This document shows positions 1 to 64,000 of a DNA stretch of 64,000 nt, piece after piece; position 1 is the stretch's first letter; every line of letters starts with the position of its first letter. Position numbers and translations under genes: made by a program. The notes beneath the pieces are model-generated. The model saw only the letters and a list, made by a program, of their open reading frames with translations, made no database searches and had not been told where the DNA came from. Source of the stretch: Oceaniferula flava (GTDB taxonomy: Bacteria; Verrucomicrobiota; Verrucomicrobiia; Verrucomicrobiales; Akkermansiaceae); assembly GCF_016811075.1 (NCBI RefSeq), contig NZ_JAFBGL010000001.1, positions 186,001-250,000 of the forward strand, read 5' to 3'.

Positions 1-45
1 GATATCATCGTCGCGATGATCGATCCCCGTATTAAATTTCACTAA
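1..45 (+). CDS. Peptide ABC transporter permease, C-terminal end only (YejB/OppB-like)
   Basis: Only the last 14 codons and the stop are in the window. They read DIIVAMIDPRIKFH and end in TAA at 43-45. The pattern of a hydrophobic stretch, then DPRI and one or two residues, is the usual C-terminus of OppB/DppB/YejB permeases. The next permease starts five bases later, which fits the standard permease-permease order of peptide importers. Too little is present to say more. Confidence 0.75.
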   Translation, partial: DIIVAMIDPRIKFH

Positions 46-50
46 AGACC

Positions 51-1670
51 ATGTTTCGAAAAATTGGCTGGTTACTCATCCTTGGCGCGATTCTGTCGGC
101 TGCCGGGGAGCTGCTATTGCTTAAACTTCCGACCTTGCGCTGGTCCTTTGACGTCAGTCGCGAGATGGATTGGCTGAACTGGGGCTCGGGCGATCGGCCC
201 TTCCTGTGGTTTGGCTGGCTCAGCGTGCTAGTGTTTTTGATCTGCGGGATTTTGCTCCTGCTGAAGTTCCCCAGGGATTTTCAATTCACACCGATCACCC
301 AACGTCGGATCGACCGCTTCAAGTCGATTAAGCGAGGCCACCGCGCCTTTGTGATCGTCGGCTTCCTGGCGCTGATTGCATCGCTCGATCACTTACTGGT
401 CGGGAACGAAGCCTTGCTGATGAAATACAATGGTCAGTTCTACTCTCCGGCACTGCAGCGATTCTATCAGAGTTCGGCCGACGAGGATGTCATTTTCAAA
501 GGGAAGCACTTTGGCTTGACGGGCGATCAGGCCGAGGCGGCTCCGAATTACCGCAAGCTGAAAAAGGTCTTCAAGGAAGAGCAAAAAGGCGACTGGTTGG
601 TGATGCCGCTTGTTCCCTATGCGCCGACCCAGGACACGGTGACCACACCGACCATGGCGCTGGAAACTCGCGACGACGGACTGCTCTACAAACCAGGCTC
701 GCTGAGCCCCTATTCCGGCTTGGCCTCGAAAATTTACGATATCAACGAGCCGAATCGCATCCACCTTCGTTACCGTTTCCGTGATGGTCAGAAGGATGGT
801 GCGGCGGATGGCTGGGATCGCAAAAACAACCGCATCTACGGCGCGGAGTATAGCGAAGGAAAATTGGTCTCCGAGAGCTGGTCCGGCGAAGGCGACAAGG
901 CGAAGTTTCTCAACACCTCAAGCAGCGACCTCAGTGTCATCTACTACGCTCCCTCACCGCCGAGCCTCACCATGGGGCACTTGTTAGGCACCACACCGCA
1001 AGGTTACGATGTGCTGGCCTACCTCTACGGTGGCCTGCAGGTGAACTTCAAGGCCTCGATCTTTTTCATCCCGGCAATCTACCTGATCGGGATCTCGGTG
1101 GGTTTGCTGATGGGCTTTTTCGGCGGGATCTTCGATCTCTTTGTCCAACGTCTGATCGAGATCTTTTCCAACATTCCTTTCCTCTTTGTCATCATCATCG
1201 TCAGTGCCTCGGTGCCTGTGCAGATCAAAGAGAAGTCGGGTCTAGGAGTGATCTTGCTGATTCTGATCATCTTCAGCTGGATGGGCATGACCTATCTGAT
1301 GCGCACCGCGGCCTTGAAAGAAAAGGCACGCGACTATGTGGCCGCGAGCCGGATCATCGGCTGCTCGACCCCGCGTATTTTGTTTAAACACATCCTCCCC
1401 AATGCCGTCGCTATCCTGGTGACCTTGGTGCCGTTCTCGGTGTCCGGTCTGGTGATGGGGCTGACCTCGCTCGATTACCTCGGCTTTGGTCTGCCACCGA
1501 AATACGCCACCTGGGGAACGCTCCTCAAGGATGGTCTCAGCAACCTCTCCGCCCCATGGCTGGTGAGTTCTGCTTTCTTCTGTTTGGTTTCCCTGCTGAT
1601 CCTGGTGACATTCATCGGTGAGGCAGTGCGTGAAGCCTTTGATCCTAAAAAATTCACTTACTACAAATAA
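51..1670 (+). CDS. Peptide ABC transporter permease with large periplasmic insertion (YejE/OppC-like)
   Basis: Inner-membrane subunit of a peptide importer. The C-terminal half (about residue 330 onward) is a typical binding-protein-dependent permease domain, with the cytoplasmic EAA-type loop around DYVAASRIIGCSTPRILF that contacts the ATPase. At 539 residues it is much longer than the roughly 300-340 usual for the family. The extra length is two added N-terminal membrane helices (about 5-26 and 53-73) and a soluble segment of about 200 residues between the helix at 99-118 and the transport domain. That segment contains the family motif PSPPS and a MORN-like stretch (about 233-280, tyrosine/glycine/lysine-rich with YRFRDGQKDG and YSEGKLVSESW). 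The TAA overlaps the next gene's ATG by one base, so the operon is translationally coupled. Confidence 0.88.
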   Translation: MFRKIGWLLILGAILSAAGELLLLKLPTLRWSFDVSREMDWLNWGSGDRPFLWFGWLSVLVFLICGILLLLKFPRDFQFTPITQRRIDRFKSIKRGHRAFVIVGFLALIASLDHLLVGNEALLMKYNGQFYSPALQRFYQSSADEDVIFKGKHFGLTGDQAEAAPNYRKLKKVFKEEQKGDWLVMPLVPYAPTQDTVTTPTMALETRDDGLLYKPGSLSPYSGLASKIYDINEPNRIHLRYRFRDGQKDGAADGWDRKNNRIYGAEYSEGKLVSESWSGEGDKAKFLNTSSSDLSVIYYAPSPPSLTMGHLLGTTPQGYDVLAYLYGGLQVNFKASIFFIPAIYLIGISVGLLMGFFGGIFDLFVQRLIEIFSNIPFLFVIIIVSASVPVQIKEKSGLGVILLILIIFSWMGMTYLMRTAALKEKARDYVAASRIIGCSTPRILFKHILPNAVAILVTLVPFSVSGLVMGLTSLDYLGFGLPPKYATWGTLLKDGLSNLSAPWLVSSAFFCLVSLLILVTFIGEAVREAFDPKKFTYYK

Positions 1671-3802
1671 TGCGCAATCCATTGAAATCACTATTCCACG
1701 GCGTAATGATCATGGCTGCAGCATTCAGCCTGAGCGGCTGTGGCGATGAGGAAGACGTGCTCGAACGCAAATTGGGCTTCGATGAGTTTGTTCCGAAGTA
1801 CAACAGCTACATCAAAAACTGGCTCGCCAAGGAGCACTCACGGGTCACCAAAAGCCTGGCCGAGGTGGAAGCACAGATGGCCGGGGCGGAAGGGAAGGCA
1901 AAGACTGACCTGCTCGACCAAAAACAGGAACTCGACCGCGAGCTCGGACGGATAGAATTCCGCCAGTCGCTGGGCGATTACTTTGACTTCAAGGAGGAGT
2001 CGGAGCTGCCTGACGGTTTGCAATGGGAGGATGGCATGGACCAGCCGGAGATCGGCGACCCGCGCGCTATCAAGGGTGGGGCCTTTCGCTACTTCATCTC
2101 GATGTTTCCCGCCACGGTGAGACCCTTCGGCAAGGAGGCCAATAACAGCTTCCGCAGCTACATCTACGACGACATCGAAGTGGCTACGGTCGGCCTGCAC
2201 CCGAAAACGATGAAGGTCATTCCCGGCACTGCACGCCGCTGGGCGCTGAGCGAGGACGGTCGCACGGTCTATTACGAACTCGACCCCGACGCCCGCTACA
2301 ACGATGGCGAACCGATCCCAGCCAAGGATTACATGGTGGGTATTTACGTGCGTGTTTCGGACAACGTCGTGGCGCCTTACGAGAAGCAGTATTATCGCGA
2401 ACAATATGCTCAGGTGACCTCATACGGGGATAAATATCTGGCAGTGAGCCTGCCGGAGTCGAAGCCGCTGATGCCGTATTTCGCCGCACTACGACCTGCG
2501 CCATCGCACTTTTACAAAGATTACGCCGCGGATTATGTGGACTTCTACCAGTGGAAAGTGCAGCCGCACGCCGGTCCTTACTACGTGCGCGATGAGGACA
2601 TCGTCAAAGGCGTCTCTATCACCCTGACTCGCGATAAAGACTGGTGGGCTAAGGATAAGAAATACTATCGTTACCGTTTCAACCCGGACAAATTGGTCTA
2701 CACCACCATCCGCGATATTTCCAAAGCCTACGAACTGTTCCGCGCCGGGCAGCTGGATATTTTCGGTCTGACACAGCCGGATTATTGGTATGAAAAATCG
2801 GAGATCGATCCGGTGTTTGATGGCTACATCGAGCGCTACAAGTTCTACACCCAGTATCCACGGGTGCCCCGAGGCGCCTACCTGAACCTCGACCGCCCGA
2901 TCCTGAAAAACCGCGATACCCGCATCGGCATCTGCCATGCCTTGAACTGGCAGAAAGTCATCGATATCGTTTTCCGCGGCGATTACTCGCGCCTGCAGCA
3001 ATACAGTGAGGGCTACGGCGATTTGACCAACCCGAACGTCAAAGCTCGCGAGTTCTCCGTGACCAAGGCGCGTGAATACTTTGCCAAGGCTGGCTACACC
3101 GAAGAGGGCCCGGACGGGATTCTGCGGAAACCCAGCGGGGAGCGACTCGCCGTCACTCTCAGCTACGCCAAGGTTTCCTACTATCCCAATGTCGTGGCCA
3201 TTCTCAAAGAGGAAGCCAAGAAAGCCGGCATGGACCTGCGTGCTGACGATCAGGAAGGCACCGTGTTTTACAAAACGGTGATGCAGAAGGAGCACGATAT
3301 GGTGATCTGGGGCTGGGGGGCCACACCGCCGTTCCCCCGCTACTACGAAGGTTTCCACTCGAAGAATGCCTACGACTCGCTGGGCAATGCCAAACCGCAG
3401 ACGAACAACATCACCAGCTACGCCGATGAGGAAATGGACAAGCTCACCCTGAACACCCGCTATGCACGCACGGTGGAGGAGGTGAAAAGCAATTCCTGGA
3501 GAATCCAAGAGAAAATTCACGACGAGGCACTGTTCTCGCCCGGTTGGGTGACGAGTTTTGTCCGCCTCGGCTCGTGGCGCTGGGTCCGCTGGCCCGACAC
3601 CGAGGAAACTCCATTCAACGTGCCCATCATCTACCTGCCCAACGAGAGCTACGTGTTCTGGATCGATTCCGAAATGAAGCGTGAGACCGAAGCCGCCATG
3701 CGCAGTAACCGCACCTTCCCTGAAGTGCAAAAAATCATCGATGTCTATCAGAATGGCATCCCCAAATCCGAACCCAACGACCAAGACGCAAGTAATGAGT
3801 GA
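1670..3802 (+). CDS. Peptide-binding lipoprotein of ABC importer (SBP family 5, YejA-like)
   Basis: Extracytoplasmic solute-binding protein that delivers oligopeptides to the two permeases. A lipoprotein signal ends in the lipobox LSGC (Cys24), so it is probably membrane anchored. Residues about 40-90 are charged and probably coiled-coil, ahead of the family 5 fold. The conserved N-lobe start around GDPRAIKGGAFRY and later segments such as GAYLNLDRPILKNRDTR and the FFHSK-like FHSKNAYDS are those of the YejA branch. At 710 residues it is longer than the 500-600 usual for DppA/OppA. It begins in the stop of the upstream permease gene and ends with an 8-base overlap with the downstream ATPase gene. 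The order permease-permease-binding protein-ATPase-ATPase places the binding protein in mid-operon, which is less common than at the start. Confidence 0.9.
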   Translation: MRNPLKSLFHGVMIMAAAFSLSGCGDEEDVLERKLGFDEFVPKYNSYIKNWLAKEHSRVTKSLAEVEAQMAGAEGKAKTDLLDQKQELDRELGRIEFRQSLGDYFDFKEESELPDGLQWEDGMDQPEIGDPRAIKGGAFRYFISMFPATVRPFGKEANNSFRSYIYDDIEVATVGLHPKTMKVIPGTARRWALSEDGRTVYYELDPDARYNDGEPIPAKDYMVGIYVRVSDNVVAPYEKQYYREQYAQVTSYGDKYLAVSLPESKPLMPYFAALRPAPSHFYKDYAADYVDFYQWKVQPHAGPYYVRDEDIVKGVSITLTRDKDWWAKDKKYYRYRFNPDKLVYTTIRDISKAYELFRAGQLDIFGLTQPDYWYEKSEIDPVFDGYIERYKFYTQYPRVPRGAYLNLDRPILKNRDTRIGICHALNWQKVIDIVFRGDYSRLQQYSEGYGDLTNPNVKAREFSVTKAREYFAKAGYTEEGPDGILRKPSGERLAVTLSYAKVSYYPNVVAILKEEAKKAGMDLRADDQEGTVFYKTVMQKEHDMVIWGWGATPPFPRYYEGFHSKNAYDSLGNAKPQTNNITSYADEEMDKLTLNTRYARTVEEVKSNSWRIQEKIHDEALFSPGWVTSFVRLGSWRWVRWPDTEETPFNVPIIYLPNESYVFWIDSEMKRETEAAMRSNRTFPEVQKIIDVYQNGIPKSEPNDQDASNE

Positions 3803-4796
3803 AAACCTTCTCGAAGTTAAGGAGCTGATCACCGCCTTCCGCATGGAGGACGGCGATTGGTTACGTGCCGTAGACGGTGTCTCTTTCCGCGTGCCAAAAG
3901 GCAAAACCGTGGGCGTCGTGGGCGAGTCCGGATGTGGGAAAAGTGTTACCGCCATGTCGGTGGTCAGTCTCTTGCCAAAGCCGATGGGGCACGTCCTCGG
4001 TGGCGAGATTTTATTCAAAGGCGAGGACCTCACCAAGGCGAGCGACAAGCGCATGCACCAAGTGCGCGGTGGCGAGATCGGCGTGATTTTCCAAGAGCCG
4101 ATGACCGCGCTGAACCCGGTGCACCGCATCGGCAAGCAGATTAGCGAGTCGCTCATCCTGCACCGTGGCATGAGTAAACGCGAGGCGCTGCAGGAGTCCA
4201 TCGAGCTCTTGGATCGTGTCGGTATCCCAGCTCCGGAGCGACGCGTTATGGAGTATCCTCACCAGCTCTCCGGCGGTATGCGCCAGCGTGTGGTGATCGC
4301 CATCGCCTTGGCCTGTAAACCGGATTTGTTGATTGCCGACGAACCGACCACCGCCCTGGACGTGACGGTGCAGTCCCAGATTCTTGAGCTGATGGAAGAT
4401 TTGCAAAACGAGATGGGCATGTCCACCATCCTGATCACTCACGATCTCGGTGTGATCGCCGGCCACTGTGATGAGGTGGTGGTGATGTATGCGGGTCGGG
4501 TGGTCGAGCGAGCTCCGGTGAAGGAGCTCTACGCCTCGCCACAGCACGCCTACACCCGTGGCCTGCTCAACGCGATTCCCACCCTGGCGACACCACGTAA
4601 ATCGAAGCTCAACACCATCGAGGGCCAAGTGGCTTCGATCAAGGACTTCGTCACCGGCTGCCGATTCTGTCAGCGCATGGAACGCAAGGGACCCACCTTG
4701 AAGAACCGCGCCCCCTTCGTAGAAATTTCCAAAGACCACTGGGTGGAAGCCTGCCCGGAATGTGTCGATACCAGCGCCCTCAACCTTGCGCACTAG
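3795..4796 (+). CDS. Peptide ABC transporter ATP-binding protein (OppD/DppD-like)
   Basis: First ATPase of the importer. Walker A is GESGCGKS (residues 43-50), the ABC signature is LSGGMRQR, Walker B is followed by DEPTTALDV, and the H-loop is in LITHDLGVI. The C-terminal oligopeptide/dipeptide domain carries a four-cysteine arrangement (CRFC and CPEC) where OppD-type proteins often bind an iron-sulfur cluster. The start at 3795 was chosen because MSENLLEVKEL begins directly before the first beta strand and the ATG overlaps the upstream stop by 8 bases. The frame is open further upstream, but that would add 38 residues inside the previous gene. Confidence 0.93.
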   Translation: MSENLLEVKELITAFRMEDGDWLRAVDGVSFRVPKGKTVGVVGESGCGKSVTAMSVVSLLPKPMGHVLGGEILFKGEDLTKASDKRMHQVRGGEIGVIFQEPMTALNPVHRIGKQISESLILHRGMSKREALQESIELLDRVGIPAPERRVMEYPHQLSGGMRQRVVIAIALACKPDLLIADEPTTALDVTVQSQILELMEDLQNEMGMSTILITHDLGVIAGHCDEVVVMYAGRVVERAPVKELYASPQHAYTRGLLNAIPTLATPRKSKLNTIEGQVASIKDFVTGCRFCQRMERKGPTLKNRAPFVEISKDHWVEACPECVDTSALNLAH

Positions 4797-4800
4797 TCCT

Positions 4801-5823
4801 ATGAGCGATCCCATTCTTTCCATCCGCGATCTGAAAATGCACTTTCCTGTCAAAGGAGGAGTGCTCTCGCGCCAGGTGGCCGCCGTCAAAGCGGTCGATG
4901 GTGTCACGCTCGATGTCGGACGCGGCGAAACCCTCGGCCTGGTGGGCGAGTCCGGCTGTGGTAAATCTACGCTCGGAAAAAGCATCGTCCGCCTGACCAA
5001 CCCCACCTCGGGCTCGATCGAGTTTCAAGGCAAGGACATCACCAAGCTTACCCAATCCCAACTGCGCCCGATCCGCCGGAACCTGCAGATGGTTTTCCAA
5101 GATCCTGCCGAGTCGTTGAACTCGCGGATGTCAGTGGGGCAAATCATCTCGGAGCCTCTGGAGGTGCAAAAAATCGGCACCCGCGCGACGCGACGCGATT
5201 TGGTCGAGCAGCTGTTGGATCGTGTGGGCATGCCCAAAAGTGCCTCGCAGCGGTTTTCCTTCGAGTTCTCCGGTGGTCAGCGTCAACGCATCGGCATCGC
5301 CCGCGCCCTGGCACTGAACCCAGAGCTCATCGTTCTGGACGAGCCGGTGTCCGCGCTGGATGTCTCGGTGCAGAGTCAGGTGCTTAACCTGCTGCTGGAC
5401 CTGCAGGAGGAAATGAATCTCGCCTACCTGTTCATCGCCCACGATCTTGCGGTGGTGAAGCATATATCCGATCGGGTTGCTGTGATGTATCTTGGAAAAA
5501 TTGTCGAACTGGCCGATGCCGATGCCATCTACAAGAATCCCAAACACGCCTACACCAAGGCCCTGATCTCCGCGATTCCGGAGCCAGATCCAGATGCTCC
5601 GAAAGACCGGGTGCATCTCGAAGGGGAGATTCCCTCACCGATCAATCCACCCGCAGGCAGTGCCTTCGGTCACCGGATTCAGCACCCGCGCTACGAGGAA
5701 ACCATTGGCATGGACCTCGGCCTGGTGGAGCTGGAAAAAGATCACTGGGTGGCCGCCGATCCCTGCTGCCTGACCGACGACGACTACGAAAAAGCCCGCG
5801 CTTTGAAGAGCTCCGCTGTATGA
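4801..5823 (+). CDS. Peptide ABC transporter ATP-binding protein (OppF/DppF-like)
   Basis: Second ATPase of the importer, pairing with the product of the gene ending at 4796. Walker A is GESGCGKS (residues 49-56), the signature is FSGGQRQRIGIARAL, Walker B runs into DEPVSALDV, and the H-loop is in FIAHDLAVV. The C-terminal oligopeptide-transporter tail (GEIPSPINPPAG) is typical of OppF. The start ATG at 4801 lies 4 bases after the previous stop and gives the standard N-terminus MSDPILSIRDLKMHF. Starting 13 codons earlier would run into the upstream gene. Last gene of the operon. Confidence 0.93.
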   Translation: MSDPILSIRDLKMHFPVKGGVLSRQVAAVKAVDGVTLDVGRGETLGLVGESGCGKSTLGKSIVRLTNPTSGSIEFQGKDITKLTQSQLRPIRRNLQMVFQDPAESLNSRMSVGQIISEPLEVQKIGTRATRRDLVEQLLDRVGMPKSASQRFSFEFSGGQRQRIGIARALALNPELIVLDEPVSALDVSVQSQVLNLLLDLQEEMNLAYLFIAHDLAVVKHISDRVAVMYLGKIVELADADAIYKNPKHAYTKALISAIPEPDPDAPKDRVHLEGEIPSPINPPAGSAFGHRIQHPRYEETIGMDLGLVELEKDHWVAADPCCLTDDDYEKARALKSSAV

Positions 5824-5852
5824 TCGGTCGCCTTGGCTGCGTAGCTTGCTAG

Positions 5853-6464
5853 ATGAAAAAATCGGCTAGTGCAGTGATCGCCGTCTTGGTCGGCTCCGTG
5901 GCGGTCGGCTATCTTGTCTCGACGATGAACAACCAGCCTTCAGTAGCAGACTCCGGCGCGGACGTGAATGCGCCCATCGGATCTGAGGTGGCTCGTTACA
6001 AAAACGTGCCGGCATTTCAGAATGGCACCGTCATCACCACCAGCCACGGCAAGCACTATGCCGCCGACGGCTATTACTACGGTCAGAAATGGCAGTGTGT
6101 GGAGTATGTGAAACGCTTTTTCCACGATGCCCTCGGCCATCACATGCCCAGCGTCTGGGGGCACGCCCGTGATTTCTATGACCCCGCCGTGACCCACGGC
6201 GCCATGAACCCCGCACGAGGTCTGCGGCAGTATCTCAACGGCGGCGATGTCGCGCCCCAGCCAGACGATCTGCTGGTGTTCAGCAAGGGCTCACTGGGTC
6301 ACGTCGCCATTGTCACCAAGGTGGAACAGGATGCCATTGAGGTGATCCAACAGAACGTGCACGGCGCCGCTACTGCACGGCACAGGCTGCTACACAAAGG
6401 CGGAACGTTCACCGTGGGCGAGAGCCACCAGCCGACGGCGTGGCTGCGATTGCCAGCCAGTTAA
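5853..6464 (+). CDS. Secreted or membrane-anchored CHAP-domain amidase/peptidase
   Basis: The N-terminal hydrophobic segment (residues 5-24) is a signal peptide or signal anchor. The rest is a CHAP fold: the catalytic cysteine is Cys82 in WQCVEYVKRFF and the histidine is His150 in GHVAIVTKV. CHAP enzymes cleave peptide cross-links of peptidoglycan or, in the glutathionylspermidine amidase branch, amide bonds of small thiol conjugates. The YYYGQKWQCVEYVKRF context resembles that amidase branch as well as cell-wall hydrolases, so the substrate is open. It follows the peptide importer by 29 bases and could be cotranscribed, which would suit a role in peptide release at the cell wall. Confidence 0.82.
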   Translation: MKKSASAVIAVLVGSVAVGYLVSTMNNQPSVADSGADVNAPIGSEVARYKNVPAFQNGTVITTSHGKHYAADGYYYGQKWQCVEYVKRFFHDALGHHMPSVWGHARDFYDPAVTHGAMNPARGLRQYLNGGDVAPQPDDLLVFSKGSLGHVAIVTKVEQDAIEVIQQNVHGAATARHRLLHKGGTFTVGESHQPTAWLRLPAS

Positions 6465-6484
6465 AGGTGTAAAAAAGGAGGGGG

Positions 6485-7234
6485 CTAGAGGATTTCCTCG
6501 ATCGGAATCTTACCGTTGCTTGCAACAATCGACCACACATCCGGCTTGCCTGCCACCGGTTCCAGGGTGGTTTTACCTCCGGCCGATTCCAGCAGCATCT
6601 GCCCGGCCGCGATGTCCCAGAGGGAGATGGTGGACTCGACGTAGGCATCCAGGCGACCGCAGGCGATGTAGGCCATGCCGAGTGCCGCGCTGCCCATCAT
6701 GCGCATTTTCCTGGCGCGGAGAGAGGCCTTGTGGAAGCGATCCATCCCCGTGGCCATGGCTTCTTCGTTTTTGCCGCAGCCGAAAAATAACGCGGACTCT
6801 TCAAGTTTCGTGCGTGGGCTGACCGAAATAGGTTCACCGTTCAGCAGGGCGGGGCTGCCTTTTTCCACTTCCCACATTTCGTCCATGCTGGGGTCGTAGA
6901 TGACACCCACGATCAGTTCGTCCTCGTGACGCAGAGCGATGGAGACGCAGTAGTGGGGGATGCCGTAGAAATAGTTCACCGTGCCGTCGATGGGGTCGAC
7001 AATCCACTGGTAGGCGCTGTCTTGGTCGCCAGCGAGTCCCTCTTCGCCATACAGCGCGTGGTCGGGGAACTCGGCGAGCAGCACCCGGGTGATCAGGTCC
7101 TGGCTTTCACGGTCGAGCGCTAATTTGATGTCGTGATGCTTGGCCTCATCCACCTCGAGCTGAGTGCCAAAATGCTCACGAAGAAATGATCCAGCTTGGT
7201 GCGCCGCCTGCTTAGCTACTTCCAGATACGTCAT
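6485..7234 (-). CDS. Inositol monophosphatase family protein (SuhB/CysQ-like)
   Basis: Lithium-sensitive magnesium phosphatase fold of 249 residues, the usual family length. The two metal-binding signatures are present: DPIDGTVNYFYG with the preceding GEEG glutamate, and WDIAAGQMLLESAGG near the C-terminus. Members hydrolyse inositol-1-phosphate, 3'-phosphoadenosine 5'-phosphate or fructose-1,6-bisphosphate, and the sequence does not decide between them. The motif order and length fit the SuhB-type inositol monophosphatases best. It converges with the CHAP gene with a 20-base gap and stands as a single gene. Confidence 0.88.
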   Translation of the reverse strand: MTYLEVAKQAAHQAGSFLREHFGTQLEVDEAKHHDIKLALDRESQDLITRVLLAEFPDHALYGEEGLAGDQDSAYQWIVDPIDGTVNYFYGIPHYCVSIALRHEDELIVGVIYDPSMDEMWEVEKGSPALLNGEPISVSPRTKLEESALFFGCGKNEEAMATGMDRFHKASLRARKMRMMGSAALGMAYIACGRLDAYVESTISLWDIAAGQMLLESAGGKTTLEPVAGKPDVWSIVASNGKIPIEEIL

Positions 7235-7403
7235 TCCTGTTTCTTACAAAACTGCGATGAATTTACGACTGAATAATCAGATCCAGAGTATTACTTTGTA
7301 ATGACTTTGTGTTTGATCTCCGCGGCATTAAGTTTTAAAAGAGAAAGGATTACAAGGATCCCCCCTGATATTTGGATTGGTAAAATTTTGCTCACCTAAT
7401 TCT

Positions 7404-10400
7404 ATGTATATTTCATCCTACGAATCCAAGCGTAGAAATAGGCAACCTGGTTTTGCCCTCATCGCCACGATGTCAGTGATGATTCTCATGGTGATGGTTT
7501 CTTTGGCGATGGTGTCGCTGAGTTCCTTGGAGTTAAGGAGTCAGCAACATTCCAACCATCAAGCGGTGGCGCAAGCGAACGCCCGTCTCGCCTTGATGTT
7601 GGCTCTCAGTGAGCTGCAGACTCAGATGGGGCCCGATCAGCGGGTGTCCGCCCGGGCAGCGATTTTGGAGGAGGAAACAGCAACGTCCACTGTGGCGAAC
7701 CGCAATTGGCTCGGTGTGTGGTCGACCACAGTCTCCGAGTCGGGCCAAGACTGGCCGGTGATCGGAAAATTGGGCAGTTCTCCAGTGTCTGGCGCGCCCT
7801 ACGCCAGTGCCGGCGGCTACGAGGATTTGAGAAATAGTCTACCCAGCTTAGCCAATGACGCATGGAAAACGGAGCTTCGCCGAGCTTGGTTAGTCAGCCA
7901 GCAATCAAGCGATGCCGATGCCTCACAGCTACTGGATACCACAGATTCTGGGGTGGTTGAAATTGTCGGACGAGGAAGCTTGGGCAGTGGATTGAATGCC
8001 AGCGAGTATCAAGAGGCACGGGTGCTTGTGGAAAAAGTCGAAGTCGAAGGGAGGGGGGGCTACGCGTGGTATGTCGCCGATAACAATCAAAAAGCCTCCA
8101 TCGATCCGATCTCCGAAGTTCTGGATGTGGACGCCGCTCTGGAAGCTTCGCCGAGGGGGAACCCAGCCTTGGTGAGGCTGCCTAATGACAAGGAACCTTT
8201 TCAGGACTTTACCGAGGAAGCTTTAAACCATTCTGGCAAGGTGCTGTCCTACGCCAGTGCGGCGCTTGTTCAGGCCGGTGACAAGGATGTCCGGGAAGCA
8301 CTGCGGGAAAAATACCACCACCTCACGGCTGAGGCACCCGGACTGTTCACGGATACCTTGCACGGTGGCCTGCGTAAAGATCTCACCCCCTTGCTGCTGG
8401 CGAAACAGGGGCAGGAGAGTGTCGATTTCGATCACAGTGAGGGCTCTGAACCTAGCGTGTTTTCTTCCACTTATCCGATCATCCCGGGGGCGGATCACGG
8501 GGTGCTGGGGCCTTCATTCGGTGCGCTGCGCGATTGGGCACAGCAGGCCTATGTGACTTCGAATGATGCGCAGACCAGTGCCAGCAGCTCTGCCGTTAGG
8601 ATGCGGCCGACCACTGCCTGGCCGCATGCGATTTCCGACGGTGCCTGCTTCGATGCCTCCCAGTGGGCCGAATCTGCGCCGAAGGTGCATCCGGTGATGA
8701 CCGACAGCCGCTGGCACTACTACTTCTCCCACCATAATCAACGCATCCGCACGCACATCATTCCGCGTGTTTGTTTGTGGAACCCTTACAATCGGGAACT
8801 GAAGGTGCCGGCGCTTACCGTGCTGATGCCGAATCCTTTCTACAATCTCTCCCATGGCATGCATTTCTTCCCTGAGGAGGCACATGTGAACGACCTCAAG
8901 ACAGCGCACCAGAGTGATTCCGGTCATGTGTTTTCCAAGTGGATTCAGAAAAGTGGCTACGTCGGCGGCAGTGTCTATAAAATGCGGACTAATCCCTTTC
9001 CTGAATCCCGCTACCTCGCGTTCACTCTCGAGGCCACTAGCATGGGGGCTGGCGAGTGCCATGTGTTCTCACCCAAGGTGGTCACGGCTGATTTGACGGC
9101 CAGTGGAATCAAGCTTCAGAAGTATCAACCTACGTCAGTCGCCTCCAACGTGCTCAGCTCCTCCGAAGAGCAGGGGAAGAACCACTTTTTCTACGATCAC
9201 GCGGCCGATGTGAAATACGAGGTGCAGGCAACCAGCTGGAGAAGTCTCTCAAGCACCGACCTCAGCGAGATCGATTTTGGCAGGATCTTTGATTATCAGC
9301 CGGAAGTCACGATGCAGACCGATGGCAAGGTGGAGAGCTTCCCCTTCATTCTGAAATCAGGAACCGCGCCGTCCTTAGAAGACCTCTACACCAGCTCGGC
9401 CTACCCCACCTTGCAGCTGGTGAATAATGCCGCCGGTGGGGCGAAACCCACGACTTACTTTGGCTACATCGGCGAGACCTGGGGCTCCGCACTGCAGCCG
9501 CCCGGCAGTTTTGGCAACTTGCAGACCTTCGCCGAAGCTCCATTGAAAGATGCCCCACCGACCCACCAGGTGGGCGCGAAGTTGCTCTGGCTGGATGAGT
9601 CTAGCACCGAGGGGAATGCGCCGCCGTTACGGGTAGATCGATGGACGTCCGATCACATGGCCTACAACGTCAGTCCGGTGGCAAACTGGAACATCCGAGC
9701 CCAGCTGACCACACGATCTCCCGCGTCCCAGTGTGCCCTGAAGTGGTATATGACCAGCACCGGCCCGTGGCTGCTTCAGTTCACCCCGATGTCGCCGCAG
9801 GATTTTAACGATCAACCCAGTCTGAATGCCTCTGGCACCGCCTTTGTGAAAAATCCTTTTGGTGCAACGAATAGTTTCCCCTTCAGCCAGGATGTGGTGA
9901 TGTTTGATCTGCCTTCCAACGATTATGGAGTGCTGTCTTTGGCGAAGCTGCGCCATGCGATGCTCAGCCCGTATTCCTGGAACCCCACCTACCTCATCGG
10001 CCATTCGCTCAGAGACTTGCACGCCCCGGCTGAGCGCAGCGCTCATGAGGTGGCCACGGATCGCTACACGGGAAATAATGCTCCCACCCGCTGGGACTAC
10101 CTCATCGGATCGGCCAAAGGTAGCGGACTGAGCCACGGGCCATATGCGAAAGCCATCGATTCCCAAGGCCTGTTACAAATCGGCTCGGAGGCGGTCACCC
10201 GCAAGGTCGCCGAGACCCAGCTCAGCTCTGCCGATGAGGTGCTGGCCTATGATGTTGCCTACGAGGTGAACCAGAACCTCTGGGACCGCTACTTCATCTC
10301 CGGCATGCCGCTGAGCTCCGACACCGGTGGCTTTGCTTGGAACCCCGACGCAAGTAAGCCGCTCTGGAACACACGCTATCAATTCAATAGCGAGAGCCAT

Positions 10401-11348
10401 ATGAGTCAGACCGAGGCGGTCGCCATGGTCACCGCCACCGATGGTCTCAATACCGGGTTCTGGGAGAATGCTGTGGTGTTGAAAAATAAGGCTGCTTTCA
10501 ATGTCAACTCCACCTCGGTGGAGGCCTGGACCGCCTTCCTCTCCGGTACATTGGGGCTCGAGCGACCACTGAAATCCGGCCATTTGGAGTCAGATGAAAT
10601 CTCCTTTGCCCGCCATCGTCAGCCAGCCAGCGCGGCCAAAACCAGCGAGGCAAACCCTGACAAATCCGGGGCCTGGATTGGAGCTAGGAAATTGACCAAG
10701 GGGGAATTGCGAAGCCTGGCTGAGAACATTGTGGTCGAGGTGAAGAAGCGCGGCCCGTTCGTTTCGATTTCAGACTTCGTCAATCGTCGCCTGTGCGATG
10801 AGGAGGATGAAACCTCAATGATGGGAACTCTGGATGCCGCCATTCAGGCGACTGGTTTGAATGCCAATTTTGAAAAAGAATCCAAATATCTCTCCACCGC
10901 CGTCAATGTCGGCACCCGCACCGACGCACCGGACAACAATCTATCCACTTTTAAAAACAGCTACCGTTTTCAAAAAGACGGCAGCTACACCAGCGTGCAA
11001 CCAACGAGTCAGGCCTGGGGGATGCCCGGGTTCCTGACCCAGAGCGATGTGCTGGAATCTATCGTTCCGGCGCTTGCCGTGCGTGGTGATAGCTACACCA
11101 TCCGCGCTTACGGCGAATCCAGCAGTGACGGCGTGGTGCACGCCCGGGCATGGATTGAGGCGACCGTGGAACGCAGCCCCCACTACGTCGACCGATCGTT
11201 GAACGGCAATCAGCCGACTGATGACGCTGGGAAAATCGATTACGTCACCGGATCTTATCAAGTCGGTAATCTGACTCCGACGAATCAGCAGTTCGGCCGC
11301 AAGTTCGTGATCAAATCGCAGCGCTGGCTCAATGCCGATGAAATCTAA
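7404..11348 (+). CDS. Giant GspK-like pseudopilin, copy 1 (Verru_Chthon cassette protein A type)
   Basis: A 1,314-residue exported protein. The N-terminus is a class III prepilin-like signal: basic residues (KRRNRQ), Gly16 as the cleavage site, then FALIATMSV and a long hydrophobic helix ending in SLSSLELR. Position +5 after cleavage is alanine, not the glutamate of major pilins, as in GspK. The C-terminal part has a hairpin-like PFVSISDFVNRRL (about residue 1117) and a tail like GspK (SYTIRAYGES, HARAWIEATVER). The middle 1,000 residues have no recognised domain. It aligns with the protein at 53743-57351 over its whole length through shared blocks such as PRVCLWNPYN, LWDRYF and NSTSVEAW. ATG 7404 was chosen over an upstream TTG (7377) because it sits just before the basic region. 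The partner gene follows after 15 bases. Confidence 0.85.
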   Translation: MYISSYESKRRNRQPGFALIATMSVMILMVMVSLAMVSLSSLELRSQQHSNHQAVAQANARLALMLALSELQTQMGPDQRVSARAAILEEETATSTVANRNWLGVWSTTVSESGQDWPVIGKLGSSPVSGAPYASAGGYEDLRNSLPSLANDAWKTELRRAWLVSQQSSDADASQLLDTTDSGVVEIVGRGSLGSGLNASEYQEARVLVEKVEVEGRGGYAWYVADNNQKASIDPISEVLDVDAALEASPRGNPALVRLPNDKEPFQDFTEEALNHSGKVLSYASAALVQAGDKDVREALREKYHHLTAEAPGLFTDTLHGGLRKDLTPLLLAKQGQESVDFDHSEGSEPSVFSSTYPIIPGADHGVLGPSFGALRDWAQQAYVTSNDAQTSASSSAVRMRPTTAWPHAISDGACFDASQWAESAPKVHPVMTDSRWHYYFSHHNQRIRTHIIPRVCLWNPYNRELKVPALTVLMPNPFYNLSHGMHFFPEEAHVNDLKTAHQSDSGHVFSKWIQKSGYVGGSVYKMRTNPFPESRYLAFTLEATSMGAGECHVFSPKVVTADLTASGIKLQKYQPTSVASNVLSSSEEQGKNHFFYDHAADVKYEVQATSWRSLSSTDLSEIDFGRIFDYQPEVTMQTDGKVESFPFILKSGTAPSLEDLYTSSAYPTLQLVNNAAGGAKPTTYFGYIGETWGSALQPPGSFGNLQTFAEAPLKDAPPTHQVGAKLLWLDESSTEGNAPPLRVDRWTSDHMAYNVSPVANWNIRAQLTTRSPASQCALKWYMTSTGPWLLQFTPMSPQDFNDQPSLNASGTAFVKNPFGATNSFPFSQDVVMFDLPSNDYGVLSLAKLRHAMLSPYSWNPTYLIGHSLRDLHAPAERSAHEVATDRYTGNNAPTRWDYLIGSAKGSGLSHGPYAKAIDSQGLLQIGSEAVTRKVAETQLSSADEVLAYDVAYEVNQNLWDRYFISGMPLSSDTGGFAWNPDASKPLWNTRYQFNSESHMSQTEAVAMVTATDGLNTGFWENAVVLKNKAAFNVNSTSVEAWTAFLSGTLGLERPLKSGHLESDEISFARHRQPASAAKTSEANPDKSGAWIGARKLTKGELRSLAENIVVEVKKRGPFVSISDFVNRRLCDEEDETSMMGTLDAAIQATGLNANFEKESKYLSTAVNVGTRTDAPDNNLSTFKNSYRFQKDGSYTSVQPTSQAWGMPGFLTQSDVLESIVPALAVRGDSYTIRAYGESSSDGVVHARAWIEATVERSPHYVDRSLNGNQPTDDAGKIDYVTGSYQVGNLTPTNQQFGRKFVIKSQRWLNADEI

Positions 11349-11363
11349 CCCAGCTCCCATTTC

Positions 11364-12185
11364 ATGAAACCCGCCCCCCTCTGCTTCCTCATCCTGGCTT
11401 GGTCGATCTCGCTCATGGCAGCAACGGAGGAACAGTCAGAGCAGTCCACACCTGAGCAGGAACTGCAGCACCCTACGGAAATCGTGATCGTCGCTCTTGG
11501 GCCGAAGCCGGGTCGTCGTTTCAAGGAGAGCAAGGGCGCCGAGGCCCCTGTTATGCTGCTGCCTCAGCCCGGCGAAATCCCACCGCCACGCCTCTATTAC
11601 AAAGGGAAGTCCGCGACCGAGAAGAAGAGCGACTGGCAAGGGATGAACCTGGCTTTTAACAACCCTTCCGCCATGCGTGAAGTGACGCCAGAAAAGCCGC
11701 TGATTCTCTACCGCAAGTTGGCTGGGGATGACGAGTATGAGAAATACGTGACCATCCCCGCAGGCAAGCCGGGCTCTCGGCGCATCTTTTTTCTACTGCC
11801 CTCCACCACGGGGAAAAAACTTTGGAACTCACCGCCGTTAGTGCGAACGATCAACTTGGATGCCGAGGTGTTTTCAGGGAAGCAGTTCATTTTGAAAAAC
11901 CTCTCTCAATATACCGTGTTGCACGCCTTTGCCGATTCCGTGACTGCGGTGCCGCCGATGAAGACCATCTCCTACACCCGACCCAAAACCGGTGAGCTTT
12001 ATCGATTGGTGGCTCGCTACGGCACGCATAAAAAAATCCTCTACAACACGGCGGTCCGATTGGACGTGGAGGGGAATATTCAGCTCTTCGCACTCTACAA
12101 TGCCAGTCCAAGAACGAACTCGGGGCGGTCTGTGGGGGTGTTTCGAATGATGGTTCCCTATCGTAAGCCATTGTCACAAAGTTAG
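11364..12185 (+). CDS. Secreted partner protein of the giant pseudopilin, copy 1
   Basis: A 273-residue protein with a signal peptide (about residues 1-20, ending in SLMAA). The mature part begins with an acidic, glutamine-rich linker and then a beta-rich region with no recognised domain. It is homologous to the protein at 57381-58310, which sits in the same place behind the second giant pseudopilin. Shared features in order are VALGPKPGRRF against LALGHRRLAKF, a central block ending in PPMKTISYTRP against APMKSMALKP, and ILYNTAVRLDVEGNIQLFA against FYYNSVRLSEDGRAYMFA. The fixed pairing suggests a joint function, perhaps a chaperone, anchor or cargo of the pseudopilus tip, but that is inference. 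Confidence 0.82.
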   Translation: MKPAPLCFLILAWSISLMAATEEQSEQSTPEQELQHPTEIVIVALGPKPGRRFKESKGAEAPVMLLPQPGEIPPPRLYYKGKSATEKKSDWQGMNLAFNNPSAMREVTPEKPLILYRKLAGDDEYEKYVTIPAGKPGSRRIFFLLPSTTGKKLWNSPPLVRTINLDAEVFSGKQFILKNLSQYTVLHAFADSVTAVPPMKTISYTRPKTGELYRLVARYGTHKKILYNTAVRLDVEGNIQLFALYNASPRTNSGRSVGVFRMMVPYRKPLSQS

Positions 12186-12433
12186 TAAGGGTGAGTCGTT
12201 TTCATCGGGTTTGCCTATCTTGGTATGGATGTTGCTGCATCCCAAATCATGGTGCCTAAGCCAAAATGGCCCAGGGAACTGTCCTGGATTGAAATGATTG
12301 TGTTGTTGTAATGAGATCATGACGAAAGTGTTATGTAGTGACGTCTGACAGAATAGTTTCATGAAAAAAATACTGGGAACAGAGCCTGATGCTAGAAAGC
12401 GAGGGAACCCCCACAAACAAACCCACTATCATC

Positions 12434-13162
12434 ATGAAAAACACAATGTTACTTATCGTCGGAGCTCTTGCACTTGCTCCTTTGAGTGCCCAGTCGGCCA
12501 TTATTTTCTCCGAGAATTTTGATTCGATTCCAGATGGCGATCTTTCTGCCGATTCAAACTGGACCGCGTTCAGTGGAGCAGACGGCTCCGTGGATGTCAC
12601 ATCAGGTGTCGTTACCGGTCTCGGGAGTGATGCCGAGGATGTCAGCCGAGGTTTTTCTGAGACCTCTGGTGTATATTTCGGAATTGATATCAATGTCTCC
12701 GACGATGCCTCCTCGGACTACATCATGGGCTTCCGCGATGGGACAGGGCAGGCAGCGAGATTCTTTCTCAGCGGAGATGGTTCCGAGATTGCACTTGGCG
12801 TCAACTCTGCAGGAACGGGCAGCAGTTCAGCGGGCGCCACGAGCACGAGCACTTTTTCTTTGAACACAGATGTGCGCATCGTTGGTTATGCCGATGGCAA
12901 TGGCACAGTGAGTGCCTGGATCAATCCAGGATTAGCAGATTCGGCCATGCCGGATGTCACTTTTACCAATGCGGATGTTGGTGCTCTGGATGGCTTTTTT
13001 CTGCGTCAGGGTGGATCTTGGGACAATGGCGGGGCCTCTTGGACGGCTGATAATTTAGTGGTCGCCACTACTTTTGACGAGGTGATCGCCGTGCCAGAAC
13101 CTTCCTCATTCGTGCTGCTCGGTCTGGCAGGGCTGGCTGGACTCGTTCGCCGCCGTCGCTAA
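12434..13162 (+). CDS. PEP-CTERM sorting-domain protein, lectin-like
   Basis: A 242-residue exported protein with a signal peptide (residues 1-19, ending in SAQSA) and a C-terminal sorting signal: VPEPSS, a hydrophobic stretch LLGLAGLAGLV and RRRR. Exosortase recognises such signals and releases the protein to the surface or an exopolysaccharide matrix. The body begins IIFSENFDSIPDG and continues as a glycine/serine/aspartate-rich beta sandwich like the concanavalin-A-like domains common in these proteins. The start at 12434 places the methionine directly before the signal peptide; the frame is open 15 codons further upstream. It lies 248 bases after the pseudopilin partner and is followed by a strong terminator. 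Confidence 0.87.
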   Translation: MKNTMLLIVGALALAPLSAQSAIIFSENFDSIPDGDLSADSNWTAFSGADGSVDVTSGVVTGLGSDAEDVSRGFSETSGVYFGIDINVSDDASSDYIMGFRDGTGQAARFFLSGDGSEIALGVNSAGTGSSSAGATSTSTFSLNTDVRIVGYADGNGTVSAWINPGLADSAMPDVTFTNADVGALDGFFLRQGGSWDNGGASWTADNLVVATTFDEVIAVPEPSSFVLLGLAGLAGLVRRRR

Positions 13163-13186
13163 TGTGACCTGAAACAACTATAGAGT

Positions 13187-13213
13187 GGCGACTTTCGAGT
13201 CGCCGCTTTTTTT
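13187..13213 (+). terminator. Intrinsic terminator after the PEP-CTERM gene
   Basis: Perfect 7-bp stem GGCGACT/AGTCGCC (13187-13193 and 13198-13204) with a TTCG loop, then GC and seven T. It sits 25 bases after the stop at 13162 and 18 bases before the end of the convergent ABC-F gene. Confidence 0.88.
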
Positions 13214-13230
13214 AGTCCCGTGGGTGATGT

Positions 13231-15192
13231 TCAGCTGTTGAGCTCGGCCTCAAGTTGCTCAATCTGATCGCTGACGTCACCCCAGCGGGAGAAGGTGTTT
13301 TCGAGCTTCTCGCTGAGTGCTTGGTAGGCGGACGAAGCTTGCTGCATTTTGTCGGCATCGCCCGCCGTTTCCGGAGCGGACATGTGGCTGGTGAGCGCGG
13401 CCTGGGCGGCTTCGTATTCGGCGATGTTTTTTTCTAACTCCTCGAGCTCTTTCTGCAGCGGTTTCAACACATCGTTGCGCTTCTTCCGCTGCTCGGCTTC
13501 GATTTTCCGCTGCTCTTTGCGATTTACCACTGGTGCGTTGCTGGCGACAGGAGAGCTTGCGACGATGCCTTTGGCCTCGTTTTTCTCCTGCTCAATCTTT
13601 TCCAGGTAGTAGGTGATGTTTCCTGCGAAGGTGCGCGGCGGGTGACCTTGGCGGAACTCCAGCGTCTTGGTGACGATGGGATCCAGGAACGATCGGTTGT
13701 GGGAAACGATCATGTAGGAGCCGGGGTAATCCTTCAGCGCATTTTGCAGAACTTCCTGCGATTGGATATCGAGGTGGTTGGTCGGTTCATCGAGGATTAG
13801 GAAGTTAGCTGGGCGGAGTAGCATGCAGACCAGCGCCACACGTGAGCGCTCGCCACCGGAGAGCACTCCGATCTTTTTGAAGACATCATCGCCGCGGAAC
13901 AGGAAGCATCCTAACAGGTTTCGTGCCAGCGGTGCGTTCTCGCGCGATGCCGCAGCCTCGGCGCAGTCGAGCACGGTGAGTTCCGGATCGAGTTCGTCTG
14001 CGTGGTTCTGGGAGAAAAAGGAGACCGCCGCCTTGTGTCCGAAGGTGTGCGTGCCGCTATCCGGTTCTTCCTGGCCGGTGATGAGTCGGCAGAAGGTGGA
14101 TTTACCCGCACCGTTCGGTCCGACGATGGCCAGACGTTCGCCTCGGGTAATCTCGAAGTTGAAGTTCTGGAAAATGTTGATCTTGCCGTAGGCCTTGCAG
14201 GCTTTTTCCAGCATCGCCACTGAGTGGCCGGAGGCTGGTGGGTTGGGGAACTTGAAGCTCATCACGGCGTCTTCTTCCTCGAGCTCGATGATCTCCATTT
14301 TCTCCAGCTGCTTGATCCGACTTTGTACCTGCTTGGCCTTGGTGGCTTTGGAGCGGAATCGATCAATAAAGTCTTGGGTTTGTTTGATCTCGCGCTGCTG
14401 TGACTTGTATTGTTTGACTAGGATTTCTTTCCGCAGGACGGATTCCTTGACGTAAAACGAGTAATTACCAGCATACTCCTCAGCACGACCGTGGTGGAAG
14501 GCGATGGTGCGTGTGGTCAGCATGTCGAGCAGAGCAAGATCGTGGGAAATGATCAGAATGGCACCCGGATAGTTCACCAGATAGCTCTCCATCCACTTTT
14601 GAGAGTCGATGTCGAGGTGGTTGGTCGGTTCGTCTAACAAGAGGACTTCCGGTTGCTGCAGCAGCAACTTCGCCAGCGCAATCCGCATCTGCCAGCCACC
14701 GGAGAACTCGCCACAGTCGCGGGTGAAATCGCTGCGCTTGAATCCCAGCCCCGTGAGCACGGATTCCATGCGGGGTTTGATCATGCCCGGGTCCGAGTCG
14801 TGCAGCTTCAGCTCCAGCTCGCCGATCTGGTTGAGCAAGTCCGAGTAGGGTGCCGAGCGTGGATCGAGGTCGTGCAGGCGGGCGGCCATTTCATCGATTT
14901 CTTTCTGCAGGCTCTGCGTTTCGGCAAAGGCGGACTCGACCTCGTCCCAGAGCGTGATGCCGTGGATGTGGATGCCTTCCTGTGGGAGGTAACCGATCTG
15001 GCAATGTTTTGGCTTGGTGAGTCGGCCTCCATTGGGTTTGAGAATACCGGCGATGCACTTCATCAGGGTGGATTTCCCCGCGCCGTTGTGTCCGGCAAAG
15101 GCAATTCGCTCTTTGGCGTGCACGGTGAAGGAGAGGTCCTTGAAAATGACCCTGGCACCGAATTCGATATGAAGATTTTGAATGGCGAGCAT
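13231..15192 (-). CDS. ABC-F family ATPase (ribosome-associated type)
   Basis: Soluble protein of 653 residues with two ABC ATPase domains and no membrane segments. Domain 1 has Walker A GHNGAGKST and signature FSGGWQMRIALAKLL. Domain 2 has GPNGAGKST and LSGGERSRVALVCML. Both have the ABC-F form of Walker B (DEPTNHLDI). The inter-domain linker (about residues 240-310) is charged and helical, as in the P-site tRNA interaction motif, and the C-terminus (about 540-650) is a long coiled coil rich in glutamate and lysine. ABC-F proteins bind the ribosome and rescue or tune translation. The layout is closest to the Uup/YdiF group, but the subfamily cannot be fixed from motifs alone. Confidence 0.93.
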   Translation of the reverse strand: MLAIQNLHIEFGARVIFKDLSFTVHAKERIAFAGHNGAGKSTLMKCIAGILKPNGGRLTKPKHCQIGYLPQEGIHIHGITLWDEVESAFAETQSLQKEIDEMAARLHDLDPRSAPYSDLLNQIGELELKLHDSDPGMIKPRMESVLTGLGFKRSDFTRDCGEFSGGWQMRIALAKLLLQQPEVLLLDEPTNHLDIDSQKWMESYLVNYPGAILIISHDLALLDMLTTRTIAFHHGRAEEYAGNYSFYVKESVLRKEILVKQYKSQQREIKQTQDFIDRFRSKATKAKQVQSRIKQLEKMEIIELEEEDAVMSFKFPNPPASGHSVAMLEKACKAYGKINIFQNFNFEITRGERLAIVGPNGAGKSTFCRLITGQEEPDSGTHTFGHKAAVSFFSQNHADELDPELTVLDCAEAAASRENAPLARNLLGCFLFRGDDVFKKIGVLSGGERSRVALVCMLLRPANFLILDEPTNHLDIQSQEVLQNALKDYPGSYMIVSHNRSFLDPIVTKTLEFRQGHPPRTFAGNITYYLEKIEQEKNEAKGIVASSPVASNAPVVNRKEQRKIEAEQRKKRNDVLKPLQKELEELEKNIAEYEAAQAALTSHMSAPETAGDADKMQQASSAYQALSEKLENTFSRWGDVSDQIEQLEAELNS

Positions 15193-15334
15193 CGCGGCAG
15201 GTTTCTGCCAGAATTCAGCTAATAAACAACGGTAATATGCCTAGATCTGGGGCGGAGGGCGGTTTTCCCGTGGCTGGATGACAGGGGCGGAATGTTGCAT
15301 TGTCATTTTCTCCGCAGTAGCCGATGATCCAGTC

Positions 15335-16186
15335 ATGCAGCAATTTTCTGACGTAAGCGATCAACTCATCGATCTGGCATTGGTGGAGGATATTGGGCCG
15401 GGGGACGTGACATCGCGTTACTTTGTGCCCGAGGAGAAATCGTCCAAGGCCTATATTTATGCCAAAGCGGATGGTGTGGTGGCCGGGATCGATCTCGCGA
15501 TCGAGGTGTTCCGCCGGGTCGATGCCGAGGTCTCTCTCATGGCAGTGAAACAAGATGGCGACCAGGTGCAATACGGCGACCATGTGTTGGAAATTGAAGG
15601 GGCGGCTCGGTCGATTCTGACCGCAGAGCGCACTGCGTTGAATTTCATGCAGCGGCTCTCAGGCATTGCCACCAATACCAGTCGCTACGTCGCCCTCACC
15701 GAAGGCACTCGTGCGAAGATTTTGGACACCCGCAAGACCACGCCCGGCTGGCGTCAGTTGGAAAAGATGGCGGTGGTCGCCGGCGGTGGCACCAACCACC
15801 GGATGGGCCTCTACGATCGCGCCATGGTTAAGGATAACCACATTGTGGCCCAGGACAAACTGGCGGGCATGCAGGCAGCGATTGACCAGCTGAAGCAAGA
15901 GCTGCCGGACGTCGAGGTAGAACTCGAGGCAGATACCTTGGAGCAGGTGAAGAGTTTCCTTGAACTCAATGGGGTGGATTACATTCTTCTCGATAACATG
16001 AGCAACGATCTCATGCGTGAGGCGGTGGCCATGCGCGGCGATTCCGGTCCGTTGTTAGAAGCCAGCGGTGGCGTGAATTTGACCACAGTAAAAGCGATCT
16101 CCGAGACAGGAGTTGATTTTATTTCCGTCGGCGCACTGACTCACTCGGCAGTGGCACTCGATCTCTCGCTGGAGTTTTGCGAGTAG
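15335..16186 (+). CDS. nadC: Nicotinate-nucleotide pyrophosphorylase (quinolinate phosphoribosyltransferase)
   Basis: Converts quinolinate and phosphoribosyl pyrophosphate to nicotinate mononucleotide with release of CO2, the third step of de novo NAD synthesis. Diagnostic segments are LVEDIGPGDVTSRYF near the N-terminus, ERTALNFMQRLSGIAT, the active-site ILDTRKTTPGWR, and MVKDNHI. At 283 residues it matches the family. The start at 15335 gives the typical short N-terminus MQQFSD; an ATG 19 codons upstream is less likely because it adds a non-conserved cysteine-rich leader. nadB is in the same window (43895-45508) but not adjacent. Confidence 0.95.
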   Translation: MQQFSDVSDQLIDLALVEDIGPGDVTSRYFVPEEKSSKAYIYAKADGVVAGIDLAIEVFRRVDAEVSLMAVKQDGDQVQYGDHVLEIEGAARSILTAERTALNFMQRLSGIATNTSRYVALTEGTRAKILDTRKTTPGWRQLEKMAVVAGGGTNHRMGLYDRAMVKDNHIVAQDKLAGMQAAIDQLKQELPDVEVELEADTLEQVKSFLELNGVDYILLDNMSNDLMREAVAMRGDSGPLLEASGGVNLTTVKAISETGVDFISVGALTHSAVALDLSLEFCE

Positions 16187-16253
16187 GCAGATGGCGGCAT
16201 GCATCGATTTCGTGGGAGTTGCAATCTCAGTAAACCGCGCTAGCATCCGTGAT

Positions 16254-16970
16254 ATGAATCAATTGCTGGGAATCCGACTCCACCGACTCCTGCTGTGGGT
16301 GAGTTTTCTAACCGTGACTTCGCTGAACGCAGTGGCGGAACTTCCTCGCACTTCACTGAAAAAAATGGCCTCCGCCGAGTTCTCGGAACGACAACAGGGC
16401 TACGAGGAACTGCAACAGTGGTCGAAAGAAAATGTCAAACAAGCGCCCGATCTCCTCTATCAGGTGTGGAATCAGGAGAAAGATCCCGAGCTGAAAACGC
16501 GCTGCTACTCCCTGATGAAGGACGCAGTGATCCTGCGTGAATTCGGCAAGGGCAAAGGCTTTGTCGGTGTGCGCATGGAAGAGGCTATCGTTCCCGGTGG
16601 GGCGAATCTGCCGGCACGGAGAGGCGTGCGCATTGCGCAGGTGGTTCGTGGCACCCCGGGGGAACGCGCAGGGCTGGCGATGGGTGACATCGTTACCGGC
16701 GTGGACGACGTGGATTTTTCCAAATTCGAACAGGCTCAGGCACCCGATGGTGTGGTGGACGTGTTCAGCGATTACATTCAATCGAAGCACCCGGGCGATG
16801 TGATCAACCTGCACATTCTTCGTGGAGGGAAGAAGCTCGAGAAAAAAGTGCGCCTGATGCTGCGCCCGGATGGTATCGACCGAGACCTGTTCGGTCGTGA
16901 CGACGAGGCTCTCATTAATCGATCAGATCTGTTTTTTGAGACCTGGCTGAAGAAGAAAGCGGAGAAGTAA
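16254..16970 (+). CDS. Exported PDZ-domain protein
   Basis: Signal peptide (about residues 1-27, ending in NAVAE), then a helical region (about 30-95, lysine/glutamate/tryptophan-rich), then one PDZ domain (about 100-210). The PDZ shows the carboxylate-binding style loop GVRMEEA and the RGTPGERAGLAMGDIVTGVD segment typical of HtrA/RseP-type PDZ domains. There is no protease domain, so it is probably a scaffold, chaperone or regulator in the periplasm. The start 16254 was chosen because it lies directly before the signal peptide; the frame is open 21 codons further up, close to the nadC stop. It converges with the gene at 16978 with only 7 bases between. Confidence 0.78.
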   Translation: MNQLLGIRLHRLLLWVSFLTVTSLNAVAELPRTSLKKMASAEFSERQQGYEELQQWSKENVKQAPDLLYQVWNQEKDPELKTRCYSLMKDAVILREFGKGKGFVGVRMEEAIVPGGANLPARRGVRIAQVVRGTPGERAGLAMGDIVTGVDDVDFSKFEQAQAPDGVVDVFSDYIQSKHPGDVINLHILRGGKKLEKKVRLMLRPDGIDRDLFGRDDEALINRSDLFFETWLKKKAEK

Positions 16971-16977
16971 GAATCAG

Positions 16978-17727
16978 CTACTCGGAGGCTTCGGCGTCCT
17001 CGGTTTTGGGCGCCACCAGAGGTTGCTTGGTGATGGTTTCGTAGTAGTCCAGCACCTTCTTGTAGACTTCTTTTTCAATCAGTCGTGCTTCGGCGAGTTG
17101 TTTCGCCAGTTGTTTCGAGCGAGCGATGGCAAATGCACTGAGGTTTTGTGAGCTATCGTAGTCGGCCGGCAGCGGCGGGGCGATGCTCAGGTTGGGAAGC
17201 ATTTTTTCAGCCCCCGGCAGCAGGTAGCTGGGGATGATGTAGTCGATGATCACCTCGTCGCCCTCGGAGGGGCCACTGCCGATGGTTGGGAACTCGCCAT
17301 CTTTCAAAGCGTCGAGATTCAGCGCGTTGTCAAAGATCCCCAGCTTGCGGCAATTGTCATAATTGCTCAGCAGCGCTTCGCGGATGAGTTCCTCTCGGGT
17401 GGAGAGGTTATCCGGAGTTTCGGTGGAGAACATTTCGCCTTCGTCCTTGTTCAGCACCTGATCGATCAGTTCGGCGGGTGTCATGCCGAGCTCCACGCCC
17501 TGGTGGATGGTCAACATCGCGCGGAACAAATTCTCGCGCGCATTATCTTGATAGAACTGTTCGTAGGCTGCGGACTCGCTGGCGTGGGTGCTCAGCTCCA
17601 CCACAATCTGACGCTTTTTCTGAAACTTGCGGCAGCTCTTGATGCCAAAAAGTGCGATGGCAATAACGGCGATGATGAAGATCCCTTGTTTGATGTATTC
17701 GGAGACCGGTAGGTGTGTGTTCGACAT
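16978..17727 (-). CDS. Single-pass membrane protein of unknown function, linked to PilT-type ATPase genes
   Basis: No recognised domain. A single hydrophobic helix (about residues 13-30, IFIIAVIAIALFGI) is followed by basic residues (KSCRKFQKKRQ) and a roughly 210-residue soluble region rich in glutamate, leucine and alanine, probably helical. It is the last gene of a leftward group with two PilT-type ATPases, 21 bases after the first of them. An accessory role in pilus retraction or a pseudopilus motor is plausible from context only. Confidence 0.7.
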   Translation of the reverse strand: MSNTHLPVSEYIKQGIFIIAVIAIALFGIKSCRKFQKKRQIVVELSTHASESAAYEQFYQDNARENLFRAMLTIHQGVELGMTPAELIDQVLNKDEGEMFSTETPDNLSTREELIREALLSNYDNCRKLGIFDNALNLDALKDGEFPTIGSGPSEGDEVIIDYIIPSYLLPGAEKMLPNLSIAPPLPADYDSSQNLSAFAIARSKQLAKQLAEARLIEKEVYKKVLDYYETITKQPLVAPKTEDAEASE

Positions 17728-17748
17728 GATGTTAGGTAGGAAATAAAA

Positions 17749-18810
17749 CTATTTGTTGGGTTCGAAGCGTTTGCGATCGCGGCAGTTGTAGAGGGCCTCT
17801 TGCAAATCGATCTGCCCGGTTTGCAGCAGGTGGGCGAGCGACTCATCGATGGTGTGCATGCCTTCGCCTTGGCCAATTTCCATCAGCCCCACCATCTGTT
17901 CGATCTTGCGCTCACGGATGCAGGTGCGCAGGCCGTGGTTCATCTTCATCACCTCGGTGGCGAGCGCGCGTCCTTGGCCGTCGGGCCGCATAAGCAGTCG
18001 CTGCGAGACGATGGCTTCGCAAACGTTGGCCAGCTGGGCGATGATTTGCTGCTGCTGGTCGGGAGGAAAGACATCCACCAAACGATCCACACTCTGCGGT
18101 GCGTCCACGGTGTGTAGCGTGGCGATCACCAAGTGCCCCGTTTCGGCGGCGGTCAGGGCGATGCGGATGGTTTCCAGATCGCGCAGTTCGGAGACCACGA
18201 TGACGTCGGGGTCCTGCCGCAGAGCCTGACGAAGGGCGCCGGAGAAGCTTTTGGTATCGGACCCCACTTCACGTTGTTTCACCAGACACGACCGGTGCTC
18301 GTAAACAAACTCGATCGGGTCCTCGACGGTGATGATCACGCCTGAGCGGGTCTCGGAGATGCGCTTGATCATCGAGGCCATGGTGGTGGTTTTTCCAGAG
18401 CCTGTCACACCGGTCAGCAATACCAACCCGCGCCGCAGCTGACAGATCTGCTCGATCACCGGGTAGTGACCGAGGGTTGCCAGGTCGGGGATCTCGGTGG
18501 GGATGTAGCGGAATGATGCTTCGATGTGGCCGCGGATGTAATGCACGTTACCGCGGAAGCGCCCGACGTTGTCGACGTGGATGGCGTAATCGAGCTCCCA
18601 GTTTTGTTCTAACTCGGTGCGTTGCGCCTCGGTGAGGGTGTCCATGATGAGTTGCTTGCACACCTCGTCGTTGAGGCAGAACTCCTCCAGTGGTTTCAAC
18701 TGTCCGTCGACCCTGGCTGCCGGTGGCGCACCGCTGGTGAGATGCAGGTCAGAGCCCTCGAGCTCCACGGTGACGCGGAGGTAGTCGGTGATTTTTTTCA
18801 CTTCACTCAT
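17749..18810 (-). CDS. PilT/PilU-type twitching motility ATPase
   Basis: Hexameric secretion-type ATPase that powers retraction of type IV pili. Walker A is GVTGSGKTTT and the Asp box is VEDPIEFVYEH. The Walker B region reads VIVVSELRD, where PilT proteins usually have VGE(M/L)RD, so a serine replaces the usual glycine. The His box is LVIATLHTVDAPQSVDRL. Length 353 residues is normal. The C-terminus (GMHTIDESLAHLLQTGQI) keeps the conserved ATPase end. It is 18 bases downstream of a second PilT-type gene, like the PilT-PilU pairs of Gammaproteobacteria, and the divergent Walker B suggests the PilU-like accessory member. Confidence 0.9.
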   Translation of the reverse strand: MSEVKKITDYLRVTVELEGSDLHLTSGAPPAARVDGQLKPLEEFCLNDEVCKQLIMDTLTEAQRTELEQNWELDYAIHVDNVGRFRGNVHYIRGHIEASFRYIPTEIPDLATLGHYPVIEQICQLRRGLVLLTGVTGSGKTTTMASMIKRISETRSGVIITVEDPIEFVYEHRSCLVKQREVGSDTKSFSGALRQALRQDPDVIVVSELRDLETIRIALTAAETGHLVIATLHTVDAPQSVDRLVDVFPPDQQQQIIAQLANVCEAIVSQRLLMRPDGQGRALATEVMKMNHGLRTCIRERKIEQMVGLMEIGQGEGMHTIDESLAHLLQTGQIDLQEALYNCRDRKRFEPNK

Positions 18811-18828
18811 GGTAAAATTGGTCGTCTG

Positions 18829-19881
18829 TTAGGATATGCCGCGGATCAATCGATCGAAGTCCTGAGGATTGGCGGCCGCTTGTCGTGCCACGTGCTCATC
18901 GAGGTAACCCTGCTGGGATGCAGCCACGAGGAAGCGGACAAAGGAGCAGTTCGCGGGGTTGTCGACTCGGTTGATGTGGTCGGAAATTTCCGGGAGCTCG
19001 CTATGTTTGATCCAGCTGCGGGTGGCGGCTTCATTTTGCAAATGTTCGATGGCGAGCAGCATGCCGCCGTCGGGGCGGGGGAGAAGCTGCTGGGAGAGGA
19101 TGCCTATCAGATGCTGGGAGAGCAGCTTGAGCAGGCCTTGTCGACTGCCGGCCTCGAATAGATTGGTGAGGCGCTCCAAGGTATCGGTGACTCCGGAGCT
19201 GTGCAGGGTGGCGAGCACGAGGTGACCTGTTTCCGCCGCTTGCAGACAGATCTGGGCGGTTTCCTGATCGCGGATTTCCCCCACCAGAATGATGTCGGGG
19301 CTTTGCCGCAGCGAGGCGCGGAGGGCGGCGGAAAAGGAATGGGTGTCCGAGTGCAGCTCGCGCTGCGAGAAGTAGCTGAGATGATTCTCGAAGAGATATT
19401 CGATGGGATCTTCGATGGTCACCACATGGCGCGATTGGTGCTCGTTCACCCACTGCAGCGATGATGCGAGGGTGGTGGATTTCCCCGATCCGGTGGGACC
19501 GGTGATCAGCACCAGGCCTGCTTGTTTGGAGACCCACCGAGTGAGCAGGTCCTTTGGAGCGCCGAGCTCTTCCAGCGAGGGAATGTGATCTTTGATGGGG
19601 CGAAGCACGGCGGCGAGAGCTCCCAGAGATTTGTATAAATTGACTCGGAGTCGATGACCTCCGCCGGTGATGTAGCTGATGTCCTTTTCCTGGGTGGTCT
19701 CCGGATCGGCTCCGCAGCTGATCCAGAATTGGGTGAGGGTGTCCCTGGTTAGCGGGTCGTCACCGGGGACTTGCACGTCGTTGTTCAATCGCACGCGCGG
19801 CACTTTGTCCTCGCAGAGAAATAAGTCGGTGGCTCCCGTCTGGAATGCCTGGTCGGCGAGTCGATCAATGACATCGTTCAT
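18829..19881 (-). CDS. PilT-type twitching motility ATPase
   Basis: Second retraction ATPase of the pair. Walker A is GPTGSGKSTTLA, the Asp box is IEDPIEYLFENH, Walker B is IILVGEIRD (canonical), and the His box is LVLATLHSSGVTDTLERL. Length 350 residues is normal. The N-terminal PAS-like domain is present (TDLFLCEDKVPRVRL). The ATG at 19881 is 111 bases from the divergent kinase gene, so promoters for both probably lie in 19882-19991. No pilin gene is adjacent; the nearest pilin-like genes in the window are the two giant GspK-like proteins. Confidence 0.91.
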   Translation of the reverse strand: MNDVIDRLADQAFQTGATDLFLCEDKVPRVRLNNDVQVPGDDPLTRDTLTQFWISCGADPETTQEKDISYITGGGHRLRVNLYKSLGALAAVLRPIKDHIPSLEELGAPKDLLTRWVSKQAGLVLITGPTGSGKSTTLASSLQWVNEHQSRHVVTIEDPIEYLFENHLSYFSQRELHSDTHSFSAALRASLRQSPDIILVGEIRDQETAQICLQAAETGHLVLATLHSSGVTDTLERLTNLFEAGSRQGLLKLLSQHLIGILSQQLLPRPDGGMLLAIEHLQNEAATRSWIKHSELPEISDHINRVDNPANCSFVRFLVAASQQGYLDEHVARQAAANPQDFDRLIRGIS

Positions 19882-19991
19882 AATTGCGTTTCACAATAAA
19901 GCGAGGTCGTGGCGCAGCTGCAAGCATGAAGGTTCAATGTGATGGTCTTTAGAGTTTTCAAAACGTAAGCCTTTGCGTAGTTTGGAGCCTC

Positions 19992-22385
19992 ATGATGGAT
20001 GAAACGAGTGAACCTCAAATTGCCCACTGCAGTGCTTGCGGGTGCAAGATGGATATTTCGACCTTGTTGCCTTACACTAATGTCGTTTGTCCCGATTGCG
20101 GGCACCACACTCGGGTCAAATGTGAGTTAGGTCACTATCTGCTCACCGCACGTCACGCCGTGGGGGGGATGAGCATGGTTTTCGCCGCGCGCGACACCAC
20201 CCTGCAGCGCGATGTCGCCATCAAGATTCTCAACGAGGAATATTCCAAGGACGAGGTGCGGATGCAGCAGTTCGAGCACGAAGCTCTGATCACTGCGGGG
20301 ATCAGCCACCCTCATATTGTCCGAGTTTACACCGTGGGACAAACCGCTGGGGTGTATTTCATCGCCATGGAAATGGTGCCCGGGGAGAACCTTGAGCAAC
20401 GCATCGCCAAAGAGGGGGCGGTGAAGGAAGATGAGCTGTTACCGATCGCTTCGGAAATCATTGCCGGTCTCGATGCAGCGCACGACGCCGGTCTGATTCA
20501 CCGCGATGTGAAACCGGGAAACATTCTGTTCGATGCTGCCGGACACGTGAAAATTGTCGATTTCGGCCTGGCGTTAGTCACCCAGGGAGGCAAGGCAAAG
20601 GCGGATGAAATCTGGGCCACCCCCTACTACGTGCCGCCCGAAGCCCTCGACGGCATTGAGGAAGATTTCCGCAGCGATATTTATGCCTTGGGGGCGACTC
20701 TTTATCACGCCTTTTCCGGTCAGCCGCCGATCTCCAGTGAGACTAAATCCACCCGCGAGGTGCGCAAGGCCAAGGAAAACATCCCACCGCTGGCGAAGGT
20801 GGCTCCGTGGTTGAAACCGGAAACCTGTTACCTGGTGGACAAGGCGATGGCGATCAACCCTGAAGACCGGTTTTCATCCTATGCCGAGATGGAACAAGCC
20901 TGTGAAGATGCCTATCAGGTAACCCAGGGGAATGGCGCATCCGAGCCGATTCATAGCAAGGAGCGCGCCCGACGCCGTGGAGCATCTCATAAGGGGCTGA
21001 TCAGTCTGATCGCCACTTCGGCGGTGGTGCTGGCTCTGTTAGTAATCGCAGGATACATGGTGATTCAGAAGAAGTCCGCCACTCCCGACGAAGCTCCGGT
21101 GCTTGGTGCGACAGAGGAACCTGTCGAGCAACCCGAAGTCAGCGATGATGGCGAATACAGCCCGGAAGTGGCCGCGAAAGTGAGCAGTATGTTCCGCTCG
21201 TCCCATGCCTTTCTGGAGGAGAAAAAATACGATGAGGCCAAAGACGTTTTCATCCAGCTCATGCGCGATCCTGACGTCCAGGAGCCAGCTGCAACCTGGG
21301 CCGGTGTGGAGGCGGTGATCGCCACCTGGCTGAGTGGCAACCCAGGCGATGCCTCATCGGCCATCGGGCAGGTGCGCCAGCATATGCAGCAGCGTGAGAT
21401 TTCTAACGATAGCGAAATGGGCCGACTGGTGCATCGACTGGGCTCGCTGCAATCGATCAAGAACCCGGAGGTCAAAGAGAACACCATGGAGGTAGTGCAC
21501 CTGATGGCTGTGGCCTTGAAGAATTGGGAGATGGGTGCTTGGCAAGATGCCGTGCCGTTGTTCAAGCGGATCGTGCAGATGCCCTTCGCCGAAGGCAGTC
21601 CACTGAGTGTTTATCCTGAAATTTCCAAACGTTACTTGGCCGATTACCGGCGTCTTCGTCCGATGTTCGACCAATCGGAACCGACCAGTATTGAACAAGC
21701 AAGAGCCCGCTTGGACGAGCTGAAACAAGCGCTCGGAGAGCTGCAAACCAGAGGCCGTGCCAAGTTCCATATCCGCGTCTGGCAGATCCGTCTGATGGTG
21801 CACATTCGTGAAATGCGCGAACAGGCGGAGCGTGAGGGGATCGAGAAAAATAAGGCGCCTCGCTACACGGAGGTAATGCCGAAGTTCCGCGAGCTGGTCG
21901 CTAAAGCCCACTTTGCCAAAGCCTCCGAACTACTGCAGGATGTTCGGATCAACGAGCACGCGGTGGAAGAGCGCGATGCCTACGTCTACCTCACCGACTC
22001 TGCCAGTGCCTTCCTCGGTGGACTCGAAGAAGTCATTCCTGACCAAGGCGTGGCACTGGAAGTCACGGATCTCGAGGGTAAGGTTTATCAAGAAATCCTA
22101 GGATCAAAACCTGGCGGGCTGCGGCTCAAGGGGGAGAACGGTGAGGTGTTTCTTCCTTGGGGCAAGCTTCAGCCGGACTCTGTGCTGCTTATTCACCAGA
22201 AGGCATTTCGGCAGACCTTGGGAACCTTGGAAGGGCAGCTGCGCACCGAGCAGGCAGTCTGTTATGCGTGGCTGACTGGCCTGTTAGATAAGGCCAAGCG
22301 CGCGGCATCTGTCCTCAGCGAGGTGAATGGCAACTTTGAAAAACAATGGGAGGCCACCATGAAGGCCCTGCATCACGATGCATGA
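19992..22385 (+). CDS. Membrane Ser/Thr protein kinase with N-terminal zinc ribbon (Pkn-like)
   Basis: Hanks-type kinase of 797 residues. A four-cysteine zinc ribbon (CSACGC and CPDCGH, residues about 13-37) precedes the kinase domain (about 48-310). The domain has a glycine loop GGMSMV, Lys78 in VAIK, HRDVKPGN with catalytic Asp172, DFGLA with Asp190, and PPEAL in place of APE. One membrane helix lies at about 336-357. The C-terminal 430 residues, probably periplasmic, are helical and resemble tetratricopeptide-type sensors. Such kinases link an external signal to phosphorylation of cytoplasmic proteins. Two ATGs occur at 19992 and 19995. The last bases overlap the upstream alternative start of the next gene. 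Confidence 0.9.
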   Translation: MMDETSEPQIAHCSACGCKMDISTLLPYTNVVCPDCGHHTRVKCELGHYLLTARHAVGGMSMVFAARDTTLQRDVAIKILNEEYSKDEVRMQQFEHEALITAGISHPHIVRVYTVGQTAGVYFIAMEMVPGENLEQRIAKEGAVKEDELLPIASEIIAGLDAAHDAGLIHRDVKPGNILFDAAGHVKIVDFGLALVTQGGKAKADEIWATPYYVPPEALDGIEEDFRSDIYALGATLYHAFSGQPPISSETKSTREVRKAKENIPPLAKVAPWLKPETCYLVDKAMAINPEDRFSSYAEMEQACEDAYQVTQGNGASEPIHSKERARRRGASHKGLISLIATSAVVLALLVIAGYMVIQKKSATPDEAPVLGATEEPVEQPEVSDDGEYSPEVAAKVSSMFRSSHAFLEEKKYDEAKDVFIQLMRDPDVQEPAATWAGVEAVIATWLSGNPGDASSAIGQVRQHMQQREISNDSEMGRLVHRLGSLQSIKNPEVKENTMEVVHLMAVALKNWEMGAWQDAVPLFKRIVQMPFAEGSPLSVYPEISKRYLADYRRLRPMFDQSEPTSIEQARARLDELKQALGELQTRGRAKFHIRVWQIRLMVHIREMREQAEREGIEKNKAPRYTEVMPKFRELVAKAHFAKASELLQDVRINEHAVEERDAYVYLTDSASAFLGGLEEVIPDQGVALEVTDLEGKVYQEILGSKPGGLRLKGENGEVFLPWGKLQPDSVLLIHQKAFRQTLGTLEGQLRTEQAVCYAWLTGLLDKAKRAASVLSEVNGNFEKQWEATMKALHHDA

Positions 22386-22386
22386 T

Positions 22387-23733
22387 ATGAGTAATTGGAA
22401 TCCGTCCTCATGGCGCCAGCACACGGCGTTGCACCAGCCTGTTTACCCGGATCAGGATGCGCTGGCTGACGTCACTGCGCAGCTGAAACAATCGCCGCCC
22501 TTGGTCTTTGCCGAGGAGGTGAGGTCGCTGCGCGACGATCTGGGCCGGGTCGAGAGGGGTGAGGGCTTCCTGCTTCAGGGTGGAGACTGCGCCGAGAGCT
22601 TTGCCGAGTTTTCCGAACAAAACCTGCGCGATACCGTGAAAGTGATCCTGCAAATGGCGGTGACGCTCACCTACGCCGGCTCCTGTCCGGTGGTGAAAAT
22701 GGGACGCGTGGCTGGCCAGTTTGCCAAACCCCGATCCTCGCCGGTGGAAACTCGCGACGGAGTGAGCCTGCCCAGCTACCTCGGCGACAGTATCAACGGC
22801 ATTGATTTTACCAGCGCCAGTCGCACACCCGACCCGCAGAGAATGCTCCGCGCCTATCAGCAATCGGTGACAAGCATCAACCTGTTGCGGGCCATGGCCA
22901 CCGGGGGCTTTGCCAGTTTACAAAATATCAGGGCGTGGAATTTGGAATCCGTTCAAGCGACACCGCTCGCCCAGCGCTACGGCGCCATGACCGACCAGAT
23001 TCATCAGGCGCTCGACTTCATGCATGCCTGCGGCGTTCCCTTGGAAGCCTTTTCCAGTCTGCAAGGGACGGCCCTCTACATCTCACACGAGGCGTTGTTG
23101 TTAGAGTTCGAGGAGGTTATGGCCAGGGAGGTCGACGGTTGTTGGTATGATCTCTCCGGTCACTGTCTCTGGGTGGGAGAACGGACACGTCAGCCGGGTA
23201 GTGCGCACCTCGAATTCATACGTGGTGTGGAAAACCCGGTGGGGGTAAAGATCGGACCGACTGCTTCGGTGGACGATTGCTTAAACCTGTGCCAGCAGCT
23301 CAATCCTGACAACCAGAGTGGCAAATTGCTGTTCATCTGTCGGATGGGAGTGGAACAGACGCAGCAAGTTTTACCTCAATTGTTAGGCTCAGTCAAACAG
23401 GCTGGGCATAAGGTTGTTTGGGTATGCGACCCCATGCATGGCAACACCGAGACGGCCAGCAGTGGTTATAAAACGAGGAACTTCGATCGGATTATGGCCG
23501 AGCTTGAGGCCTTTTTCGCTGCCCACCGTGAGGCCGGAACTTATCCGGGAGGCTTACATCTGGAAATGACCGGGCGCTATGTCACCGAATGCACCGGTGG
23601 AGCTTATGCGATCCGGGAAGAGGATTTACACCACTGTTATGAGACCCAGTGTGATCCACGCTTAAATGCAGGGCAGGCCTTGGAAATTGCCTATCGTGCC
23701 GCGGATGAACTCCGTCGGTTTCGCCAGCGGTGA
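22387..23733 (+). CDS. Class II 3-deoxy-7-phosphoheptulonate (DAHP) synthase
   Basis: Condenses phosphoenolpyruvate and erythrose 4-phosphate in the first step of the shikimate pathway. It belongs to the class II (plant/mycobacterial) type by the opening WNPSSWR, the QGGDCAESF block, KMGRVAGQFAKPRSS, and the metal-site region WVCDPMHGNT near the C-terminus with EMTGRYVTECTGG. Length 448 residues is normal for class II. The start at 22387 follows the kinase stop by one base; an alternative ATG at 22378 overlaps that gene by 8 bases. Tight coupling of a kinase to an aromatic amino acid enzyme may be only positional. Confidence 0.95.
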   Translation: MSNWNPSSWRQHTALHQPVYPDQDALADVTAQLKQSPPLVFAEEVRSLRDDLGRVERGEGFLLQGGDCAESFAEFSEQNLRDTVKVILQMAVTLTYAGSCPVVKMGRVAGQFAKPRSSPVETRDGVSLPSYLGDSINGIDFTSASRTPDPQRMLRAYQQSVTSINLLRAMATGGFASLQNIRAWNLESVQATPLAQRYGAMTDQIHQALDFMHACGVPLEAFSSLQGTALYISHEALLLEFEEVMAREVDGCWYDLSGHCLWVGERTRQPGSAHLEFIRGVENPVGVKIGPTASVDDCLNLCQQLNPDNQSGKLLFICRMGVEQTQQVLPQLLGSVKQAGHKVVWVCDPMHGNTETASSGYKTRNFDRIMAELEAFFAAHREAGTYPGGLHLEMTGRYVTECTGGAYAIREEDLHHCYETQCDPRLNAGQALEIAYRAADELRRFRQR

Positions 23734-23767
23734 GGTTCCAACCATGAGGAGCCAGGTCTCTGTTTTC

Positions 23768-24826
23768 CTAGTTCGAAGCGTTTGTGACTTCGCCATTTTC
23801 TGGCCAAGTCAGGAGATCGATGAAGCGTCGGCCGGTGGCACTCAGTGAGGCTCGGTAGCCGGTGCCGGTGAGGATTCCCTTGGTGTGGTATTCATGCTTT
23901 GACAGGCATTTGCGAACCGAGGTCACCCGCGGGGCCGACACCTTACGGTTGCTGGCCGCCACGTTGACCGGAAGGCCGGATGCGGTGAAGGAGATTTCCC
24001 ACGATGGTGTGGGCGTTTTGGCGTCGCCCTTCACGAGCCATGGGTAACGCGTCATGAGGTTGAGTGGTCCGTGGCGTGGCACCGTCACTTTGTAATACAC
24101 CTTGCGTGACTTGACGAAGCGGGGGATGGTCAGTGTTTTGTCCTTGTTTTTGGCGATGTAGAAGCCGGCGACATCGAGGCCAGCCATGTTCAAGCCGTTG
24201 TGATTGCCGTGGTAGTTTTTGCTGCCGAAATACTTCGCATGCCAGGCATCGTAGTGGGTGGAGAGCATGAGATCGAGCTCGAGGTGGAGGTGCGAGCGCT
24301 CCCGGTTGATACCGGCGCCGGTGTAGCCCATCATGCCGATCGTTTGCCCTTGGGTGACGCGTTCTCCGACCTGAACCTTCACGTCGGAAAGGTGAGCGTA
24401 GAGACTGCAAAGTGGCCCACTGTCCCAGTTGTGCTCAACCACGATGTACTTGCCGTAATTGCTCCGGCCGTTGACCGGGCAGGTGTAAGCCACCACGCCG
24501 CTGGCGATTGCCTTCACCTCATCGAGAGGTTTGTTCGAGCGATCTCGCTTGATGGGGCGGATATCGATCCCCTCGTGGAAGCGGGTGCCAATCACCCCGT
24601 CCTCGGTGCGTTTCAAATTACGCACGAAGCCGTATTTCCCAGCCTGCCAAGGACGCGAAGATTTGCCCTCGAAGGTGCGGTGGACGTACATGTAAAACTT
24701 TTCCCCTTCACCACGAAACAGGTGATCATTCACCGTGGGGAGAACGATTTCCGCCGGGGCTGCCGTAAGCTGGCAGGTGAGCAGGAAGAGAATGCCCAGC
24801 AGGCGTGAGAGAGATCGAGCAGACAT
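23768..24826 (-). CDS. Secreted M23 family metallopeptidase
   Basis: A signal peptide (residues about 1-24) is followed by a LytM/M23 zinc peptidase domain (about 80-210). Zinc ligands are visible: His and Asp in HEGIDIRP, and HLHLELD carrying the H-x-H pair. The segment LYAHLSDVKVQVGERVTQGQTIGMMGYTG is the family's core strand pattern. M23 enzymes cut peptide bonds in peptidoglycan cross-links. The C-terminal 130 residues have no recognised domain. It is followed upstream on the same strand by a small secreted protein gene only 5 bases away, so the two are probably cotranscribed. Confidence 0.9.
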   Translation of the reverse strand: MSARSLSRLLGILFLLTCQLTAAPAEIVLPTVNDHLFRGEGEKFYMYVHRTFEGKSSRPWQAGKYGFVRNLKRTEDGVIGTRFHEGIDIRPIKRDRSNKPLDEVKAIASGVVAYTCPVNGRSNYGKYIVVEHNWDSGPLCSLYAHLSDVKVQVGERVTQGQTIGMMGYTGAGINRERSHLHLELDLMLSTHYDAWHAKYFGSKNYHGNHNGLNMAGLDVAGFYIAKNKDKTLTIPRFVKSRKVYYKVTVPRHGPLNLMTRYPWLVKGDAKTPTPSWEISFTASGLPVNVAASNRKVSAPRVTSVRKCLSKHEYHTKGILTGTGYRASLSATGRRFIDLLTWPENGEVTNASN

Positions 24827-24831
24827 GCTTG

Positions 24832-25335
24832 TTATCGCTTCTTACGCTCTTCTTTGAGGCGTTTTTTCCACTTCTTCTCGTCCTCGCCAATGCGGGGAGC
24901 CACTTGATCGTAGAGTCTGATTTCGTCGAGTTTGACACCACTCCAGATCACGAGAATTCCATCGGATACGGGTTTATCAATGCGCACCACACCTAGCGCT
25001 TGGCCATTGACCAAGGCTAACAGCAGCTTTCCACGGTTCATCGTGGTCGCAGCCTGAAGACGGCGGGTCGCTTGTTTGTTGATTTTGAAAACGATGCCGT
25101 AGGTCAAGTTGTCATCGGCTGGGAATGGGCTAAAGGCGACGATATCCTTGGTGCTGACTTCAGGAACCTTGCGGAAGTAATACTCACCGGCCAAGGTTTT
25201 GACCTTGCGTGCGAATTTGGGAGCTTCCACTGGATCACCTTGCATGTGGAAAGAAATGGATGCCGGAGGTGTCTTTTTGCCATTCGCCATCAGGGAGGCT
25301 GGAAGTAACAGCAGCAGGAGCAGAAGATGTTTCAT
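24832..25335 (-). CDS. Small secreted protein of unknown function
   Basis: 167 residues with a strong signal peptide (MKHLLLLLLLLPASLMA). The mature part is a mixed region beginning NGKKTPPASISFHMQGD and ending in a strongly basic tail (KKWKKRLKEERKKR). No domain is recognised. The start at 25335 puts the methionine directly before the signal peptide; the frame is open 13 codons further up to 25374. It precedes the M23 peptidase by 5 bases and is probably in one operon with it. Confidence 0.75.
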   Translation of the reverse strand: MKHLLLLLLLLPASLMANGKKTPPASISFHMQGDPVEAPKFARKVKTLAGEYYFRKVPEVSTKDIVAFSPFPADDNLTYGIVFKINKQATRRLQAATTMNRGKLLLALVNGQALGVVRIDKPVSDGILVIWSGVKLDEIRLYDQVAPRIGEDEKKWKKRLKEERKKR

Positions 25336-25423
25336 AGCGCTTAGACTAAGTTTTACAGAGAATCCTGAAAGCAAAAAAAAAGCTTATCCCCGGAAGAGGA
25401 ACAACAAGGGCGATCGTAGCACA

Positions 25424-25462
25424 TAAAAAAATCCACCAACCGCTTGTATCGGTTGGTGGATT
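25424..25462 (-). terminator. Intrinsic terminator after the leftward PEP-CTERM gene
   Basis: Read on the minus strand, a perfect 13-bp stem (AATCCACCAACCG at 25430-25442 paired with 25450-25462) with a 7-base loop is followed by a run of seven T. It lies about 45 bases after the stop of the gene at 25506-26024. Confidence 0.93.
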
Positions 25463-25505
25463 GTTGAGATCCTTGGAGGGATGAAAATGGGAAGGCGCTA
25501 AAAAA

Positions 25506-26024
25506 TTAGCGGCGACGTCTGAGCAAGATCGCGCAGGCACCGAGAGCTCCCAGCATGGCTGAGCTTGGCTCAGGAACGGCCGTCCAGCTGACTGCGGCGA
25601 TCCCAGCTCCGTCGGCACCTGGGTTGGCCACGGTGTTGACGGTGAATTCGTAGGTGCGGAAGGCGTTTTGGTTGATCTGAACCACTTCTTCGCCCGGAGT
25701 CAGGCCCGCGAGGTCAAAGTCCACATTGAGGGCTTCCGGTCCGAGGAAGGTCACCAGCACGGTGTCGCCTCCGTCCATTTCAAGTGAGTTGACGATGGAT
25801 GTGCCCGGGTCGTTTGAATAGGTCGTGCCCACTTGGACTACGTCAGTTCCGGCGACTTCAAAACGGACGTCTCCGTATCCTTCTACATCGATGGTCAGGG
25901 AGTTGTCGCTGTCAATAGTCGTGCCCACGGGAACAACCAGTGCATTGAAGTCGATGGTGAATGCCTGTGACAGAGCCGTAGTGGCCAGTGAAATGGCTGC
26001 AATCAGTAATGTTTTCGTTTTCAT
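25506..26024 (-). CDS. PEP-CTERM sorting-domain protein
   Basis: 172 residues. A signal peptide (about residues 1-21, ending in LSQA) is followed by a beta-rich body and a C-terminal sorting signal: VPEPSS, hydrophobic AMLGALGACAILL, RRRR. An exosortase would process it for export to the cell surface or matrix. The body has no recognised domain; the opening FTIDFNALVVPVGT resembles other short Verrucomicrobia PEP-CTERM proteins. The ATG at 26024 is preceded by a 676-base AT-rich intergenic region carrying several TGTAAA boxes. Its terminator is strong, so it is a single-gene unit. Confidence 0.87.
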   Translation of the reverse strand: MKTKTLLIAAISLATTALSQAFTIDFNALVVPVGTTIDSDNSLTIDVEGYGDVRFEVAGTDVVQVGTTYSNDPGTSIVNSLEMDGGDTVLVTFLGPEALNVDFDLAGLTPGEEVVQINQNAFRTYEFTVNTVANPGADGAGIAAVSWTAVPEPSSAMLGALGACAILLRRRR

Positions 26025-26700
26025 GTTTTGGAGGGTGGTTTGGGGGTTGCTTTGCGTCGCTTGGGGTGACGGGTGTTATTTTTATAAAAAACACACTTTA
26101 AGCAAGGTAAAACGTCTCCTTTAAAGTTAATTTAAGTTAATATTTACAGAAAATAACATTTAAGATGTGTAAAATGTAAATACTGTAAATGGCTCTACGA
26201 CTACAAACGGTCGTTCACAAAGGGGCTCAGTCGGCGATAAAATCTTGACCGTAAGGACTGAAAAAAAATGCCACGAGGCTGTGAAACAGAAGCTTTTGGA
26301 CCTCTGAAAAGTGCTTGAGAACACTTTTCTTCGTCAGGTCACCACTGTGATCATCCCTAACAATGGCGTCTAAGAGAGTTAAGAAAGTGAATGTTATCAC
26401 TAAACTCAAAGTATTCGGACTGATGGGTAACAGCGCCTCGAGTTAATCCTGTAGAAAATGCCGTAATCTCAATTTGAAGACGCAATATAAAGTGCGGATC
26501 TTCATCTTAACCCAAGGAGCGAGCAGGGAAGAGCGCCTAGCGTGTGAATGCGGAATATTTAGCGGACGGCAGGGGCCGACCGCTCAAGCACGAAGGCGAT
26601 GTTCGCACGCGAGCACTCGATGATGCTGGGCGATGATGGCGCAGGAAATTCCACCCAGACAAGGAGTCCGCCAGGAGACCTGCTAAGGGGGAGGATGGTG
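26025..26700. other. Long intergenic region, no gene seen
   Basis: 676 bases between the PEP-CTERM gene and pta. The first half (26090-26200) is AT-rich and holds three TGTAAA boxes in a row (26168, 26175, 26184) and one inverted TTTACA (26143), suggesting a regulatory region for the leftward PEP-CTERM gene. Open frames are short, lack recognisable motifs and are not supported. The last 170 bases are GC-rich, but no clear terminator was found for pta. Confidence 0.6.
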
Positions 26701-27768
26701 TTATTTTTTCGCCAGCTGGAACTCGTGAGCCTTAATGGCTTCGGCTCCCACAATGGCAGCGGTTCCTAACAAGGTTTCTTCCGTCGTGGTGCGTGGCACC
26801 TGCGCGGCTGGGCGGGTCAGCCCCATGATCAGGAGCCCGTAGTTTTGGGCACCGCCCAAGTGTTGGACCAGCTTCAGAGAGATATTGGCGGCATCGATGT
26901 TGGGGAAGACCAGCACATCGGACGGCTCTTGCGCGCGACGATCCTGAACTTTGATTTCGGCTGCGGTGTTATCCACGGCGACATCCGCTTGGATTTCACC
27001 GTCGATGTCCATATCGAGAAAAAGGTCGTGGATCTGCTGTCTGGCGAGTTCTGTAGCGGCCGCCATTTTCTTGGCTGACTCGGTGCTCGAGCTTCCGTGG
27101 GTGGAGTGACTGAGCATGGCGATCCGTGGTCGGCGACCGAGGAAATGCTTCGCCAACTTGCCGGTCTCGATCGCAATTGATGCCAGCTGCCGGATGTCCG
27201 GCTCTGGGATCACCCCGCTATCGGCGAGGAAAAGCATGCCGTCTCGACCAAAATTCTTCAAATGCGGGGCCACCAGGATTTTGGCACCGAACAGTTGCGG
27301 CACTTCCTTGATCGGTTTGATCATTGTCTTTGCCGCGCGCAGCACAGTGGCTGGCATCGCTTGGTTGCCGGAGACCATGCCGTCGGCGTGACCATACTGC
27401 ACCATCATGGCGGCGAAGTTGTGCGGCCGGGAAACCACCTCGCAGGGATCGGCGATGTGTTTTCCGGCGTAGCGAGCCACCTTTTTCAATCGTTCACAAA
27501 ACAGTCCGAGGTCGGATGACTTCGCCGGATCCACCACGCTGATGAAGGTCATCGGCAGGTTTTCATCCTTGGCCATCTGACGGATGCGGTTGCGATCGCC
27601 GATGAGGATGGGCACTCCGATCTCCAGCTCCACCATGCGTGCAGCTACTCGCACGACTCTAACATCCTCGCCTTCGGTAAAGACGATCCGTTTGGGGTGG
27701 AGACGCAGGGTCTGGAAAAGCTTCTCGGTGAGAGGGTTCGCTTTAGGGAAGATAGGGTCAGCTGACAT
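26701..27768 (-). CDS. pta: Phosphate acetyltransferase
   Basis: Interconverts acetyl-CoA and acetyl phosphate. It is the short (about 330-355 residue) form with only the PTA/PTB catalytic domain. Family landmarks are KRIVFTEGEDVRVVRVA near the N-terminus, SGNQAMPATVLRAA, LFLADSGVIPEPD, LSHSTHGSSS and GLTRPAAQVPR near the C-terminus. No acetate kinase gene is adjacent, so the partner lies elsewhere if present. It starts at 27768 and is separated from the divergent gene at 27951 by 182 bases. Confidence 0.95.
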   Translation of the reverse strand: MSADPIFPKANPLTEKLFQTLRLHPKRIVFTEGEDVRVVRVAARMVELEIGVPILIGDRNRIRQMAKDENLPMTFISVVDPAKSSDLGLFCERLKKVARYAGKHIADPCEVVSRPHNFAAMMVQYGHADGMVSGNQAMPATVLRAAKTMIKPIKEVPQLFGAKILVAPHLKNFGRDGMLFLADSGVIPEPDIRQLASIAIETGKLAKHFLGRRPRIAMLSHSTHGSSSTESAKKMAAATELARQQIHDLFLDMDIDGEIQADVAVDNTAAEIKVQDRRAQEPSDVLVFPNIDAANISLKLVQHLGGAQNYGLLIMGLTRPAAQVPRTTTEETLLGTAAIVGAEAIKAHEFQLAKK

Positions 27769-27950
27769 GAGAGTAAAGGTGAGTGCGAAGCCGTGAGCGT
27801 GAGAGCTGCCGGATGAACTATGCGTATAGAGTCTATGGCCAAGCGACTGTCACCTGCAAGACCGAAGTCTTCGGCTGTCGGAATATTCACCCCTGTATCC
27901 CCCACGGAGATGCCGCTTCCGTTTTTCCGCCGTTGTGATTAATTGGTGGC

Positions 27951-28490
27951 ATGGATGATCTTTCGCACACGCCCTCGCCACCGGAGTCTAGCGCTCTGCC
28001 CAGCTCAGCGCCGCCGAGTGGATTACACATCCCACCGCAGCCGCCGGCAGGCATGCCCGGCCAGGCTCCCGACGCGCAAGATGTCGAACATATCCGGATT
28101 CTCTCGATCTGTTATTACGTGATGGCCGGGCTGACCGCCCTGCTCGCCTGTGTCCCCATTTTTCACTTACTGGTGGGCGTGATGATGCTCACCGGAGGAT
28201 TTGGCAGCAGCACGGTCTCGCCTCAGGAAAAGGAAAGCATGCAGATGGCAGGCGCGCTGTTCACCGGTGTCGCGACCTTGATTATTCTCTCAGGCTGGGT
28301 GATCGCTCTGCTGAACTTCCTGGTGGCTCGCAGAATTGTTAGGCGCGAGTCCCGTTTGCTCTGCCTGGTGGTGGCTGGGATCAATTGCCTGAACATGCCG
28401 ATGGGCACCGTGCTCGGTGTTTTCACATTCATTGTCTTGAACCGACCCCAAGTGATCCAGAGCTTCGATGCCCGCCAGCGATCCACATGA
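27951..28490 (+). CDS. Small polytopic membrane protein with proline-rich N-terminus
   Basis: 179 residues. Residues 1-45 are proline- and serine-rich and presumably cytoplasmic and disordered. Three hydrophobic segments follow: about 50-80 (ICYYVMAGLTALLACVPIFHLL), 100-125 and 135-165. The tail ends RPQVIQSFDARQRST. The layout resembles conserved hypothetical proteins found in several Gram-negative groups, including DUF4870-like small membrane proteins, but no family can be named with confidence. Two ATGs are not in conflict; the start is the only one before the proline-rich region. Confidence 0.72.
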   Translation: MDDLSHTPSPPESSALPSSAPPSGLHIPPQPPAGMPGQAPDAQDVEHIRILSICYYVMAGLTALLACVPIFHLLVGVMMLTGGFGSSTVSPQEKESMQMAGALFTGVATLIILSGWVIALLNFLVARRIVRRESRLLCLVVAGINCLNMPMGTVLGVFTFIVLNRPQVIQSFDARQRST

Positions 28491-28616
28491 GCATGTCGAT
28501 CGGCCGCAAAGGAGTGGTGTAGTTGTGTATCGACGGAAATCGGCGACGTTTTTTTCCTTCCGATCTCTTAACTAATCGGTTACGTTACGGGCGCAGGCGA
28601 ATGGCTGCGAGTGAGC

Positions 28617-28976
28617 ATGGCACGTAACAAAAGGAACACCACCAGAAGGCAGCACCGCGAAGGGGGCTACAACAAGATGCGTGCCCGCACCGAGCGGATG
28701 AACGCCGGTGTCCGCCTGGCGCTCTGTGGGCTGCTGCTCACGGCTAGCTGTGCTTTCTTGGTCGCTGGCCTTCCGCACCATCGGAAGTTGGAAAAATTAC
28801 GCGCGGATCTCGCCGAAGTCCAAGCTTCCGAACAAGCGGTGATTGACCAAAAGGATGCCAAAGAACGCGAGCTGCGCGCCATCGAGAAAGATCCCGCCTA
28901 CCTCGAACTCATCGCCCGTGATCGCTTGAATTACTACAAGCCGGGCGAAACGATCTTCCGCATCGAGCGCGAGTAA
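28617..28976 (+). CDS. FtsB/DivIC-like septum formation initiator
   Basis: Small bitopic division protein. The cytoplasmic basic N-terminus (ARNKRNTTRRQHR) is followed by one membrane helix (about residues 28-50, LALCGLLLTASCAFLVAGL) and a coiled coil (about 55-90, LRADLAEVQASEQAVIDQK). It ends in DPAYLELIARDRLNYYKPGETIFRI, which matches the DivIC/FtsB family pattern where an arginine, then two hydrophobics and KPGE, close the domain. In FtsQLB-type complexes this protein links FtsL and FtsQ at the septum. ATG 28617 is taken as start; a GTG two codons earlier (28611) is equally possible. No other division gene is next to it. Confidence 0.88.
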   Translation: MARNKRNTTRRQHREGGYNKMRARTERMNAGVRLALCGLLLTASCAFLVAGLPHHRKLEKLRADLAEVQASEQAVIDQKDAKERELRAIEKDPAYLELIARDRLNYYKPGETIFRIERE

Positions 28977-28997
28977 CTGCGCTGGTGGGGCGAGGTG

Positions 28998-29723
28998 TTA
29001 CTCGCTCTTGGCCGATTCCTCGGTCACTCCCAGTTCTTGCAGCATCAGGTCAGCGAGGTAGCGGTTGCCCTTTTGGGTTAGGTGCACTCCGTCGTAGGTG
29101 AGGATGCCTTTTCCCACGTTGTCCGGATTGTGTTCGGCGAGGTAGCCGAGAAAGTGTTTGCGTAGATCGAGCATGGGGGTGTCGGTCTCTGCAGCCACCT
29201 TTCGACTGATCGCAGAATATTGGTCGAGCTGCTTGTCCAGAGGGTTGCTGCCGTCGCTTTTCTCACCGATCACCGTGGGAGTGCAGAGAATGACCTTCGC
29301 TCCCTTCGCTTTGATCCGCTGGATTGTCTTTCTGAGCCCGGCATCAAATTCCTCCGGAGTGGTGCCCTTGCCGCCTTTGGAAACAATCAAGGGATGGGTC
29401 CAGTGCCAGACGTCGTTGATGCCGATGTAGACCACCACCAGGGTGGGGTCTTTCTTCAGCACATCGCGCTCGAGACGGGCCAGGCAGTGCGCGATCCGGT
29501 TGCCGCTGACTCCGGCACCGATCACCTTCACGCCCAAGTAAGGCTGTCGTTTGGCAATCGCATCCGCTACCAGAGTGATATATCCCTCGGGGCGGATTCC
29601 ATCCTGGGTGATCGAGTCGCCCAAAAATACCAGCCTTTCCCCCTTCTTCAGCGGCATCGGTTCCGCCCATCCAAGCGAGGAAAATAGCAGCAAGAAAAGC
29701 GACGGCCAAAGAATCAATTTCAT
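28998..29723 (-). CDS. Secreted SGNH/GDSL hydrolase
   Basis: Signal peptide (residues 1-20) then an SGNH-fold esterase. Catalytic Ser37 is in GDSITQ, block II glycine is near VIGAGVSGNRIAH, block III is GINDVWHW, and block V is DGVHLTQKGNRYLA with the catalytic Asp and His. It probably removes acyl groups (for example acetyl) from a carbohydrate or lipid. The segment IRPEGYITLVAD and the block spacing resemble the lipolytic hydrolases found with glycan-degradation enzymes. It converges with the FtsB-like gene with a 21-base gap. Confidence 0.9.
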   Translation of the reverse strand: MKLILWPSLFLLLFSSLGWAEPMPLKKGERLVFLGDSITQDGIRPEGYITLVADAIAKRQPYLGVKVIGAGVSGNRIAHCLARLERDVLKKDPTLVVVYIGINDVWHWTHPLIVSKGGKGTTPEEFDAGLRKTIQRIKAKGAKVILCTPTVIGEKSDGSNPLDKQLDQYSAISRKVAAETDTPMLDLRKHFLGYLAEHNPDNVGKGILTYDGVHLTQKGNRYLADLMLQELGVTEESAKSE

Positions 29724-29934
29724 GCGAGTTTCTATAAAACGAATTGCGCTCGGTTTGGATGATAAAAATCAGTTTTCCCAAAATACCACCACGTCCTAGG
29801 GGACTGAATGAGTGCGTTATCGCTGTGACAGTCCGTGAAAAAGATGGCTGTTCGAGTGTTGTTGCCGATCCGTTGGTCGAAACTGAATGACTTCGACCCG
29901 ATTGTTTGAGGCCAAACAAGCCTACCGTGCGGAT

Positions 29935-32298
29935 TTAGTCCGCCACCTTGCCGAGCTGTTTGGTTTTGACCCAGCCGGTGGTTTCGGTGGGGGTGGTGAT
30001 GTGGGTCCAGGGGCCGCGGCTGGCGTTGACCTTGACCAGGCTGGCGGGGGCAAGCTGGGAGATCTGTGTGGAGTTGCGGTGGGCTTGATCGTGGACCGTG
30101 GCAGACTCTAACACGATGGCTTGTTGCTCGAGGGGGGCGAAGGTGTGGCCGTCCGGGTAGTAGTGGGTGGCGACAGCGCCGAGGGTGGCAATCACCGGGG
30201 TGATGGCTAAGAGAATGATGCAAACGGTGAGCACGGCCCCTTTGGGACGGCGGATGATCAGGGCCAGCACGAGCAGGCCGATGAGCCAGAGCGAGGCCTG
30301 GAGGATGAGCTGGTAGCTGCGGGGTGTCAGATAGGTGAGGAGCTTCTGCCAGCTGGCGGTTTCCGGAACTTCCGCGAGGTTTTCGATTTCGGTGAAGCGT
30401 AGGTTTTGACGGGCTTTTTGATGGCTGGGGTCGGCGCGCAAGGCTTGTCGCCAAGCGAGGGCGGCACGGCCTGGCTGATTCAGGCGATGGTGGCAGTTGC
30501 CGATGTTGTAAAGGACGTCGGCCGGGGTGTTAGACGGCTCAGGGTAGGCGGCGCGATAGAGATCGATCGCCTGCTGATAGTGACCGGTTTTCCACGCGGC
30601 TTCGGCAGTGGGTTGTGATCCTGCGTCTGTGTTAGGCGGCAGCTCTGCCTTGAGGTTCCCCAGGGTGGCGAGGCTGGTCAGGAGAATGAGGGTGAGCTTG
30701 GAGCAGCGCTTGAGCAGGCTGATGATCTCGGCTTTGCGATCGGCGGGCATCGGTGTTTTTTCCTCGGTTTCAGGTTGGAAACAAAGTTGGTCGCGCTCGC
30801 GCAGGACGGTTTCGAGCTCGGGGTTCGGGCTGAGCCATTGCTCGATGAAACGGCCTGCACGGCGGTAGAAGGTGCGGGCGTCGGCGTCCTGGGCAATTTT
30901 TTTCAATGCGGCGTCCTTGCGTTCCTGATCGGGATGCTGCACGCGGGCGGCGGAGATTTTGCGACGGATGGCGGGAGCGACGATCAGCAGGCAGAGCAAG
31001 GCGGGGATGAGCTGCCATCCCCAGCGGGAGAAGCTGTGCATGATGCCGGATGGGGCGGCGGTGTTGGGTCGATCAATGAAGCCGACGATGCCGCGCATTT
31101 CCTCCGGTGCGGTTCCAGCCTCCTCGGTGGGGCTGCTGGTCACGGCGGCGGTGGCGGGGCTGAGGGTGACGGCGATGGGATCGGTGCGGCGGGTGATGTA
31201 GCTTTTGCTGTCCGGATTGAAATAGCTGAAGGTGTAGGGGGCGATGGTCGAAGGGGGGCTGGCCACGTCCTTGGCGCGGATCAACTGGCGGAAAGTGACC
31301 AGACCACTGATCTCCCGGCGCTCCTCGCCGCGGGTAATTTTAGAGGTGTCGATGATTTTCCAAGCATCGCTGGAGAGCACGGGGGCCTTGAGGGTTTCCA
31401 GATTGCCGATGCCAGCAACGCGCAGAATGACCTCGGTGGGTTCGGTGGCCTCGAGGGTGGTTTTTTCACAGCGGGCATCGATTTCAAAGTCACCGATGGC
31501 GCCGTTGAAATCGGCAGGGGCACCGGCGGGCAGGGGCAGGATGTTGAAATTCAGCTGCGGCAGGTTCAGCTTGATCGGCACGTCGCTGATGACCGAGCCG
31601 CGACGGGGATCGATTATGGAGCGGCGCTGGTAAATGGTGAGCTCGGCCGGGCCGAGGGTGGCGATGCCGGGGCGGATGCCGCTGATGTTGGTGCTGTAGG
31701 TGACGCTGCGGTGCTGCACGCCATCGAGCTGGACCTCGCTGGTGACGTTGTCGCCCGGGGGTGAAAATCTCCATGCCAGGCAGTTCACCTTCTCCGCATC
31801 CGGGTAACCCCAGCTGGCGATGAACATGCTGCGTGGCACGTAGATTCTGAGCCAGACCTGACATTGCTCGCCCTGATAGAGGGTGGATTTTTGGGTGAAC
31901 CAGGCGGCTTTGATTTCCTGCCCAGCCACACCGGTAGGGAGCGAAATGAGCTTATCGATTGGGTGCACGGTGAAGTCCACCGGATCGGTGCGGTGCACCT
32001 TGCCATCCACGGTGATGGGGATGGCGGGCAGGGTGTAGCTACCAGCCTTGACCGGAGAGAGGCGGAAGAGGAAGGCGTAGGAAAGCCGCCGTTGGGAATC
32101 GATCTGCGTCTGGGTGCGCACGTAGTTGACCCCCACGCCATCGATCTCGGGTGTAGGCGGTCGTTGGTCGGGCTGGCCTCCGGACACTCGGACAATGACG
32201 CTGCCCTGTTCGCCCGGCAGGAGGTCCTGACTGGTGAGCGCGGACTGGACGTAGACGCTGGGCGCAGATTGCCCGTGAGCAATGCCGAGCATGCTCAA
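29935..32298 (-). CDS. BatD-BatE fusion protein (BatD domain, TPR, SH3)
   Basis: The N-terminal two thirds is BatD (periplasmic beta-sandwich region, then a membrane helix around 425-445). The C-terminal third resembles BatE: a TPR region (WKTGHYQQAIDLYRAAYP, then LYNIGNCHHRLNQPGRAALAWRQAL), two membrane helices, and an SH3-like end (AHRNSTQISQLAPASLVKV). Bat proteins are membrane proteins linked to aerotolerance or stress in Bacteroides and Leptospira. The given start is a TTG at 32298, but the frame upstream codes for a good signal peptide core (LSISIYLAIVLSMLGIAHGQ) and runs back without ATG, GTG or TTG to the batB stop codon. The true start is therefore probably a rare codon (ATT, ATC or CTG) near 32310-32330. 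See findings. Confidence 0.85.
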   Translation of the reverse strand: MSMLGIAHGQSAPSVYVQSALTSQDLLPGEQGSVIVRVSGGQPDQRPPTPEIDGVGVNYVRTQTQIDSQRRLSYAFLFRLSPVKAGSYTLPAIPITVDGKVHRTDPVDFTVHPIDKLISLPTGVAGQEIKAAWFTQKSTLYQGEQCQVWLRIYVPRSMFIASWGYPDAEKVNCLAWRFSPPGDNVTSEVQLDGVQHRSVTYSTNISGIRPGIATLGPAELTIYQRRSIIDPRRGSVISDVPIKLNLPQLNFNILPLPAGAPADFNGAIGDFEIDARCEKTTLEATEPTEVILRVAGIGNLETLKAPVLSSDAWKIIDTSKITRGEERREISGLVTFRQLIRAKDVASPPSTIAPYTFSYFNPDSKSYITRRTDPIAVTLSPATAAVTSSPTEEAGTAPEEMRGIVGFIDRPNTAAPSGIMHSFSRWGWQLIPALLCLLIVAPAIRRKISAARVQHPDQERKDAALKKIAQDADARTFYRRAGRFIEQWLSPNPELETVLRERDQLCFQPETEEKTPMPADRKAEIISLLKRCSKLTLILLTSLATLGNLKAELPPNTDAGSQPTAEAAWKTGHYQQAIDLYRAAYPEPSNTPADVLYNIGNCHHRLNQPGRAALAWRQALRADPSHQKARQNLRFTEIENLAEVPETASWQKLLTYLTPRSYQLILQASLWLIGLLVLALIIRRPKGAVLTVCIILLAITPVIATLGAVATHYYPDGHTFAPLEQQAIVLESATVHDQAHRNSTQISQLAPASLVKVNASRGPWTHITTPTETTGWVKTKQLGKVAD

Positions 32299-32358
32299 AA
32301 CGATGGCCAGGTAGATGGAAATGCTGAGGTTGATGGGGTGGAGTCTGGGTGTTGAGGA

Positions 32359-34353
32359 TTACCAGTCTTTGGCGGGGCGGCGGAGTCTGAGGAGGCGGCG
32401 CTGCACCGGGCGGGTTTCTGCGTCGGAGTTGTCCTTGAGCACGCGGGCGGCGTAGGCTTCCTCGGACTCACCTTCTTGGCGCTCCATGTCTTTGGGGTCG
32501 GGCTGCTCGCCGGACGGTGGTTGTTGGCTTTCGCGGTCGCCTTGCTCGCCTTCGCCTTGCTCGTTGGGGTCTTTGTCGTCTGACTGCTCACCTTGGTCAC
32601 CTTCTTGCTGTTCGCCGTTTTCCCCCTGCTCGCCTTCGTTGCCTTTGTCGTCCGGCTTTTCTTGATTGCCGTCGCCCGGTTGGTCATCGGGCTTCTCGCC
32701 CTGATCGGATTGCTCCTTCTCGCCTTCTTTTTCCTTGGGGTCTTGTTCGCCTTGTTGCTGCTGGTTCTGCTGCTGCTGTTGTTTTTCCTGTTCCTGCTGT
32801 TGTTGGTTTTTGAGCTCATCCAACAATTTTTGAGCAGCTTCCAAGTTGGTTGCGGCGTTGGCGTGGTTTAGGTTGAGGGCGAGGGTGGCCTGGAAGTGGT
32901 CGATGGAATCTTCCACCGCGGTGATGGCGGCGTCGAGGTCCTCGACGTGATAGGATTCCTTGTCGTCGGTGGCATCTTGCTCGGGGTTCTCGACGGGTTT
33001 GAACTGGCTCCAGCCGGTCATGAAGAGGGCGTTTCCGAGGTTGTAGTGGACCTGCTCCTGGAGCTTTGGGTTCTCGGTGAGTAAGGCGGACGAAAGGTAA
33101 TCGTTGGCGGTCTGCCAGTCCTTGAGTTTATACGCGCTGCTGCCGATGGAGAATTGGATGGCGCGGCGATCTTCGCCGGATGTGTTAGGGAGCGCCTTGC
33201 TGAACAACTTCAGTGCCTGCCGGTAGTCCTTCCGATTGTAAAAATCCTCTGCCTGTTCGATAACATTGGCAGCGGGCAGGGGGAGGCAGAGGGCGAATAA
33301 GAGCAGGGCGGTGGCGGACTTGATCGGCGGTGGCTGAGGGGTGGATTTTTTTGTCTGGCGCTTCCCTCCCGATAAAAATTCCGAGCGCACGACGATGGAT
33401 AGGGCCAGCAGTAGGATGGCGGGGATGAGGAACCACTGGAACAGCTCTTTCGGCACGGTGGTCTCGCGGCCGGCCTGTTCCTCGCGCTGGAGGGAGTCCA
33501 GTGCGGCGGCGATGGCCTTGGTGCTGCCGGAGCTGGCGGGAGTGAACTCGCCGCGGCCGGCGCGGGCGAGAGTCTGGAGGGCTTCGGGGGTCATCTGACT
33601 GAACACGGTCTGGCCTTGGCTATCGCGGTATTTGCCATCGCGGTATTCGGCGCTGGGGACCACGCCGCCAGCGGTGGTGCCGACGCCGATGGCGCAGACC
33701 ACGGTCTTGCTGCTGCGGATTTTCTCAGCGGCGAGATCAATCTTCTGTGAGTGGTCCTCGCCATCGCTGATGAGGATGAGGGCGTTCGATTTCTGCCCGG
33801 TTTTCTTGAATGCCTTCACGGCGGTATCCACGGCGGCGCTGATATCTGAGCCGCCGGAGGGGATGACGTTGGTATCGAGCTGGCTAATCGTTTCGTGCAC
33901 GGCGGCGTGATCGATGGTGAGCGGCGCCATGAGCACGGGCGCTCCGGAGAAGGCGATGACGCCGATGCGGTCGTTGGGAAAGGCATTGATCACCTCGATG
34001 GCCATGGCCTTGGCCGTGGCCATGCGATCCGGTGAGCCATCTTTGACTAACATCGATCGCGAGGTATCGATGGCGATGAGGATGTTGCGGGTGCTGATCT
34101 GCTCGGTGGTGGTGGTCTCCCCGTGGTAGGGGCGGGCGAGGGCGGTGATCAGGAAACCACACCCTAACAGGCCCAGTCCAAGCGCCACCCAACGGCGGGT
34201 TGGGGAGGACTTCTTCACCAGATGACTTTGCAAACGCGGTGCGACCATCCGTTTCCAAGCCTGTCCCTGTTTCCGCGCAGCCAGAATCGCACCCAATAAT
34301 ATAAAGGGAAGGATCAGCTGCAAGAGCAGGAGGCCGGGGTGGAGGTAGGACAT
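32359..34353 (-). CDS. BatB-BatC-like fusion: VWA domain, TPR and acidic low-complexity tail
   Basis: Two N-terminal membrane helices precede a von Willebrand A domain (about 80-300) with MIDAS motifs DTSRS and, later, SDGED. A membrane helix (about 308-330) and a second hydrophobic segment (about 345-360) follow, then TPR repeats (AEDFYNRKDYRQALKLF, VHYNLGNALFM). The last 150 residues are a glutamine/glutamate/glycine/aspartate-rich low-complexity tail. BatB and BatC are separate genes in many organisms. Their joining in one frame here fits a membrane-anchored VWA protein with a TPR arm. It lies 74 bases downstream of batA. Its TAA is in the same frame as the downstream BatD frame. Confidence 0.9.
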   Translation of the reverse strand: MSYLHPGLLLLQLILPFILLGAILAARKQGQAWKRMVAPRLQSHLVKKSSPTRRWVALGLGLLGCGFLITALARPYHGETTTTEQISTRNILIAIDTSRSMLVKDGSPDRMATAKAMAIEVINAFPNDRIGVIAFSGAPVLMAPLTIDHAAVHETISQLDTNVIPSGGSDISAAVDTAVKAFKKTGQKSNALILISDGEDHSQKIDLAAEKIRSSKTVVCAIGVGTTAGGVVPSAEYRDGKYRDSQGQTVFSQMTPEALQTLARAGRGEFTPASSGSTKAIAAALDSLQREEQAGRETTVPKELFQWFLIPAILLLALSIVVRSEFLSGGKRQTKKSTPQPPPIKSATALLLFALCLPLPAANVIEQAEDFYNRKDYRQALKLFSKALPNTSGEDRRAIQFSIGSSAYKLKDWQTANDYLSSALLTENPKLQEQVHYNLGNALFMTGWSQFKPVENPEQDATDDKESYHVEDLDAAITAVEDSIDHFQATLALNLNHANAATNLEAAQKLLDELKNQQQQEQEKQQQQQNQQQQGEQDPKEKEGEKEQSDQGEKPDDQPGDGNQEKPDDKGNEGEQGENGEQQEGDQGEQSDDKDPNEQGEGEQGDRESQQPPSGEQPDPKDMERQEGESEEAYAARVLKDNSDAETRPVQRRLLRLRRPAKDW

Positions 34354-34426
34354 GTTGTGGTGAAGTTTTAAAATCGAAGTTTCAATTACCTATGAGGGTG
34401 TCGAGTCTTGGTGTGGGTGATGAGAA

Positions 34427-35425
34427 TTAGGGCGCCGGTTGGGGTTTGAGGGCTTGGATGGTGAGGGCGGCGGTGGCCAGCAGGAAGGAGGCACCGAGGA
34501 ACCAGGGGAAGTATTCCTTGGTGGTGACGATACGATGCTGCTTGATCTCGGTTTTTTCAAGCTGATCGATCGAGTCGAATGTCTCGCGGAGCTTCTCGGT
34601 ATCGCGCACGCGGTAATACTCGCCGCCGGTGATCTTGGCGATTTTCTCCAAGGTTTCGGTATCGAACTCTTTTTGCGGGTGAGACTGCATCCCGTTGCGG
34701 AGTCGGCCGTCCTCGGTGCCGATGGCGACCGCATACACTTTGACGCCGAGCTTCGCGGCGTGTTCGGCGGCCTCGACGGGGGAGAGTCGGCCTGAGTTGT
34801 TCGAGCCATCGGTGACCAGAACAACCACCTTGCTCTTCGCTTCGCGGTCGTGCAGGCGGGTGGCGGAGGCGGCGATGGCGGAACCGATGGCCGTGCCTTG
34901 TTCGCGGACCAGACCGGGTTGGAGTTGGCGGAGCTGCTCGATGAGCCAATCGTGCTCTAGGGTGATCGGACTGGTGACGTAGGGTCGACCTGAAAAGGCG
35001 ACGATGCCAATGCGATCGCTGGGGCGTTGGTTGATAAAACTCTCGGCAGTGGCCTTGGCGGCGACGATGCGTTGCACCCGGCGATTGTTCAGTTGGAAAT
35101 CAATGATCTCCATCGAGTAGGAGATGTCGATGGCGAGCACGATATCGATGCCGCTGGCTTTGCGGTTAGAGAACGAATGTTGCTGCTGCGGGCGGGCAAG
35201 TGCGATGATGGCGCAGGCGAGGGCGAGCACCATCAGGGTGAAGGTGAAGGCTCCGGGGGCACGCCGTGGTTTCTGTCCCAGGCTGACCAGGATGGAGAGC
35301 GAGGAATAAGTGATCGACGATGGCGAACCGGCTTTGTTGCGCAAGAACAGCAGCGGGGTGAGCAGGGGGAGACCAATCAGCCACCATGGCTGAGCGAGAG
35401 TGAGGTTCTGGAGGAAATCAAACAT
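34427..35425 (-). CDS. batA: BatA-like VWA domain membrane protein
   Basis: 332 residues. The N-terminal membrane segment (about residues 14-30) and a second one (about 60-80) precede a VWA domain (about 90-290). MIDAS residues are visible in AIDISYSM (DxSxS) and VTDGSNNSG. A C-terminal membrane helix (about 308-325, WFLGASFLLATAALTIQAL) ends the protein. BatA and BatB probably form a complex in the inner membrane facing the periplasm. It lies 17 bases downstream of the DUF4381-like gene and 74 bases upstream of the BatB-BatC gene. Confidence 0.92.
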   Translation of the reverse strand: MFDFLQNLTLAQPWWLIGLPLLTPLLFLRNKAGSPSSITYSSLSILVSLGQKPRRAPGAFTFTLMVLALACAIIALARPQQQHSFSNRKASGIDIVLAIDISYSMEIIDFQLNNRRVQRIVAAKATAESFINQRPSDRIGIVAFSGRPYVTSPITLEHDWLIEQLRQLQPGLVREQGTAIGSAIAASATRLHDREAKSKVVVLVTDGSNNSGRLSPVEAAEHAAKLGVKVYAVAIGTEDGRLRNGMQSHPQKEFDTETLEKIAKITGGEYYRVRDTEKLRETFDSIDQLEKTEIKQHRIVTTKEYFPWFLGASFLLATAALTIQALKPQPAP

Positions 35426-35442
35426 CGTGGGCGCGCGCGGGG

Positions 35443-35943
35443 TCAGGTGGTTTCAGGGCTGACGTTGATTTCGATATTGGCTAACAGCTCTTCGGCCTCC
35501 TCGATGAGTTGAACCGGTTCCGCGCTGTGGACGGGGGCGTATTTCAGCTGGGACAGCTGGCTGAGGTGGGCGGTGACGGGCTCGCGGGAGTCGGGGTGAA
35601 GTTTGTTCAGAGCGTCATGGCGCAGGGTGAACTCCTCGTTGGTTTCGAAGAGGGCGGGGTCTTTGAACGCGGCTTCGAGGTAGCGGCGAATGATCAGGGA
35701 GATGCGGGTAGCTGTGACGTGGGGCGGGAGCTTGGGCGATTCCTCTTTCAGCTTGTGGAGGCTGGCGCGGGCATCGTCTAACAGGTTGGCGCGGGTTTTG
35801 GCGGGGTTGGGTTTGAAAATCAGCCAGGCGACCAAGGCCAAGATCATCAGGACACCGATGCCCACCAGGGCCCAGAGCCACCATGGGGTGTTGGGTTCGG
35901 GGAGGAATTCACCGGGTGGGGTGATGTCTTCGATCGGTGGCAT
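35443..35943 (-). CDS. DUF4381-like single-pass membrane protein of the Bat operon
   Basis: 166 residues with a short N-terminal proline-rich part (MPPIEDITPPGEFLPEP), one membrane helix (about 20-45, WWLWALVGIGVLMILALVAWLIF) and a helical cytoplasmic region. This layout and its place between a DUF58 gene and batA match the DUF4381 proteins that accompany MoxR/VWA clusters. Function unknown, but the constant gene neighbourhood suggests an assembly or accessory role. Separated from the upstream DUF58 gene by 264 bases, which hold a hairpin element and a tandem repeat. Confidence 0.85.
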   Translation of the reverse strand: MPPIEDITPPGEFLPEPNTPWWLWALVGIGVLMILALVAWLIFKPNPAKTRANLLDDARASLHKLKEESPKLPPHVTATRISLIIRRYLEAAFKDPALFETNEEFTLRHDALNKLHPDSREPVTAHLSQLSQLKYAPVHSAEPVQLIEEAEELLANIEINVSPETT

Positions 35944-35969
35944 GTTTTCTGGGTGGGCGGGGCTTCTGT

Positions 35970-36052
35970 CGTCCCTCCGGGACTGGGTTATGGGTGCTTG
36001 GGGGATTCCCGGGGTTTCACCCCGCGCTAGTTTTTATCGACCCTCCGGGTCT
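35970..36052. repeat. Cluster of three short inverted repeats (REP/BIME-like)
   Basis: Three perfect hairpins are packed in about 80 bases of intergenic DNA: GTCCC-TCC-GGGAC at 35971-35983, CGGGG-TTTCA-CCCCG at 36010-36024, and GACCC-TCC-GGGTC at 36039-36051. The first and third share the TCC loop and similar flanks (TC before, TGGGT after). The repeated half-sites with a central different hairpin resemble REP-type repetitive extragenic elements, but no second copy exists in the window to confirm this. Confidence 0.6.
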
Positions 36053-36154
36053 GGGTGTTAGGTGGGTAGAGATGGCTGTTTTTTCCCGGCGTTCGTTGCG
36101 ATCGAGCCGTTGGGTCGTGGTGACGGGACATTGGCTGGCGCTGGTTGTTTCCTA

Positions 36155-36201
36155 ATAACTGATAACTGATAACTGATAACTGATAACTGATAACTGATAA
36201 C
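36155..36201. repeat. Heptamer tandem repeat (ATAACTG) x 6.7
   Basis: Six perfect copies of the 7-bp unit ATAACTG plus a partial seventh (ATAAC). It lies 6 bases after the DUF58 stop codon (36208-36210), between that gene and the DUF4381-like gene. Because 7 is not a multiple of 3, each plus-strand frame meets TAA or TGA codons; the minus strand has none. Confidence 0.97.
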
Positions 36202-36207
36202 CGGGCC

Positions 36208-37098
36208 TCAGGAGTTTCTTCGGCGGGTGCGGGTTTTGAAGAGGCGGTGGAGGGCTGGGAGGTAGTCGGCGTCGGTGCTGAGATTGAGGTGATCGATGCC
36301 TTGTTGTTTAAATAGGCGGGTGATGCCTTCGCGGTTTCGGCGGGTTAATTTGCTGAAGCCCATGCGGAGGTTGCTATTGTTGGTGTTGACCGTGGTTTGC
36401 CATCCGGTTTCCGGATCGGTGAGGTTGACGGTGCCGATGCGTGGCAGTTCCTCATCCAGGGGATCTGTGACACGGAGCGCGATGGTATCGTGTTTGCACG
36501 CCAGAGCACCGAGGGGCTTTTTGAGGTCGTGGGCAAAGAAATCGGAGACCATGAAGATCAGCGATTTGCGTTTCACGGTGTGCAGTAAGAAATTGCAAGC
36601 TCCGGGGATGGAGGTTCGCTTGTCCTCCGGGTCGGCGCTGAGGATCTCCCTGACCATGCGCAGGATGTGGCGGGTTCCCTTGGCCGGGGGCAGGAACATG
36701 ATCGGCTCGTTGGCGAACAGCAGCAGGCCGGTTTTATCGCCATTGTAGTTGGCGCTGAAGGCTAGCAGAGCGGCCAGTTCGGCGGCCAGTTCACGTTTGC
36801 TGAGGTGGGAGCTGCCGAACAGGCTGGAACCGGAAACATCGATGGCGAGGATCACCGCCAGTTCACGCTCCTCGCGGAAGGTTCGGATGTATGGGGTGTC
36901 CTTGCGGGCGGTGACATTCCAATCGATAAAGCGAGTCTCGTCCCCGTGCTGATACTCCCGGTAGTCCTCGAAATCGAGCCCGCTGCCCTTGAACGATGAA
37001 TGATACTCGCCGCTGAAGGTTTCGCGCGCCAAGCGGCGGGCCTTGATCTCCAGCCGGTGCACGCGGCGCATGATTTCATCGATGGAGTCAGGTGTCAT
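36208..37098 (-). CDS. DUF58 domain protein (VWA-like), Bat-operon associated
   Basis: 296 residues of the DUF58 family, whose members carry a VWA-like fold and accompany MoxR AAA ATPases. Signature segments are GLDFEDYREYQHGDETRFIDWNVTARKDTPYIRTF (the family's R-x-Y and IDW motif) and LAIDVSGSSLFGS, a degenerate MIDAS DxSxS. Usually the upstream gene is moxR. Here the upstream neighbour is mrp instead, only 81 bases away, so the MoxR partner must be elsewhere or absent. It is followed by the DUF4381-like gene and batA, making it the first gene of the Bat group in the window. Confidence 0.92.
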   Translation of the reverse strand: MTPDSIDEIMRRVHRLEIKARRLARETFSGEYHSSFKGSGLDFEDYREYQHGDETRFIDWNVTARKDTPYIRTFREERELAVILAIDVSGSSLFGSSHLSKRELAAELAALLAFSANYNGDKTGLLLFANEPIMFLPPAKGTRHILRMVREILSADPEDKRTSIPGACNFLLHTVKRKSLIFMVSDFFAHDLKKPLGALACKHDTIALRVTDPLDEELPRIGTVNLTDPETGWQTTVNTNNSNLRMGFSKLTRRNREGITRLFKQQGIDHLNLSTDADYLPALHRLFKTRTRRRNS

Positions 37099-37179
37099 TG
37101 TTGGGTATCAGGAGTCGTCAGTCGGGCGGCGGATGTTACAGGTATAACGTCGCCACCGGGGGAATCTTTGAGTTGGAAT

Positions 37180-38223
37180 TTAAACGGGGTGGGCGGAGGC
37201 GAGCGATTTGGCGATGCGGGTAAACGCAGCGCTCGAAGCGTTGGCTTCCGCGGGGAGCAGCGCCACGGGGGCTCCGTCGTCGCCCTGGCGGCGGGTAGGG
37301 ATATCGATCGGGATTTGGCCAAGCAGTGGGATCTTGAGTTTCTCAGCCTCACGTTGTCCTCCGCCCTCACCGAAGATGGGGTAGCGGGTGCCGAGGTCGC
37401 ACTCGAACCAGGCCATGTTCTCCACCAGACCTAACAATGGCACATTGACCTTGGCGAACATGGAAACGGCCTTGCGGGCATCGATCAGGGCCACTTCTTG
37501 GGGAGTGGTGACGATGACGGCGCCGGTGAGGCTGATGGTTTGCACGATGGTCAGCTGGATATCGCCGGTGCCGGGCGGGAGATCGAGGATGAGGTAATCG
37601 AGGTCTTCCCAGAGGACGTTTTTCAAAAACTGCTGGGTGTACTGGGTGGCGAGCGGGCCGCGCACGATGACCGGTGAGTTTTCCTCTAACAAAAACCCCA
37701 TGGACATCAACTTGACGCCGTGGGCTTCGATGGGGATGATCTCATTGTCCTCGGTCGCGAGTGGGCGTTCGCGGCTGCCGAACATGTGGGCAACGGATGG
37801 GCCGTAGAGATCGCAATCGCAGAGGCCGACCTTGTATCCCTCCTTGGCCAGGGCCACAGCGAGGTTGGCGGAGACGGTGGATTTCCCCACGCCGCCTTTA
37901 CCGGAGGCCACGGCGATGACGTGTTTGACGCCCGGGATGGTGTTTTTTCCCATCTGGGCCGAGCCACCGGCTTGGGCCGGGGGATCTTGCACATCGATCT
38001 CAATCTTGGCGTGTTTCAGGCCGGGCATGGGATCGAGCACCTCGTGGCAAGATTTGAAAATCTGCTTGGGCACCTTGGCATCGTTGGTCTGAACGCTGAT
38101 CTGGACGGTGGCGACGTCGCCGTCGATTTGGACGTCCTTGACTAGTCCGAATGAAATAATATCGCGTGAAAATCCTGGGTAGGGCACCTTCTTCAGTGCC
38201 TCAATGATCGATTCCTTCGTCAT
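37180..38223 (-). CDS. Mrp/ApbC-type P-loop iron-sulfur carrier ATPase
   Basis: 347 residues. The N-terminal MIP18/DUF59 domain (about 1-85) is followed by a ParA/MinD-like ATPase with deviant Walker A GKGGVGKST (about residues 108-116). Later landmarks are LCDCDLYGPS and LILDLPPGTGDIQL. Mrp/ApbC proteins transfer Fe-S clusters. The usual C-x-x-C pair (in the context CPxCG, before the FGEGG motif) is degenerate here: the segment reads FECDLGTRYPIFGEGGG with only the first cysteine. Otherwise full length and well conserved. The ATPase is 81 bases upstream of the DUF58 gene and 15 bases downstream of the zinc-ribbon gene. Confidence 0.92.
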   Translation of the reverse strand: MTKESIIEALKKVPYPGFSRDIISFGLVKDVQIDGDVATVQISVQTNDAKVPKQIFKSCHEVLDPMPGLKHAKIEIDVQDPPAQAGGSAQMGKNTIPGVKHVIAVASGKGGVGKSTVSANLAVALAKEGYKVGLCDCDLYGPSVAHMFGSRERPLATEDNEIIPIEAHGVKLMSMGFLLEENSPVIVRGPLATQYTQQFLKNVLWEDLDYLILDLPPGTGDIQLTIVQTISLTGAVIVTTPQEVALIDARKAVSMFAKVNVPLLGLVENMAWFECDLGTRYPIFGEGGGQREAEKLKIPLLGQIPIDIPTRRQGDDGAPVALLPAEANASSAAFTRIAKSLASAHPV

Positions 38224-38238
38224 AAAAAATGGTGAGTG

Positions 38239-38937
38239 TTAGAGATACAAGATGCGGCCGCAGTTTTCGCACTGCGTGATTTCTTTCTCGCTTTGGACAC
38301 TGATGATGGTGGCAGGCACGAGCTTCATGTGGCAGCCGCTGCACTGCCCCTTATCGGCAGAGACAATGGCATCGCCGCCCTTGGATTTCATCAAGCGTTC
38401 GTAGAGTGAGAGGTTGTCCTCATCGACCTTGGCAGCGAGCTTGCTGCGCTCGGCCTTGACTTCGCTGAGCTGCTGGCTGCGTTGTTCGAGCTGCTTGCCG
38501 AGGTTGGCAATTTCTTCGTCGACCATCTCTTGGGTGAGAGCCAGGGCTTCTTCTGCTTTTTTCACCACGGCGCGGAGCTCGTCGGCTTTTTCCATGAGCT
38601 CCAGCTCGGTGGTTTCGTAGTCGTCGACTTGTTGGTTGTAACGTTCGATTTCTTTGCCGAGGGCGGTGAACTCTTCGTTTTTCTTCGTCTCATACTGCTG
38701 GGTTTTCAGCTTGGTCAGCGTGTCCTTGCGGGTGCCGATATCGAGCTCGACGTTTTTGATCGCGACCTCATTTTCCTGCACGGCGCTCTTCGCTGTGGCC
38801 ACGGCGGCGAGGTCGTTGGCGAGGCGTTCCTTGGCGCGTTCTTGATCGACGGGGATACGTTTTAGGTCAGCTTCTAACTTCAGGATCCGCTGATCGCGGT
38901 CTTGAAGGACGAGAAGGGACTCAATTTCTGCAAGCAT
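38239..38937 (-). CDS. Coiled-coil protein with C-terminal zinc ribbon (C4-type, CT398/DUF164-like)
   Basis: 232 residues. Residues about 5-180 form long coiled-coil helices rich in lysine, glutamate and alanine. The C-terminus has a four-cysteine zinc ribbon, CSGCHMKL and CENCGRILYL. This is the layout of the YheP/CT398 family, for which the chlamydial member is known as a hook-like coiled coil that interacts with sigma-54 and type III secretion parts. Function in this organism is unknown. It is the first gene of a group continuing into mrp. Confidence 0.9.
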   Translation of the reverse strand: MLAEIESLLVLQDRDQRILKLEADLKRIPVDQERAKERLANDLAAVATAKSAVQENEVAIKNVELDIGTRKDTLTKLKTQQYETKKNEEFTALGKEIERYNQQVDDYETTELELMEKADELRAVVKKAEEALALTQEMVDEEIANLGKQLEQRSQQLSEVKAERSKLAAKVDEDNLSLYERLMKSKGGDAIVSADKGQCSGCHMKLVPATIISVQSEKEITQCENCGRILYL

Positions 38938-39102
38938 GATGTGCTTCTACCCCCTGAATGGCTCTGGAGCAAGCGCTGGTGCAGCCAGAAAGATATTTTT
39001 CTTCATGGCCAAAATTCCAGTGAAGGGATAGCCTTTCGGCATAATTGAAGATCTAACGGTAGCTGCCGCTGTCGACTCGAATCAAAAGACCCACCAAAAA
39101 AT

Positions 39103-40659
39103 ATGAGGATCAAATGCCCCGATTGTAGCCAGAAGTTTGATGTGACTGAGGATTTCCTTGGAAAGACCGTGGAGTGCGGCTCCTGTGATGCACAATTCAA
39201 AGTGGCCGACGAACATGTTGTCGCCGAAAAAGCGCGATTTTACCCCGGTGAAAAGCAGGACAAGAGCCTGGACCAGTTTGGCAAAACGGCGGCTGAGGTG
39301 AATGGTCCGGTAGCTTTCCAGCAAGCGCACTATCAGCAAGGCGTGGCTGCTGACGTGGTGGGCCCTCCCAGACCTCGGAGAACGATGGCTGCAGTGGCGG
39401 GGGCTGTGATTCTGGTGCTGACGATTGTGGTTTTTCTTTTGGCCGGGGGCAAGGAGGGGAGCCTTCGCGATATGGAAACAGGCAAGCGCTTTGTCTTTGT
39501 GGCTTTTGTTGCTGTGCTGGGTGGAGGGTTGTTGTTCTACGGCACCTCACACATTCGCAAGCTCGGTTTGTTAGCCTGTGTGATTCTTTGTGGCGCGGTC
39601 TTGGCGATGCCGGTTATTTTCCCAGGAAACCCGACATTGGCCACTGTGGTTCCGCTGGAACAGGCGGATGCGGCGGACGAGGTAAGGGACAGCAAGGCGG
39701 AGCAGGCACAGGAGCGTGAGGACTACTTGTTTGAAATCGGTTACGATCCAGTGAGGACAGCTGTCGCCTCAGGTGCTCCGAACTCGGTGGTTGCTATCTA
39801 TTTGCGCAACGCGTCCAAAGCTGACCGCGGAAAGATTGCTGCCTACTTGTATGAAGCTACCGAAAAGGTGAGCCGCGAGACCTCTTACGATCGAGGCGTT
39901 ACGGGCCTGAATGGTCTTATCCTGTTAGTTGAACAAAAGAAAACCTTGGACGAAATCGCCGCGCTCTGTGCCAAGTTTGGCCGCATCGAAAAAATCTCCC
40001 ATGACCTTCGGGTGATTGATATGACGGTGGAAAGCGCGAAAATTGGTCGTCTGGACGAGGACAAGGTGCTGAACCCAGAGAGTCTCGATTTCCAAAGCCA
40101 GAACCTCAAGGCTCTTTCCAACATCGATCCGGATGTCAGAATGAAAGCGGTCAAACGTCTGGCGGTTTCCGAGCCGAAAGCATTACGGCCTGACATCACT
40201 CGGCAAATGCTCAGCATGCTCCCTACGAGTAGCAATGAGATGAAAGTGGAGCTTATTCGTGCGCTGAAAGTCTGGGCCCAGCCGGGTGATGGCAGTGAGG
40301 TGGTGGTCATGGATGCCGTGAAGGAATTGCACAAGGTGGACATGGTGGATAAAAGCGCCGTCGATTTCCTGATCGAACGCGAGGCCGAGGGCACCGATGT
40401 GATCCTGATGGATCTATGGAAAAAGGACCCCGTTGTCTGGTCGGAGACTCTTGTGGGGCTTGGCGAGGGTGCTCAAGTTTTGTTACTGCCTGTGCTGGAT
40501 CAGCTCAACGAGGGCCAGGTGGTGGCCGCCTCGGATATTCTGGGGAAGGTAGGCACGGTGGCGAGTATCCCACTGATAGAAGAAGTTATGGCAAAGCGTG
40601 ATGATGCGGGTAAAAAATCTCTGCAAGCAGCCATTGACGAAATCAAAAAGCGCTCCTAG
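39103..40659 (+). CDS. Membrane protein with N-terminal zinc ribbon and HEAT-like repeats
   Basis: 518 residues. The N-terminus is a zinc ribbon with Cys5, Cys8, Cys25 and Cys28 (the pattern IKCPDCSQKFDV then VECGSCDAQFKV, similar to the MJ0042/zf-ribbon families). Three membrane helices follow in about 95-195 (VAGAVILVLTIVVFLLAG, FVFVAFVAVLGGGLLFYG, LLACVILCGAVLAMPVI). The remainder (about 220-518) is helical with HEAT-like repeats (LSNIDPDVRMKAVKRLAV, LGKVGTVASIPLIEEVM). No catalytic motif is seen. The N-terminal ribbon resembles that of the kinase at 19992. Function unknown. Confidence 0.83.
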   Translation: MRIKCPDCSQKFDVTEDFLGKTVECGSCDAQFKVADEHVVAEKARFYPGEKQDKSLDQFGKTAAEVNGPVAFQQAHYQQGVAADVVGPPRPRRTMAAVAGAVILVLTIVVFLLAGGKEGSLRDMETGKRFVFVAFVAVLGGGLLFYGTSHIRKLGLLACVILCGAVLAMPVIFPGNPTLATVVPLEQADAADEVRDSKAEQAQEREDYLFEIGYDPVRTAVASGAPNSVVAIYLRNASKADRGKIAAYLYEATEKVSRETSYDRGVTGLNGLILLVEQKKTLDEIAALCAKFGRIEKISHDLRVIDMTVESAKIGRLDEDKVLNPESLDFQSQNLKALSNIDPDVRMKAVKRLAVSEPKALRPDITRQMLSMLPTSSNEMKVELIRALKVWAQPGDGSEVVVMDAVKELHKVDMVDKSAVDFLIEREAEGTDVILMDLWKKDPVVWSETLVGLGEGAQVLLLPVLDQLNEGQVVAASDILGKVGTVASIPLIEEVMAKRDDAGKKSLQAAIDEIKKRS

Positions 40660-40747
40660 TCTGCACGCCGTTCCGCACCAGTGGTCGGGACGATCCCATC
40701 ATGTGGCACCTACCAGCTGCGCGATGGTGATGCAAATATCCAAGTAT

Positions 40748-40833
40748 GCCGCCGTGGCGGAATTGGTAGACGCGACGGACTTAAAATCCGTTTCCTGGTA
40801 ACAGGAGTGCCGGTTCGATCCCGGCCGGCGGTA
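40748..40833 (+). tRNA. tRNA-Leu (anticodon TAA)
   Basis: Cloverleaf folds fully: acceptor GCCGCCG/CGGCGGT (first pair G-T), D-arm, anticodon stem ACGGA/TCCGT with loop CTTAAAA, so anticodon TAA. A long variable arm (CCTGG/CAGG) as in class II tRNA-Leu and a T-arm GCCGG/CCGGC with TTCGATC loop follow. Discriminator base A. No CCA is encoded. Confidence 0.97.
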
Positions 40834-40903
40834 CTTGGTGATTTCTAAATATGGCCTGAATTGAATGGGGGATGGGCTCCTCACCTGAGGGCGGTGATGG
40901 ATG

Positions 40904-40932
40904 CTCCGACGAAATGTTCGGAGCGCGCTTTT
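40904..40932 (+). terminator. Weak putative terminator after tRNA-Leu
   Basis: 6-bp stem CTCCGA/TCGGAG (40904-40909 and 40918-40923) with an 8-base loop, followed by CGCGCTTTT. The U-run is short and separated from the stem, so it is only a candidate terminator. Confidence 0.45.
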
Positions 40933-41045
40933 CCTCATCGAGTGTTCATTTTCCGCAAAGCGTGATTCGACGTGTGATACTTGGCGGTGAAGGGGTATGA
41001 ATGGACTATGAGTTCCATCTAGAGGGCTCCCATCAATCACTGACT

Positions 41046-42560
41046 ATGAAATATCCATCTCGAAAAAAACAGGCCTGGCTCTCCATGGCGCTGCTGGCCT
41101 CTCTGGCAGTGGCCGCAGTGGCTGAGCCCGCAAAACCAAACATTGTCTTCATCCTCGCCGATGACCTCGGCTACGGCGAGCTGGGCTGTTATGGTCAGGA
41201 AAAAATCATGACCCCAAATGTCGACCAGCTGGCGAAGGAGGGGCTCAAGTTCAACCAGCATTACACCGGAGCCCCCGTTTGTGCTCCGGCCCGTTGTGTG
41301 CTGATGACCGGGAAGAACCTCTCCCACGCTGAGATTCGCGGCAACAGAGACAGCGGCAACGGGCGCAAGTTTCCCGGGCAGTGGCCGATCACTGCCGATG
41401 CCGTCACCATCGCGGAAGTGTTGAAAGCCGCCGGCTACCGGACCGGAGCCTTCGGTAAGTGGGGGCTGGGTCCTTCCGATACCACAGGTTCGCCGATCAA
41501 GCAGGGCTTTGACGTGTTTTACGGCTACAACTGTCAGCGCAATGCCCACAGCTATTACCCGCCCTTTCTCGACTCGAACGAAAAGGAAGTGACCATCAAT
41601 GAGCATCCCATTCCAGGGCACAAGAAGAAGCCGGAGGGAGAGGTGAAGGCCTCTGATTACACTGCTGAGAACTACGCTCCGGATCTCATTCTCGATCATG
41701 CCCTGCAATTTATCGATGACAACAAAGACCAGCCCTTCTTCCTCTATTTACCCTTTGTGGAACCTCACGTGTCCATCCAGTCGCCGCAGGAATGGATCGA
41801 CCGATATCCGAAGGAGTGGGACGAGAACCGCGAATACCGTGGCCAGAATGCCTACCTGCCGCATCCGCGTCCAAGGGCTGGATACGCCGCGATGATTTCC
41901 GACCTCGATGAACACGTGGGCGCTGTGCTGCAACGCCTGAAACAGCACGGGCTGGAAGAAAACACCATCGTGATTTTCACCTCCGACAACGGGCCGACTC
42001 ATGGTGGACGGGACGAACGCTTCAACATCGGTGGGGCCGATTGTGAGTTCTTCAATTCCCGCGGTGGGCTAAGAGGCTTCAAGGGGAGTTGTTATGAAGG
42101 AGGGATTCGCATTCCTTGTGTGGTCAAATGGCCGGCCAAGGTGAAGGCTGGGAGCGTCACGGAGATGCCATCCTACTTTCCTGACTGGTTCACGACCTTG
42201 GCTGGCATTGGTGGCGCTGAGCTGCCGTCGACCAAGTTGGACGGGATTGATCTGATGCCGGTTCTAGCTGGCCGGGAATTGCCTAAGCGGCCGGAGCCGA
42301 TGGTGTGGGACTTCCACAACTACGGTGGGATCGTGGCCGTGCGTGAGGGGCCCTGGAAGGCAGTTCGCCGCAATTTACTCAATAAGAAAAAATCTGTGTG
42401 GGAACTCTACAATCTGGAGGTGGATCCAAAGGAAACAAACGACAGGGCGGCAGCTCATCCGGAGTTGGTCAAAAAGCTGGAGCGTTTCTGGTTGAAAAAC
42501 CGTGTGGTGGAGCCGGACTTTCCGATTCCAGCTGTGGACGGCAAGACCTCGCTCGATTGA
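41046..42560 (+). CDS. Secreted sulfatase (formylglycine type, CxPxR)
   Basis: 504 residues with a signal peptide (residues about 1-26). It belongs to the arylsulfatase A-like (S1) superfamily: N-terminal FILADDLGYGELGCYG with metal-binding Asp39 and Asp40, and the formylglycine motif CAPAR with Cys79, which a maturation enzyme converts to formylglycine. Also present are GKWGLG and the later TSDNGP segment with the third metal ligand. Substrate is probably a sulfated polysaccharide or glycan, which cannot be identified from sequence. The start at 41046 is chosen because the signal peptide begins there; the frame is open a further 15 codons upstream. A strong terminator follows. Confidence 0.93.
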   Translation: MKYPSRKKQAWLSMALLASLAVAAVAEPAKPNIVFILADDLGYGELGCYGQEKIMTPNVDQLAKEGLKFNQHYTGAPVCAPARCVLMTGKNLSHAEIRGNRDSGNGRKFPGQWPITADAVTIAEVLKAAGYRTGAFGKWGLGPSDTTGSPIKQGFDVFYGYNCQRNAHSYYPPFLDSNEKEVTINEHPIPGHKKKPEGEVKASDYTAENYAPDLILDHALQFIDDNKDQPFFLYLPFVEPHVSIQSPQEWIDRYPKEWDENREYRGQNAYLPHPRPRAGYAAMISDLDEHVGAVLQRLKQHGLEENTIVIFTSDNGPTHGGRDERFNIGGADCEFFNSRGGLRGFKGSCYEGGIRIPCVVKWPAKVKAGSVTEMPSYFPDWFTTLAGIGGAELPSTKLDGIDLMPVLAGRELPKRPEPMVWDFHNYGGIVAVREGPWKAVRRNLLNKKKSVWELYNLEVDPKETNDRAAAHPELVKKLERFWLKNRVVEPDFPIPAVDGKTSLD

Positions 42561-42588
42561 TCGGATTGGGCGCAGTCTATGTTTTTCA

Positions 42589-42619
42589 AGCGGGAGTTTT
42601 TCGGGGCTCCCGCTTTTTT
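42589..42619 (+). terminator. Intrinsic terminator after the sulfatase gene
   Basis: Perfect 8-bp stem AGCGGGAG/CTCCCGCT (42589-42596 and 42607-42614), a 10-base loop, then T run. It lies 28 bases after the sulfatase stop at 42560. Confidence 0.92.
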
Positions 42620-42743
42620 CGTGCCCCGACTAATAGCGCTAGGGCAGCTTGATCTCAATCAGCCATGCGTTTCGACTTCTGCAGCCGTTATACGCAGGCA
42701 CAAAAAAGCCCTCGATCTCGTAAGAGAAGGAGAGCTTTTTAAA

Positions 42744-42831
42744 TGGTGCGCGAGGCGGGAATCGAACCCGCACCCGATTAACTCGGACTAGATCCTTAGT
42801 CTAGCGCGTCTACCAATTCCGCCACCCGCGC
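42744..42831 (-). tRNA. tRNA-Leu (anticodon AAG)
   Basis: Complementary strand. Acceptor GCGCGGG/CTCGCGC (one G-T pair), D-arm with GGTAGACGC, anticodon stem CTAGA/TCTAG with loop CTAAGGA, so anticodon AAG. A class II variable arm and T-arm GCGGG/CCCGC with TTCGATT loop follow. Discriminator A and an encoded CCA are included. Anticodon AAG is unusual for bacterial tRNA-Leu and would need A34-to-inosine modification to read CUC. Confidence 0.93.
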
Positions 42832-42959
42832 ACAGGTGCCAAACGTAGAAACGTGGTGCGGGGACGAAGTAGGTGCTCAGCGAGTAAAAGGCAAGATAAG
42901 TTTTACTAAAAAGCAGAAAAAATTTCAGATCGTTGATAAATGGGGGATTCTAGAGGGGG

Positions 42960-43853
42960 CTAGCGACTCACATTTTTTTGCTGATAAGTGCGGTCGCGCA
43001 TTTTTCGCAGGTATAGCATGTAATCTTGCTTCGCTTTGAGGTCCGGATCGAGCTTGGGATTGATGAAAGGGTTGTTAGTGCCGTATTGCGACCATGGTCC
43101 GCGGGGAACGCGGGAGAAGTCGATAAAGCGCCAGTGCACCTTCTCGTGGGATGTGAGGCCCAAGTAATCGCGCACTGCCGGCGAGACATCGATGCCTGCA
43201 CCGTTGTTTTTGCTATTCTTCGGGGGCTTGTTGCCGAAGACATACTGCCAATCGTCAGTGGTGAAGGGACCGCAGTCTTCCCACTGGGCGTAGCAGACTT
43301 TGCCATTGTGCACGATTTGCAGCCAGCGGCCCTTGCAGCTGGTTTTTCCGGGCCGTTTATCCGGCCGGCGGTTCCACCAGGGGATGACCTCACTGGCCTC
43401 GGGGCGATGGACGGCGTGGTTGATGCAGTCGTTGTAAGGCAGCGCCACGTAGAAGGGGTTCAGGCGCGGTGTGAAAGCCTTCGGGCGGTAGCCGATTCTG
43501 GCAGATTTGTCTGGATTATCAAAGCCCCCGTAGTTGAGCTGCCACTGTGTGTCCCACGAGCTGGCATGATTCGGCGTCGGGTTGCGCGGTGTTGGCCGCT
43601 CGCCGATCCAGAACACGGTGGCGGTGATGTTTTTTTTCCACGGATAACGGATCGTGGTGAATGGATTAGTTACGGCTGCCCGGCCTGTGGGACGGGCGGT
43701 GGGGGTGCGCACTACCGGACCGGACGTCGTAGAGGGCCGGGTGCTGTAGCTGCTGCGGTTTGAAAACTTCTTGCTGGAACCTGTGGTGATATCCGCGTGG
43801 GCGGTAGCACAGACTGTCAGAGTCATCAGGGATGTCAGTGAGAGGCGGATCAT
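42960..43853 (-). CDS. Secreted protein with double-psi beta-barrel-like C-terminal region
   Basis: 297 residues, signal peptide (about 1-21, ending in AHAD), then a serine/threonine/arginine-rich linker (about 22-65). The C-terminal half contains WEDCGPFTTDDWQYVFGN and GAGIDVSPAVRDYLGL, which resemble the conserved VWDRGPF and ID-L-S-AAA-LGL segments of RlpA-like double-psi beta-barrels. Several cysteines (CINHAV, CKGRW, CYAQWEDCG) could form disulfides. RlpA-like proteins bind or cut glycan strands, but the catalytic residues cannot be confirmed here. Lies alone, leftward, between tRNA-Leu and nadB. Confidence 0.75.
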   Translation of the reverse strand: MIRLSLTSLMTLTVCATAHADITTGSSKKFSNRSSYSTRPSTTSGPVVRTPTARPTGRAAVTNPFTTIRYPWKKNITATVFWIGERPTPRNPTPNHASSWDTQWQLNYGGFDNPDKSARIGYRPKAFTPRLNPFYVALPYNDCINHAVHRPEASEVIPWWNRRPDKRPGKTSCKGRWLQIVHNGKVCYAQWEDCGPFTTDDWQYVFGNKPPKNSKNNGAGIDVSPAVRDYLGLTSHEKVHWRFIDFSRVPRGPWSQYGTNNPFINPKLDPDLKAKQDYMLYLRKMRDRTYQQKNVSR

Positions 43854-43894
43854 AAATGCGGTAAGCGGTCTGGGGGTGGTTGGGGACTGGGGTG

Positions 43895-45508
43895 TTAGAA
43901 TCGTCTGAGGGTGGTCGGCACGCAGGCCTTCGGATCTTTCTCAGGGTAGTCCAACGTGTAATGGATTCCGCGAGACTCCTTACGGCGCATGGCGCAATCG
44001 ACCACTAAGGTAGCGGTGGCTACCAAGTTGCGAAGCTCCAAGATATCAGATGTGATACGATGCCCCCAGTAAAAACTTCGGACCTCCTTGCGCAGGTTGA
44101 TCAGGCGGTGGGCGGCCCTTTCCAGTCGGTTGGTGGTGCGGACGATGGAGACGTAATCCCACATCAGGCGGCGAATCTCATCCCAGTTGTGATAGATCAC
44201 CACCATTTCATCCGGCGGGGCAGTATCGCCATGCTCCCAGGCAGGCACCTCGGGAGCATCGGGGGTGGGTTTGGAAAAGGGATACTGGCGGAGGATTTCC
44301 TGCAGGGCCAGGCGGGCCATGACGTGGCCTTCGAGCAGGGAGTTCGATGCCAGTCGGTTCGCCCCATGGAGGCCGGTGCAGGCAACTTCACCGATGGCGA
44401 AGAGCCCGCGGATATCGGTCTTGCCATTGACATCGGTGACGACGCCACCGCATTGGTAATGGGCGGCCGGGACGACGGGGATGGGGGCCTTTTCACAGTC
44501 GTGCCCGAACTCCAGCAGGGTTTTGTGGATGTGGGGAAAGCGCTCTTTCATGAAGCCCTTCGGCTTGTGGGTGACATCGAGATAGACGCACTGGGCGCCG
44601 GTCTTTTTGATCTCGTGGTCAATCGCGCGGGCGACGATGTCACGCGGTGCGAGCGACTTTCGGGGATCGTATTTCTCCATGAACTCGCGACCTTCGGCAT
44701 CGCGCAGGATGCCGCCCTCGCCGCGAACGGCCTCGGAGACGAGAAACGAGCGCGCCTTGGCGCCGGTGGCGGCGGGGTTGAAAAAGCAGGTCGGGTGGAA
44801 CTGCACAAACTCCATGTTGGAAATCCGTGCGCCTGCCCGCCAGGCCATGGCCAAACCATCGCCGGTGGCACTGTCCGGATTGGTGGTGTAGAGGTAGACT
44901 TTGCCACAGCCGCCGGTGGCCAGCACCACGCGGTCCGAGCGAAAAATGTTCACGTCGCCGGTGCTTTCATCGAGCACGTAGGCACCGAGAATACGGTCCT
45001 CGGAGACCATGCCAAGCTTGCCACTGGTGATGAGATCCACTGCGAAGTGTTCTTCCAAAAGGGTGATGTTCGGGTGCTTTCGGGCGGTTTCCAACAGCGA
45101 TTCTGCAATCTCGCGACCGGTGGTGTCCTTCGAGTGCAGAATGCGGCGGTGGCTGTGCCCACCTTCCTTGCCGAGTGAGAAGTCTGCGCCATTTTTATCG
45201 AAATCGACACCGCAGGAAATCAGCTCCTCGATGGTGGCGGCACCTTCTTCCACGATAGTTTGCACGGCCTGCTCGTCACAGAGTCCGGCTCCAGCGTCCA
45301 AGGTGTCCTCCACGTGACTGGCGATGGTGTCGCCATCTTCGCGCAGCCCCTCGGGGAGCACCGCCGAGATACCGCCCTGCGCCCAGGTGGTGTTAGATTC
45401 CAGAGCCTTGCCCTTGGTGAGCACGATGACGGTGCCATGTTCCGCAGCGCGGATGGCAAAAGAGAGACCGGCAATTCCGCTGCCGATGACGAGAAAGTCA
45501 GAATTCAT
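43895..45508 (-). CDS. nadB: L-aspartate oxidase
   Basis: FAD enzyme that oxidises L-aspartate to iminoaspartate in the first step of de novo NAD synthesis. The N-terminal dinucleotide-binding motif is VIGSGIAGLSFA, and the flavin contacts include NTTWAQGGISAVL. Other family blocks are VVLATGGCGKVY, the FHPT sequence in VQFHPTCFFNPA, HYQCGGVVTDVNG and GLHGANRLASNSLLEGHV. Length 537 is normal. The start at 45508 puts MNSDFLVIG directly before the nucleotide motif; the frame is open 45 codons further up but without conservation. NadC lies 27 kb away, at 15335. Confidence 0.96.
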   Translation of the reverse strand: MNSDFLVIGSGIAGLSFAIRAAEHGTVIVLTKGKALESNTTWAQGGISAVLPEGLREDGDTIASHVEDTLDAGAGLCDEQAVQTIVEEGAATIEELISCGVDFDKNGADFSLGKEGGHSHRRILHSKDTTGREIAESLLETARKHPNITLLEEHFAVDLITSGKLGMVSEDRILGAYVLDESTGDVNIFRSDRVVLATGGCGKVYLYTTNPDSATGDGLAMAWRAGARISNMEFVQFHPTCFFNPAATGAKARSFLVSEAVRGEGGILRDAEGREFMEKYDPRKSLAPRDIVARAIDHEIKKTGAQCVYLDVTHKPKGFMKERFPHIHKTLLEFGHDCEKAPIPVVPAAHYQCGGVVTDVNGKTDIRGLFAIGEVACTGLHGANRLASNSLLEGHVMARLALQEILRQYPFSKPTPDAPEVPAWEHGDTAPPDEMVVIYHNWDEIRRLMWDYVSIVRTTNRLERAAHRLINLRKEVRSFYWGHRITSDILELRNLVATATLVVDCAMRRKESRGIHYTLDYPEKDPKACVPTTLRRF

Positions 45509-45627
45509 CAGACCGCCAGTGTATGGGACTCGGTCGCCATGTCCAGCGCGCGCTTGGGCATCTATCAGGTCGGATTTCCAAGGTGCCGCTGGACAGTTGC
45601 TCGCCGGGGTGAGATTTTGCCCGGCAG

Positions 45628-46545
45628 ATGGCGGAAATAGCACTACTCATGGAACGGCTCGAGACAGCCATGGCTGATGTCGGCCCGGATGCATGCCGGA
45701 TCTTTCACGGTCGCGGTGGAGTGGACGAGGCGTGGAAACATGTGGTGATCGACTGGTATCGCCCGGCACTGCTGGTGACGCTCTACGCGGATCGCGAAAA
45801 CAGCGCGGACTGGCTCACGCAGCTGCAGACGATGGCAGAGCAGCATGAGAAAATCGAGTGTCTTCTGGTGCAGCGCCGCTATCAGGCGGGGGCACCGGTG
45901 GAGAGAATCTTTGGCGAAGCACCGGAACAGGCAACGGAGAGCGGTCTGAGCTATCAATTGTCGCTGGAGAAAAACCAGAACCATGGGTTTTTCCCCGATA
46001 TGAAACCGGGGCGTGACTGGCTCCGTGAACGCGCTGCAGGAAAGCGGGTGTTGAACCTTTTTGCCTACACCTGCGCGCTCTCGGTCGCCGCCGTCCAAGG
46101 TGGTGCCCAGCAGGTGGTGAATCTCGATCAAAGCAGCCGCTCGCTGGCGGTCGGTCGGGAGAACCATCGACTGAATTTCCCTCCGGAGCGCTGCCGCAGT
46201 GTCCGCTACCTGGCGCACGATTTGTTCAAGTCCTGGGGGCGGCTCAAGCGCTTGGCTCCCTTTGATTTGGTGGTGCTCGATCCGCCGTCGCATCAGCCGG
46301 GGAGCTTTGTGGCGGTGAAGGACTATCCGCGACTGCTGCGCCGTTTGCCCGAGGTGTTGGCTGAAAAGGCGGAAGTGCTTGCCTGTCTGAATGCGCCTGA
46401 ACTCGATGACACATTTTTGACCGAACTCTTCGCGGAGCACCTGCCGCAGGCAAAGTTTTCCGGCATCTTGCCCCAACCAACTGGCTATGAAGAGGCGGAA
46501 GCGGGACGACGCTTGAAGCGCTTGGTTTATCGGCTCGAAGGATGA
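45628..46545 (+). CDS. SAM-dependent methyltransferase (RlmI/RlmK-like, PF10672 type)
   Basis: 305 residues. A short N-terminal region is followed by a Rossmann methyltransferase: SAM-binding motif VLNLFAYTCALSVAAVQGGA (about residues 136-155), then acidic loop VVNLDQSS, and catalytic-type VVLDPPS motif. The upstream block LEKNQNHGFFPDMKPGRDWLRE is the signature of the rRNA cytosine methyltransferase group that includes RlmI and the C-terminal half of RlmL/K. Target is probably an rRNA cytosine or guanine base. ATG 45628 or 45649 are both possible. It starts 119 bases away from divergent nadB. Confidence 0.85.
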   Translation: MAEIALLMERLETAMADVGPDACRIFHGRGGVDEAWKHVVIDWYRPALLVTLYADRENSADWLTQLQTMAEQHEKIECLLVQRRYQAGAPVERIFGEAPEQATESGLSYQLSLEKNQNHGFFPDMKPGRDWLRERAAGKRVLNLFAYTCALSVAAVQGGAQQVVNLDQSSRSLAVGRENHRLNFPPERCRSVRYLAHDLFKSWGRLKRLAPFDLVVLDPPSHQPGSFVAVKDYPRLLRRLPEVLAEKAEVLACLNAPELDDTFLTELFAEHLPQAKFSGILPQPTGYEEAEAGRRLKRLVYRLEG

Positions 46546-46641
46546 CTGCGGTGTGATGACTCACCGAGAAATAGCTGGTCATGGCAGGCCTCGATCTTTA
46601 ATTTGTAAATAGCCGTGATTGAAAACCTACGGTGGATCTCG

Positions 46642-47403
46642 ATGGCTAAATACTTTCATCTTACAGGACGGGCCTTGGTGCTGATTGGCTTCATAGTAGG
46701 TCTCTACGGCTGTGCCCCTGCCGTTAGCCCCTCGCAGGCAGGGCATGGACAGAGTTTGAAACGTGATGCGCTGGGACACCGCCCCGGGCCGCGAGGTTTT
46801 ACCACGGTATTAATCGACGCTGGACATGGCGGCAAGGATACGGGAGCGCTTGGGCATGGACACACCGAGAAGCTATTGGCGCAAGAAGCTGCCGAGCTGT
46901 TGAAGAAAAAGCTCAAAGGGAAATTCAAAGTGGTGATGGTGCGAAAGAACGATCGCTTTGTCGACTTGGACGATCGGGTGGCCAAGGCGAACCGATATAA
47001 CTCCGCGATCCTCGTGAGTCTGCATTATAACTCTTCGCGCTCGTCCTACGTGCGCGGGCCGGAGACTTATTATTGGAGGGTGGATAGCTACAGCCTTGCA
47101 CGGCGGATTCAGTGGAATATGGAGAAAGTGGCTGGTGGCAGACACAGTAGTCGGGGGCTGGAGCGCCGTCGTCTAAGGCTCACCAGGAATCCCAAAATCC
47201 CCTGTGTTTTGGTCGAGTTTGGCTACCTTTCCAATCGACGTGAAGCCCATGCGATCAACTCAGCTTCGTATCGGGATCGACTGGTTTCCGCTGTGGCCTC
47301 GGCCATCATCACGCAGCAGGCCCAAGGTGATGCTGGCACTGGACGATTACCCCGACCGATCACCAAGCCTCTGTCACGCGCGTCTGATCCTCCTGGTTCT
47401 TGA
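46642..47403 (+). CDS. Lipoprotein N-acetylmuramoyl-L-alanine amidase (Amidase_3)
   Basis: Cuts the amide bond between N-acetylmuramic acid and the stem peptide. A lipobox LYGC (Cys24) anchors it to a membrane. The catalytic domain has the zinc ligands in VLIDAGHGGKDTGALG (His), HTEK (Glu), and VSLHYNSS (His), with the catalytic Glu in VLVEFGYLSN. ATG 46642 is chosen because the signal starts there; a GTG nine codons further up at 46615 gives a longer, non-conserved leader. It is 96 bases downstream of the methyltransferase gene. Length 253 residues. Confidence 0.92.
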   Translation: MAKYFHLTGRALVLIGFIVGLYGCAPAVSPSQAGHGQSLKRDALGHRPGPRGFTTVLIDAGHGGKDTGALGHGHTEKLLAQEAAELLKKKLKGKFKVVMVRKNDRFVDLDDRVAKANRYNSAILVSLHYNSSRSSYVRGPETYYWRVDSYSLARRIQWNMEKVAGGRHSSRGLERRRLRLTRNPKIPCVLVEFGYLSNRREAHAINSASYRDRLVSAVASAIITQQAQGDAGTGRLPRPITKPLSRASDPPGS

Positions 47404-47585
47404 TGTTAGCGAACCCTCTTGAAGTGAGCTATTTCCCAGGGAGATGAAAGCCGCTTGGCAGCCATGGCGTATCGAACCTGTGCGCTGATGACCGAACGGC
47501 ACGATTGTTTTTCAATTTCACTATCTAACAGACAAAGTTCCTTCGCTGTCGATGGCATGCATGTAAACTTCCACTAACTATACCT

Positions 47586-49001
47586 ATGAAACGCATCCTC
47601 ACCCTCGCCATGAGTTCATGGCTGGCCATTTCCTCTGCACAAGCGGCAGAAAAACCTAACATTCTTTTTATTTTTGCCGATGACATGGCAGTGAACACCA
47701 TTCGTTCACTGGGAAATACTGAGGTGAAAACACCTAACCTAGATCGTCTGGTTAACGGAGGCACCGTCTTCACTCACGCCTACAACTCGGGAGCCTGGCA
47801 TGGCGCTGTCTGTGTCGCTTCACGCACGATGTTGCAGACCGGGTTACAGGTCTGGGATGCAAAAAATACCGAGTCTAAACTGGATACAGAATTTCTCCAA
47901 AAGAAACGCTTCTGGCCTCAGCTGTTGGAAAAGCAGGGCTACGAAACCTGGTTTGCCGGCAAGTGGCACGTCGGTTCAAGCTCCGGGAAGGACAAGCTAG
48001 CGAAAGGGGCATTCAATCACACGGCCAACATCCGTGCGGGCATGCCCAGGCCGAAGGGGAAGAGTGGTTACAACCGCCCCAAGAGCAAGGATGACCATGG
48101 CTGGAAGCCGTGGGACAAATCTAACGAAGGATTCTGGAGAGGAGGAAAACACTGGAGTGAAGTGCTCGCTGACGACGGTGAAGAGTTCATCGCCCAGGCC
48201 GCCAAAAGCGATAAGCCGTTCTTCATGATGCTGGCATTCAATGCTCCGCACGATCCTCGCCAGGCACCGAAGGAATACTGTGATATGTATCCCTACGATA
48301 AAATCCAAGTGCCAGAGAATTTCCTCCCCGAGTATCCTCACGAGATCTGCAGTAACAGAAACCTCCGCGATGAGAGACTGGCTCCATTTCCCCGCACCCC
48401 CTACGCCATTCAGGTGCACCGCTCGGAATACTACGCTCTGATCAGCCACATGGATGCTCAGATTGGTCGGATCCTCGATGCTCTAATAAAATCAGGCAAA
48501 GCAGATAACACCTACATTATCTTCACCGCTGACCACGGACTGGCCTGTGGTGAACACGGACTGATGGGGAAACAGAACATGTTCGATCACAGCGTGCGTG
48601 TCCCTTGGGTGATCGTGGGTCCCGATATCCCTAAGGCGAAGAAAATCAGCAGCCCGATCTATCTTCAAGACGTCATGGCAACGACACTTGAAATTGGCGG
48701 AGCCGAAAAGCCAGGCCACGTGCGTTTCGAAAGCGTCCTGCCGCACATCAAGGGGGAGGGCAAAGTCCGCGAGACGATCTACGGCGCTTATATGGACAAG
48801 CAGCGGATGGTCACCACTCAGAAGCATAAACTCATCCGCTACCCCCAAATCGACGTGGAGCTTCTATTCGACCTGGAAAAAGACCCACATGAGATTAGCG
48901 ATGTTTCCAAAGACCCCGCCTATGCTGCCGTGTTGAAAGACATGCAAAAGCGTCTTGCCGAGCAAATGAAGGATCTGGGCGACCCCTTGGCAAAGAACTA
49001 A
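47586..49001 (+). CDS. Secreted sulfatase (formylglycine type, CxAxR variant)
   Basis: 471 residues with a signal peptide (about 1-21). N-terminal metal residues Asp32 and Asp33 (FIFADDMAVNTIRSLG) and active-site segment AVCVASRTMLQTG. The motif is C-V-A-S-R (Cys76), not C-x-P-x-R. This C-x-(A/P)-x-R variant is known for enzymes matured by anaerobic sulfatase-maturating radical SAM enzymes. Further blocks include AGKWHVG, LAFNAPHDPR and IFTADHGLACGEHGLMGK. The ADDMA start and length fit the S1 sulfatases found in polysaccharide-utilisation loci. It converges with the regulator at 49020, which may control it. Confidence 0.93.
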   Translation: MKRILTLAMSSWLAISSAQAAEKPNILFIFADDMAVNTIRSLGNTEVKTPNLDRLVNGGTVFTHAYNSGAWHGAVCVASRTMLQTGLQVWDAKNTESKLDTEFLQKKRFWPQLLEKQGYETWFAGKWHVGSSSGKDKLAKGAFNHTANIRAGMPRPKGKSGYNRPKSKDDHGWKPWDKSNEGFWRGGKHWSEVLADDGEEFIAQAAKSDKPFFMMLAFNAPHDPRQAPKEYCDMYPYDKIQVPENFLPEYPHEICSNRNLRDERLAPFPRTPYAIQVHRSEYYALISHMDAQIGRILDALIKSGKADNTYIIFTADHGLACGEHGLMGKQNMFDHSVRVPWVIVGPDIPKAKKISSPIYLQDVMATTLEIGGAEKPGHVRFESVLPHIKGEGKVRETIYGAYMDKQRMVTTQKHKLIRYPQIDVELLFDLEKDPHEISDVSKDPAYAAVLKDMQKRLAEQMKDLGDPLAKN

Positions 49002-49019
49002 CAGTCTCTGCAGCGTCGG

Positions 49020-50123
49020 TCAGCTACCTATTGCTGACAACCTCGGTGGGGCGATCGTCTGGCCTCGCAGGTAGGTGGCAGGAATGTCGATCGTCTGGTC
49101 CATCGCCTGTCCGGTCTCCAACCATTGGATGACCGCTTGGGCCATGGTCGCTTGTGGAAATTCGAAGCGGCACAGGCCCGGTTCAAACCACTCGGCCTCC
49201 ACTTGATTGTTGAGGAGGATGAGCGATACCTCTTCGGGCACTCGCACTCCATGTTGGGCCAAGTAGCAGTGGGCGGTGATCAGTTCTTTCCAGTCCAAGA
49301 ACACCATGGCAGTGGGGAGCTGGTCTGGAATCAAGCGTTGCATCAGGCCTGAAATCACATCTTTGGCAAAGTAGGGGCTCTCTGGGTTGTGATAGGGGGC
49401 GTGATACTGAGCTCCCATCGACTCGATCGCTTCTCGTGTGATTTCGCTGAGGCGTTTTTTGAACAAGTCGGGGCGATCGTTCAAGGGGAGCACGATTTTA
49501 CTATGACCAGCTTCGGTTAACAAGTTCATCGCTTGTTTTGCCAGTCGATGCGATTTGACACCGATCACAGGAACTTCATGCGTGCCTCGTTCGCCTCCAA
49601 AAAAAAGGATCTTCAAACCTCTCTCCAGAGCCCATTTCGCTATTAGTGGTCGGCCATACACTGCGACGATGGGGGTGCCTTTCTCCGCGGCAATCACATT
49701 GTCCCACGATCGGTGAGGCCTTTTCGCGTGGATGAAATTCACCACGACCTTTCGCACGTGCCATCCTTTGGCGATCAATTTGGTGGTTAGGAGCTCTAGG
49801 ATGGAGCGTGTGGAAGCCACCAGTTCATTGATGTTTTGATGGGTGAGGATGATAATAGTTTTTGGTTTTTTGCGAGGTGGACGTGGTTTGTTAGGCGAAC
49901 CTGCGGTGGTTATGTGGAAGGCCTTGCGCGGACCAGGATGCTCCAAGACACCTTCTTTGACTAATTGGTTCAGGGCCTTAAGGACGGTGGGAGCGCTAAC
50001 GCCGAGCCGCTTGGCAAGTATCCGTGCGCCCGGGAGTTTATCCTCCCAATCGCCTCCCTGGCAGGCGTTGCGTAGTTCCTCAACAACATATTCCAATGGG
50101 CTCTGTATCTGGATGCGCTTCAT
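49020..50123 (-). CDS. GntR-type winged-helix regulator with LacI/periplasmic-binding-like effector domain
   Basis: 367 residues. Residues about 1-75 form a GntR winged helix (EDKLPGARILAKRLGVSAPTVLKALNQLVKEGVLEHPG). The rest (about 90-350) matches the LacI/RbsB-like sensor domain found in sugar-responsive regulators (IIILTHQNINELVAS, EVSLILLNN, WLETGQAM), so the effector is probably a sugar or oligosaccharide. ATG 50123 is chosen: a second ATG at 50159 lies inside the palindrome at 50151-50176 and would add 12 residues before the helix-turn-helix. Convergent with the sulfatase and divergent from the PEP-CTERM gene; either could be a target. Confidence 0.85.
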   Translation of the reverse strand: MKRIQIQSPLEYVVEELRNACQGGDWEDKLPGARILAKRLGVSAPTVLKALNQLVKEGVLEHPGPRKAFHITTAGSPNKPRPPRKKPKTIIILTHQNINELVASTRSILELLTTKLIAKGWHVRKVVVNFIHAKRPHRSWDNVIAAEKGTPIVAVYGRPLIAKWALERGLKILFFGGERGTHEVPVIGVKSHRLAKQAMNLLTEAGHSKIVLPLNDRPDLFKKRLSEITREAIESMGAQYHAPYHNPESPYFAKDVISGLMQRLIPDQLPTAMVFLDWKELITAHCYLAQHGVRVPEEVSLILLNNQVEAEWFEPGLCRFEFPQATMAQAVIQWLETGQAMDQTIDIPATYLRGQTIAPPRLSAIGS

Positions 50124-50150
50124 CGCATCAACAAGGTTAAGCAATTTTTC

Positions 50151-50176
50151 AATCTGCACAATATATTGTGCAGATT
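50151..50176. promoter_or_regulatory. Perfect 26-bp palindrome, probable operator
   Basis: The first half is AATCTGCACAATA (50151-50163) and the second half is its exact reverse complement (50164-50176). It lies 28 bases upstream of the regulator's ATG at 50123 and 110 bases upstream of the divergent PEP-CTERM ATG at 50287. The size suits a GntR/LacI-type dimer or tetramer operator. A second inverted repeat lies at 50225-50243. Confidence 0.85.
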
Positions 50177-50224
50177 TTTTCTGAGGCTGATCTTCTGGCT
50201 CAGTCAGCGAAGGATATAAAGAAG

Positions 50225-50243
50225 AATCTATCAGCCATAGATT
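50225..50243. promoter_or_regulatory. 7-bp inverted repeat in the divergent promoter region
   Basis: AATCTAT (50225-50231), spacer CAGCC, ATAGATT (50237-50243). Both arms are perfect. It shares AATCT at the outer end with the larger palindrome at 50151 and lies 44 bases before the PEP-CTERM gene start. A possible second operator or a 5'-UTR hairpin; the sequence alone does not decide. Confidence 0.5.
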
Positions 50244-50286
50244 TGGTCTGATTCATCAACATCCACCCACTTATTTAACCAATACT

Positions 50287-51207
50287 ATGAAAAAAATTGC
50301 CTTACTTTCCTTGATGAGCCTCCCCCTTAGCGCAGCTACCGTCTCCTGGGACGGAGGTGGTGCTGATAGTTTATGGGAAACAGCCGACAACTGGAGTGAT
50401 GACGCGGTCCCTAGCTCGGGAAACGATTATGTGGTTGATGCCAACACCGTGCGGACTGCGGATGTGTCCACCAATACCTTTGCTGGAGACAGTTTGACCG
50501 TTCAGAATGGTGCGGTGCTGAATCTTTATCGAACCAATGGAGGGGGCTACTTCACCGTCAGCCATACGATCAATTCATTGACTGTTAGTGATGCAGAGCT
50601 TCGGCCTGAATCGTCGGTGGGGTCCATTGGACATATTCTCACCAATAGTGTTCATTTCACCGGCAGCAACACCATCAATATGAATTATAATAGTGGATAC
50701 ACCACGCTCATGTTTTTGGATGGTGGTCTGACTGGTAGTGGCACCATTGCAATCACGCGTGACAGCACCGGCTCCACACGCTCATTGAGCATTGGCGGCG
50801 ATGCCAGTGGCTATGATGGTGACATTACTTTTTCTAATGTAGAGAACACTGAAGTTTTGACTCTGAGCCTTGATCATAGCTCTGGTTGGGGAACCGGTGG
50901 GGTGATCATCGGAGACTACGGAACCTTGTCGTTCAATACTGACGTTACGAATACTGCCGGACTTGTATCGATGGGAACGACTGGCACCACTCTCGACCTC
51001 TTGGACGGCACCTCAAGCACGGTGGGTGCTTTAAGTATCGGTGGTAATGCCGTCAATCCTGGGGTTTATGATGCGGCCTCTTTGGGGGCATTGGGTTACG
51101 GTGGCTCTTTTACCGGAGCTGGAAGCTTAACGGTGGTGCCTGAGCCATCATCGAGCGCTTTACTGGCACTCGGGGGTGTTGCCTTTTTCTTGCGCCGTCG
51201 TCGTTAA
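50287..51207 (+). CDS. PEP-CTERM sorting-domain protein, beta-helix/autotransporter-like
   Basis: 306 residues with a signal peptide (about 1-18) and the C-terminal sorting signal VPEPSSSALLALGG, hydrophobic stretch, RRRR. The body has the pattern typical of autotransporter-like beta-helix repeats: WDGGGADSLWETADNW near the start, then repeated GSGTIAI, NTEVLTLSL and YGTLSFN. It is rich in glycine, serine and threonine. The exosortase pathway probably exports it to the surface or matrix. It is divergent from the GntR/LacI-type regulator and followed by a strong terminator. Confidence 0.87.
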   Translation: MKKIALLSLMSLPLSAATVSWDGGGADSLWETADNWSDDAVPSSGNDYVVDANTVRTADVSTNTFAGDSLTVQNGAVLNLYRTNGGGYFTVSHTINSLTVSDAELRPESSVGSIGHILTNSVHFTGSNTINMNYNSGYTTLMFLDGGLTGSGTIAITRDSTGSTRSLSIGGDASGYDGDITFSNVENTEVLTLSLDHSSGWGTGGVIIGDYGTLSFNTDVTNTAGLVSMGTTGTTLDLLDGTSSTVGALSIGGNAVNPGVYDAASLGALGYGGSFTGAGSLTVVPEPSSSALLALGGVAFFLRRRR

Positions 51208-51232
51208 TGCTTTCACTGTGTGTTCTAAGCAG

Positions 51233-51266
51233 CCTGTCCTCCTCTCGGTGGTGGGACAGGTTTTTT
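51233..51266 (+). terminator. Intrinsic terminator after the PEP-CTERM gene
   Basis: 7- to 8-bp stem CCTGTCC/GGACAGG (51233-51239 and 51254-51260) followed directly by TTTTTT. It lies 26 bases after the stop at 51207. Confidence 0.9.
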
Positions 51267-51278
51267 ATTGGTTGTTTG

Positions 51279-52409
51279 TTAACCTGTTAGGGGTGTGAAG
51301 CATGGGTGGTGGGTGACTGAATCGATCTCCTGTGTTGTGTGCGCCGCGCTGAGGGTAAATCGCAGTCGTGCGGTGTTTCTCGGCACTGTGGGATAGCGGA
51401 TGGCTGGCACAAGAAATCCGGAATCACGCAGCTGTTGCGAGAGCTCGAGGGCACGCTCGGCCTCACCTACCATCAATGGCAGGATGGAGGATGTGGCGGG
51501 GCTTACCTGTGGAACCTGTTGCTCAAAGTGACGAATGTTAGACCACAGTTTCTCTCGCAGCTGCGCGCCTTCCTCACTGCTGATGATTTGCAAGGCTGCC
51601 AAGCTGGCCGCGGCTTGTGCCGGGGGCGGGGCTGTCGAGTAGATGAATGAGCGAGACCTGTTGATGAGCAGGTCAATCCACGATCGAGACGCTGCCAGAT
51701 ATCCTCCGGCGACCCCTCCAGCCTTGCCCAGTGTGCCCATGTGAAAATCAATTTCACCGCAGAGGCCAAGTTCCTCGGCCAGCCCCATGCCCGATTTTCC
51801 AAGCACCCCGAGAGCATGGGCTTCATCGACGAGGAGAAGGCTGCGGTATTGCTTCGTCAAGGCTGCGATTTCCTGTAACGGCGCCCGATCTCCATCCATA
51901 CTGAAGATGGACTCGGTGACCACTAACAAGCGAGAATCGGCCTGCGCCTGTGCGCTACATCTGGCTAGCAAATGCTCCAGTTTCTCCAGATGGTTGTGTG
52001 GGAAAACGCGGATCTTGGCCCCACTCAGTCGAGCCCCGTCGATCAAGCTGGCGTGGCAGAGTTTATCCAGGATGACGGTATCGCCTTTTTGCAGGAGCGC
52101 AGAGAGCACTCCGACGGATGTGGCGTAGCCGGTGGAAAAGGTGAGGGCTGCCTCGGTGCCTTTGGCCTCGGCGATGAATTGCTCAAGCTCGCGGTGTGGG
52201 GCTAGCGAACCACAAACCAAGCGAGAAGCCGTGGACCCTGCACCGTATTCTCCCACCGCGTGTTGATAGGCGGAGACGACTGCGGAATGCTTGGCGAGGC
52301 CAAGATAGTCGTTTGAGCAAAAGTTGACCAGCGAGGGCGCATTTTCAGGCAACCTGCGCCGCAGCGATGCCAGCTCAAGCGCGGCAAGTTCCTCATCGGG
52401 CTGACGCAT
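51279..52409 (-). CDS. bioF: 8-amino-7-oxononanoate synthase (alpha-oxoamine synthase family)
   Basis: PLP enzyme, 376 residues, of the alpha-oxoamine synthase family. Landmarks are NFCSNDYLGLAKH, the substrate-binding AGSTASRLVCGSL, FSTGYATSVGVLSAL, VTESIFSMDGD, LLVDEAHALGVLG and the PLP lysine region MGTLGKAGGVAGGY. BioF condenses pimeloyl-ACP/CoA with alanine in biotin synthesis. The close relative 2-amino-3-ketobutyrate ligase (Kbl) and serine palmitoyltransferase share the fold. The short N-terminus and the block DEAHALGVLGKSGMGLAEE favour BioF. No other bio gene is adjacent. Confidence 0.86.
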   Translation of the reverse strand: MRQPDEELAALELASLRRRLPENAPSLVNFCSNDYLGLAKHSAVVSAYQHAVGEYGAGSTASRLVCGSLAPHRELEQFIAEAKGTEAALTFSTGYATSVGVLSALLQKGDTVILDKLCHASLIDGARLSGAKIRVFPHNHLEKLEHLLARCSAQAQADSRLLVVTESIFSMDGDRAPLQEIAALTKQYRSLLLVDEAHALGVLGKSGMGLAEELGLCGEIDFHMGTLGKAGGVAGGYLAASRSWIDLLINRSRSFIYSTAPPPAQAAASLAALQIISSEEGAQLREKLWSNIRHFEQQVPQVSPATSSILPLMVGEAERALELSQQLRDSGFLVPAIRYPTVPRNTARLRFTLSAAHTTQEIDSVTHHPCFTPLTG

Positions 52410-52439
52410 GGCCTGAGTGGATCTGATACTTCGAGTGGA

Positions 52440-53318
52440 TTACCGTGATGCAGGGCGCTCTAATGCCCAGCGCAGGAGTTTCTCCGAATCGTTCCAGACC
52501 GTTTGTGTCGTGGCACCAAGGACCACGACGATGGCAGTGCGACCATTCAGTGTGCCGCTAGAAATGAGGCAACGACCTGAAGCGCGAGTGGTGCCTGTTT
52601 TCATCCCATTACAATAGCTCAGGCGTTTAAGCACCTTGTTGGTATTGGTCAGGCGCTTGGTGCGTCCGTTGGCATATTGGAAGGTGTAGGAGCGGGTGTT
52701 TGTGATGCTTCGGATGACTGGGTTTTTGTAAGCTTCACGAGCGCAGATTGCCATGTCACGGGCGGTGGAATACTGCCCCTTGGCGGTGAGACCGTGCGGG
52801 TTCAGGAAGTTGGAGTTTTTCATTCCAATGCTGCGAGCTTTGCGGTTCATCACGGCGGCAAACTTGGCTTCGCTGCCGGCATTGTCCCGAGCCAGTGCGC
52901 GAGCTACATCGTTGCCACTTTTGACTAACAGCGCGCCGACCAACTTACGTCGGGTGTAGACTTCACCCGGAAGGATGCCGAGTTTGGTCGGCTCCACCCA
53001 GGTGTCGCTTTTGGCGATGGTGAACTTTTTGTTCAAATTACCTGCGTCGAAAACACAGAGTGCGGTGATCAGCTTCTGGGTGCTGGCAACGGCGCATGGT
53101 TGATCTGCATTTTTTGCGTAAAGCACACGGCCGGTTTCGTAGTCGACTACGATGGAGCGTGGAGCCGCGATGGCTGGTGCGGGCGTGCGGGGCACGGTGG
53201 CTACCTTGACGGGCGCGCTCGTGGGGCCTCCTGTCGGCGTTGTCACGCGTGGTGCTTGTGCGCAGGCGATAAGCGGTAGAGATACAAGGAGAAGAGGTAA
53301 AAGTGGTAGGCGCTTCAT
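52440..53318 (-). CDS. D-alanyl-D-alanine carboxypeptidase, lipoprotein (PBP5/6-like)
   Basis: 292 residues, penicillin-binding serine peptidase S11 family. A lipobox LIAC (Cys19) suggests membrane anchoring. After a proline/threonine-rich linker (about 22-52) the catalytic motifs appear: STQK with Ser79 and Lys82, SGNDVA (SxN), and KTGTTRASG. It removes the terminal D-alanine from peptidoglycan stem peptides. It lacks the C-terminal beta domain and membrane anchor of PBP5, so it is a short form anchored at the N-terminus. It is 30 bases downstream of a stop belonging to bioF's start region and is probably independent of it. Confidence 0.92.
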   Translation of the reverse strand: MKRLPLLPLLLVSLPLIACAQAPRVTTPTGGPTSAPVKVATVPRTPAPAIAAPRSIVVDYETGRVLYAKNADQPCAVASTQKLITALCVFDAGNLNKKFTIAKSDTWVEPTKLGILPGEVYTRRKLVGALLVKSGNDVARALARDNAGSEAKFAAVMNRKARSIGMKNSNFLNPHGLTAKGQYSTARDMAICAREAYKNPVIRSITNTRSYTFQYANGRTKRLTNTNKVLKRLSYCNGMKTGTTRASGRCLISSGTLNGRTAIVVVLGATTQTVWNDSEKLLRWALERPASR

Positions 53319-53742
53319 AAATCAATATCGTTACGCCCGACCGTCTCCCATCATGGCATCAAGTCAAGGAGGAACGTGGTTTGTTTGATGCGGTGGCATG
53401 ATCTCTTCGCAGATCTGCTTAGGGCTTCTTTTTATCGGAGAGGGTGAATTCTTCGCAATTGACTGCTTTATTCAAATCAGGGTGTCATTGGTACATGCTT
53501 TGCTTACCGCATGTCGAATACCTAACGGCCTCTTTTTCCGATCAAAGATGACCTCGGGGAGGCACAATTTTGGCAGGAAAGGGACAAATCACGTATCTAA
53601 TAAGAAATGAATTGTGCATACATCGAAGAGCGTGCGATCCTCATCAAAACGTAATGAATGATGTTGATATGTGCAAACATGTAAATACATTGTAATGATA
53701 TTCATAAAGGCAAAATTTCAATACACAACTAACTCCAATCTC
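53319..53742. other. AT-rich intergenic region, no gene seen
   Basis: 424 bases upstream of the second giant pseudopilin. It contains short open frames without recognisable motifs, which I do not call. Near 53679-53698 there is ATGTAAATAC followed by ATTGTAATGA, resembling boxes upstream of the leftward PEP-CTERM gene (26174-26191) and of the first pseudopilin (7296-7304). Probably the promoter region of the second module. Confidence 0.6.
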
Positions 53743-56700
53743 ATGAACACCCATCTACGAACAGAGCGATTAACGCGATGCACGAGCCAGTTATCAGGTT
53801 CTGGAGCCACTCGTCAGGGCTTTGCTCTGATTGCGACGATTTCCGTTATGGTTCTGCTGGTAATGATTGCCCTGGCGATGCTGAGCTTGTCGACCCTGGA
53901 GCTAAGACAATCGGGTCGGTCCGAGAACCAAGCGGTTGCGCAAGCTAATGCGCGAATGGCCTTGATGCTGGCCATTGGGCAGTTGCAGAGAACGGCTGGT
54001 CCGGACCAGCGCGTGACGGCCACGGCGAGTATTTTTGACAGCAGCCCGGAAACCCTGGAAATTGATGGTGTCGCACTGCCCCATGCGCTGGGCGCGTGGT
54101 CGACACTAACTGACGCAGGTGACCCGATCATTTACCAAGCCGGTGATGGCTACCATGCCGATCACCGAAACCCTGGCGATTCTGATTTCATCGATCACCG
54201 TGAAAACCCAATGACCTGGTTAATTAGTGGTGGGGATGAAGACGGTTTTGACCCTCGTAGTCTGACTTTAAGCGAAGGCAGTGACGGTGTGGTGATGGGG
54301 TTTGACCAAGGACAACAAATTCTCGCACCTCTGGTCACGGATCAAACCGGAGGAAGCGGTTCTGCACGGGGGGCATATGCTTATCACGTCACCGACCTGG
54401 GAATGGCGGCGCCAATTGTGCAGTATAATAAAAACCTCACGGCCGAGCCCTCATCGACTTCTGCTGATAACGGGGGATATGCCAATCTCTACACTGGCAC
54501 CAAGCGCCCGTATGATACTTTGACGGAAACATCCGGTGCTTTGACCGCCATTTCCGAAGATAGTGTGGTGGAGGATGAAAGAACTGCCAGCCGATACATT
54601 TCCTACCGCAGTGCTGGAATTAACCCAGACGGGAGCGCAAACGATGTGGCCCGTGAGTTACTGCATAACTACGACCAGGAATTCACGCACTACAACAGTG
54701 CTTTGTTCGTTGATACCTTGAATGGCGGTCTGCGCACGGATTTGACTCCCTATTTCCAAAGCTCAGCTGATCCTGGAGAAGGCGGCTTGAGTGGTTCAAA
54801 CGGAACCTTGTTCGCCGACACGGACCCGCTGCTTGAACACGATCGCTTCAACCTGCTTTCGCCAAAATTTGGAGCTCTCCGAGATTTCATGAAATTGGGT
54901 GACGAAGCTGGAAACGATCGTAGCATCGCTCCACGTGCTGCGATTTATGGTGGGGGCGCTAACAATGATTATCCCGATCCTACCAAAGTGGTGAAGCACG
55001 GGGTGCATCCCTACATTGCTGAATACAGCATGTATACTCGCCCGGTGATTAACTCCTCATCGTCATCGAACATGTCCTTGCTGATTTATCCACGTGTTAC
55101 TTTGTGGAACCCTTATAACGTGGCTATTGATACTTCCGGCTACTTCGTGCAGATCAACCAACGTGGCTACTTCCAATTGATCACCGATGATGATGTTGAT
55201 GGCAATGGCAGTAATGATGCATACACCTTCACAAGTTCTTATTGGGGGAGCGCTTTGTCAGGAGATGGCAGCAAAGCTCGCCCCAGCTACTTCTTCTTCT
55301 ATCTGGATCCAGTGAAAATCGAACCCGGCCAGGCTCTGGTCTTCACTCCGGCGCACAATGGAACTCAGAAGATCGAGTTTCGCGATGGGAGCATCGCTAA
55401 CAACCGCCTATCCGCCTCGGCGGACATTAATGATCTGAATTGCTTCTACGTCGATATGGGCGGAACGGCCGCAGATACTAACAAAGACCTGCAGTATAAG
55501 TTCAAACGCTACTGGGAGAACGGTTATCACATCGGCTACGAGGAGTCTACATCAGCCCGCTTGCGGATTGCCAACAGCACTCCTAGCTACAGCCAGATCA
55601 TCGGAGGTTCGGATGATGACCCGAATTTCCCAATCGTCCACACCCTGGACATTCACAACTGGATCCGTGGCAACGAAGGTCGCTGGCACGATATTAACCG
55701 TCCATGGTTGCCAGTGTTGGATATGTCGTCTGCGAATACCACGCCGCCAGATAACCGGACAAAGCTTGGAATGCGTCTGAAGGCTTTCTATGAAACCGTG
55801 GAAAACACCACCAATCAACCAAACGGTTACTGGGATTTCCCCCTCTTGGAAATGGCCAACATGCGAGCTCCTTTCTACCGTCGCACGCCATGGGACTGGC
55901 TTTTCCAGAACCCGACTGTGCTGCATGAGTATTCCTTTGGGCCGCTGGCTGGGGATAATCAGGAACAACCGGGTTACTTGGATCCCTTTATGCTTCCGCG
56001 CTATGTGAGTGGTGTTTCCGAAAGCTCACCCTTCCTGGATTCCAGCAGTGCTTCAAATTTGAGATATGTCCTCTTCGATGTGCCACCGGCTGATATGGAA
56101 GTCTTCTCGATCGGGCAGCTGCGCCAGGCACCATTGACCCATGAGTTCAGCGCTCCCAGCTTTATCATTGGTGAGAGTCTGGTTCCCGTGACCTCACCTC
56201 GCGACCAAAGTGCCTTCTCCGCCTCGGAATACAGCAGTATCTGGTGGAATGGTCTGAGAGAAAGCCGAGTGCCGAGTTATGCCACATGGTGGCAGGACGA
56301 GCTCGACCCTTCCAATCAATATGCAGCGTATGATTTCCGCTATGAGACGAACTTGGCTCTCTGGGACAAGTATTTCTTCTCCACCCTGCCTGAGGGAGAT
56401 ACCTTGGAAATCTACACTGATGCAGGAACACTGCCGCACCCGAACATGCGTGTTGTCAACGATGCCGGGCTTGACCTCAGCCAGGCAGATCTGACCAAGC
56501 CAGACGTCATTGCCCGCAATCTGCGGTTAACGAACCACCACTCGGTGAACTCGACCAGCGCGATTGCATGGAAGGCGCTGCTGTCCATGAACATGGGGCT
56601 GGATATTGACGGGAATTCAACGGATGACGAATCAGTTCCTTTCCCCGGCACATCATCTCCCATGGGCGACGGTGTGGGGCTGACCTCCTCCGAGGATGAA

Positions 56701-57351
56701 GACGCTTGGTCCGGATATCGACAGCTCAGTAGCGATGAGATTGACCTGTTGGCTCAGAAAATTGTCGAGCAGGTGAAACGCCGTGCGCCCTTCATTTCGA
56801 TGTCTGATTTTGTGAACCGCCGTTTGCGCAGTGCGGATATCGATACCAGCGCTTCTCCAGACGTTTCCGGACAGTCTGACGAAGACTTGCTGAGCTATGC
56901 CGGACCGATCGAGGTGGCTATTCGCAAGGCCTCGCTGAATGCCGGGATGCAAGATTTTACACTGAAGTCGACCACCGAATACGTCTCGACCTCCAGCCCG
57001 GCAGAACGCTTTGCGACCGCTAACACACCGACCGAACGATTCGCCAATGCACCTGCGCACTTGACCCAAGGGAAAGTTTTGGAAACGATCGGTGCCACAC
57101 TCACTCCTCGTTCTGACACCTTCCGTGTGCGGGCCTATGGTGAATCCAGAGACTCTGACGGAAACGTCAATGCGAGAGCGTGGTGTGAAGCCATCGTGCA
57201 GCGCTCATCCGAATACGTGGACTCCATTTCCGACGAAGCTACAGTCGCCTTCGATGATCTTACCTCTGAGGTGAACAAGACCCACGGGCGCCGCTTTAAT
57301 ATCCAATCGTTCCGCTGGCTCAGTGCGAATGAAATGAACGATTTCAACTAA
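53743..57351 (+). CDS. Giant GspK-like pseudopilin, copy 2 (Verru_Chthon cassette protein A type)
   Basis: 1,202 residues, paralogue of the protein at 7404-11348. The N-terminus has a basic leader, cleavage site Gly26 followed by FALIATISVMVLLVM, and a hydrophobic helix ending in SLSTLELRQ; position +5 is alanine, as in GspK. Shared blocks with copy 1, in order, include AVAQANARMALMLAIG, VDTLNGGLRTDLTP, KFGALRDF, PRVTLWNPYN, LFDVPPADMEVFSIGQLRQ, AYDFRYETNLALWDKYFFS, NSTSAIAWKALLS, PFISMSDFVNRRL (about residue 1016) and SDTFRVRAYGES. The start at 53743 lies directly before the basic region; an upstream frame extension of 24 codons is open but unlikely. The partner gene follows after 29 bases. 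Confidence 0.87.
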   Translation: MNTHLRTERLTRCTSQLSGSGATRQGFALIATISVMVLLVMIALAMLSLSTLELRQSGRSENQAVAQANARMALMLAIGQLQRTAGPDQRVTATASIFDSSPETLEIDGVALPHALGAWSTLTDAGDPIIYQAGDGYHADHRNPGDSDFIDHRENPMTWLISGGDEDGFDPRSLTLSEGSDGVVMGFDQGQQILAPLVTDQTGGSGSARGAYAYHVTDLGMAAPIVQYNKNLTAEPSSTSADNGGYANLYTGTKRPYDTLTETSGALTAISEDSVVEDERTASRYISYRSAGINPDGSANDVARELLHNYDQEFTHYNSALFVDTLNGGLRTDLTPYFQSSADPGEGGLSGSNGTLFADTDPLLEHDRFNLLSPKFGALRDFMKLGDEAGNDRSIAPRAAIYGGGANNDYPDPTKVVKHGVHPYIAEYSMYTRPVINSSSSSNMSLLIYPRVTLWNPYNVAIDTSGYFVQINQRGYFQLITDDDVDGNGSNDAYTFTSSYWGSALSGDGSKARPSYFFFYLDPVKIEPGQALVFTPAHNGTQKIEFRDGSIANNRLSASADINDLNCFYVDMGGTAADTNKDLQYKFKRYWENGYHIGYEESTSARLRIANSTPSYSQIIGGSDDDPNFPIVHTLDIHNWIRGNEGRWHDINRPWLPVLDMSSANTTPPDNRTKLGMRLKAFYETVENTTNQPNGYWDFPLLEMANMRAPFYRRTPWDWLFQNPTVLHEYSFGPLAGDNQEQPGYLDPFMLPRYVSGVSESSPFLDSSSASNLRYVLFDVPPADMEVFSIGQLRQAPLTHEFSAPSFIIGESLVPVTSPRDQSAFSASEYSSIWWNGLRESRVPSYATWWQDELDPSNQYAAYDFRYETNLALWDKYFFSTLPEGDTLEIYTDAGTLPHPNMRVVNDAGLDLSQADLTKPDVIARNLRLTNHHSVNSTSAIAWKALLSMNMGLDIDGNSTDDESVPFPGTSSPMGDGVGLTSSEDEDAWSGYRQLSSDEIDLLAQKIVEQVKRRAPFISMSDFVNRRLRSADIDTSASPDVSGQSDEDLLSYAGPIEVAIRKASLNAGMQDFTLKSTTEYVSTSSPAERFATANTPTERFANAPAHLTQGKVLETIGATLTPRSDTFRVRAYGESRDSDGNVNARAWCEAIVQRSSEYVDSISDEATVAFDDLTSEVNKTHGRRFNIQSFRWLSANEMNDFN

Positions 57352-57380
57352 TCCGATCTCACTCGAAACCTCTAAGACCT

Positions 57381-58310
57381 ATGATGAACCCACGCTTTCT
57401 AGTCCGCCGATGCCTTCTGGCTTCATGCACAATTGCTTTGATGTCACCGACTTGTCTGGTCGCTCAGGAGGCGACTAGTGAAGAAGCAAGTGTGGAGGAT
57501 GGAGCCCGGCAATTAAACGTCAGGTTTCTGGCGCTGGGTCACCGACGTTTGGCCAAGTTTGTCCGCAGTAAAAAGGCCCGGGTCATCAAGATTAAGACAC
57601 CTGACGGAGAAACGATCGAAGAGACGATTCCATCCGGTGTTCCTATTGAGGTGTTGGGCAAGGAGTTCGAGTATCTTCCTTCACTGGTTTATATCCGCGA
57701 CCGTCGTGCACGGAAGTCGGGAGGCTACGCCGTATCTCCACTGATTTTGAATGCAGCGACTCAGGAAAAAACACTGACTTACCGATCACACCTAAGTTTG
57801 TTTTTACGAAAACCTACCGGCGAAGGCGGGGAGCAGGTGCTGTCACGTTATGTCTCGGCACCCGTGGGTGAGGAGCAGACGCATATGCTGATGACTCTGG
57901 TGAATCGCTTCGATCGCCACGAAGGGTGGAAAACTCCAATCGTAAAAACCTTCGATACCAGCCCCAAGGCTCTGCCTGGTGGTTCCGTGTTATTTTTCAA
58001 TGCCACTCCATTTCCTATTGAAATCGATGTGCCCATTGGAAGCAAAGTAGAGCTGCGCACTCTGGCGCCTATGAAGTCCATGGCACTCAAGCCGATGATC
58101 AACAAGGACGGTCGCACATTAGTGCGCGCGCGCTTGGTGGCGAAAAATGGGGCGAAGCGACAGTTCTACTACAACTCGGTGCGACTCAGCGAGGATGGCC
58201 GTGCCTACATGTTCGCCTACTTTGACCCGCGCAGAAAAACCTCCAACCCTGCCGGTATGGTTCAGTTTTCCGATGAAATCGAAGTGACCTCGCCAGTGAG
58301 CGTGAACTGA
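57381..58310 (+). CDS. Secreted partner protein of the giant pseudopilin, copy 2
   Basis: 309 residues with a signal peptide (about 1-29). Homologous to the protein at 11364-12185: same gene position, LALGHRRLAKF near the start, a mid block ending in APMKSMALKP, and FYYNSVRLSEDGRAYMFAYFDP near the end. It has a longer middle region (residues about 90-200) than copy 1, with many arginines. No domain is recognised. Two ATGs in a row (57381, 57384) are possible starts. Paired with a giant pseudopilin in both places, so a joint function is likely. Confidence 0.83.
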   Translation: MMNPRFLVRRCLLASCTIALMSPTCLVAQEATSEEASVEDGARQLNVRFLALGHRRLAKFVRSKKARVIKIKTPDGETIEETIPSGVPIEVLGKEFEYLPSLVYIRDRRARKSGGYAVSPLILNAATQEKTLTYRSHLSLFLRKPTGEGGEQVLSRYVSAPVGEEQTHMLMTLVNRFDRHEGWKTPIVKTFDTSPKALPGGSVLFFNATPFPIEIDVPIGSKVELRTLAPMKSMALKPMINKDGRTLVRARLVAKNGAKRQFYYNSVRLSEDGRAYMFAYFDPRRKTSNPAGMVQFSDEIEVTSPVSVN

Positions 58311-58415
58311 TCGGACGATACCTTCTCAAAGGTGGATAGAGTCCACGGAAAGTCAGTAGAGCCCGCTTTTGCGGTCGCAGTAACCAACTGCAAAGTAGCA
58401 GGGGAAAGTGGGCTG

Positions 58416-58784
58416 TCAGGCGCGCGGCGGAGGACGGAAGGAGAGCAGAATGGCTCTCACCAACATCGCGGCCATGAACAAGAGCCCCAGGGGGATGGCC
58501 AACATCACCGCAAGTAGGACAGCGGGTGCGATGACCCACTTGCCCCAGGATCGGCTGCGTAAATAAAGAAACTTCTGCGTGACCCACAGGGTAGCACGAG
58601 TCTTCCAACCGAGGGACTTTTGGAATCCTGAAAATGGATCCTCCGGCTCCTCCGGTGGACGTTGACCCGTGTGGACCTTGGGATCGGCCGACTTGGCTCG
58701 CTCTGCTTTTGCTGATGAGGGGGCGTCGGGTGTGACGATCTCATCAATCTGGATGGTTTTACTTTCTGGCAATGGGCTAATCAA
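58416..58784 (-). CDS. Small membrane protein next to rng, unknown function
   Basis: 122 residues. The N-terminal half is charged and proline-rich (ESKTIQIDEIVTPDAP, EPEDPFSGFQ). The C-terminal half has two close hydrophobic segments (about 80-115, WVIAPAVLLAVMLAIPLGLLF and beyond). No domain recognised. It lies 27 bases after the stop of the RNase G gene, reading the same way, and may be its last operon member. Supported by a coding-like frame, a membrane region and spacing only. Confidence 0.6.
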   Translation of the reverse strand: MISPLPESKTIQIDEIVTPDAPSSAKAERAKSADPKVHTGQRPPEEPEDPFSGFQKSLGWKTRATLWVTQKFLYLRSRSWGKWVIAPAVLLAVMLAIPLGLLFMAAMLVRAILLSFRPPPRA

Positions 58785-58811
58785 TCGTTGTTGGGGCGAA
58801 TATAGCCCACA

Positions 58812-60398
58812 TTAGGCCTGATGCAGGTTTTTCTCTGTATCGGTCTCGATGATCGCAAAACGCTCGCGGTGCAGCGTGGGATCGGTGCGGAAGGTGAGAC
58901 GACCGCTGTGCGAGCGCTCAAGTTCCACGAAAAGCTTGGAGTCCTCGTTTTTGAAGCGATTGAGTACCTCGGTGCTGACCACGATGGTGAGATCTCCGAG
59001 CTGACCTTCGCCGCGCTGGATGACGGTATTGAGAGCGCGTTGGACTTCCACACTCATGGTCATTGGCGTTTTCACGCGGCCACGTCCTTGGCAGTATGGG
59101 CAGGGCTCCAGGAGGCTGTCGCGGAGCGATTCGTTGAGGCGCTGACGCGTCATCTCCATCAGGCCGATGGAAGAAATTTGCAGCACCTGGGTCTTGGCTT
59201 TGTCGCGCTTCAAGCGTTCGCGCATGGCGCGGTAGACTGCTTGCTGGTCGCGGCGATGGCGCATATCGATGAAATCGACCACCACCAGGCCGCCGATGTT
59301 ACGCAGGCGTAGCTGGCGGGCCACCTCTTCAGCGGCCTCCACATTGGTTTCAAGCAGCATCTTATCGACGTCCTTGGAGCCTTTGTTGCGGCCGGTGTTG
59401 ACGTCCACGGTGATCATGGCTTCGGTTTCATCGATCACCAGATAGCCACCGCACTTGAGCCAGACCTGCCGAGAGAAGGCTTCATCGATTTGCTTCTGGA
59501 TGCCGATTTTTCCGAAAATCGACTGTCGGCTGGGCAGGTGGTAGATGCGGCGTTTTGCACGGCGTGAGATGCGGCCGGCGAGCTCGCGCATTTGGTTGGT
59601 GGTGTCCTCGTCATCGCAGATCACCTGGCCGAGGTTATCGGTGAGGAAGCTGCGGACGCTGCGCTCGATCAGATCGGGCTCCCGGAACACACAGAGCGGC
59701 GCCGGGTTGTTGTCGCGCTTGTCTTCCACGGCATACCATTGCTCGAGCAGCATCGCGAGATCGCGGACGAAGTGGCGTGCGCGCTGGCCGGTGGCCACGG
59801 TGCGCATGATGATGCCCATGCCTTCCGGCACCTGCAGTTTCTGCATGATGCGGCGCAGGCGTTGACGTTCCTTGGGATCGTCGACCTTGCGGGAAATTCC
59901 GAACTGGTCCGAGTAGGGCATCAGCACCAGATAGCGACCCGCCAGTGAGATGTTGGTGGTCACTCGTGGCCCCTTGTTGCCGATTGGTCCCTTGGAGACC
60001 TGGATCATGATTTCGGACCCCTGTGGGTAGATGCTGGGGATGTCTTTGGAAGAAATACGTTTCTGTTTCTGCTTCTTCTGGCCCTCGCGCTGGATTTCCT
60101 CCAAGCCGCTATCGAGGGCGGCGGGGATGGCGTCCCAGAAGTGAAGGAAGGCATTTTTCTCCAGACCGATATCGACAAACATGGCCTTCAAACCGGGCTC
60201 GATGTTCTTCACCGTGCCTTTGAAGATGCCGCCGACGATGTTGAGATCGCCCTCGCGTTCGATGTTATACTCTTCCAGCGAGCCGTCCTCGATGAGGGCG
60301 ACGCGGCGTTCGAGTTTTTCAGAGTTGATGACGAGTGATGTTCCTTCCAATGGGGTGGGGGTGCCGAGCCCTAAGGCGCGTCTGATACGTTTGATCAT
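58812..60398 (-). CDS. rng: Ribonuclease G/E family protein
   Basis: 528 residues, RNase E/G family. The S1-like part is near LEEYNIEREGDLNIVGGIFKGTVKNIEPGLKAMFVDIG. The catalytic metal residues lie in ITVDVNTGRN and VVVDFIDM. A zinc-link with two cysteines is present in EPCPYCQGRG. The C-terminal RNase E degradosome scaffold is absent, so it is RNase G-like: it trims 16S rRNA and cuts some mRNAs. It sits downstream of PBP2, mreD and mreC, the classic order in which rng follows the rod-shape genes. Confidence 0.95.
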   Translation of the reverse strand: MIKRIRRALGLGTPTPLEGTSLVINSEKLERRVALIEDGSLEEYNIEREGDLNIVGGIFKGTVKNIEPGLKAMFVDIGLEKNAFLHFWDAIPAALDSGLEEIQREGQKKQKQKRISSKDIPSIYPQGSEIMIQVSKGPIGNKGPRVTTNISLAGRYLVLMPYSDQFGISRKVDDPKERQRLRRIMQKLQVPEGMGIIMRTVATGQRARHFVRDLAMLLEQWYAVEDKRDNNPAPLCVFREPDLIERSVRSFLTDNLGQVICDDEDTTNQMRELAGRISRRAKRRIYHLPSRQSIFGKIGIQKQIDEAFSRQVWLKCGGYLVIDETEAMITVDVNTGRNKGSKDVDKMLLETNVEAAEEVARQLRLRNIGGLVVVDFIDMRHRRDQQAVYRAMRERLKRDKAKTQVLQISSIGLMEMTRQRLNESLRDSLLEPCPYCQGRGRVKTPMTMSVEVQRALNTVIQRGEGQLGDLTIVVSTEVLNRFKNEDSKLFVELERSHSGRLTFRTDPTLHRERFAIIETDTEKNLHQA

Positions 60399-60470
60399 AG
60401 TAAATGTGAGTTTTTAATAGATGAGTAATTGAATGCCCGGGGGCGGGCAAAAGTGTTGTGATTCGATAAG

Positions 60471-62582
60471 CTATTCTTCGACGATGATGGCTTTAGGAGT
60501 CCGTGAGCCTTCTGCGTCTGCTTCTTGACTGATGGTGGGTTTGGGAATGAGTGGGGTGGCTGGCTCAGCGACGGCTGGAGCCATGGGGATGTTGGAAACT
60601 TCATCGCCTGTCTCGCCGTCTTCGTAGGCGAGGTCGATGAGGCCTCCTTCATCAGGGAGTTCGATTTTTTCGCGGACGATGAAATCGCCTTCGAATTCTT
60701 TCATTTTGACGAGCGGGAGTTTCAGTCCCTCGTCGCTGGCGAAGAGCCCGCGGAGAATGAGATGAACCAGCGGTCCGGCGACGGCGCCACCGGAGGAACC
60801 ACGCTTGACGGCGACAACGACGACGTATTTTGGTTGATCGTAAGGGGCAAAAGCGACTGTCCAAGCATCGTTGGACTTGATCCCCATGTCATTGGTCTGG
60901 GCGGTGCCGGTTTTTGCGGAAACTTTATCTTCGTAGGCAGCGCGGCGGGCAGTGCCTCCCTGTTCGTTGGCAGCCATCCACATGCCTTTGCGAATGCTTT
61001 CGAGATCTTCTGCCTTGAGGCCTTCCTGCAGGAGGTTGACTTTCAGGTTCGGGCGGTTCTGCACGAGCACGCCATTGGACGGGTGAATCACGCGTTTGAC
61101 GATCCGCGGTTTGAAGTAGCGTCCGCGGTTGGCGATGGTGGATACCACGGCGGCCATTTGCAGAGGGCTGGCGGCGCTGTCGCTCTGACCAATCGACATC
61201 ATTCCGGTGATCGCTGGAGTGACAGAGGCACCCGGACGCATCTCAGTGCGCCAGAAGCGGTTGCCGGGAATAAAGCCGGGGGACTCAGAGGGTAGCTCGA
61301 TGCCGGTTTTCATTCCCAGCCCTAACAGCTGATAAGAATTCAGCATGTTCTTGCTGCCGATCTCATTGGCGACCCGCATGAAGTAGCAGTTGCACGAGCG
61401 TTGGATCGATTCTTCCAGGCCGAGCACGCCGTGGCCGGCGCGTTTCCAGCAGCGGATTTGGATATTTCCGTAGGGGACGTAGCCTGGGCAGTTCACCTGG
61501 TCGTGGGCGTGGCCGTGCATGGCCGCAGCGATGGCGCAGGGGAGTTTGAAGGTTGAGCCTGGGGTGAAATTGTTGATCGCCTTATTCACCAGTGGGTGGG
61601 CGCGGTTGGTGCGGTAGTTTTCCCACGCGTCGGGGTCGATACTCGGAACAAAGTAGCTGGGGGTGAAATCCGGAACCGATGCCATTGCCAGCACTTCACC
61701 AGTGTTCGGGTCCATGACTACGGCGGCAGCGCGACCGACGCGACGCAGGGTGTTTTCCACCAGGCATTGGATGCGGGCATCGATGGTGAGTTCCACCCGT
61801 GATCCGACGTCCGGCTTGATGTAATCGACCATTTGCAGCACCTCGCCTTTCTCGTTCTTGAGTAGCGTTTTGATGCCTTCGGCGCCGGTCAGGTAGCTGT
61901 TCATGGTGGATTCGACTCCAGCGATGCCTGAGCTATCACCGGTGTAGTGCTTGAACTTGCGTTTTTCCTCCGGGGAAATGGATCCTTTTTCCCACTGCTT
62001 GACGTAGCCCAGCACGTGGGATGCGAGTGAGCCGTAGAGATACTCGCGGCGCGGGCGCACCCGGACGTCCACGCCAGGGAGTTCCAGATTGTGTTCGGCG
62101 AAGTAGGCGAACTGATCGTAGGTGAGATCGTTGCGGAAGGTGAAGGGGACGAGACCGGTGTGGGTGATGTAATGCGTATCCAGGGCGCTGGCGCGGTATT
62201 TCTTATCCAGCTTGTGCAGCGCAAGTTTGGGTCGAACCCACTCGTTGACGATCCATGAGGTCTTGATCTTGCGGAAGTCCTTCACGGCATCTTTGCCCTC
62301 GGTCTCGATCAGGTGACGTTTGTAATCGGCGCGAATTTCATCGAGGTTGAACACCACTTCATAGTTGCGTTTGTTCTCGGCGAGAATGACGCCATTGCGA
62401 TCGGTAATATCACCGCGGATACCGGGCTCGCGTATGGTCACGGTGTAGTTCGAGGGCACCTGCTTGAGGAACTTCGAGCGATCTTCAATCTGATAATGGT
62501 ATAACCGCGACAACAACGACCCAAACCCAACAAGGATGAGGGCAGTTAGAAGATAGAGTCTGAGGCGGTAGCGTGGTTCCAT
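60471..62582 (-). CDS. mrdA: Penicillin-binding protein 2 (elongation transpeptidase)
   Basis: 703 residues, class B penicillin-binding protein of the rod system. One N-terminal membrane helix (about 8-28) and a non-catalytic dimerisation region with IREPGIRGDITDRNG are followed by the transpeptidase domain. The active-site serine is in GSTFK (about residue 343); the SxN motif is in SCNCYFMR (less certain) and KTGTAQT is near residue 560. It cross-links new peptidoglycan during side-wall growth with MreC and MreD. It lies 27 bases downstream of mreD. The last 50 residues are a charged, proline-rich extension. Confidence 0.94.
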   Translation of the reverse strand: MEPRYRLRLYLLTALILVGFGSLLSRLYHYQIEDRSKFLKQVPSNYTVTIREPGIRGDITDRNGVILAENKRNYEVVFNLDEIRADYKRHLIETEGKDAVKDFRKIKTSWIVNEWVRPKLALHKLDKKYRASALDTHYITHTGLVPFTFRNDLTYDQFAYFAEHNLELPGVDVRVRPRREYLYGSLASHVLGYVKQWEKGSISPEEKRKFKHYTGDSSGIAGVESTMNSYLTGAEGIKTLLKNEKGEVLQMVDYIKPDVGSRVELTIDARIQCLVENTLRRVGRAAAVVMDPNTGEVLAMASVPDFTPSYFVPSIDPDAWENYRTNRAHPLVNKAINNFTPGSTFKLPCAIAAAMHGHAHDQVNCPGYVPYGNIQIRCWKRAGHGVLGLEESIQRSCNCYFMRVANEIGSKNMLNSYQLLGLGMKTGIELPSESPGFIPGNRFWRTEMRPGASVTPAITGMMSIGQSDSAASPLQMAAVVSTIANRGRYFKPRIVKRVIHPSNGVLVQNRPNLKVNLLQEGLKAEDLESIRKGMWMAANEQGGTARRAAYEDKVSAKTGTAQTNDMGIKSNDAWTVAFAPYDQPKYVVVVAVKRGSSGGAVAGPLVHLILRGLFASDEGLKLPLVKMKEFEGDFIVREKIELPDEGGLIDLAYEDGETGDEVSNIPMAPAVAEPATPLIPKPTISQEADAEGSRTPKAIIVEE

Positions 62583-62609
62583 TGGATGAAGATGATACGT
62601 GATCGGTGG

Positions 62610-63230
62610 TTAGTCAATATAGCGTGGGCCTCGTTTGAGGCCATCGTAGCGGATGGTGTGGCGACTGATGGCAGCGAGTTGGAAAATCAGCCAGAAGACC
62701 ACCGGGGAGAAAAGCATGGTCAGGGCGCTGGTTAGATAGATCCGGTAGAAGGCTGTCATGGGGAAAACAAAGTCGCCACGCACGAAGTTGATGAGAAGAT
62801 ACTCGGAAAACAGATAAAGGAAAATGGCGATGCCGGAGAGCAGCGAGGACAGGTGCCACTTGCCCTTGCGGAACAGTGGCTGGATGCCCTGCATCAGCAG
62901 GCCCATCATGGCGTAGAGGATGATGCTGTAGCCAAAGTGCAGGGATTCGATCTGCTCCTTGTAGATGGCGGGGTCTCCACCCTGCGGGCCGAGTGTGTGC
63001 TGGGCGTCCCAAAGGAAGCCGCAGAGGTAGGCAAGCAGTAACATGGTGGCAAAGTCCACAGTCACCGCGGCGCAGAGAAACACCAAGGGGAGAATCAAGA
63101 CTCTGGCACCGTGCAGGCCACCAATGGCCGGCAAGAACTGCTGCAGCATACAAGCGGCAAGAGTCAGGAGGATGATGCTGATGGTGTACTTGATCACGGT
63201 TTCGTTCAGGCTAGCGGGCTGACTCCTCAT
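62610..63230 (-). CDS. mreD: Rod shape-determining protein MreD
   Basis: 206-residue polytopic membrane protein with five or so helices, as expected for MreD: segments starting TISIILLTLAACMLQQFL, VLILPLVFLCAAVTVDFATMLLLAYLCGF, HFGYSIILYAMMGLLMQG and two more to the C-terminus. MreD links the actin-like MreB system to peptidoglycan synthases. Its start overlaps the mreC stop region by 20 bases. Identified mainly by its place between mreC and PBP2; sequence similarity of MreD proteins is low. Confidence 0.88.
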   Translation of the reverse strand: MRSQPASLNETVIKYTISIILLTLAACMLQQFLPAIGGLHGARVLILPLVFLCAAVTVDFATMLLLAYLCGFLWDAQHTLGPQGGDPAIYKEQIESLHFGYSIILYAMMGLLMQGIQPLFRKGKWHLSSLLSGIAIFLYLFSEYLLINFVRGDFVFPMTAFYRIYLTSALTMLFSPVVFWLIFQLAAISRHTIRYDGLKRGPRYID

Positions 63231-64000
63231 GGGAGTCCTGGGTTTTTACAAACACGGTATGTAGTGTTGCAAAGTCCACCGCTGGCTTGACGAGAGCTTC
63301 TCCATACAAAGGTCCGGATTCAAATGACTGGACTGTACCGAGAAGAATGTCAGGCGGAAAGAGGCCGCCGCGGCCGGTGGTAAAAACCAGCATGCCGTCG
63401 GAGATTTTGGCGTCTTTCGACAGAAAGCTGAGCCGGAGCAAGGGTGCTTGTCCGGTCTCACCTCTCTGCCCACTCAGGATGCCAAGTTCAGGGGTGCCGT
63501 CCACTTTGGCGGACACCTTGCACTTTTCATCAGTGAGTAGGATTACGGTGGAAGTATCTTCAGAGGGGGCGTCGACCTTGCCCACCAGTCCCTCCGGGGA
63601 GAGAACCGGCAGCTGCACGCCGACACCTTGTTTCTCGCCACGGTTGATCGTGACGGTGTGCCACCAGGTGGAAGGCTGGCGGCGAATGATTTTGGCTGCG
63701 AGGACGTGGAAGGGGGCCTCCTGCTTGAACTTGAGCGCCTGGCTCAGGCGGGCATTTTCCAGCTCCAGCTTTCTGAGGTGGGCGACCTCCATGCGCTTTT
63801 TATCCAGCTCCTCCTTGGCCAAGTGGTATTTGGCTTTCCATTCCTCCGAATGTTCCGCTTCTTTGATGAACTCGGAGGCGGTGGTTTCGAGCGAGGAGCC
63901 CCCCTTGAGGAAGGGGCTGATGGCGCTGTAGTAGGTCTTCTGGATGCTGCGGACTGATTGCTCGCTGCGCGTGAGTGCCCAAATGGCACCCGCGATAAAT
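63211..64000 (-). CDS. mreC: Rod shape-determining protein MreC, 5' end beyond the window
   Basis: The gene enters from beyond position 64000; 263 codons are in the window. Translated from the edge it reads FIAGAIWALTRSEQSVRSIQ and then a coiled coil (about 60 residues, KAKYHLAKEELDKKRMEVAH), followed by a beta-rich MreC domain: HVLAAKIIRRQPSTWWHT, INRGEKQGVGVQLPV, GLVGKV, GQAPLLRLSFLS and GGLFPPDILLGTV. MreC organises the elongation complex in the periplasm. The apparent start TTG at 63822 is not used; the frame is open right to the window edge. The stop overlaps mreD by 20 bases. Confidence 0.92.
   Translation of the reverse strand, partial: FIAGAIWALTRSEQSVRSIQKTYYSAISPFLKGGSSLETTASEFIKEAEHSEEWKAKYHLAKEELDKKRMEVAHLRKLELENARLSQALKFKQEAPFHVLAAKIIRRQPSTWWHTVTINRGEKQGVGVQLPVLSPEGLVGKVDAPSEDTSTVILLTDEKCKVSAKVDGTPELGILSGQRGETGQAPLLRLSFLSKDAKISDGMLVFTTGRGGLFPPDILLGTVQSFESGPLYGEALVKPAVDFATLHTVFVKTQDSHEESAR

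Follow-up and report, generated by a model that had tools for sequence, protein, structure and literature searches.

In the 64,000-nucleotide stretch of DNA analyzed here (the window), BatD is probably translated from an AUC codon at positions 32334-32332 of the minus strand. This codon would pair with the ordinary initiator tRNA despite a mismatch at the third base, and the protein would start with formylmethionine. We favor this reading because a canonical start (ATG, GTG or TTG) is missing in four species, because ATC is located where the start is expected, and because a second gene, encoding a membrane protein with a BatA domain, presents a parallel case.

The batD gene, from ATC to stop (29935-32334, minus strand), encodes a BatD domain (PF13584; score 42.3 bits, cut-off 24.1) and a C-terminal TPR region (TPR_1 and TPR_2 also above cut-off). 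Directly upstream on the same strand are the neighbors of a BatD-family gene. These are batB (32359-34353), with a VWA domain (PF13519 VWA_2, above cut-off) and a TPR-like region (TPR_2 at 22.3 bits, below the cut-off of 27); batA (34427-35425), with a VWA domain (PF00092) and a PF07584 BatA match of 25.6 bits, marginally below the cut-off of 25.9; a DUF4381 gene (35443-35943; PF14316 at 26.4 bits, marginally below the cut-off of 27.2); and a DUF58 gene of the same cluster (36208-37098; PF01882, 268.6 bits). The last three start with ATG.

The batB gene ends in TGG TAA, the stop codon occupying 32361-32359, and the same frame continues as SSTPRLHPINLSISIYLAIV-L(TTG, 32298-32296)-S-M(ATG, 32292-32290)-LGIAHGQ. 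The TTG, inside the hydrophobic core, is thus the first canonical codon after the batB stop, and none of the 20 codons between them is ATG, GTG or TTG. The first-pass annotation had reported this gap, and both sequence and translation bear it out; of the explanations it offered, a rare start codon (ATT, ATC or CTG) is the one that we support, in the form of ATC. The 24-nucleotide leader between the batB stop and this ATC (32335-32358) contains one G and has no Shine-Dalgarno motif. In a mechanical scan for coding-like sequence above the first canonical start, covering the 717-kb contig that carries batD (469 predicted genes), batD and prfB tied for the highest score (5.2 each); prfB has a known programmed +1 frameshift. 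On the same contig, batD is also among eight genes flagged because a hydrophobic core coincides with or precedes the first canonical start; another of the eight, at 659891, has a GTG.

We compared this junction among relatives (the genome of the window is G000, and other G-numbers denote relatives). A usable canonical batD start is absent from 4 of 10 loci in the genus (G000, G012, G008 and G009), and the six other members have ATG, GTG or TTG at the batB-batD junction. In other genera, a canonical start is present in all 58 readable loci examined (59 were given, and one was dropped when the frame was not found). The lack is shared by a clade of G000, G012 and G008 (support 99/97) and by G009; the latter groups with the ATG-using G005 and G006 (94/95), and its ATC may be separate from that of the clade. 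In G012 and G009, the first in-frame canonical codons after the batB stop occur only at +1276 and +328 nucleotides. A BatD protein search of named genomes found no relative.

In all four species, the ATC is the first of 20 to 22 codons when counting ends at the Q that follows the predicted cleavage site. The same count gives 20 codons in G004, which starts with ATG, and in G001 and G002, which start with GTG; the signal regions of G013, G005 and G006 exceed 20 to 22 codons, which is a point against the ATC reading. A hydrophobic, signal-like N-terminus is kept across the genus loci, as judged by eye. Between the closest pair, G012 and G008, identity at the three codon positions is 0/0.2/0.2 in the five codons upstream of ATC and 0.65/0.85/0.8 in the 20 codons downstream, and conservation of batD in this pair begins at the candidate codon.

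The strongest support for an ATC start in batD comes from the BatA-domain gene, which in G000 is located at 393397-395202 of a second contig, C2. All nine genus members with a full match have a putative start of ATC (seven) or ATT (two). At the same position in other genera, ATG, TTG or GTG is found in all 20 readable loci, eight of them as MN[LIV] (21 loci were inspected, from among 73 matching genomes of other genera). Over the eight codons preceding ATC/ATT, amino-acid identity is 7%, compared with 72-78% after it, and nucleotide identity by codon position changes from 0.31/0.29/0.34 before the start to 0.79/0.92/0.48 after it. Judged from these comparisons, coding conservation of this gene begins at ATC/ATT. 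The candidate codon has the best context in seven of the nine genomes; the exceptions are G009 (19th percentile) and G004, where it is outscored by a second ATT immediately ahead of it. The start codon is doubled in G013 and G004. An ATG 57 nucleotides upstream of the start in G008 was rejected, because it falls within the upstream gene in a different reading frame and has a poor context (score -6.6, 0th percentile).

Starts in G000 are generally marked by a G-poor upstream region, G making up 16% of positions -30 to -1 of 90 confident ATG starts versus 28% within genes; percentiles of start-context scores are relative to leave-one-out true starts. Shine-Dalgarno motifs are no commoner at ATG start regions of this genome than at control positions (2% versus 2% for 5-mers), and no Shine-Dalgarno sequence was seen before its batD or BatA-domain gene. 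The ATC at 32334-32332 scores 4.4 (63rd percentile); among the leader codons that are one base away from ATG, it alone has a start-like context. The batD ATC is the top near-cognate in G000 and also in G008 (90th percentile). In G012, it is at the 41st percentile, equaled or surpassed by a neighboring ATC, an ACG and a CTG inside batB; in G009, where it is also at the 41st, higher scores go to an ATC further on (47th) and a batB-internal CTG (63rd).

Context thus leaves some room for BatD to start at another leader codon near ATC, or inside batB in some species, perhaps after ribosome sliding, which we consider unlikely. Since leader codons 4 to 11 of G000 all score as start-like, context singles out ATC only among near-cognates, and an arginine would precede the hydrophobic core if translation began at AGA (codon 5) or earlier. 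However, ATC is the candidate common to the four species at a similar distance from the cleavage site despite the equal or higher scores of other near-cognates in G012 and G009, and conservation of the BatA-domain gene begins at ATC/ATT. Codons that are not near-cognates also initiate very poorly in E. coli, which counts against them here. G012 and G009 do have an in-frame ATG inside batB, 65 nucleotides before its end, formed by GAT-GCA (the D-A codons of batB); its context is poor (7th and 16th percentiles), and it is no common solution because the BatD frame differs in G000 and G008, although G012 and G009 themselves may have such an overlapping start.

Two further explanations proposed by the first-pass annotation are very improbable. 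If the batB TAA were read through, a BatB-BatD fusion would result, with the signal peptide as an internal membrane helix. The BatD frame is indeed that of batB in G000, G008 and G004, and the BatA-domain gene of G000 is likewise in the frame of the gene upstream, 12 nucleotides past its stop. However, a common frame is not conserved among the four species, the offsets from batB being 0, 1, 0 and 1 in G000, G012, G008 and G009; thus, G012 and G009 have BatD in another frame and still offer no canonical start downstream of the batB stop. The unconserved codons ahead of ATC in G012 and G008 and ahead of the BatA-domain start also argue against a fusion, as does the BatA-domain gene of G008, which is out of frame and 16 nucleotides from the upstream stop. 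Reinitiation, which had been suggested together with readthrough, fares better: the ATC follows the batB stop by 24, 25, 30 and 16 nucleotides in G000, G012, G008 and G009, and reinitiation there is possible. The second explanation, a start at TTG 32298 (or ATG 32292) with a truncated signal, would use the first in-frame canonical codons and has a similarly slight probability. These codons (32290-32298) are in the hydrophobic core and score -4.2, at the 1st percentile, like codons within genes; moreover, canonical codons are absent from this place in G012 and G009, and the signal-like N-terminus is kept in the genus.

Gene decay is scarcely credible, as is an error of sequencing or assembly, which relatives with ATG at the junction would have suggested: such relatives exist among the six members with canonical starts, and the six named relatives are metagenome assemblies (Akkermansiaceae and Verrucomicrobiales MAGs), which speaks for an error or decay, but the lack recurs in three more species whose BatD proteins are 49-55% identical to that of G000, with frames of at least 800 codons and no internal stop, and a second gene has ATC/ATT in every full match in the genus.

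Other starts in the genus were also surveyed. The infC start is ATA in all six genus genomes examined, with its AAGGAG ribosome-binding site kept, and non-canonical starts therefore appear to work in this genus. Among 114 orthologue pairs, 23 were flagged for a missing canonical start within 40 codons before to 8 after, a lenient window, so that the 91 unflagged pairs may hide cases. Four of the flagged pairs are taken as real: batD and the BatA-domain gene in both genomes, prfB in both (the frameshift), and the DUF4381 orthologue in G009 only, which has no canonical start near its beginning. The other 19, judged by eye, have alignments running into the leader or N-termini without clear resolution. 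Coding-extension scoring overlooks genes in which the true start precedes the first canonical codon by only a few codons, and its count of starts is a lower bound. High scores on C2 were obtained at 58-480 (6.6, at the contig start), 203227-205230 (4.5) and 280229-281395 (3.0). A SNF2-type helicase gene (C2, 86599-89259) was flagged for a coding-like upstream segment with an ATC. This candidate was discarded: in the genus loci, conservation sets in at a canonical GTG/ATG or close to it and does not extend to the upstream part.

The initiator tRNA has AGG/CCU instead of GGG/CCC in its anticodon stem in 12 of 14 genus genomes; G010 has GGG/CCC, and no initiator tRNA match was found in G007. In the family, 170 of 195 genomes match a pattern that allows either stem form, and among the matches listed, all except that of G010, which may be foreign DNA, have AGG/CCU. 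We rejected the altered tRNA as the cause because nearly all the family matches listed have it, yet the batD loci examined in other genera start canonically; at most, it is a permissive background.

Starting from ATC, BatD would be made as (f)MNLSISIYLAIVLSMLGIAHG, with the cleavage site, judged by eye, directly before Q. Initiation would depend on an open leader poor in G, not on a Shine-Dalgarno sequence, and ribosomes just finishing batB 24 nucleotides upstream would help it. AUC initiation would presumably be weak and sensitive to IF3, keeping BatD output low relative to BatB. Against ATC, the signal peptides of G000 and G009, if begun there, have no lysine or arginine ahead of the core, and AUC forms a C-C mismatch with the anticodon CAU. 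In vitro, when IF3 is included, mismatched pairs have been described as yielding very small amounts of product, AUC/CAU not being among the pairs noted from that source (PMC10158994).

We tentatively raise a broader possibility, which we regard as doubtful: in this genus of the Akkermansiaceae, AUC and AUU (and CUG) may be regular minor starts that are not preceded by Shine-Dalgarno sequences and are clustered in membrane Bat/VWA genes directly following a stop codon, with the weak codon as a built-in throttle. If so, output would be set by ribosomes arriving from the upstream gene and by the level of IF3, linking these membrane proteins to the condition of the translation apparatus. Gene finders limited to ATG, GTG and TTG cannot call such starts; they would drop 12 residues of BatD, more than half of the signal peptide, and 31 residues of the BatA-domain protein, including its first hydrophobic segment. 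The contrast between ATG, TTG or GTG in other genera and ATC or ATT here, in a lineage seemingly not reliant on Shine-Dalgarno pairing, is a natural experiment. It makes testable whether initiation independent of Shine-Dalgarno sequences relaxes the choice of start codon, and whether IF3 controls genes besides its own.

Few non-canonical starts have been characterized in bacteria, according to PMC5472188. The same source gives the infC start as ATT in E. coli and ATC in Streptomyces. The likeness to batD is a start outside ATG/GTG/TTG that is conserved between species: by comparison, such a start is predicted in 4 of 10 batD loci and 9 of 9 BatA-domain genes, the batD ATC being conserved in G000, G012, G008 and G009 and not in the other six genus members. 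However, the compensating strong AAGGAG site of infC has no equivalent in batD or the BatA-domain gene of G000, and IF3 autoregulation has no obvious counterpart in the Bat genes. Streptomyces sigR, described as starting with GTC in 32 of 34 species and GTT in two (PMC5472188), resembles the BatA-domain gene, with its putative ATC or ATT, in having a non-canonical start throughout a genus, and the sigR start adjusts how much of one operon product is made relative to another. In contrast to batD and the BatA-domain gene, which have no Shine-Dalgarno sequence, sigR carries an extended ribosome-binding site (AGGAGGTG), and its repression by IF3 has been tested.

Termination-reinitiation offers another likeness, in putative starts shortly past an upstream stop (batD in four species, and the BatA-domain gene in G000). 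Known coupled genes differ from batD in that they normally use canonical starts. In E. coli, reinitiation is described as dropping under IF3 overexpression (PMC2268962). Initiation where Shine-Dalgarno sequences are scarce, as in Bacteroidota and Akkermansia, the latter listed as such in PMC10783764, matches the lack of enrichment at G000 start regions, although the account drawn from that source concerns AUG starts and not the choice of start codon. The best reading of the batD start is as a putative conserved non-canonical start of the infC and Streptomyces sigR kind, differing from these in having no Shine-Dalgarno sequence and in its position shortly after a stop codon.

The batD gene (29935-32334 if counted from its proposed start, minus strand) follows genes for DUF58, DUF4381, VWA (BatA) and VWA plus TPR-like (BatB) proteins, and its product is recognized as BatD by a PF13584 match (42.3 bits versus a cut-off of 24.1) plus a TPR region. 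The 3' end of batB reads TGG TAA (TAA at 32361-32359, minus strand), and its frame continues past the stop as SSTPRLHPINLSISIYLAIV, then TTG (32298), AGC, ATG (32292) and CTC GGC ATT GCT CAC GGG CAA. As the first-pass annotation described, ATG, GTG and TTG are absent from the BatD frame between the batB TAA and the TTG at 32298. By eye and by hydropathy, the hydrophobic stretch leading to GIAHGQ resembles a signal peptide together with a cleavage site.

That annotation also suggested that an ATG at this junction in related strains would point to a sequencing or assembly error, and relatives are divided on this point. A match was found in 11 of 14 genus genomes (for six of the relatives there are named copies, all of them metagenome assemblies labelled Akkermansiaceae or Verrucomicrobiales), and in 10 of these it is a batD that lies behind batB, with some loci cut by a contig end. 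The same lack, from the batB stop to the hydrophobic core, occurs in four of the 10 loci, namely the window genome (G000) and G012, G008 and G009; the first in-frame canonical codon after the batB stop appears 1276 nt in for G012 and 328 nt in for G009. The other six loci have canonical starts: ATG in G004, G005 and G006, GTG in G001 and G002, and GTG/TTG in G013. Elsewhere in the family, outside this genus, a canonical codon lies near the start of the core in 58 of 58 readable loci, where "near" extends from 25 codons before to 3 after, a lenient range by which one locus (L178) passes with a sole TTG 24 codons off and another (L191) with a sole GTG at the core itself. These loci were best hits and a hand-picked spread of genera from the 228 genomes with a match (genus included); 59 were supplied, one of which was left out when its frame could not be located. 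In a BatD tree, G000, G012 and G008 form a single clade (99/97). G009 groups with G005 and G006 (94/95), so its putative ATC start may be a separate event. Judged by this comparison, the lack of a canonical start codon is neither error nor chance.

Among the rare codons that had been proposed (ATT, ATC or CTG), ATC gains support from its position. The candidate ATC (32334-32332 in the window) and its counterparts in G012, G008 and G009 lie 20 to 22 codons ahead of the first residue past the predicted cleavage site, counting both ends. The same count is 20 from the canonical starts of G004 (ATG) and of G001 and G002 (GTG), and the stretch is longer in G013, G005 and G006. G012 and G008 form the closest pair, and their nucleotide identities at the three codon positions are 0/0.2/0.2 over the five codons before ATC and 0.65/0.85/0.8 over the 20 codons after it. 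This step was not seen in the other five pairs of the four species. A start-context profile was trained on 90 confident ATG starts of G000 (covering 30 nt upstream and 9 nt downstream of the codon). Of the one-base neighbours of ATG in the G000 leader, ATC alone has start-like context (4.4, 63rd percentile of leave-one-out starts), and in G008 ATC again scores highest (90th percentile).

Other near-cognate codons compete with ATC in the remaining two species. The ATC of G012 (41st percentile) has three equals at 41-42, namely an ATC next to it, an ACG and a CTG inside batB, and that of G009 (41st) ranks below both a CTG inside batB (63rd) and an ATC further on (47th). Context by itself cannot pick among the G000 leader codons, because all of codons 4-11 score well. 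Also against ATC, a signal peptide starting there has no lysine or arginine ahead of the core in G000 and G009. A start at the canonical TTG, with a truncated signal, is improbable, as in G000 both this TTG and the ATG after it have a score of -4.2 (1st percentile). BatD is in the batB frame in G000 and G008 and out of it in G012 and G009, and because the frame varies in this way, readthrough from batB cannot be the common answer.

A second gene presents a case that is independent of batD and cleaner. Application of the batD start scan to a second contig of G000 recovered a gene for a BatA-domain membrane protein (G000:C2:393397-395202, minus strand, locus L249; PF07584 at 33.1 bits versus a cut-off of 25.9) that begins TAA CCA CGA CCT CCC ATC AAC CTC ATC CTC ACC AAC and shares CCC ATC AAC CTC with the batD start. 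No canonical codon occurs in it before a GTG 31 codons in, past the first hydrophobic segment, which a gene finder restricted to ATG, GTG and TTG would remove. Ten of the 14 genus genomes match (G013 with one in-frame stop); with the weak, partial match of G003 omitted, the putative start codon is ATC (seven) or ATT (two) in all nine. The codon is doubled in G013 and G004, where either copy could be the start. In other genera, ATG, TTG or GTG occupies this position in 20 of 20 readable loci (21 inspected, out of 73 matching genomes), and in eight of these loci it is the ATG of MN[LIV]. Amino-acid identity within the genus is 7% over the eight codons before the ATC/ATT, 100% at the codon, 72% over the next eight and 78% beyond, and nucleotide matches by codon position rise from 0.31/0.29/0.34 to 0.79/0.92/0.48. 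From this step, coding is judged to begin at that AUC or AUU. The codon is the best-scoring near-cognate in seven of nine members; the exceptions are G009 (19th percentile) and G004, where the preceding ATT scores higher. An in-frame ATG at a greater distance upstream, inside the upstream gene (0th percentile), is peculiar to G008. For batD and the BatA-domain gene alike, comparison points to a non-canonical start in use.

Scans that covered 1.12 Mb of the 3.95 Mb, with 726 predicted genes and a few flagged ones outside the tally, yielded these two genes, a TIGR03862 flavoprotein gene and, as a control, prfB with its known programmed +1 frameshift site (G000:C1, upstream of and within 136658-137644, minus strand). 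A flagged helicase was rejected. The flavoprotein gene (G000:C1:298971-300191, minus strand, L112; L115 in G009, with one in-frame stop) has CTG in G000 and G009 and TTG or ATG in the eight other readable genus loci (10 of 11 readable). A comparison of 114 orthologous gene pairs of G000 and G009 gave, besides prfB, three non-canonical cases: batD and the BatA-domain gene in both genomes, and the DUF4381 gene of the bat operon in G009 alone (L341, G009:C8, near 13300). In G009 the DUF4381 gene reads TAA then CTG ... CTG AAA ACA ATC and has no canonical start near its beginning (candidates CTG); ATG stands at the start of the copy in the window. The pairs listed for two regions include at least six Bat-type genes, as labelled by domain searches. 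By post hoc arithmetic, three of three cases among six such genes of 114 would arise in about 1 in 10,000 draws, a figure that makes the case look too strong if the set holds more Bat-type genes; the flavoprotein gene is not a Bat gene and lies outside the set. Titles and abstract beginnings in the open-access literature, a scope outside which most subscription journals fall, revealed no paper on initiation at AUC or AUU, whether in Verrucomicrobiota or in Bat genes.

AUC and AUU would most likely be read by the ordinary initiator tRNA through a third-base mismatch. In the portions of the sources consulted, IF3 in a reconstituted system tolerates non-Watson-Crick pairs at the third base only, and mismatches much less than wobble; weak pairs, AUU/CAU among them, are lowered when IF3 is raised, AUC with CAU being outside the data drawn on (PMC10158994). 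AUC and AUU starts should therefore be weak. The batB stop lies 24, 25, 30 and 16 nt from ATC in G000, G012, G008 and G009, respectively, and this short distance suggests that ribosomes terminating at the upstream stop may supply initiation events. Excerpts report that overexpressed IF3 lowers reinitiation (PMC2268962), and that IF3 restricts the non-canonical starts of infC and Streptomyces sigR, whose GTC start holds one operon member low (PMC5472188). We infer that IF3 control, coupling and a low BatD dose may apply here.

In 12 of 14 genus genomes, the anticodon stem of the initiator tRNA is AGG/CCU (G000:C14:154-170) where GGG/CCC is usual. Among the family matches listed, all stems are AGG/CCU except that of G010, so the stem alone cannot explain a change at the genus level. 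The GGG/CCC stem of G010 (G010:C178:6446-6462, L218), the sole one found in the genus, is on a contig that may be foreign. The infC gene (L072, G000:C2:465000-475000, near 4820-4875) has an ATA start behind AAGGAG, kept in six of six genus genomes examined. Regions upstream of G000 starts are G-poor (16% G versus 28% inside genes). When every predicted gene is assumed to start at its first canonical codon, the 66 GTG starts of G000 have Shine-Dalgarno motifs slightly above controls (5-mers 6% versus 2%, 4-mers 12% versus 8%). The ATG starts of contig C1 (342 genes) show no enrichment over control positions (5-mers 2% versus 2%, 4-mers 6% versus 7%), in agreement with the listing of Akkermansia among Shine-Dalgarno-scarce organisms in the part of PMC10783764 consulted.
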